IMG/VR virus record: IMGVR_UViG_3300038441_000795
Span: 1 to 23,362 of that record
Reading direction: 5' to 3' (one strand)
DNA length: 23,362 bases
DNA from: a virus
Part shown: piece by piece, positions 1 to 23,362 of the stretch
How positions within the stretch are numbered: position 1 is the stretch's first letter
How the letters are laid out: every line of letters starts with the position of its first letter
The notes under the pieces: model-generated
Told to the model about the DNA's origin: nothing
Seen by the model: the letters and a program-made list of their open reading frames with translations, nothing else
Database searches by the model: none
Position numbers and translations under genes: made by a program

Positions 1-1
1 A

Positions 2-265
2 GTTGTTGCGTCACCGCATGGCCGATCAATCGCAAGCGTTACGTTTTTTGGTCTGGGGGAGAACTTTAAAAACCACGACGACGAAAGCTATGCCAACGCC
101 CACCTGATCGCCGCAGCGCCAGAGCTTTATGAGGCTGCAAACGCTGCCCTTTCTCGTCTCGAATTAACAGGTGGGAAAAACGGTGAATTTCTAGGTAATC
201 ACGAAAAGAAAATAATCGAAGTCTTATTAACGGCCCTAGCCAAAGCTCGCGGGGAGGCTGTGTGA
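2..265 (+). CDS. Small conserved phage protein, 5' partial
   Basis: An open frame enters from the left edge and ends at TGA 263-265, leaving 87 visible residues. The segment NAHLIAAAPELYEA followed by a C-terminal ALAKARGE is a pattern I know from short uncharacterised phage and prophage proteins, in which a helix starting LIAAAPEL recurs. No catalytic motif is visible and the function is unknown. The stop shares its A with the ATG of the next gene (TGATG), so the two are probably translated from one message. The true start lies outside the window. Confidence 0.75.
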   Translation, partial: VVASPHGRSIASVTFFGLGENFKNHDDESYANAHLIAAAPELYEAANAALSRLELTGGKNGEFLGNHEKKIIEVLLTALAKARGEAV

Positions 266-867
266 TGTTTTACGCACGATCAACCCATGTAGAAGCAGGC
301 ATTAAGCGCAGGCAGCAAGCGGCTAAGGCGGCTCAACTCCTTCTGGTAAGCAGTCAGACAGAGGAAGAACGCGCAGCGAAAGCCGCACAAGAGCAGGCCA
401 TTGCTGACGCACTCGCAGAAGCAAGAGCGGAAGCCGAAGCAGAATATTTCTGCAAGCTTGAAGCCGCTGCCGCTGAGGCACAGGCGAACAAAGAAGCTGC
501 TATAGCTAAAGCCTATGCCATTATCGGCAAAGAGGCGCCGGTTGAAACACGCCGCTCATGGCGAGAAATCGTCAATGAAGTTTGCGAGCAGTCGAATTTC
601 TCAACCCGATGCATTCTAAGTCGCAGCCAGACTTATGAAGTATCGTCAGTCAGGCACTTTGCAATTCTCGCGGTATGGGCAGAGCGTGAAGACCTTTCAT
701 TGCCCCGCATCGGTAATTTGATGGGCGGTCGTGACCACACAACAATTCTAAATTCACTCAGGCGCTTCCGATTTGAAAACCGCGAGCACGCTCACGCCTT
801 CGTGCGCAAGTGTCTCTCTGATGGCATTTCCGCCAAAGAAGCAATCGCAATTCGGAAAGCGGCATAG
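265..867 (+). CDS. Stand-alone DnaA domain IV (DnaA-box binding) phage protein
   Basis: The protein has 200 aa. Residues about 30-87 are Ala/Glu/Lys-rich and probably form a long helix or coiled coil. Residues about 97-168 match the C-terminal helix-turn-helix of the replication initiator DnaA: the signature GGRDHTTI (154-161) is intact, preceded by SLPRIG, as in chromosomal DnaA where this segment reads the DnaA box. The AAA+ ATPase part is absent, so it cannot act as an initiator alone; it more likely binds DnaA boxes as a regulator or replication accessory factor (inference). ATG 265 is preferred over GTG 262 because GGGGAGG at 251-256 gives a normal spacing. It overlaps the preceding stop by one base and is followed closely by the next gene. 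Confidence 0.85.
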   Translation: MFYARSTHVEAGIKRRQQAAKAAQLLLVSSQTEEERAAKAAQEQAIADALAEARAEAEAEYFCKLEAAAAEAQANKEAAIAKAYAIIGKEAPVETRRSWREIVNEVCEQSNFSTRCILSRSQTYEVSSVRHFAILAVWAEREDLSLPRIGNLMGGRDHTTILNSLRRFRFENREHAHAFVRKCLSDGISAKEAIAIRKAA

Positions 868-876
868 GAGAGGGCG

Positions 877-1137
877 ATGGAGGTGCATCAGCAAGCGGTT
901 CTATGGCTTTTTGCGTTGTCGTTTGTGGCCGGTGTTTCATGGGTGCTCTACCCATTCGTCGTTCCAGAGAAAGAGCCGATATTCTACCGAGGGCAGATGG
1001 TAAAGATGTCAGCTTTTGGAAACAAAGCACAGATAGTTGGCGTCGGGTGTTTCCCGGATGAGTGCTTTTATAGGATCAGGCTTTCCAACGCAGATGTGAA
1101 AGCTGGCGTCCGCGAATTTGAACTAACCGCAGACTAA
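877..1137 (+). CDS. Small single-span membrane protein
   Basis: The protein has 86 aa. One hydrophobic segment at residues about 7-28 (AVLWLFALSFVAGVSWVLY) acts as an N-terminal anchor; the remaining about 55 residues are soluble and include two cysteines in GCFPDECFYRIRL, which could form a disulfide or bind metal. The ATG follows a good ribosome site (GGAGAGGGCG) 9 bases after the preceding stop, so it belongs to the same operon. I do not recognise the family. A role at the host envelope is inferred only from the membrane segment. Confidence 0.7.
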   Translation: MEVHQQAVLWLFALSFVAGVSWVLYPFVVPEKEPIFYRGQMVKMSAFGNKAQIVGVGCFPDECFYRIRLSNADVKAGVREFELTAD

Positions 1138-1159
1138 CCCAGGCGATGAGGACACAGGC

Positions 1160-1786
1160 ATGGCGGCATATTCAAAGGCTGAAAAGCGACGACTGAAAAA
1201 GGGAAGGCCAGTTTTGCCAGCGGCAGAGCGGGAGCCAAACGGGCGAAAGAGCAGGCGCAAGTCCTCAATCGTCCGCAGAACACATGAAACGGAAGCAGAG
1301 ACAAAGCTGGTTGTTATTTCTGCCCGTATGAAAATGGGTATGTCGGCATCGATCGCAGAGCGGCCAGAAGCTGGATCCGTTCTTGGTCGTCTGCATATCC
1401 TGTTCCCTGATCGCGTCACCTATGCGCATTATCAGGCAGGATTGCGGTATGGTGCGGACTATTGCCGGTATTATGCTCTAAGCGGCATCCCATATCCATC
1501 AGCGCGGGCACACGATATGACGCGCGTTCATGGCTCTGGCATTGATAAGCCGGAAGCGGCAGAGCAGGCGCGAGAGCGTATTCTTGATCTGGGTGAAGCA
1601 ATCCGCAGGGTCGATCAATCAGGTCGACCAATCGCCACCACAGTCCGCAATGTCTGCATTCTCGATGAGGAAACAGGCATGCATCTGCCCCACATGGCCC
1701 GCTTCCTTGCTATTGGCTTAGATGCGCTTGTGGATTTCTACGGGATAGACCGCAAGGCGATTCCACAGGACTTGACTAACGAATGA
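1160..1786 (+). CDS. Conserved phage protein of unknown function, late-regulator position
   Basis: The protein has 208 aa. The first 45 residues are very basic (KRRLKKGR, RKSRRKSS), suggesting nucleic-acid contact. A globular part follows with the segments GSVLGRLHILFPDRVTYAHY, a helix-rich stretch around residues 130-165, and a C-terminal LAIGLDALVDFYGI. I have seen this pattern (LGRL..., QYEAG-like helix, GLDALxxFYG ending) in prophages of Rhizobiales, always uncharacterised; I cannot name a Pfam family. It is the last gene before a terminator and a 512-base non-coding region that precedes the virion genes, which is where lambdoid phages keep antiterminator Q. A regulatory role is therefore a reasonable inference but is not shown by any motif. 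Confidence 0.8.
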   Translation: MAAYSKAEKRRLKKGRPVLPAAEREPNGRKSRRKSSIVRRTHETEAETKLVVISARMKMGMSASIAERPEAGSVLGRLHILFPDRVTYAHYQAGLRYGADYCRYYALSGIPYPSARAHDMTRVHGSGIDKPEAAEQARERILDLGEAIRRVDQSGRPIATTVRNVCILDEETGMHLPHMARFLAIGLDALVDFYGIDRKAIPQDLTNE

Positions 1787-1837
1787 CATTTAGTCAGCCT
1801 GAATAAGGTGGTGATTTGCACGACCAGAGAGATTTCT

Positions 1838-1859
1838 AGCGGCTTTCGGGCCGCTTTTT
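1838..1859 (+). terminator. Rho-independent terminator after the early block
   Basis: A perfect 6-bp stem AGCGGC (1838-1843) / GCCGCT (1850-1855) with a 6-base loop is followed by TTTT. It lies 52 bases past the stop of the 208-aa gene and before the structured non-coding region. Confidence 0.75.
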
Positions 1860-1865
1860 GATTCA

Positions 1866-2215
1866 TGCGGGTGCAAGTAGCAGGCAGTCGGCCTCCACCT
1901 GATTGCCGGGAGGTGCAAATCCTCCCACAGCGCCGAATCGAGGCAGCGCCTCAACGGAATGCGAGGCTGCGAAAGCGACAAACGATAGCAGCATATAATG
2001 TCGGGCTAGGTAGTGATTGCTGCAATCCTAGGTAACCCCGCAAGGGACTGTTCCAGTACATGCCCAGCCTCGCATACAAATCAGAACGGCGGCGCTGAAA
2101 GCAGAAGCGCGGTCCATGGATAGGTTATGTGCTTACGAGCAACATTGTGCGGTTCAAGTCCGCTGCCTGGGTAGCCTAACGATAACGGCCCCAAGCCGGC
2201 GTAGCGTCCGGCCCG
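1866..2215 (+). ncRNA. Candidate structured RNA / late-operon leader
   Basis: This non-coding stretch is dense with inverted repeats. Module A: GGTGC 1870-1874 pairs GCGCC 1930-1934, enclosing a 7-bp hairpin (1883-1889/1901-1907) and a perfect 6-bp T-arm-like hairpin (1908-1913/1921-1926, 7-base loop TGCAAAT). Module B: a perfect 11-bp stem ATGCGAGGCTG 1959-1969 / CAGCCTCGCAT 2065-2075 encloses three hairpins: GATTG/CAATC within CTAG/CTAG, CCC-GCAA-GGG with a GNRA loop, and ACTG/CAGT. Module C: GCGCT/AGCGC (2092-2110), TGCT-TACG-AGCA (2130-2141), GCGG-TTCAAGT-CCGC (2149-2163) and GCCGG/CCGGC (2195-2212). No complete tRNA cloverleaf can be drawn. It may be a phage structured RNA, a 5' leader controlling the late operon, or decayed tRNA genes. 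Strand is assumed from neighbouring genes. Confidence 0.4.
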
Positions 2216-2250
2216 TTCTGACCAACATGCAAAAAATGCATAATGCTTTT

Positions 2251-2280
2251 CAGCCTCGCTCACGCGGGGCTGTTTCATTT
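2251..2280 (+). terminator. Terminator/attenuator at entry to the late operon
   Basis: CAGCCTCGC (2251-2259) pairs GCGGGGCTG (2264-2272) over 9 bp with one G-U pair and loop TCAC, followed by TTTCATTT. It ends 19 bases before the start of the next gene, so it would cut the late operon from upstream transcription unless read through. Its 5' arm is identical to 2065-2073, the 3' arm of the long stem upstream, so an alternative fold that disarms it can be drawn. Confidence 0.65.
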
Positions 2281-2298
2281 CAACAATCGGAGAACGAT

Positions 2299-2538
2299 AT
2301 GCGCTTTGGCTTTGGTGTCATGGCGGCAGCATTGCTGTCGTCAGTTCGTGGGTTCTTTTTGGGAGCTGCTTCGCTTCACATCATTGATGACGTTAAACCT
2401 CATCATAAGCGTGGCGGCAGCAAGCGGGTTCGTTATGGTGGTCGCACTTATGCGCCAAACGGCGCTCGTGAGGTCGCACGCCGTCAGCGCCAGATTGCAG
2501 AAGGCCGTCTTACTGCCAGCAATGGCGTGGTTGTTTAG
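2299..2538 (+). CDS. Small basic phage protein with hydrophobic N-terminus
   Basis: The protein has 79 aa. ATG 2299 is chosen because GGAG lies at 2289-2292 and because the frame upstream of it runs through the terminator and the structured region with no coding character. Residues 4-30 are hydrophobic (FGFGVMAAALLSSV, FFLGAASL), then the chain becomes strongly basic (HHKRGGSKRVRYGGRTY, RRQRQ). It may be a signal-anchored peptide with a basic tail; I recognise no family. It is the first gene of the late run, immediately after the terminator-like hairpin. Confidence 0.6.
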   Translation: MRFGFGVMAAALLSSVRGFFLGAASLHIIDDVKPHHKRGGSKRVRYGGRTYAPNGAREVARRQRQIAEGRLTASNGVVV

Positions 2539-2543
2539 CACGT

Positions 2544-2723
2544 ATGTCAGAAGACACTCAGGCCATCACCTCTCTAGCTGAAGCCACACAAAAGAAAGTC
2601 TGGCGCGCTCGCAACATGATCATGCTTGAAGCAGTCATATCCGCTTTCATGGATAGCGACACACCGCAAGACGTGGCTCAGATACTCAGGGAGCAGGCAG
2701 ACATTCTGGAGGAACATCTATGA
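2544..2723 (+). CDS. Small acidic helical protein, 59 aa
   Basis: ATG 2544 begins 5 bases after the previous stop, and TGA 2721-2723 overlaps the ATG of the next gene (ATGA). The sequence begins MSEDTQAITSLAEATQKK and ends REQADILEEHL; it is rich in Glu, Asp and Ala and predicted largely helical, without membrane segment or cysteines. The stop/start overlaps on both sides are the main evidence that it is translated, since no strong ribosome site is seen and it must be fed by coupling. The family is not recognised. Confidence 0.6.
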   Translation: MSEDTQAITSLAEATQKKVWRARNMIMLEAVISAFMDSDTPQDVAQILREQADILEEHL

Positions 2724-2956
2724 CACTCAACGAATTCAAAGCATGGCTTGAAGGTTTCAGCGAAGCTTTCACAGATGGCGTTCCAAACGCTGATCAGTGG
2801 GCAAAGGTGCAGGCAAAGCTTGCTGACGTGAAATTAGTTGTTGCGGTCGAACAGCGTAAGGTCGCTGGGTTTGAAGATGTATTCTCTCAGCAGCCAAGAG
2901 TGAAATTTGTTGCCGACGAGATTAACCCGGCTCTCGTGCCAAAGGTCACTAGCTGA
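2720..2956 (+). CDS. Conserved small phage protein (MTLNEFKAWLEGF type)
   Basis: The protein has 78 aa. The opening MTLNEFKAWLEGFSEAF, followed by WAKVQAKLADVK, is a recurring pattern in small proteins just upstream of terminase in Rhizobiales prophages, with no assigned function as far as I know. The first 45 residues look helical; the rest is less structured. A ribosome site GGAGGAA at 2708-2714 precedes the ATG. It overlaps the preceding gene by 4 bases and the lipoprotein gene by one base (TGATG). Confidence 0.75.
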   Translation: MTLNEFKAWLEGFSEAFTDGVPNADQWAKVQAKLADVKLVVAVEQRKVAGFEDVFSQQPRVKFVADEINPALVPKVTS

Positions 2957-3069
2957 TGACCGCCAAGCTTCTCGCTCTCTCTGCGTTTATCCTCCTAGCC
3001 TCATGCGCATTACCTTACGAGCGTCACTGCTCATTCAACGATTACCTGACAAAGACGTGGTGTAAGTGA
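2956..3069 (+). CDS. Tiny lipoprotein, 37 aa (possible lysis or envelope factor)
   Basis: The frame encodes a textbook lipoprotein signal: MTAKLLALSAFILLASC with lipobox LASC and the acylated Cys at residue 17. The mature peptide is only 21 residues and contains two further cysteines. ATG 2956 overlaps the preceding stop by one base, and TGA 3067-3069 overlaps the terminase small-subunit ATG in the same way. By size and lipobox it resembles outer-membrane spanins (Rz1-like), but it lacks the usual proline-rich body and no inner-membrane partner is seen next to it. Other possibilities are a superinfection-exclusion lipoprotein or an unrelated small envelope peptide. Confidence 0.6.
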   Translation: MTAKLLALSAFILLASCALPYERHCSFNDYLTKTWCK

Positions 3070-3518
3070 TGGCTCTCTCACCAGAGCGTGTAAAAGAAAT
3101 AGCTGACAGGGCTGAAGCAAGAGCGGGACAGCCTGTACAGGCGGGTCGCCCGTCAAAGCGAACGCCTGAGATGGAAGAAGCAATCATCAACGGTTTGATG
3201 GATGGTTACAGTCTCGTGCAGATATGTGCGTCAGAAAGCATGCCAAATCGTCGGACTATCCTCCGTTGGATGGAAGATGATGAGACTTTCGCCACAAGGT
3301 GCGCGCGTGCGAGGGAAATCCAAGCCGATCTGATGGATGACAAGATCATTCAGCTGATCGATGACGTTAATGTTGAGAATGCATCTGCAATGCGGGTGAA
3401 GCTTTCAGCGCTTCAATGGCGTGCTGCTAAACTGGCTCCAAAGAAATACGGCGACAAACAGGAAGTCGAGCACACAGGGCAGGTTATTATGATCGCTCCA
3501 GAGGCTTCCGATCTATGA
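3069..3518 (+). CDS. Terminase small subunit
   Basis: The protein has 149 aa. It recognises packaging-site DNA and recruits the large subunit. The N-terminal third carries a helix-turn-helix: GLMDGYSLVQICASESMPNR leads into RRTILRWMEDDETF, the arrangement of the Sf6 gp1-like small terminases. A helical oligomerisation core follows (ARAREIQADLMDDKIIQLIDD), then the conserved ending WRAAKLAPKKYGDKQEVEH. ATG 3069 is preferred over GTG 3066 because of the one-base TGATG overlap with the lipoprotein stop. The stop overlaps the large-subunit start by 4 bases. Confidence 0.92.
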   Translation: MALSPERVKEIADRAEARAGQPVQAGRPSKRTPEMEEAIINGLMDGYSLVQICASESMPNRRTILRWMEDDETFATRCARAREIQADLMDDKIIQLIDDVNVENASAMRVKLSALQWRAAKLAPKKYGDKQEVEHTGQVIMIAPEASDL

Positions 3519-4867
3519 CGATCCAGTTGACGAAGAAGCAGCAAGCGTTGCTTCCTCTCCTCGGTCGGCAGGGTACAAAGCACACGCTGATTTATGGCGG
3601 ATCGCGTTCGGGTAAGACATTCCTGACCTGCTACGCGATTGCAACGCGGGCATTGCGTGCCGAAGGTTCCCGACATGGGATATTTCGTAAGCACGCTGTC
3701 GCTGTGAAGCAGTCTGTCGGGCGTGACACATTCCCGAAGGTTATGCGTCTGGCTTATCCTGATGCTGCATACAAATGGTACGAGCAGGACGGTGTCTTCG
3801 TTTACGGCAACGGGTCCGAAGTCTGGTGCGCCGGTCTGGATGACAAAGAGCGCGTAGACAAGGTTCTGGGTAAAGAATACGCCACGATCTATGAGAACGA
3901 AGCATCAGAGCTTAGTTACGATGCTCACACTACACTGATGACGCGTCTTGCACAGAACGTGCAGGCCAATGTCGGGCATCCGGGTCCGCTGCCATTGCGC
4001 AATTATGTGGACTTAAACCCGACTACTCAGAGCCATTGGACTTACAAGCTATTCGTCCAGGGTGTTGACCCGGAAAGCAAGCGGCCAATCAATCGCGGTG
4101 ACTACAGCCACTATGTGGCAAACCCGATGGATAACCATCTCAATCTGCCGCCTGATTATCTTGAAAGCCTGAAATATCTGCCAGAAGCAAAGCGCAAACG
4201 CTTCTTCCTTGGTGAGTTCTCAGGCGATGCAGAAGATGCTCTGTGGTCGCGCGGGGTTATCGAGCGGCTGTATGTTCTTGGCGACGATGAGCTACCGGAC
4301 TTTGTTAAGATCGTTGTGTCTGTCGATCCAGCGACAAGCTCAAATCCCGGCAGCGATGAAACAGGAATTGTCGTCTGTGCTATCGATAAAGAGGGATATG
4401 GCTACGTTTTGGAGGATGCGAGCGGCGTTATGAAGCCCGAAGAATGGGCGAAGCGCGCTGTTACGCTCTACAATTACTACAAAGCTGACAGCATCGTCGC
4501 TGAAAAGAACCAAGGCGGCGAAATGGTCGAAAGCACCATTCAGGCGCAGGCAAAGGGCCGATGGATTCCGGTTAAGCTGGTTCACGCATCACGCGGCAAG
4601 GTTGTACGTGCTGAGCCGATCAGCGCTCTCTATGCCCGTCGCCGCGTCCGCCATGTGAGAGAGTTCACAGAGCTTGAAGATCAGATGTGCAGCTTCACAA
4701 CTGGCTTTGACCGATCAAGCGCAGGTTATTCACCGGATCGTGTTGACGCGCTTGTCTGGGGCTTCACAGAGCTATTCCCCGGTCTGATCGAAGAAAGGCC
4801 GGAAAACATTCCGCTAGGTCAGATGCACACTGTCGCCCCTGACGAAAACATACTGGACAGCTGGTGA
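3515..4867 (+). CDS. Terminase large subunit (packaging ATPase/nuclease)
   Basis: The protein has 450 aa. The N-terminal ATPase shows Walker A GGSRSGKT (28-35), Walker B with catalytic acid in ATIYENEASE (123-132), and coupling motif VDLNPT (165-170). The C-terminal RNase H-like nuclease shows its acids in VSVDPA (D271), VAEKNQGG (E330) and SPDRVDALVWG (D408, D411). It translocates DNA into the procapsid and cuts concatemers. The length is normal for the family and nothing is missing. ATG 3515 overlaps the small subunit by 4 bases, and the stop overlaps the next GTG (GTGA). Confidence 0.96.
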   Translation: MTIQLTKKQQALLPLLGRQGTKHTLIYGGSRSGKTFLTCYAIATRALRAEGSRHGIFRKHAVAVKQSVGRDTFPKVMRLAYPDAAYKWYEQDGVFVYGNGSEVWCAGLDDKERVDKVLGKEYATIYENEASELSYDAHTTLMTRLAQNVQANVGHPGPLPLRNYVDLNPTTQSHWTYKLFVQGVDPESKRPINRGDYSHYVANPMDNHLNLPPDYLESLKYLPEAKRKRFFLGEFSGDAEDALWSRGVIERLYVLGDDELPDFVKIVVSVDPATSSNPGSDETGIVVCAIDKEGYGYVLEDASGVMKPEEWAKRAVTLYNYYKADSIVAEKNQGGEMVESTIQAQAKGRWIPVKLVHASRGKVVRAEPISALYARRRVRHVREFTELEDQMCSFTTGFDRSSAGYSPDRVDALVWGFTELFPGLIEERPENIPLGQMHTVAPDENILDSW

Positions 4868-5361
4868 AAGTCGATATCAGAGACGGCACGCTGCGAGACA
4901 TTTGTTTCGTGGCGGCAAACCTACGCGATCAGGACCGGCGAGAAATCTTCGCTACAGCTGTTCTTGAGAGCGGATCACAAGCGGGTGCCGTCTCATACCT
5001 GACATCACCCAACTTCTGTTGGACAGTTTGGATTGATCAACAGCCGGTTGCAGCGTTCGGTGTGTCAGCAGCAAGCCCATATCAGCCTCACATTCGCTAT
5101 GCGTGGGCCTACGGTACGAACAAATTCAAGCGCGCTGCGCCTGCAATAACAAGGTTTTGCCTAAAGGAATGGCCAAAGCGTCTGATTGCCGAAGGCGCTA
5201 CCCGCGTCGAAATCCGATCACTTGCGGATCATGACCTTGCTCATAAGTGGCTGAAATCCATTCGAGCGCACCACGAGGCCGACATGCCGAACTTCGGTGT
5301 GAATGGCGAAACATTCCAGCTTTGGGCTTGGTTGAAAGAGGATTTTGAAGATGTGCTTTAA
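4864..5361 (+). CDS. T7 gp13-like / GNAT-fold phage protein
   Basis: The protein has 165 aa. It opens with IRDGTLRDICFVAANLRDQDRREIF, the pattern of the T7 gp13 family (DUF2833), which resembles the first helices of GNAT acetyltransferases; later segments include QPVAAFGVSAASP and a helix around KRAAPAITRFC. In T7, gp13 sits near the virion-protein genes and is needed for normal assembly; whether any member acetylates a substrate is not established to my knowledge. GTG 4864 is chosen because it overlaps the terminase stop by 4 bases. Unlike T7, the gene lies between terminase and portal. Confidence 0.75.
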   Translation: MKVDIRDGTLRDICFVAANLRDQDRREIFATAVLESGSQAGAVSYLTSPNFCWTVWIDQQPVAAFGVSAASPYQPHIRYAWAYGTNKFKRAAPAITRFCLKEWPKRLIAEGATRVEIRSLADHDLAHKWLKSIRAHHEADMPNFGVNGETFQLWAWLKEDFEDVL

Positions 5362-5560
5362 GGCAGATACACCGAAGGTGCCGGACGCTCCAGCAGTGCC
5401 TAGCGAAGATGCGGAGGCCGCAAAGAGCCGCCGAGCAGCAGAGAAAGACGCAAGCCGTCAGGCACAGGGACGCGCTTCGACCATCATCACTACACCGCTC
5501 GGCGCGCCAGACTTTGGCGATGAAGCCAACCGCCGCCGCACGCAGATCAGCGGGTTTTAA
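5351..5560 (+). CDS. Small MCF-type phage protein upstream of portal
   Basis: The protein has 69 aa. It begins MCFKADTPKVPDAPAVPSED, a Cys-then-proline-rich opening seen in small conserved proteins beside portal genes in podophages, then a charged Lys/Arg/Ala segment, and ends GRASTIITTPLGAPDFGDEA, a segment also typical of that group. No function is known to me; its position suggests an assembly or head-completion role. ATG 5351 lies inside the end of the preceding gene (11-base overlap) and follows GAAG; an in-frame TTG at 5345 is possible but less likely. Confidence 0.75.
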   Translation: MCFKADTPKVPDAPAVPSEDAEAAKSRRAAEKDASRQAQGRASTIITTPLGAPDFGDEANRRRTQISGF

Positions 5561-5563
5561 TCC

Positions 5564-7276
5564 ATGGGCATTGCAGACGATATCATGCAGCAGCAGTCAC
5601 AGATGGCGGCTGAACGCTATCCGTGGGAAGCGGTTTGGCGTGATGTCGTCAATCTGTGCATGCCTTATGCTTCGCACAAGTACGAGATCAATGGGCTCGC
5701 GCTCTCGTCGTCTCTGACAGGTACAGCGCAGCAACCGCAGGCCGCACAGCGCAGCAAAGAGATATTCGACAACACAGCATCGTGGGCGCTTACTCGTCTG
5801 TCTGCTGGCATGGAAAGCCTGATAACGCCACGTGTTCAGAAGTGGCATTCGTTCTCCCTTGATGATCCGTTCTCGCCAGAGCCGACCGATCTTGAGGAAG
5901 AATGGCTTGATCATCTGCGCGATTATCATTTCTCGGCGCGGTACAATACGAAGTCGAACTTCGCCCTTGCCAATCAGAAGGCCATTCGCGCCACCTGTGG
6001 GCTCGGTACTGGCATTACGTTTCTTGAGGAAAATCTAGGCCGTCGCGGTGTCGATCCGGTCAAGGTTCCATTCTTCTATCGCTCTGTTCCGGTGGTTGAA
6101 TGCTATCTCGGCATCAATGCCTATGACGATGTTGATAAGTGCATCCGCGTCCATGAAATGACAGCGCGTGCGGCTCGTGATTATTTCAATCAGGAAGGCG
6201 ACACTCTCCCTGCCAACGTCAAGGCGTCTCTTGAGAAGAAACCAGATCAGCCATTTACATTCATTCATGCTGTCATGCCTCGCGAGGAGGCGGGTGAGTA
6301 CAAAGACAAACGGCGACATTCCGCCTACGCATCATTCTGGATTGAAGTTTCCAGCCGCTCCCTGATCAGGTCGAGCGGCTTTTTTACGTTCCCATATAAC
6401 GTGATGTGGTGGGATCAGACGGATGGCTCGCCATATGGCCAGTCGCCAATCATGGAAGCGCTGTCAGAAATCAAGATGCTGCAAGTGATGGGTAAAACCG
6501 TCGCTCAGGTTTCGCAGCAGATGATTAAGCCGCCAATGGCTACGGCGCGCGGGATCTTCAACCGCTTGAACATGAACAGTGGTGCGAACAATCCGGGCTA
6601 CCTTGATGAGCAAGGCAATCTTCTAACAAAGCCAATCATTCAGGCTCAAAACCCGACTTTTGCAGAGCGCTTGATTGAAACGAAGCGCATGGGCGTGCGT
6701 CAGAGCATGTTCGTTGACCTGTTTCAGATCCTTGTCGAAGACCCGCAGAAGACAGCAACAGAAGCCTTGCTACGTGCCAATGAGAAGGGCGAGCAGCTTG
6801 GACCGGCTGGCGCAAAGATCGAAAGCGGCATTGCACAGGGTGTTGAGCGAGAAGTTGACATTATCCAGCGCAAGGGGGCGTTTGAAGCTGGCTCGCCGCT
6901 GGAGCCGCCAGCATCCATCGGCGGCAAGAATGTCGGCGTGGCATTTACTGGCCCGCTTGCTCGCATGCGCCGCATGGCTGAATTGCAGGGTGTTGAGCGC
7001 GTGCTTCAAATGGCAACAGTCGTTGGCGGGTATGACCGGTCAGTGCTTGCCCGCATTGATGGTGACGAAGTACTGGAGCTTAGCCGTGAAATCAGTGGTG
7101 CGCCTCGCAAGATGTTCCGTACCGATGATGAGGTAGGGCAGATCAGAGAAGCCGCAGCGCAGCAGCAAGAGCAGGCCGCAGCACTTCAAATGGCGCAGGG
7201 CATGGCTACAGCCGCCAAGGACGCTACACCAGCAATGCAGGCCATGGCACAGGCTAACGGGATGGCTCCGGCATGA
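5564..7276 (+). CDS. Portal (head-to-tail connector) protein
   Basis: The protein has 570 aa, slightly longer than T7 gp8. It matches the podovirus head-to-tail connecting family: N-terminal helix with RYPWEAVWRDVVNLCMP, then FDNTASWALTRLSAGM (68-83), then SLITPRVQKWHSF, which is the usual spacing. The C-terminal 40 residues are Gln/Ala/Met-rich helix (QQQEQAAALQMAQGMA), like the portal barrel. It forms the ring at one capsid vertex through which DNA enters and leaves and on which the tail assembles. The ATG is 3 bases past the previous stop with no strong ribosome site, so translation is probably coupled. The stop overlaps the next start (ATGA). Confidence 0.93.
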   Translation: MGIADDIMQQQSQMAAERYPWEAVWRDVVNLCMPYASHKYEINGLALSSSLTGTAQQPQAAQRSKEIFDNTASWALTRLSAGMESLITPRVQKWHSFSLDDPFSPEPTDLEEEWLDHLRDYHFSARYNTKSNFALANQKAIRATCGLGTGITFLEENLGRRGVDPVKVPFFYRSVPVVECYLGINAYDDVDKCIRVHEMTARAARDYFNQEGDTLPANVKASLEKKPDQPFTFIHAVMPREEAGEYKDKRRHSAYASFWIEVSSRSLIRSSGFFTFPYNVMWWDQTDGSPYGQSPIMEALSEIKMLQVMGKTVAQVSQQMIKPPMATARGIFNRLNMNSGANNPGYLDEQGNLLTKPIIQAQNPTFAERLIETKRMGVRQSMFVDLFQILVEDPQKTATEALLRANEKGEQLGPAGAKIESGIAQGVEREVDIIQRKGAFEAGSPLEPPASIGGKNVGVAFTGPLARMRRMAELQGVERVLQMATVVGGYDRSVLARIDGDEVLELSREISGAPRKMFRTDDEVGQIREAAAQQQEQAAALQMAQGMATAAKDATPAMQAMAQANGMAPA

Positions 7277-7581
7277 GTTGGCGCAACACCGCATATCTTC
7301 GCCAGACCAAGCCGGTGACGGCAGAGCTTAAGATTGCGAACGCTTATCAGTCGCTGTTCGGAAAGAGCAGTGAAGAAGCGGAAATCGTACTCTCTGATCT
7401 GGCAGCTCATACGGGCTTCTATCAGGTGCAAGAGCCTGGTGCAGACCTTTCTAATTATCAAGCCGGTCATGCAGCCGGTATGCGCACGGCATTCGCGCGC
7501 ATTTTCCAATTCCTATCCCTCCCTGATGATCAGTTGAGGGCGTTGGAAGAAGCCGCTCGGCAAGAGTACGAGCACATCTAA
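7273..7581 (+). CDS. Bbp19-like phage protein
   Basis: The protein has 102 aa. The pattern LFGKSSEEAEIVLSDLAAHTGF, followed by a Gly-rich YQAGHAAGMRTAFARIFQFL, matches the small Bbp19 domain first seen in Bordetella phage BPP-1, which sits between portal and scaffold/capsid genes as it does here. The molecular role is not established; a head-assembly factor is likely from position. It overlaps the portal gene by 4 bases and is followed 14 bases later by the scaffold gene. Confidence 0.8.
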   Translation: MSWRNTAYLRQTKPVTAELKIANAYQSLFGKSSEEAEIVLSDLAAHTGFYQVQEPGADLSNYQAGHAAGMRTAFARIFQFLSLPDDQLRALEEAARQEYEHI

Positions 7582-7595
7582 CCAAGGAAAAACTT

Positions 7596-8474
7596 ATGAC
7601 AGAGCAGGCGAATGGGCCTGTGGCAGTGGAAGCTCTGGCTCCTGCTCCACAGACAACCGCGACCGACTCGACCGTTATCACTGATCATGGGTCGAACGGC
7701 GATAACGCGAACTGGGTGGCTGGCCTTCAAATTGAAGATAACCGCACTCTAGTCGAAGCGAAGCAGTGGAAATCCGCAGACGATGCAATCAAGTCGTATC
7801 GTGATCTGGAAGCCCACGCGGGTAAGGCCTTAACAGTGCCGGGTGCAGATGCAACGGCAGAAGATTGGAATGCGTTCTACGGAAAGTTGGGCCGACCAGA
7901 AAGCCCGGATAAGTATGAGCTTAAGCTCAATACCGAAGCCGTGCCGCAGGATTTCCCCTACGACGAAAAGAGCGCGATTGAGTTCCGTACATGGGCGCAC
8001 GAAGCGGGTCTAACTCCGCAGCAGGCGCAATCCCTTCACGACAAGTTCGTCGGGCAGCAGGCCGGTGTCTTTACCTCAACGCTTGAGCAGCGAGGCAAGG
8101 CAGAGGGCGATGCACATCGAGCGATCACCGCACAGTGGGGCGATCCTGACACCGATGGTTATAAGCACAATCTCGAATACACGAGCCGTGCAATCAGCCA
8201 GCTTGGTTTGAAGGACAGCCTTGTGAAGGGCGGCATTCTTTCCCCTCAGGGATCGGTGCTTGATCCAAACGTCGCATTCGCTTTGGCGAAGGTCGGCAAG
8301 GAAATGTACGGCGAAGATTCCACGGCAACCAATGCCGCTGGATCACTCAATAATCCATTCTCTGACGAGCATGAAAACCTGACGCTGCAGGGCCAAATCG
8401 TTCGTTCCGACCCGGGAAAAGCTGCCTCACTTATCAGAGCCGCAGGCAAGAAGCCTGAATCTTACGGCCTATAA
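7596..8474 (+). CDS. Capsid assembly scaffolding protein
   Basis: The protein has 292 aa. The first 50 residues are low-complexity and acidic (APAPQTTATDST). A recognisable motif WNAFYGKLGRPESPDKYEL spans 91-109, typical of podovirus scaffold proteins of this kind. The rest is helical and charged with a C-terminal DPGKAASLIRAAGKK, and basic tails on scaffolds usually contact the coat protein. It would guide coat assembly and then leave the procapsid. AAGGA at 7583-7587 precedes ATG 7596. It is located between the Bbp19-like gene and the major capsid gene. Confidence 0.85.
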   Translation: MTEQANGPVAVEALAPAPQTTATDSTVITDHGSNGDNANWVAGLQIEDNRTLVEAKQWKSADDAIKSYRDLEAHAGKALTVPGADATAEDWNAFYGKLGRPESPDKYELKLNTEAVPQDFPYDEKSAIEFRTWAHEAGLTPQQAQSLHDKFVGQQAGVFTSTLEQRGKAEGDAHRAITAQWGDPDTDGYKHNLEYTSRAISQLGLKDSLVKGGILSPQGSVLDPNVAFALAKVGKEMYGEDSTATNAAGSLNNPFSDEHENLTLQGQIVRSDPGKAASLIRAAGKKPESYGL

Positions 8475-8505
8475 GTAGCAGAGCCATTCAGGAAAGGTTT
8501 TAGCA

Positions 8506-9525
8506 ATGGCTACTACTCGTATTTCGGACGTTGTCGTCCCGGAAGTGTTCTATCCATATATGATCAAGCGTACCAAAGAGCGCGCCCAGATCTTCCAGTC
8601 TGGCATTCTTCGCACTGATGCGAACATGTCCAGCTTCCTCGCAGGCGGTGGTAAAACCGCAAACGTTCCATTCTGGCGCGATCTGACCGATGTTGACAGT
8701 GATATCGGTTCTGATGATCCGACACAGTTGAGCGTTCCAGGCAAAATCGAATCCGGCAAGGATGTTGCGGCTCGTCAGGTTCGCACCAAGTCTTGGTCTT
8801 CGATGCGTCTGTCTGGCGTTCTCGCTGGCGACGATCCAATGAAGGCTATCGGCAATCTCGTTTCCGATTGGTGGATTCGAAACTTCAATACGCTGCTCGT
8901 TGCTTCGCTGCATGGCGTGTATCTCGACAATGTTGCCAACGACAGCGGCGATATGGTCAAGAACATCTCTGTTACGACTGGCACACCAGCCGCAGGCAAT
9001 CTCATCTCTGCTGAATCGATTCTCGACACAAAGCAGACCATGGGTGATGCAGCGGAAGACCTGTCAACGCTGATCATGCACTCGGTTGTCTATACCCGCT
9101 TGCAGAAGCAGAACCTCATCGACTTTATCCCAGATGCACGCGGCGAAGTTCGCTTTCCTACATATCTGGGTTATCGCGTTGTCGTGTCTGACACTGCCAA
9201 GGTGATTGCAAACGGCGCTGGCAACCCATCGAGCTATGTCACATATCTGCTCGGCAATGAAGCGATCTGCTTCAATGAGCAGCCTATGTCGACCAGCCCG
9301 AACGTTGAAGTTGACCGTAAGCCTGAGCAGGGCAACGGCGTTGGCGGCGATATTCTTTATACCCGCCGTCAGTTCGTGCTCCATCCATACGGCATCAAGT
9401 GGACCGATGCGAGCGTTGTGGGCGAGTTCCCAACAACTACTGAACTCGGAACGGCCGCAAATTGGGACCGCGTTTACGCTGAGCGTAAGCAGATTCCGAT
9501 CAGCTACCTCGTCACCAACGGCTAA
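8506..9525 (+). CDS. Major capsid protein
   Basis: The protein has 339 aa. The opening MATTRISDVVVPEVFYPYMI, with FQSGILRTDANM and a following PFWRDLTDVDSD, is the pattern of HK97-fold coat proteins in BPP-1-like and related podophages (about 330 residues there). It would form the icosahedral shell around the portal, with the preceding gene product as scaffold. A strong ribosome site AGGAAAGG (8491-8498) lies 7 bases upstream. The gene ends directly at a strong UUCG terminator, which fits a high-output gene insulated from what follows. Confidence 0.92.
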   Translation: MATTRISDVVVPEVFYPYMIKRTKERAQIFQSGILRTDANMSSFLAGGGKTANVPFWRDLTDVDSDIGSDDPTQLSVPGKIESGKDVAARQVRTKSWSSMRLSGVLAGDDPMKAIGNLVSDWWIRNFNTLLVASLHGVYLDNVANDSGDMVKNISVTTGTPAAGNLISAESILDTKQTMGDAAEDLSTLIMHSVVYTRLQKQNLIDFIPDARGEVRFPTYLGYRVVVSDTAKVIANGAGNPSSYVTYLLGNEAICFNEQPMSTSPNVEVDRKPEQGNGVGGDILYTRRQFVLHPYGIKWTDASVVGEFPTTTELGTAANWDRVYAERKQIPISYLVTNG

Positions 9526-9527
9526 TC

Positions 9528-9555
9528 GGAGGGCTTCGGCCCTCCTTTCCCTTTT
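9528..9555 (+). terminator. Strong UUCG terminator after the capsid gene
   Basis: GGAGGGC (9528-9534) pairs GCCCTCC (9539-9545) over 7 bp with a TTCG loop, followed by TTTCCCTTTTT. It lies 2 bases after the capsid stop and 26 bases before the next start, so it probably lowers rather than abolishes downstream transcription. Confidence 0.85.
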
Positions 9556-9571
9556 TAGGAAAGGAAAGAAT

Positions 9572-9886
9572 ATGGCTGGTCATGGTTTACCAAGATCAAT
9601 CCCAGACATTTATGAGCGGCTTGACGCTCTTGAGACGGGCGGCGGATCAACGGTCTCTTGGGCAGATGTGACGGACAAACCAGCAACATTTGCTCCGACA
9701 ATCGGCACAACCGCCACCACTGCAAAGGCGGGTAATTACGCGCCAGCAGTGGCTACTACTGCCGTCGCAGGAATCGTGAAGATGTCCGCCACTCAGGCCA
9801 ACACAGCTGCAACAGACGTTGCAGGGCTTGTGACCGACTTCAACGCGCTACTGGCAAAGCTCAAAGCTGCTGGCTTGATGGCATAA
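9572..9886 (+). CDS. Head fibre / capsid decoration protein
   Basis: The protein has 104 aa. ATG 9572 is preceded by AGGAAAGGAAAG; longer readings of this frame only run backwards through the capsid gene. The N-terminal IPDIYERLDALETG is a short helix. The middle (WADVTDKPATFAPTIGTTATTAKAGNYAP) is a Thr/Ala-rich repeat-like stretch known from phage head-fibre and tail-fibre proteins, and the ending FNALLAKLKAAGLMA is the terminal helix of that group (phi29 gp8.5-type fibre family). It probably trimerises on the capsid surface. Its place between two terminators just after the capsid gene supports a decoration role. Confidence 0.75.
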   Translation: MAGHGLPRSIPDIYERLDALETGGGSTVSWADVTDKPATFAPTIGTTATTAKAGNYAPAVATTAVAGIVKMSATQANTAATDVAGLVTDFNALLAKLKAAGLMA

Positions 9887-9888
9887 CA

Positions 9889-9910
9889 GGCGCCCTTCGG
9901 GGCGTCTTTC
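9889..9910 (+). terminator. UUCG terminator after the head-fibre gene
   Basis: GGCGCCC (9889-9895) pairs GGGCGTC (9900-9906) with one G-U pair and a TTCG loop, then TTTCTC. The next ribosome site, GGAG, starts at 9916. Confidence 0.75.
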
Positions 9911-9925
9911 TCATTGGAGCATCAT

Positions 9926-10114
9926 ATGAACAAGCAAGAAGAACCTCAGCGAGAAAAGACGCTCCATGAACTGAATATGGAGCAGAGCGAAATCAACCGT
10001 GAAATGCAGAAGAAAAACAAGGGGAATCCTCTCGCTTCTCTTCCAGCAGATTTGCGGCGCAGTATTGCCAAGCGCATGCAAAAGCCCGTTCGAGCACCAA
10101 TTAAGGTTGATTGA
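9926..10114 (+). CDS. Small charged helical phage protein, 62 aa
   Basis: ATG 9926 is preceded by GGAG at 9916-9919 with 6-base spacing, which decides it over the upstream in-frame TTG 9914. The protein is highly charged (EEPQREKTLHELNMEQSE, EMQKKNKGN) and predicted helical in its first half, with a basic C-terminal part (LRRSIAKRMQKPVRAP). No family is recognised. It lies between head and tail genes, so a minor head-completion or assembly role is possible but not shown. Confidence 0.65.
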   Translation: MNKQEEPQREKTLHELNMEQSEINREMQKKNKGNPLASLPADLRRSIAKRMQKPVRAPIKVD

Positions 10115-10116
10115 TC

Positions 10117-10236
10117 ATGGCCCGCTATAGCCCACCCTTGGCATGGTTCTACCTGAAAAAGCAGCGTCAGCGCCGCGAGCAGCAGGAAGAAGCGCCGCCG
10201 CCAGCGCCTGAACCAGAAGAAGGCGAGGGCGAATGA
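10117..10236 (+). CDS. Tiny Pro/Glu-rich protein, 39 aa
   Basis: ATG 10117 lies 2 bases after the previous stop, and TGA 10234-10236 overlaps the start of the tail tubular A gene (ATGA). The N-terminal half is aromatic and basic (LAWFYLKKQRQRRE), the C-terminal half an acidic proline tail (EAPPPAPEPEEGEGE). Tight packing on both sides is the main evidence for translation. The function is unknown. Confidence 0.5.
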   Translation: MARYSPPLAWFYLKKQRQRREQQEEAPPPAPEPEEGEGE

Positions 10237-10808
10237 CGCCGACTGATATCTGCAATCTCGCTCTGGATATTATGAAGGAAGCTGAGATTACCAATCTTGA
10301 GAACGACAATCGGCCTATCGTGCGATGGATGAAGCGCAACTTCGACATCTCACGCGATAGCCTTCTGTCTCGGTATGATTGGAATTTCGCTTTGGGCCGC
10401 GCCTTACTCGCTGAAAACAGTGAAAAGCCTGCCTTTGGCTGGTCTCACAAGTACACGTCACCGGCTGAAGCGTTACGCATTCTCCCACTGACGACTTGCG
10501 GAAAGTCAGAAGGAACCCCGATCCGACATGAGGTCGAAGGACCGTTCATCCTGACAGATGCGCCGGGGCCAATCCGCTGCCGTTACATCTTTCGGAATGA
10601 AGACTACGACCGATATCCGCCAGTGTTTGTCGAAGCTCTGGCTTCATATCTCGCAATGAAATGCGGGCATTGGGTGACGGGTAAGGTTTCATATGTTCAG
10701 ATCGCGCAGGGCATGCACCGAGAGGCAATCGATAATGCTTGGCGTGTCGATGCCATTGAAGGCACAGCGCCGCGCGCAGCCGATAACGAATGGGTACAGC
10801 AGCGTTGA
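10233..10808 (+). CDS. Tail tubular protein A (T7 gp11-like adaptor)
   Basis: The protein has 191 aa. The opening TPTDICNLALDIMKEAEI, followed by NFDISRDSLLSRYDWNFALGR and a later EALASYLAMKCGHWVTG, is the standard pattern of the T7 gp11 family. It forms the ring joining the portal to the nozzle. The length equals that of T7 gp11 (196 aa). It overlaps the preceding tiny gene by 4 bases and the next gene by 19 bases. Confidence 0.92.
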   Translation: MTPTDICNLALDIMKEAEITNLENDNRPIVRWMKRNFDISRDSLLSRYDWNFALGRALLAENSEKPAFGWSHKYTSPAEALRILPLTTCGKSEGTPIRHEVEGPFILTDAPGPIRCRYIFRNEDYDRYPPVFVEALASYLAMKCGHWVTGKVSYVQIAQGMHREAIDNAWRVDAIEGTAPRAADNEWVQQR

Positions 10809-13219
10809 CCTATTATCCGGTACAGAACACCTTTGACAAAGGCGAGATAAGCCCGCTTCTGGGCGCTCGTTCTGACGTTGATTTCTGGCGTTCGTCGCTT
10901 TCCTATTGCCGGAACTTCAATGTTCTGACGCATGGTGGATTGCGCCGTCGTTCCGGGACCATGTTCATTGCCGAAGTAGCAGACAGCAATCAGTTCACAC
11001 GCTTGCTGCCGTTTAAGTTTTCCGAAGATCAGGCGTATGTGCTGGCGTTGAATGGCAACGGCACAATGCGATTTCTCTCTGAGCGTCAGCAGTTGTTCTC
11101 TGGCGCTAGCCCATACGCTATTTCACAGCCTTTCAACTCCACAGCATTGCCAAAGGTCAGCTACGATCAGTTCAACGATGCTGCATATTTTGCGCATAAG
11201 AATGTTCAGCCGAAGAAGCTATTACGTTCGGGCGATATCAACTGGTCGATTGAGAACGTTGTTTTCAATGACGGCCCATATATGGACAAGGAAGACGTTT
11301 CGACAACGCTTCGACCTGGGGCCACTGGAACAGTTGATGTTACAGGCTCACCTAGCAGTGGTGTTGTAACAGCCGGGTTTCAGGAGTTTGAACTGGCTTC
11401 CGCACAGGCTGTTGATAATTACTGGATTACCTCAACAAGCAATGAGAACGTTGGCGATAGTCCGAACGGGTGGACCCTTTCAGGGTGGGACGGTTCGGCT
11501 TGGGTCGTTATCGATGATGTAGAAGGCGAAGCCGGTTGGGTTCGCAGCGAGCGGCATTACTACCAGACAGATAATCGGCGCGCCTTTACCAAATATCGCT
11601 TTGATTGGAAGGGGCCGCAATCCAACGATGCTTCTGTGCTTCGATGGGGAGCTATAGGCCTCCACCGATTGCCGAGCAGCCAAGTTCCAACAACATTGAC
11701 GGCTTCATCTACAACCGGGATCAATAACGGCGCAGGGTTTCAGGGTTCAGACGTAGGGCGTTCGATACGCATTATGGGTCCGTCAGCCAAGTGGATGTGG
11801 GCCAAGGTGACAGGGTATGTCACTGCTCAGCAAGTTCTAGTCCAGCTATACGGACATGTTCTGCTCAATACATCGCCTATTGCTTCATGGCGCTTGGGGT
11901 CGTTTTCTCAGTCGTCTGGTTGGCCCGGTACGGTACGCTTGTTTGATGAACGGATTATGTGGGCGCGGACTAATAGCCAGCCTGTAACGGTATTTGGCTC
12001 GAAGCAGGGGCAGTTTGAAGATTATGGTTTGAGTGATCCACAGGTCGAAACCGATGGCCTTGCAATCACGCTGTTATCGTCCAATCAGAATGAAATTCTC
12101 TGGCTAGCCGATGACGAGGACTTGGTAACAGGATCAGCAGGCCAAATCCGAACGGTAGGCCCCGCCGATCTGAACAAGACATTTTCAGCAACTAACATTT
12201 CTCAGCGTAAGGGACCGACAAGCGGGGCTGCTCATCTAAAGCCATTGTCGATAGGTGGCGTCACTCTCTATGCGGGGATTGGTGCAACAAAGATTCGCGA
12301 ATTGGTTATGGGCGATCAGAACCGATATGTTGCGCCCGAATTGTCGCTGCTCGGGGAACACTTGTTCAAAAGCGGTATCGTTGACTGGGGATACTGTGAG
12401 CGCCCAGACCCGCAGATTTATTGCACAATGGCTGACGGTTCACTTGTCTCTGTCACCTACGACCGAGAGCAAAAGGTTGTCGGATTTGCAAAACATGAGA
12501 TTACAGGTGGCGCGGTTGAAAGCATCGCAGTCGTTCCCGGTATCGAAGATGGCTTTGACGATGTTTATCTCTGTGTGCGCCGGACCATCAATGGCCAGTT
12601 GAAGCGCTACGTTGAAGTGCTGGAGCGCCCGTTTGATGGCGACATTGATACGATCAACAATGCGCTCCACGTCGATTGCGGCTTGAAATACAGCGGCTCA
12701 CCAATCCAGACCGTGACGGGCTTAGGCCATCTTGAAGGCCAAACGGTTATCGCTCTTGCTGATGGCAACGTTGTGCGCGGCGTTGCTTCGGAAGGAGGCG
12801 CTCCTACGCCTCTCGTCGTGTCAGGTGGGCAAGTCGTTCTCCCTTATGCCGCGTCAAATATCGCTATCGGTCTGCCATTTAAGAGCCGTGCTGTCACGTT
12901 GCCAGTGTCAGGCCCACAACAGGATGGCACATTGTTTGGTCGGAAGAAAACAATTCAGGGCGCGATGCTCGATGTTCTTTATTCCGGTGCGGCTAAGGTC
13001 GGCATGGCAGGCTCCAAAGACTGGTCGCCGCCTCTCTATGAACAGCTTCTGAAAACAGGTGGCGGTTTATTTGGGAACGAAATCGAACTGCGCACCGAGA
13101 TTATTCAATGCGACATCGAAGGGTCGTGGGGCGATGGTGCTCAGATCGTTATGGAAACTGACGAGCCTTTGCCGCTGCTTATCCGCGCCCTTGTGATGCA
13201 ACTCGATAGCGAGCCTTAA
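10790..13219 (+). CDS. Tail tubular protein B (T7 gp12-like nozzle)
   Basis: The protein has 809 aa, close to T7 gp12 (794). The opening YYPVQNTFDKGEISPLLGAR, with a nearby FNVLTHGGLRRRSGTMFI, is diagnostic of the nozzle family; the remainder is beta-rich, as expected for the six-subunit nozzle carrying the tail fibres. ATG 10790 sits inside the end of the A gene. A shorter start, TTG 10805, would begin just before TYYPV and cannot be excluded. Confidence 0.93.
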   Translation: MGTAALTYYPVQNTFDKGEISPLLGARSDVDFWRSSLSYCRNFNVLTHGGLRRRSGTMFIAEVADSNQFTRLLPFKFSEDQAYVLALNGNGTMRFLSERQQLFSGASPYAISQPFNSTALPKVSYDQFNDAAYFAHKNVQPKKLLRSGDINWSIENVVFNDGPYMDKEDVSTTLRPGATGTVDVTGSPSSGVVTAGFQEFELASAQAVDNYWITSTSNENVGDSPNGWTLSGWDGSAWVVIDDVEGEAGWVRSERHYYQTDNRRAFTKYRFDWKGPQSNDASVLRWGAIGLHRLPSSQVPTTLTASSTTGINNGAGFQGSDVGRSIRIMGPSAKWMWAKVTGYVTAQQVLVQLYGHVLLNTSPIASWRLGSFSQSSGWPGTVRLFDERIMWARTNSQPVTVFGSKQGQFEDYGLSDPQVETDGLAITLLSSNQNEILWLADDEDLVTGSAGQIRTVGPADLNKTFSATNISQRKGPTSGAAHLKPLSIGGVTLYAGIGATKIRELVMGDQNRYVAPELSLLGEHLFKSGIVDWGYCERPDPQIYCTMADGSLVSVTYDREQKVVGFAKHEITGGAVESIAVVPGIEDGFDDVYLCVRRTINGQLKRYVEVLERPFDGDIDTINNALHVDCGLKYSGSPIQTVTGLGHLEGQTVIALADGNVVRGVASEGGAPTPLVVSGGQVVLPYAASNIAIGLPFKSRAVTLPVSGPQQDGTLFGRKKTIQGAMLDVLYSGAAKVGMAGSKDWSPPLYEQLLKTGGGLFGNEIELRTEIIQCDIEGSWGDGAQIVMETDEPLPLLIRALVMQLDSEP

Positions 13220-13233
13220 GGAGAAAGACCATT
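13217..13233 (+). promoter_or_regulatory. Ribosome site pointing at an ATT start codon
   Basis: TAAGGAGA (13217-13224) is the best Shine-Dalgarno in this area. Seven bases after its GGAG comes ATT (13231-13233), which opens the frame reading CIDPVSLAIIGG. No ATG, GTG or TTG exists in this frame until GTG 13270, which has no ribosome site and would delete the conserved N-terminus. Confidence 0.7.
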
Positions 13234-13752
13234 TGTATTGATCCAGTCTCGTTAGCGATTATTGGCGGTGTGGCGTCCGCAGGCGGTCAGCTTTATAGCG
13301 CAAGCGCACAGTCAGCGTCTTACAAAGCCCAAGCTGCATACGCCGACCGTCAGGCGGAAATGACAGGGCAGAAAGGCGCTTATGACGCAAATCAGCAAGC
13401 GCGCCAGAATGATCGCCAGCTTGCAAATATGCGCGGCCAGTATCTTTCGAGCGGAATTGCGTTGTCTGGTTCAGCAACCGATGTTCTGCAGGATAGCGCC
13501 ACGCAAGCAAGCCTTGATGAACAGGCTATTCGATACGGCGCGCAAGTGAATAGTGACAACTACCGCTTTCAGGCGGGCTTGGCGCGTTCAAATGCTCGGT
13601 CTTCTCAGATCGGCGGCTATCTCGGCGCGCTGTCGACAGGCGTAAACACGCTGTCGGGCATCAACACGCTGAACCAGCAAAGAACTATGATCAGCAACCC
13701 CTACGTCAGTGCTGGGGCGTCTCGCGACCCTTGGAATGGTTTGCGCGGTTAG
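13231..13752 (+). CDS. Internal virion protein, T7 gp14-like
   Basis: The protein is 173 aa if started at ATT 13231, giving MCIDPVSLAIIGGVASAGGQ; podophage gp14 homologues characteristically begin MC-x-P followed by a Gly/Ala hydrophobic helix. Residues 5-25 are such a helix, then Ala/Gln-rich helices (SASYKAQAAYADRQAE, NQQARQNDRQLANMRG) and a glycine-rich end. In T7, gp14 is ejected first and sits in the outer membrane as part of the DNA channel. The next canonical start, GTG 13270, would give only 160 aa without this N-terminus. The context (after nozzle, before two giant ejection proteins) matches the T7 order 12-14-15-16. Confidence 0.82.
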   Translation: MCIDPVSLAIIGGVASAGGQLYSASAQSASYKAQAAYADRQAEMTGQKGAYDANQQARQNDRQLANMRGQYLSSGIALSGSATDVLQDSATQASLDEQAIRYGAQVNSDNYRFQAGLARSNARSSQIGGYLGALSTGVNTLSGINTLNQQRTMISNPYVSAGASRDPWNGLRG

Positions 13753-13763
13753 GATAAAAATAC

Positions 13764-16574
13764 ATGGCAGTAATCAATCCTATCCAAAGTCAGCGAACGA
13801 TTGATATCGGCGGCATTCCTGACACGCGTGTCGACAACGGCGTCGGGCAGGGCATTGCACAGCTTGGCGGGGCCATCGGCAACGCAGCTGAACAACAGAA
13901 CGCTTTGGCAAACCGCCGCCTTGAAATGCAGCGTCAGGCGGATGAGTTCGCAGCCAATCAGTCATTCCAGCGCTGGCAAGATGATAACACGCTGGAGTTT
14001 GGACAGACACAGCAGAAGATTGATCCATCTGGCAAGGGCTTCACTGATACCGTTTCGAATATGTATACGAAGCGATCAGAGGAATTTCTTAAGACGGTTC
14101 CCGCTGCTTTGCAGCCACGCTTTCAGGAATTGGTGGCGACTGCTCGTAATCAGTGGATTGATAAGGGCGCAGCTACTGAGATCGATCAGCGCAACACTTG
14201 GTATCGTACCGGCATAACAGAACGTCAGCAGACGTTGCAAAATCAGGTCTTCAACGATCCTGCTATGTTTGATGCGGCCAAGCAGGATGCATACCGGACT
14301 ATTGACGCTTCTGGTCTTTCTCCAACTGAGAAAGAAGCGCTCCGTAAGAAAACCGATGAAATGTTTGCCCTGACGATTGGTGAGCGCGAAATCAGAGATG
14401 CGGAAGTTAATCCAAACAGTACAACAGGGGCATCTGCGCGCCTTGGCGTCCCAGCCGTTGGCGGCGATGCAGTGGAAACCGTTGTCAGCAAAATTATAGG
14501 TGTTGAAAGCGGCGGCAAAGCCAACGCGAAGAATCCTAACTCATCAGCCTCCGGTCTAGGACAGTTCCTCGATAGCACGTGGGTAACTATGGTGAGAAAG
14601 TATCGTCCAGACATAGCGGGCGGTCGCAGCAATCAGGATCTCATAGCGCTTAAGACAGACCCGCAGCTTGGTCGCGAAATGACGCGTGCATACACACAGG
14701 AGAATTCTCGCTTCCTTGCGAGCCGAGGTATCCAGCAGACGCCTGGCAACATCTATCTTGCACACTTCCTTGGCCCGGCAGGCGCGGCACAGGTGTTGAA
14801 AGCCAACCCAAATGCACCAATTGAAAGCATTGTTGGCCCGCAAGTTGTTCAGGCTAACGGATTTCTTCGAGGCAAATCGGCGTCTGAAGTTGCCGCATGG
14901 GCCAGTGGAAAGATGGGTAGTGCAAAGGGTGAGGTAGCAAGCGTTCCAACAGACCCTCGTTTTGTTAACCTTTCATTGTCACAGCGCCTTTCACTGTATG
15001 ACCAGATGCAGGCAGCAGCGCAGCGCGGACAGACGGCAATCGAAGCCCAGCAGACAGCGGCCTACAATTCGCAGAAGGGCGCTTTGCAGCTTGGTATTCA
15101 AACAGGCGAAGTTTCCAGTTCCGAGCAAATCCTGTCGAGTGGCATGAATGACAGCGACAAAGCAACGCTTATCTCTGCTCTGCGCTCGCGACAAGGCGAC
15201 CAGATAGCGGTAGGCGAGGCAGTTGCAGCTTTTCAGAATGGCGGTTTGACGGTTGATCCATATTCCAGTGACGGGCGAAAGCGTGTTGACGCGGTTGGCG
15301 ATGTGATTTCGAAGGCCGTACCGGGTGAACAGCAACAGGCAGCGTATGAGGAACTGGTACGCCAGTCCGGTACATTGCCGCAGTCGGTGCTCAACAATAT
15401 CCGCGCAGGTGCGGATAGTCAGGTTGCGGCAGAAGTGCAGGCGGCAATGCAGGCTGCATCACGCTTCGCACAAGTTAATCCGGCTGCACTTGGTCGGCGC
15501 GAAGGTGGCGATGCTATCCAGCGCAAGGTCGATGACTTCGATTATTACGTGAACACGCTTAATCTCGATCCATCGGACGCAGCACGCCGTATTGCTGAGC
15601 AGAATGACCCGAACAAGGTCCGTGACCGTAAGGCGCTTGAGCCAGCCGCGAAAGAGTTCCGCAAGCAACTGGAAGGCTCTGACATCGGTGCAATGTTTGA
15701 TGACAGCTTTATGGGATGGCGATCAAACCCGAATGTCGGCTTCACCGAAGGGCAGGCGGCTGGCATTGCAGCGGATTACCTCGCGATAGCCGAAGAACAG
15801 TTCTATCTCACAAGCGGAAACACCGAACTGGCCAAGTCTCGTGCCGAACAGGAAATGAAGCGACTGTATGGTACGTCAGATATTGGCGGCTCGAAAACGA
15901 TTATGAAATATCCGCCTGAGAAATATTGGCCGGGTATGCCAGGCGAAAGAGATCCATACGCCTACGCGAAAGACCAGCTTATCAGCGATCTTGCAGAGGC
16001 TTTCCCTGACGACCCGCTACTGAATCCTAAGAAGTCAGGTTCAGGTTTCGTAGGCACTGTTAACGGTAGAACTGTCGATATCCGCGATGAAAGAGGCTTG
16101 TCAGACTATCGCAATATGATCCGTGACACAGCTTTGAGCCGCATTGTATTGGTTGCCACTCCTGAGACTGGTGCAGAAGCGAAATCAAACCAGCTTCCCG
16201 GCTATACCGTCCTGTATAAAGACGAGAACGGCAACTTGCAGACGCTTTACGGCAAACAGTGGCGACCAGACCCGCAGGCGGTTGTCGGTGGCGCTCGTCG
16301 TCAGCAACAGGATCGCTTAGGCCGCGCTGAAGTGTATCAGCAGACAGGGCAAGGCCTTGCTGACTTTCTCGCAGGCGGCAAAATCCCTATGGGTGCTGGA
16401 AGTGCATGGGATAATCCGGAAGCACAACAGACTGCACCTATTCCCGCACAGGCACCGTCAGCACCTGTCCCGTCGACGCCAAGCCCAACTGTTCAGGGTA
16501 ACTTGCAGAACCAACGCTCACAGTTGTTCCAGAATGCGCAGCAAAGCGGATTGCTCACGCCGGGGGGTATGTAA
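13764..16574 (+). CDS. Internal virion protein with lytic transglycosylase domain
   Basis: The protein has 936 aa. It carries an SLT-type peptidoglycan transglycosylase domain at residues about 235-385: catalytic Glu248 lies in GVESGGKANAKNP, followed by SASGLGQFLDSTW, then NIYLAHFLGPAGA and EVAAWASGKMG. The rest is long helical, Gln/Ala-rich sequence, and the last about 60 residues are Pro/Gln-rich linker. The domain would open the cell wall during DNA injection. In T7 this activity is at the N-terminus of gp16; here it lies inside the first of the two giant proteins, behind an about 235-residue helical region. The stop overlaps the next ATG by one base (TAATG). Confidence 0.92.
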   Translation: MAVINPIQSQRTIDIGGIPDTRVDNGVGQGIAQLGGAIGNAAEQQNALANRRLEMQRQADEFAANQSFQRWQDDNTLEFGQTQQKIDPSGKGFTDTVSNMYTKRSEEFLKTVPAALQPRFQELVATARNQWIDKGAATEIDQRNTWYRTGITERQQTLQNQVFNDPAMFDAAKQDAYRTIDASGLSPTEKEALRKKTDEMFALTIGEREIRDAEVNPNSTTGASARLGVPAVGGDAVETVVSKIIGVESGGKANAKNPNSSASGLGQFLDSTWVTMVRKYRPDIAGGRSNQDLIALKTDPQLGREMTRAYTQENSRFLASRGIQQTPGNIYLAHFLGPAGAAQVLKANPNAPIESIVGPQVVQANGFLRGKSASEVAAWASGKMGSAKGEVASVPTDPRFVNLSLSQRLSLYDQMQAAAQRGQTAIEAQQTAAYNSQKGALQLGIQTGEVSSSEQILSSGMNDSDKATLISALRSRQGDQIAVGEAVAAFQNGGLTVDPYSSDGRKRVDAVGDVISKAVPGEQQQAAYEELVRQSGTLPQSVLNNIRAGADSQVAAEVQAAMQAASRFAQVNPAALGRREGGDAIQRKVDDFDYYVNTLNLDPSDAARRIAEQNDPNKVRDRKALEPAAKEFRKQLEGSDIGAMFDDSFMGWRSNPNVGFTEGQAAGIAADYLAIAEEQFYLTSGNTELAKSRAEQEMKRLYGTSDIGGSKTIMKYPPEKYWPGMPGERDPYAYAKDQLISDLAEAFPDDPLLNPKKSGSGFVGTVNGRTVDIRDERGLSDYRNMIRDTALSRIVLVATPETGAEAKSNQLPGYTVLYKDENGNLQTLYGKQWRPDPQAVVGGARRQQQDRLGRAEVYQQTGQGLADFLAGGKIPMGAGSAWDNPEAQQTAPIPAQAPSAPVPSTPSPTVQGNLQNQRSQLFQNAQQSGLLTPGGM

Positions 16575-19500
16575 TGCCATTTTATGAACCCACTGTTCGC
16601 GTGAAAGAACTGACGAATATAGCACCCGTCGAGCAGCCAGACGACCCGAGCCTTGGTGAAACTTGGGGTGCGGCATTCCGAACAGAAAACATCGTTGGCT
16701 CATATCTCTCATCGCGTGGCGTTCAAAACCCATATGAAGTTGAACAAGGCTTCAACTCAATCGACTACGTGAAAGATGATCCTGATTTTGCACAACATGT
16801 CGAGCGTTTCGGCGGCGTCTTTAATCGCAAGGCTGCTGACGCACTCAAGGTGCAGATCAAACGCGAGGAAGAAGACCGACGCACGTTGGATGCAGCCGGG
16901 ATTAACGGCACCATTGCATCGCTTGCTGCTGGCGTGTTCGATCTTCCAACCGTTTTCTCTGTAGGTGGCGGCATAGCCGGTGCAGGGCGCACCGTACTCG
17001 GTACGGCTATTCGAGCCAGTGCGGGCGCAGGCATTGACGCGACTGTTTCGGAAACAGGTTTGCAGCTTACGCAGCAGACGAGAACTGGCGAGGAAACAGC
17101 GTTTAACATCGGCGGCTCAATCCTACTGGGTGGCGCACTAGGCACGCTGGCAGGCCGTTATCTGTCGAGTGTTGAGGCTTCGGCACTTACGCGCAAAATC
17201 GAGGAACAGGGCCGTGGATTCGATGAAGCCGACGCGGCAGTATTTGGCACCGGTGGTGGTGCTCAGTCCGCAGGTGCGGCAGCGGTTGCCAAAGGCCCGA
17301 CCCATCTCAAGGATGAAGCTATTATCAATAAGATTTGGGGCGTTCGTTCTCAGGATCCGCTTATTCGCTCACAGCTATCCGATTTTGACGAAACGCGAAA
17401 CACAGTTCGCCAATTGGCAGAAACGCCTCTGGAATATGCCGAAAATGCGCAGGGCGTAGCGACTGAAATCGGCGGATCTGTCGAGACCCGCATGAAGATG
17501 TGGCAGGCTCCGTTAGCTGATAGCTTGCAGCAGATCGATACAGCCTATGCGAAATACTTTCATAGCACGCCAGAGCCGACAGGCTGGCAGCGCCGCCTTG
17601 CACCTATGCGTTCAGAAATGCAGCGCATCACTGGCGGCGACAAGCTCACGTTCAAGCAGTTCAAGGAAGAAGTAGGGCGGGCAGCTTTCAGCGGCGACAC
17701 ACATGCGATTCCAGAAATAGCGGAAGCTGCAAAGGTCTATCGACAGATTGACGATGCCATGAAGCGTGCCGCTATAGAAGCGCGTCTTTTGCCGGAAGAT
17801 ATCGCACTTGAAGGGGATATCTCTCACCTGTTCCGCATGTACAACAAGGACAAGATCGCTGCGTACAGATCGGATTTTGGCCGCATACTAAACGACTATT
17901 TCCTTGTAAAGCGTGATACCGCAGCAAAGATTGGTGACGCTGAGAATGTTGCCCGACAGGCTGACGCGAAAGCAAACGCTGCAGCGCAGAAGGCGGAAGA
18001 ATTTTCGCGCCTTTCCGATCAGGAAGTAAGTGAACTTGTCGAGGAAACGATTGATACGATCCTTGGCAATGTCGATGGTCGTATACCTTATGACAGCATC
18101 GTCTCCGGCCCACGCGGACCTCTGAAAGAGCGTCTTTTGCGTATCGAAAGCAAGAAGATACAGGAATTTCTCAATACAGATATCGAGGAAGTGCTTCACG
18201 CTCAGACGCGCACCATGTCTGCCGATGTGGAGCTTGCCAAGAAATTCGGCTCTGTCGATATGTCTGAGCAGATTGCCAAGATCAACGATGAAGCAAATCG
18301 CAAGATTGCTGCCGTTGATCGCATGACGGATAAGGACGGCAAGCCAGTATCTGCTGAAGCTAAGGCGAAAGAACGTGCTCGGCTTGATCGCTCACGCAAA
18401 AGTGCAGTTCGTGACATTGAGGCAATGCGCGATCGGTTGCGCGGGCAATATTCTTTGCCGTCGAACCCTGATGGCATTGTGTTGCGAGCTGGACGTGTGG
18501 CGCGCAATCTGAATTATCTTCGCCTGCTCGGTGGAATGACGCTTTCTGCTTTCCCCGATATGGCCGGTATCGTTCTCAAGCATGGTTTGACCTCGACATT
18601 CCGCGATGGGTTTGCACCTCTCGTATCGAACATGAAGGCTGTGAAGCTGGCCGGGGCAGAAGTTAAAGCCGCAGGCACCGCGCTTGATATGATCCTCGAC
18701 AGCCGCGCCATGTCTCTTGCTGAGATTGGCGACGACTTTGGACGCGGCAGTAAATTCGAACGGGCTGTTAAATCAGCCAGTACTCGCTTTGGCGTTGTCT
18801 CTTTGATGGCTCCGTGGAACGCTTCAATGAAGCAATTCAGCGGCATGATCGTAATGACCAATCTTTTGCGCGCCGCTGAAAAGGTCGCAAAGGGCAACGC
18901 AAGCCCGAAGGAAATCAGAAAGCTTGCAGCCGCAGGCATCAATGCCGATCTGGCGCAGCGCATCACGTCGCAGTTTTCAAAGCATGGCGATACGCAGAGT
19001 GGCGTTCTTCTGGCAAAGGCTGGTGCATGGGATGACAGGCTCGCGCGTGAGGCTTTCCGATCTGCAGTTGTTCGAGACGTTGACCGCATTATCGTGACGC
19101 CTGGACAGGATAAACCTCTCTGGATGAGCACTGAACTTGGTAAGACTGTGGGCCAGTTCAAGAGCTTCAACGTGTCAGCAATGCAGCGTATCGCGCTATC
19201 CGCCTTGCAGCAGCGAGACGCGGAAACGTTGGCAGGTGTCGTGACTGCTCTATCGCTTGGAGCGATGACGTATGCAGCAAAACAAGCCGTAGCAGGTAAG
19301 GAACTATCCGACGATCCCGCAGTATGGGCGACGAACGCCTTTGACTGGTCTGGTCTTGGCGGCTGGTTCATGGAAGTAAATAACGTGGCGGAAAAGGCAA
19401 CGCGGGGCAGGGTAGGGCTTTCGGCTCTGACAGGCGAGCAAATGAGCCGTTATCAGTCTCGAAACGTGGTCGGCGCGTTCCTCGGCCCAACGCCTGACGC

Positions 19501-19681
19501 GGTGTCCGACATATTCCAGTTCACCGGTTCGATGTTTGCAGGTGATACTACGAAATCAGACTTGAGGAAAATGCGGCAATTGCTGCCTTTCCAAAACCTT
19601 TTCTATGTTCGTGGTCTTCTTAATCAGGTAGAATCCGCAACTGGCGATGCATTGAACCTACCTGAGACAAGGAAGAATTGA
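16574..19681 (+). CDS. Giant internal virion / DNA ejection protein
   Basis: The protein has 1035 aa. The N-terminal about 100 residues are polar. A Gly/Ala-rich hydrophobic zone follows at 109-197 (IASLAAGVF, VGGGIAGAGRTVLGTA, IGGSILLGGALGTLAG), suited to inserting into the inner membrane. A charged coiled-coil-like region lies near 440-500 (ARQADAKANAAAQKAEEF). The C-terminal half has LRLLGGMTLSAFPDM and LMAPWNASMKQFSGM, patterns shared by large ejection proteins of podophages. It probably corresponds in role to T7 gp15/gp16, forming the trans-envelope channel after being ejected. No enzymatic motif is seen. It is translationally coupled to the transglycosylase gene by TAATG. Confidence 0.82.
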   Translation: MPFYEPTVRVKELTNIAPVEQPDDPSLGETWGAAFRTENIVGSYLSSRGVQNPYEVEQGFNSIDYVKDDPDFAQHVERFGGVFNRKAADALKVQIKREEEDRRTLDAAGINGTIASLAAGVFDLPTVFSVGGGIAGAGRTVLGTAIRASAGAGIDATVSETGLQLTQQTRTGEETAFNIGGSILLGGALGTLAGRYLSSVEASALTRKIEEQGRGFDEADAAVFGTGGGAQSAGAAAVAKGPTHLKDEAIINKIWGVRSQDPLIRSQLSDFDETRNTVRQLAETPLEYAENAQGVATEIGGSVETRMKMWQAPLADSLQQIDTAYAKYFHSTPEPTGWQRRLAPMRSEMQRITGGDKLTFKQFKEEVGRAAFSGDTHAIPEIAEAAKVYRQIDDAMKRAAIEARLLPEDIALEGDISHLFRMYNKDKIAAYRSDFGRILNDYFLVKRDTAAKIGDAENVARQADAKANAAAQKAEEFSRLSDQEVSELVEETIDTILGNVDGRIPYDSIVSGPRGPLKERLLRIESKKIQEFLNTDIEEVLHAQTRTMSADVELAKKFGSVDMSEQIAKINDEANRKIAAVDRMTDKDGKPVSAEAKAKERARLDRSRKSAVRDIEAMRDRLRGQYSLPSNPDGIVLRAGRVARNLNYLRLLGGMTLSAFPDMAGIVLKHGLTSTFRDGFAPLVSNMKAVKLAGAEVKAAGTALDMILDSRAMSLAEIGDDFGRGSKFERAVKSASTRFGVVSLMAPWNASMKQFSGMIVMTNLLRAAEKVAKGNASPKEIRKLAAAGINADLAQRITSQFSKHGDTQSGVLLAKAGAWDDRLAREAFRSAVVRDVDRIIVTPGQDKPLWMSTELGKTVGQFKSFNVSAMQRIALSALQQRDAETLAGVVTALSLGAMTYAAKQAVAGKELSDDPAVWATNAFDWSGLGGWFMEVNNVAEKATRGRVGLSALTGEQMSRYQSRNVVGAFLGPTPDAVSDIFQFTGSMFAGDTTKSDLRKMRQLLPFQNLFYVRGLLNQVESATGDALNLPETRKN

Positions 19682-19900
19682 TTGTTTCTCATTCAACTGC
19701 TCGCTGTGCTCGCCTTCTTTCCCATGATTATTGCTGGCCTGATGACGTTCTCAGCCGTGCGCAAGAAAGAATATGACTTCGCAATGAAGTCAGGGGCAGT
19801 TTTTCTCGTCTGCCTGCTAATTGTTGTCATCGCGCCAAAGGGCAAGCCGCACATGTCTGACGGTTGCCGTTCATATGGGCGCTTCGCGTCTGATTGCTAA
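19682..19900 (+). CDS. Two-helix membrane protein, holin-like
   Basis: The protein has 72 aa and starts at TTG 19682, with AAGGAAG upstream and the preceding TGA ending one base earlier. Helix 1 spans residues 2-25 (LIQLLAVLAFFPMIIAGLM) and helix 2 about 37-51 (GAVFLVCLLIVVIA), joined by a charged RKKEYDF loop, with a short polar tail. Size, two helices and late position match class II holins such as T7 gp17.5, which time lysis by permeabilising the inner membrane. No endolysin is adjacent, so the call rests on topology and place. The stop overlaps that of the convergent minus-strand gene. Confidence 0.6.
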   Translation: MFLIQLLAVLAFFPMIIAGLMTFSAVRKKEYDFAMKSGAVFLVCLLIVVIAPKGKPHMSDGCRSYGRFASDC

Positions 19901-20073
19901 AACAGTTTGGCGATCAGCCAGATTACGGTGCCGTAGCCGAACCCACCCAGAAACACCATTAGAACCATTGCTTGGATCGGGTGTCCGCCGAAGACTGGCT
20001 GCTTTTGCCAGCGGATAGCAAATTGGATAATGCCTAGCGCAGCACCAATCAGAAAAGCCGTCACATAACTCAT
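19897..20073 (-). CDS. Minus-strand two-helix membrane protein, 58 aa
   Basis: Read on the minus strand, ATG (complement of 20071-20073) follows AAGGGGGA and opens a 58-aa frame. Helix 1 is YVTAFLIGAALGIIQFAI (3-20) and helix 2 AMVLMVFLGGFGYGTVIWLI (35-54), separated by a basic, Gly/Pro-containing loop (RWQKQPVFGGHP). A strong ribosome site, alternating hydrophobic/polar design and an AT-rich promoter-like stretch upstream argue for a real gene. It runs against the late operon and its stop overlaps the stop of the holin-like gene. It may be a moron expressed in lysogens, for example in envelope modification or superinfection exclusion, or an antagonist of the neighbouring holin-like protein; no family is recognised. 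Confidence 0.65.
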   Translation of the reverse strand: MSYVTAFLIGAALGIIQFAIRWQKQPVFGGHPIQAMVLMVFLGGFGYGTVIWLIAKLF

Positions 20074-20107
20074 GATTCCCCCTTAGTGCCGTCCGGCGCG
20101 AGGAACA

Positions 20108-20135
20108 ATTATCAGAAATATTAGAATTCAAACAA
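20108..20135 (-). promoter_or_regulatory. Likely sigma-70 type promoter for the minus-strand gene
   Basis: Read on the minus strand, TTGTTT (complement of 20130-20135) and GATAAT (complement of 20108-20113) are separated by 16 bases in an AT-rich patch that stands out from the surroundings. The expected start of transcription is about 28 bases before the ATG of the 58-aa gene. Confidence 0.4.
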
Positions 20136-20164
20136 GGCTCCGCATCGCGTGGGGCCTTTTTCTT
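20134..20164 (+). terminator. Terminator before the tail-fibre gene
   Basis: A 10-bp stem joins 20134-20143 and 20149-20158 (AAGGCTCCGC / GTGGGGCCTT, two G-U pairs) with loop ATCGC, then TTTTTCTTT. The tail-fibre ribosome site GGAG begins at 20166. Confidence 0.75.
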
Positions 20165-20175
20165 TGGAGCCTCGC

Positions 20176-22509
20176 ATGACTGTTCCGGTGCCTGACCAGC
20201 TTGAATATATCTCCGACGCCAACGGCGTTACCAAGGATTTCCCATATCCCAAGCGTTTCTTGCAGAAGGATGAGGTAGTCGTTGCGCTTCGCGATGCTGA
20301 TGGTGTTGATACCCCACAAATCCTGAACACACACTACACGATTGCTGGCTCCACGTGGACGAGCGGTGGGACAATTTCATTCTTCACAGCACCGCAGGCT
20401 CCTTACAAAGTCGTGCGCTACCGCATGACGCAAGCCAAACAGACCGTCGATCTCGAAAACACTCAGCGCAATGACGCACCAAGTGTGGAAACGCAGCTTG
20501 ATCGAACGATTATGGCTATCCAAGATACACGACACTCTGTGTCAAAACTTGAATATATGTCAGACAAGATTGATCTCGCACAAGGGTTTGCAGAACAAGC
20601 CGAAAATGCAAGAGATGAAGCGCGTGATGCAGAAGGCGGGGCGGAAGCGGCTAAAGCCGCTGCTGAAAGCGCGGCAGGTGCAAATCTGGCAAGCTCAGAT
20701 AGCGTCAATGCAGCCAAAGCCACAACTTTTCCGTCGTCAGTTAATTACGTCCGGACAGCTGGTGGTAGATCAGCCGGAGATAATGCAGGCGGCCTCTACA
20801 AGCATGAGCCTACGCAGCCTGTGCATTTCCATAAATTTCAATCAGATGACGGGGCTTGGTGGAGTGGTGTTGAAGAAGATGACCGCCTCCGCTCTCTTGC
20901 TGTAGCGATGTTCAATGGCGAAAGCATAACCATCGATTGCTTCGGTGATAGTACGATGGTCGGTGTTGATGTAACCAATCCGCCAACGTATATCGCCGCC
21001 ACACCGGCCCCGGCAAAGCTGCAACTGTTTCTTCGCGACTATTATGCGAACGGCAATATTGTCGTAAACAACCGAGCATACAGCGGTACACGTTCAATCA
21101 ACATGCTTGAAGGTTCTGACGGCAGCGGTCAAACCTTCGAAGCGAGAATTGCCGCCAGCTCCGCAAAGATCGTTTATTGCAATCATGGCATAAACGATTG
21201 CCAAAACACTCCCCCAACGCCGATAGGCGACTACAAGGCTAATCTTTACGAGATAGTCCGCATCATCCGTGCCTACGGCAAAATCCCGGTTTTGGTCACT
21301 CCAAACATGATTTCTCCGGTTGGGCCGCTTGGAACAATCGATAAATCAGAGCGATTGAAGTCGTATGCAGAAGTCGTTCGCGAGGTTTGCCGTACTGCCC
21401 GTGTTGCTATGGTGGATGCTTTTGAACAGGTATCGAGCCTTTTGACGTGCGGGAATTACACAGTTCAACAGATTTTGCCTGATGGCGTTCACCCGACACA
21501 GTTGGGTTATAACTACATCGGTCAGCTGATGGCTGCGCCTTATGTTCACCCTTACCGTGGTGTCTCGACAGAGGGCGAAATGGTGTCCGTCGCATCACCT
21601 TTGGTTATCTGCACACCGGCAAACGCGCCTACGGAATCGAAGAACAGCCGTTCAGGAATGCAGCTTATTTCGACGGTTGATAATGTTCCAAAGAGCATTC
21701 GGGTGCTGATCAAAATTGATCGTCCTGGACTTGATTTGTATGTGGCTTATCCGATTTGGAGTGGCGGTGTCTCATCGGCTGGAATATCGCTCGATCAGAT
21801 TTCCGTCGGTCCGATTTCGCAGTATCACAACGGCAACTACGGTACGCGCTACATTCAAGATCACGAAGTTTGTGTCGCCCGCAACGTCCCTCCCGGTTTG
21901 CATATGGTGACTGTATCGGCAGCAGCACAAGCCGCCAGCATCGGTGTGAACTATTTGCGAGTCAAAAAAGCTGCACCTATAGAAAAGCGCTTTAGTAATG
22001 CATCGCCGTTTCTGCTGACGCGCAAAGGCGCTCTTGATCAAGCCTCTCTCACGGTATCAAACGGCTCAACGAACGGCATTGTTTTAACAGATGCGATTCA
22101 TTTTGATCGAACGTTATCGGGATTCGACTTCTCGTTTACTGCGCAGCTGGCAAAGGGAGAGGCCGTTTGTGTATTCGGGGAATGGGCGGCAGATTCCGCA
22201 AGTGGTATCGCGGTTATGGCTCTGGGTATCGGTGCCGATGAAACGACAGGGTATCCAACCGTCTTCCAGTCAACAGGCGATGGCACGTTCACCAAAACAG
22301 TTTTGAATAGTGCCGATATCACGCTACAGGAACGAGAGTTCCGCATTGTAATGGCGCAAGGCGCTGGATCAGCGCTTACGGTTTTCATTGATGGTGGCGG
22401 CCCTTACGGACCAACAACGATTACTTCACCGTTTATGGGTGGTTTCTTTGGTCTTCGTCGGTCTGGAAACGGAACTATGAATGTCAAGAAAATTCAAATT
22501 TTTAATTAG
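20176..22509 (+). CDS. Tail fibre/spike with SGNH esterase domain
   Basis: The protein has 777 aa from ATG 20176 (GGAG at 20166-20169). Residues 1-115 match the T7 gp17-type N-terminal domain that docks to the nozzle (YISDANGVTKDFPYPKRFL). Residues about 130-180 are an Ala/Glu-rich helix. The SGNH/GDSL hydrolase follows: Ser259 in DCFGDSTMVG, block III GIND (338-341) and DGVHP with Asp436/His439. The last about 320 residues are beta-rich and probably trimerise or bind sugars. SGNH domains on phage fibres remove acetyl groups from capsule or O-antigen. The catalytic set is complete, so it should be active. It is the last forward gene of the window. Confidence 0.92.
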   Translation: MTVPVPDQLEYISDANGVTKDFPYPKRFLQKDEVVVALRDADGVDTPQILNTHYTIAGSTWTSGGTISFFTAPQAPYKVVRYRMTQAKQTVDLENTQRNDAPSVETQLDRTIMAIQDTRHSVSKLEYMSDKIDLAQGFAEQAENARDEARDAEGGAEAAKAAAESAAGANLASSDSVNAAKATTFPSSVNYVRTAGGRSAGDNAGGLYKHEPTQPVHFHKFQSDDGAWWSGVEEDDRLRSLAVAMFNGESITIDCFGDSTMVGVDVTNPPTYIAATPAPAKLQLFLRDYYANGNIVVNNRAYSGTRSINMLEGSDGSGQTFEARIAASSAKIVYCNHGINDCQNTPPTPIGDYKANLYEIVRIIRAYGKIPVLVTPNMISPVGPLGTIDKSERLKSYAEVVREVCRTARVAMVDAFEQVSSLLTCGNYTVQQILPDGVHPTQLGYNYIGQLMAAPYVHPYRGVSTEGEMVSVASPLVICTPANAPTESKNSRSGMQLISTVDNVPKSIRVLIKIDRPGLDLYVAYPIWSGGVSSAGISLDQISVGPISQYHNGNYGTRYIQDHEVCVARNVPPGLHMVTVSAAAQAASIGVNYLRVKKAAPIEKRFSNASPFLLTRKGALDQASLTVSNGSTNGIVLTDAIHFDRTLSGFDFSFTAQLAKGEAVCVFGEWAADSASGIAVMALGIGADETTGYPTVFQSTGDGTFTKTVLNSADITLQEREFRIVMAQGAGSALTVFIDGGGPYGPTTITSPFMGGFFGLRRSGNGTMNVKKIQIFN

Positions 22510-22520
22510 TCACCAACGTG

Positions 22521-22549
22521 AAAAAAGACAGGCGGATTGATCCCGCCTG
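22521..22549 (-). terminator. Terminator of the acetyltransferase gene
   Basis: Read on the minus strand, CAGGCGG (complement of 22543-22549) pairs CCGCCTG (complement of 22529-22535) with a 7-base loop, followed by TCTTTTTT. It serves the minus-strand gene ending at 22560; on the plus strand the stem has no T tract after it. Confidence 0.8.
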
Positions 22550-22559
22550 CCTCAAGAGC

Positions 22560-23362
22560 TTACTGTCGATGCCTGCCTTGATTGAGAGTGTGAGGAATGG
22601 CCTCAGCTTCCTCGCCAATTTCAATGTTATTGGAAACGTTCTTAACGTTGGCCAAGAATTCCACTGCCTTTTGTATATCATCGAACGGTATCTGACGGAT
22701 CACGTCATCCGTAAGGTTCCACCATTTACTATCTAACAGTGCTTGAATTGTTTTCTCATCAAAACGATAGCCAATCACGTTGGCGGGTACGCCTGCGACA
22801 ATCGCATATGGCGGTACGTCCTTCGTAATAACTGCTCTTGCGCCAAGAATAGCACCATCTCCGATGGTAACACCGTTCCTAATCCATACTCCGTCACCTA
22901 TCCAGACATCGTTCCCTATGGTTACCGGTTCAATGAACCAGAAGCCATCGTAGGTAGGCATTTCTTTTGTTTTGAAACCAAGTTCGTCAAAATAGAAGAA
23001 AGGAGACGATGATAGAAAGTCTTTCGGGTGCTTGCCATGCCCGATCACTACCCTCTGCCCAATAGAACAGAACGAACCAATCACTGTTCCTATGCTTTGG
23101 ATATGCGTATCTGGCGCAGCGTATGTGAATCGTCCTACATGCTGGATCGGTGGAGTCCAAGTCTGCATAGGGTGCTCAATTGCTTTATTCTTTCGGAAGC
23201 AATTGAGATAACGATCCCACAAAGGATGATTTTTTTGCTCGTCATCAAGAGTTGCCGCTATCTGAGGTCGAGCGGCATCCAACAGTAGCTGCTTGAGAAT
23301 ATCCCGGATCGCTTTGCTAGGATGTATATATGATCCTAATTTTCTCTTATATTTTCTGTACC
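22560..23362 (-). CDS. Hexapeptide-repeat O-acetyltransferase (CatB/XAT type), 5' partial
   Basis: The frame is open to the right edge with no stop, so the true start lies outside; TTG 23282 is the only usual start codon in view but has no ribosome site, and the frame above it reads plausibly (KLGSYIHPSKAIRDILKQLL). The body is a left-handed beta-helix of the xenobiotic acyltransferase family: IGTVIGSFCSIGQRVVIGHG, then the catalytic His segment GHGKHPKDF with SSPFFYF, then IGNDVWIGDGVWIRNGVTIG, GARAVITKDVPPYAIVAGVPA, and the C-terminal helix with WWNLTDD. Members transfer acetyl from acetyl-CoA to drugs or to sugars of O-antigen or capsule. Beside a tail-fibre esterase in a phage, surface-glycan acetylation (seroconversion) is the likeliest role. 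It has its own terminator and runs opposite to the late operon. Confidence 0.88.
   Translation of the reverse strand, partial: YRKYKRKLGSYIHPSKAIRDILKQLLLDAARPQIAATLDDEQKNHPLWDRYLNCFRKNKAIEHPMQTWTPPIQHVGRFTYAAPDTHIQSIGTVIGSFCSIGQRVVIGHGKHPKDFLSSSPFFYFDELGFKTKEMPTYDGFWFIEPVTIGNDVWIGDGVWIRNGVTIGDGAILGARAVITKDVPPYAIVAGVPANVIGYRFDEKTIQALLDSKWWNLTDDVIRQIPFDDIQKAVEFLANVKNVSNNIEIGEEAEAIPHTLNQGRHRQ

Follow-up and report, generated by a model that had tools for sequence, protein, structure and literature searches.

The window analysed here, i.e. the 23,362 nucleotides of the viral record IMGVR_UViG_3300038441_000795, contains a hairpin-rich non-coding block, which raises the question of whether this block encodes an RNA and, if so, of which kind. 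The earlier note, made from the sequence alone, proposed a single structured phage RNA with tRNA-like T-arms at positions 1866-2215. All stems and T-arm mimics named there were found in place on re-reading the sequence, and the view that no complete tRNA can be built agrees with ARAGORN reporting zero tRNA or tmRNA genes in the window. That the pairing exceeds chance is borne out by comparison with homologues but not by single-sequence folding: the minimum free energy of the block gave z = -1.15 relative to shuffles, and 17 of 100 shuffles folded equally well. In Rfam 15, no family reached the gathering threshold in the window, a search over positions 1780-2320 with E up to 10 returning only a sub-threshold match to STnc100 (E 0.3). 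A promoter scan of positions 1700-2400 found no sense promoter.

Best supported is a core module at positions 2081-2221 of the + strand, matched by the covariance model R1, in which a constant frame of three helices encloses a variable insert, the payload. The 5' strand of the closing helix P1 (TCAGAACGG, 2081-2089) pairs with CCGTTCTGA at 2213-2221, which extends past the end coordinate 2215 given earlier and puts the end of the block at 2221. P1 encloses the P2 hairpin (2092-2110; stem 2092-2096/2106-2110, loop GAAAGCAGA at 2097-2105), assigned by comparison, the payload (2111-2194), assigned by payload comparison and containing a T-arm-like hairpin at 2149-2163 (stem 2149-2152/2160-2163, loop TTCAAGT at 2153-2159), and the P3 hairpin (2195-2212; stem 2195-2199/2208-2212, loop CGUAGCGU), all on the + strand; P1 and P3 derive from an alignment of 44 phages. 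The 20-mer at positions 2091-2110 matches 56 viral contigs from very different phages, and every copy inspected takes the same place in a frame of the order P1, P2, variable middle, P3, P1. In this family frame the sequence of P1 is free to change with its pairing being kept, the P2 loop reads GAAAGCAGA and the P3 loop GUAGCG. A scan with the P3 motif only gave at least 120 matches, and the pooled 20-mer and P3-motif matches comprise at least 116 candidates, including a few duplicate or spurious assignments; the strict P3 rule holds for 40 of 52 20-mer matches, the others being near variants by eye. Viral contigs with this RNA family number well over 100, and several named phages have it as well.

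The earlier note suggested examining homologues for covariation, which we find to be strong. Among 44 aligned members, 96.2% of the cells in paired positions are paired, as against 72.7% for shuffles and 33-40% for slid versions; double changes occur in 14 of 19 pairs and the covariation score amounts to 0.610 versus 0.153 for shuffled alignments, these covariation figures being inflated by a membership partly chosen by P1 and P3 pairing. P1 shows changes on both sides in eight of nine pairs across the 44 phages, with G-U pairs being present, the P2 stem GCGCU/AGCGC swaps with GCGUG/CACGC and GCGGG/CCCGC around an almost invariant loop, and the P3 cells are paired to 100%, with double changes in four of five pairs in the 44 aligned members. 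A check without selection for P1 or P2 is provided by 118 distinct loci with the P3 motif, taken from the matches listed and complete in their upstream sequence: the exact loop GAAAGCAGA lies within 260 nucleotides upstream in 67 of these 118 loci (0.11 expected), and in all 67 P1 forms seven to nine of its nine pairs, perfectly in 41, the mode of shifted controls being three. Most of the 48 inspected P3-motif loci without the exact loop have a P1 partner and variant P2 hairpins. The window itself shows the features we propose as family criteria, i.e. compensatory P1 pairing, the P2 loop GAAAGCAGA and the P3 loop GUAGCG. R1 recovers it at positions 2079-2223 with 85.5 bits (E 4.7e-18), a score which is not independent since the window belongs to the 44 sequences used to train R1; independent support comes from the pairing tests and the named phages. 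The idea that the block consists of chance hairpins in non-coding DNA draws on the single sequence folding no better than shuffles, yet its probability is negligible and it is refuted for positions 2081-2221 by the covariation, the P3-motif check and the matches in named phages.

Positions 2081-2221 are almost certainly a member of a structured phage RNA family, well supported as real and new, and the proposal of an undescribed phage structured RNA is upheld by the strong covariation of the homologues together with Rfam yielding no match and ARAGORN no tRNA. We found no paper on this family in open-access PMC text, and we regard it as new with respect to Rfam 15 and the open-access literature, a listing in a human-microbiome catalogue of candidate structured RNAs (PMC8040213) being possible.

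The proposal of a single structured block, in turn, is correct as to a structured RNA, but the block is a chain of separately closed units, of which the core module is the best supported. The array starts just 3' of a terminator-like hairpin ending the upstream gene (1838-1860, + strand, terminator scan), and the same hairpin is also located 5' of the array in the loci L001/L057, L042, L046, L056 and L061. The first unit (1861-1938, + strand, assigned by sequence and MFE fold) is partly tRNA-like and consists of a 9-bp hairpin (1883-1891/1899-1907, 7-nt loop) and, immediately 3' of it, a 6-bp T-arm-like hairpin at 1908-1926 (stem 1908-1913/1921-1926, loop TGCAAAT at 1914-1920). Judged by its sequence this unit looks like two tRNA arms; chance hairpins, refuted only for 2081-2221, may also account for it. 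Next follow a leader (1940-1960, + strand, assigned by comparison), composed of the hairpin GAGGC-AGC-GCCTC (1940-1944/1948-1952) and AACGGAAT (1953-1960), and a second module (1959-2075, + strand, assigned by sequence), in which an 11-bp closing stem (1959-1969/2065-2075, ATGCGAGGCTG/CAGCCTCGCAT) surrounds variable inner hairpins. The long-range stem emphasised in the earlier note is this closing stem and belongs to the 5' neighbour of the core module. At its 3' end the array finishes in a terminator-like hairpin, CAGCCTCGCTCACGCGGGGCTG plus TTTCATTT (2251-2272, + strand, terminator scan).

Comparison with the nearest relatives, found via the large terminase, shows only short motifs in common within the block, i.e. 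the leader GAGGC..GCCTCAACGGAATGCGAG, CTCGCAyACAAATCAGAACG, GGCGCTGAAAGCAGAAGCGC and the closing CCGTTCTGA. A BLAST comparison of the region with phages gave no match, conservation being limited to short motifs; queries with such motifs succeeded. The leader hairpin varies in type across phages (GAGGC/GCCTC, GCCC/GGGC, GCGG/CCGC) with AAC[AG]GAAT being constant, and the leader 16-mer CTCAACGGAATGCGAG occurs in 25 viral contigs, mostly related arrays, several being chance matches. Related arrays join the stem-closed units in differing orders, the leader standing immediately 5' of the core in L087, L088 and L096, and the inner end of the second-module stem changes on both sides among them (GAGGCTG/CAGCCTC, GAGGCGG/CCGCCTC, GAGAAC/GTTCTC). 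L096 and L107 (2841624036_000001 and 2841624036_000006), both viral contigs from the same source genome, have leader, frame and payload in common in the stretch shown. A further module, CCCTCATGCAGTACCGCCCCACTTATCCGGGTAGCGCGAGACATGAGGG, was found in 21 viral contigs by a 20-mer search, e.g. in L047, L059 and L063; it is reminiscent of P3 in its closing stem and in the motif GGGTAGCGC. The array is optional: locus L029, with an upstream protein 92% identical, is without it. L029 corresponds to the 4.6-kb contig WNDY01000117.1, which bears the label of a Xylophilus MAG and encodes a large terminase 98% identical to that of the window; it is probably a phage contig, possibly misbinned.

Modules shuffled like mosaic repeats within an optional array bring to mind an element acting at the level of DNA, i.e. 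a packaging or recombination site or an intergenic mosaic repeat resembling RIME/AIME, which are exchangeable stem-forming units in the intergenic DNA of Hyphomicrobiales. We consider this very unlikely, as P1 keeps its pairing and not its sequence, G-U pairs occur and neighbouring tRNA genes lie on the same strand, all of which fits RNA, and as few bacterial genomes carry the module. R1 found it in 3 of 240 genomes of the class and in 0 of 101 genomes of a second bacterial set, strict filters with few candidates scored applying to both searches and the second, run without a positive control, being uninformative. The P2 pattern matched in 4 of 398 genomes of the phylum, the P2 stem being incompletely paired in each case, and a reversed control pattern behaved similarly; we read these matches as background. 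Bacterial genomes rarely carry the core module, the searches being below full sensitivity, and dispersal in host chromosomes of the RIME/AIME type was not found (3/240 by the model, 4/398 by the P2 pattern). Unlike RIME/AIME, going by their description, the core module occurs mainly in phages of several groups and has a covarying RNA-type structure and tRNA neighbours. On the Rhizobium plasmid CP087972.1 (L241/L244/L245) two weak R1 matches of about 70 nt, at 16300-16372 and 31955-32024, contain almost no payload; the second one has annotated DUF982 genes nearby.

Named phages with R1 matches are Ochrobactrum phage POI1126, Synechococcus phage Ssp-JY40 and the Pseudomonas phages Orimi01, Persinger and vB_PaeS-D14H; partial or weaker matches occur in PotUPM1, Yong-M3-232 and Sulfitobacter phage pCB2047-A. 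Annotated phages mostly leave this region blank, a hypothetical ORF overlapping part of it in Orimi01 and PotUPM1. For Orimi01 (L262) this is the hypothetical protein XAI70718.1 (2493-2966), which overlaps the RNA match (2491-2728), shares its strand and may be a gene called in error.

The payload, located between P2 and P3 and mostly 36-190 nt long, evolves differently from its frame. In 126 module pairs with a frame identity of at least 0.9, mean payload identity is 0.49 compared to 0.48 for shuffled payloads, with some kinship existing in that a few payloads are mutually related. The loci L085 and L113 share the frame and have flanks 85% and 84% identical with a payload identity of only 42%, and conversely the payloads of L059 and L097 are 87% identical with flanks of 68% and 51%; we therefore conclude that the insert travels or is exchanged as one block. 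Folding of the payloads is on average slightly better than that of shuffles (mean z -0.52), and the two payload ends pair with each other above permuted ends (0 of 300 permutations). A T-arm-like hairpin is present in 10 of 114 payloads, including that of the window (0.25 expected, at most 2 in 200 shuffles). The core payload of L102 contains by eye a nearly tRNA-shaped stretch ending in CCGGTTCCA, for which ARAGORN reports no tRNA.

Guide-type RNAs combine a constant scaffold with a variable segment, and the block replacement of the payload would suit a regulatory small RNA in which the payload base-pairs with host or phage transcripts and the frame serves as stabiliser and protein-binding handle. 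Against this reading, which we regard as rather improbable, payloads are slightly more structured than shuffles, complementarity to the own contig or locus in antisense is limited to short stretches, and the only match of the window's payload in 249 Hyphomicrobiales genomes is 22 nt long, present in two of them and outside tRNA genes.

The genomic surroundings link the core module to tRNA genes. In 928 kb of loci ARAGORN found 20 tRNA genes, 18 of them no farther than about 540 nt from a core module. A tRNA is present within 500 nt of 14 of 115 modules, on the same strand as the module in 14 of 14 cases. tRNA-Met is a frequent neighbour and tRNAs also stand between modules, as in L104; in POI1126 the order is tRNA-Met, leader, modules, core and tRNA-Gln. 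A sense terminator is found within 250 nt 3' of 17 of 104 modules; the corresponding numbers are 4 for the 5' side and 3 for a mirror control. The tRNA-like character ascribed to the block in the earlier note thereby takes another form: T-arm-like hairpins are enriched in the inserts but not universal, and members of the family neighbour tRNA genes on the same strand. In the window, the T-arm-like hairpins at 1908-1926 and 2149-2163 are the single feature shared with tRNAs, no cloverleaf or tmRNA being recognised by ARAGORN. Taken at sequence level, tRNA strand and terminator bias fix the strand of the module and support co-transcription, and the core module likely acts as an RNA that stops at an intrinsic terminator.

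An early/late boundary is no defining setting of the family, its genomic positions being varied. In the window the RNA is intergenic and shortly 5' of the terminase genes, the block being followed by the small and large terminase subunits and a head-tail adaptor (portal-type) protein, and the copies in the Synechococcus and Sulfitobacter phages adjoin terminase or portal genes as well, as would be expected for a cis-acting element of a neighbouring gene such as a 5' or 3' UTR, a riboswitch or an antitermination site. Such a role is improbable, and more so than that of a small RNA, given that the modules have many neighbour families in mixed relative strand and that the arrays finish in terminators and include tRNAs. 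Among 140 neighbours 206 PHROGs were assigned, terminase being the commonest but with few cases, and no partner gene shared by the neighbours of core modules was found.

To our knowledge few phage-specific structured RNA families are known, GOLLD and ROOL being the best-known near tRNA islands. Both are RNAs of phages and prophages of unknown function often located near tRNA islands; one GOLLD example lies downstream of a Met-tRNA, tRNAs are sometimes positioned within the GOLLD linker region, many GOLLD members exceed 800 nt, and the ROOL structure is highly complex with multiple pseudoknots (PMC12286853). Like GOLLD, the core module is phage-borne, near tRNA genes and built of conserved and less conserved parts. 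It differs from GOLLD in its size of about 100-250 nt, in having only three constant helices and in a payload replaced as a block, and from ROOL in the frame shown being composed of three simple helices unmatched in Rfam. As the earlier note had stated, there is no match to GOLLD or ROOL and yet a similar habit: the covariance models did not match, Rfam gave no GOLLD or ROOL match on the POI1126 array either, and the module is phage-borne and near tRNA genes. This nearness is only a habit in common with GOLLD and ROOL, not membership. An analogue of the two, in which an RNA-only particle or tRNA holder acts in lytic growth and the insert is an internal linker, would agree with tRNA-Met as frequent neighbour and with tRNAs between modules here too; sequence and structure unmatched to either family, a unit of about 100-250 nt versus more than 800 nt in many GOLLD members, and no hint of multimers here make this reading, like that of a regulatory small RNA, rather unlikely. 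The working principle of the core-module RNA may nevertheless prove to be GOLLD- or ROOL-like.

Smaller RNAs offer further comparisons. RNA species 1 and 2 of phage T4 (bands C and D) are small stable RNAs encoded in the phage tRNA cluster with unknown role, and these single-phage RNAs are not known to form a widespread family built around a variable insert. Going by their description, they resemble the core module as small RNAs of a tRNA cluster and differ from it in being confined to a single phage. Bacterial Y RNAs (YrlA) combine a scaffold stem with an appended part mimicking tRNA, an organisation of scaffold and tRNA-like part similar to the core module, which is without an Rfam match and in the surroundings of which no gene of the Ro60 type came to notice; cmscan with the full set of 4227 Rfam families returned no Y RNA match, for such Y RNA models as this library may include.

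We favour, with a probability of roughly 50%, a model according to which the core module is a structured RNA frame, co-transcribed with tRNAs, possibly acting as a scaffold that presents an exchanged payload. The RNA would be made in one transcript with the phage tRNAs where these are present and would end at the intrinsic terminator; the frame would form a stable scaffold, the two conserved loops of which might dock onto a shared partner, be it a host protein, the ribosome or one another, and the payload arm, being exchanged, would meet a changing host factor. By eye, we found no convincing complementarity for a pairing between the P2 loop and the P3 loop. In the simplest form of the model the payload might serve as decoy or bait to host defence proteins that bind RNA or cleave tRNAs. 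A role in phage-host conflict is suggested by the exchange of the payload as a block, by the array being optional and by the neighbouring tRNA genes. A scaffold or decoy function in this conflict is a tentative proposal deduced from sequence comparison, and with similar reserve we consider it possible that a constant three-helix scaffold with a fast-exchanged arm, placed in tRNA-type operons, reflects an arms race against host RNA or tRNA factors; that this arms race extends over phages of several bacterial groups is likewise conceivable, on balance rather doubtful. The turnover of the payload could alternatively arise from weak constraint and not from an arms race. As tRNA decoys only a subset of modules would come into question, since about 90% of the payloads lack the T-arm-like hairpin and most modules have no nearby tRNA.

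The core-module RNA is small, common in environmental phages and present in the cultured, inducible phage POI1126, which makes it testable. A strongly constrained frame around a block-swapped insert points to something the host keeps changing, and if the payload were a decoy, guide or bait, an RNA-based layer would be added to phage counter-defence; otherwise it would still constitute a new annotated feature filling blank intergenic gaps of many phage genomes.

Two minor observations concern individual contigs. The window's ORF at 262-867, without a PHROG match, holds GRDHTTILNSLRRF, which by eye resembles the DnaA DNA-binding signature. On the phage contig IMGVR_UViG_3300043256_000158 there are two core modules (L134, L176), separated by some 25 kb.
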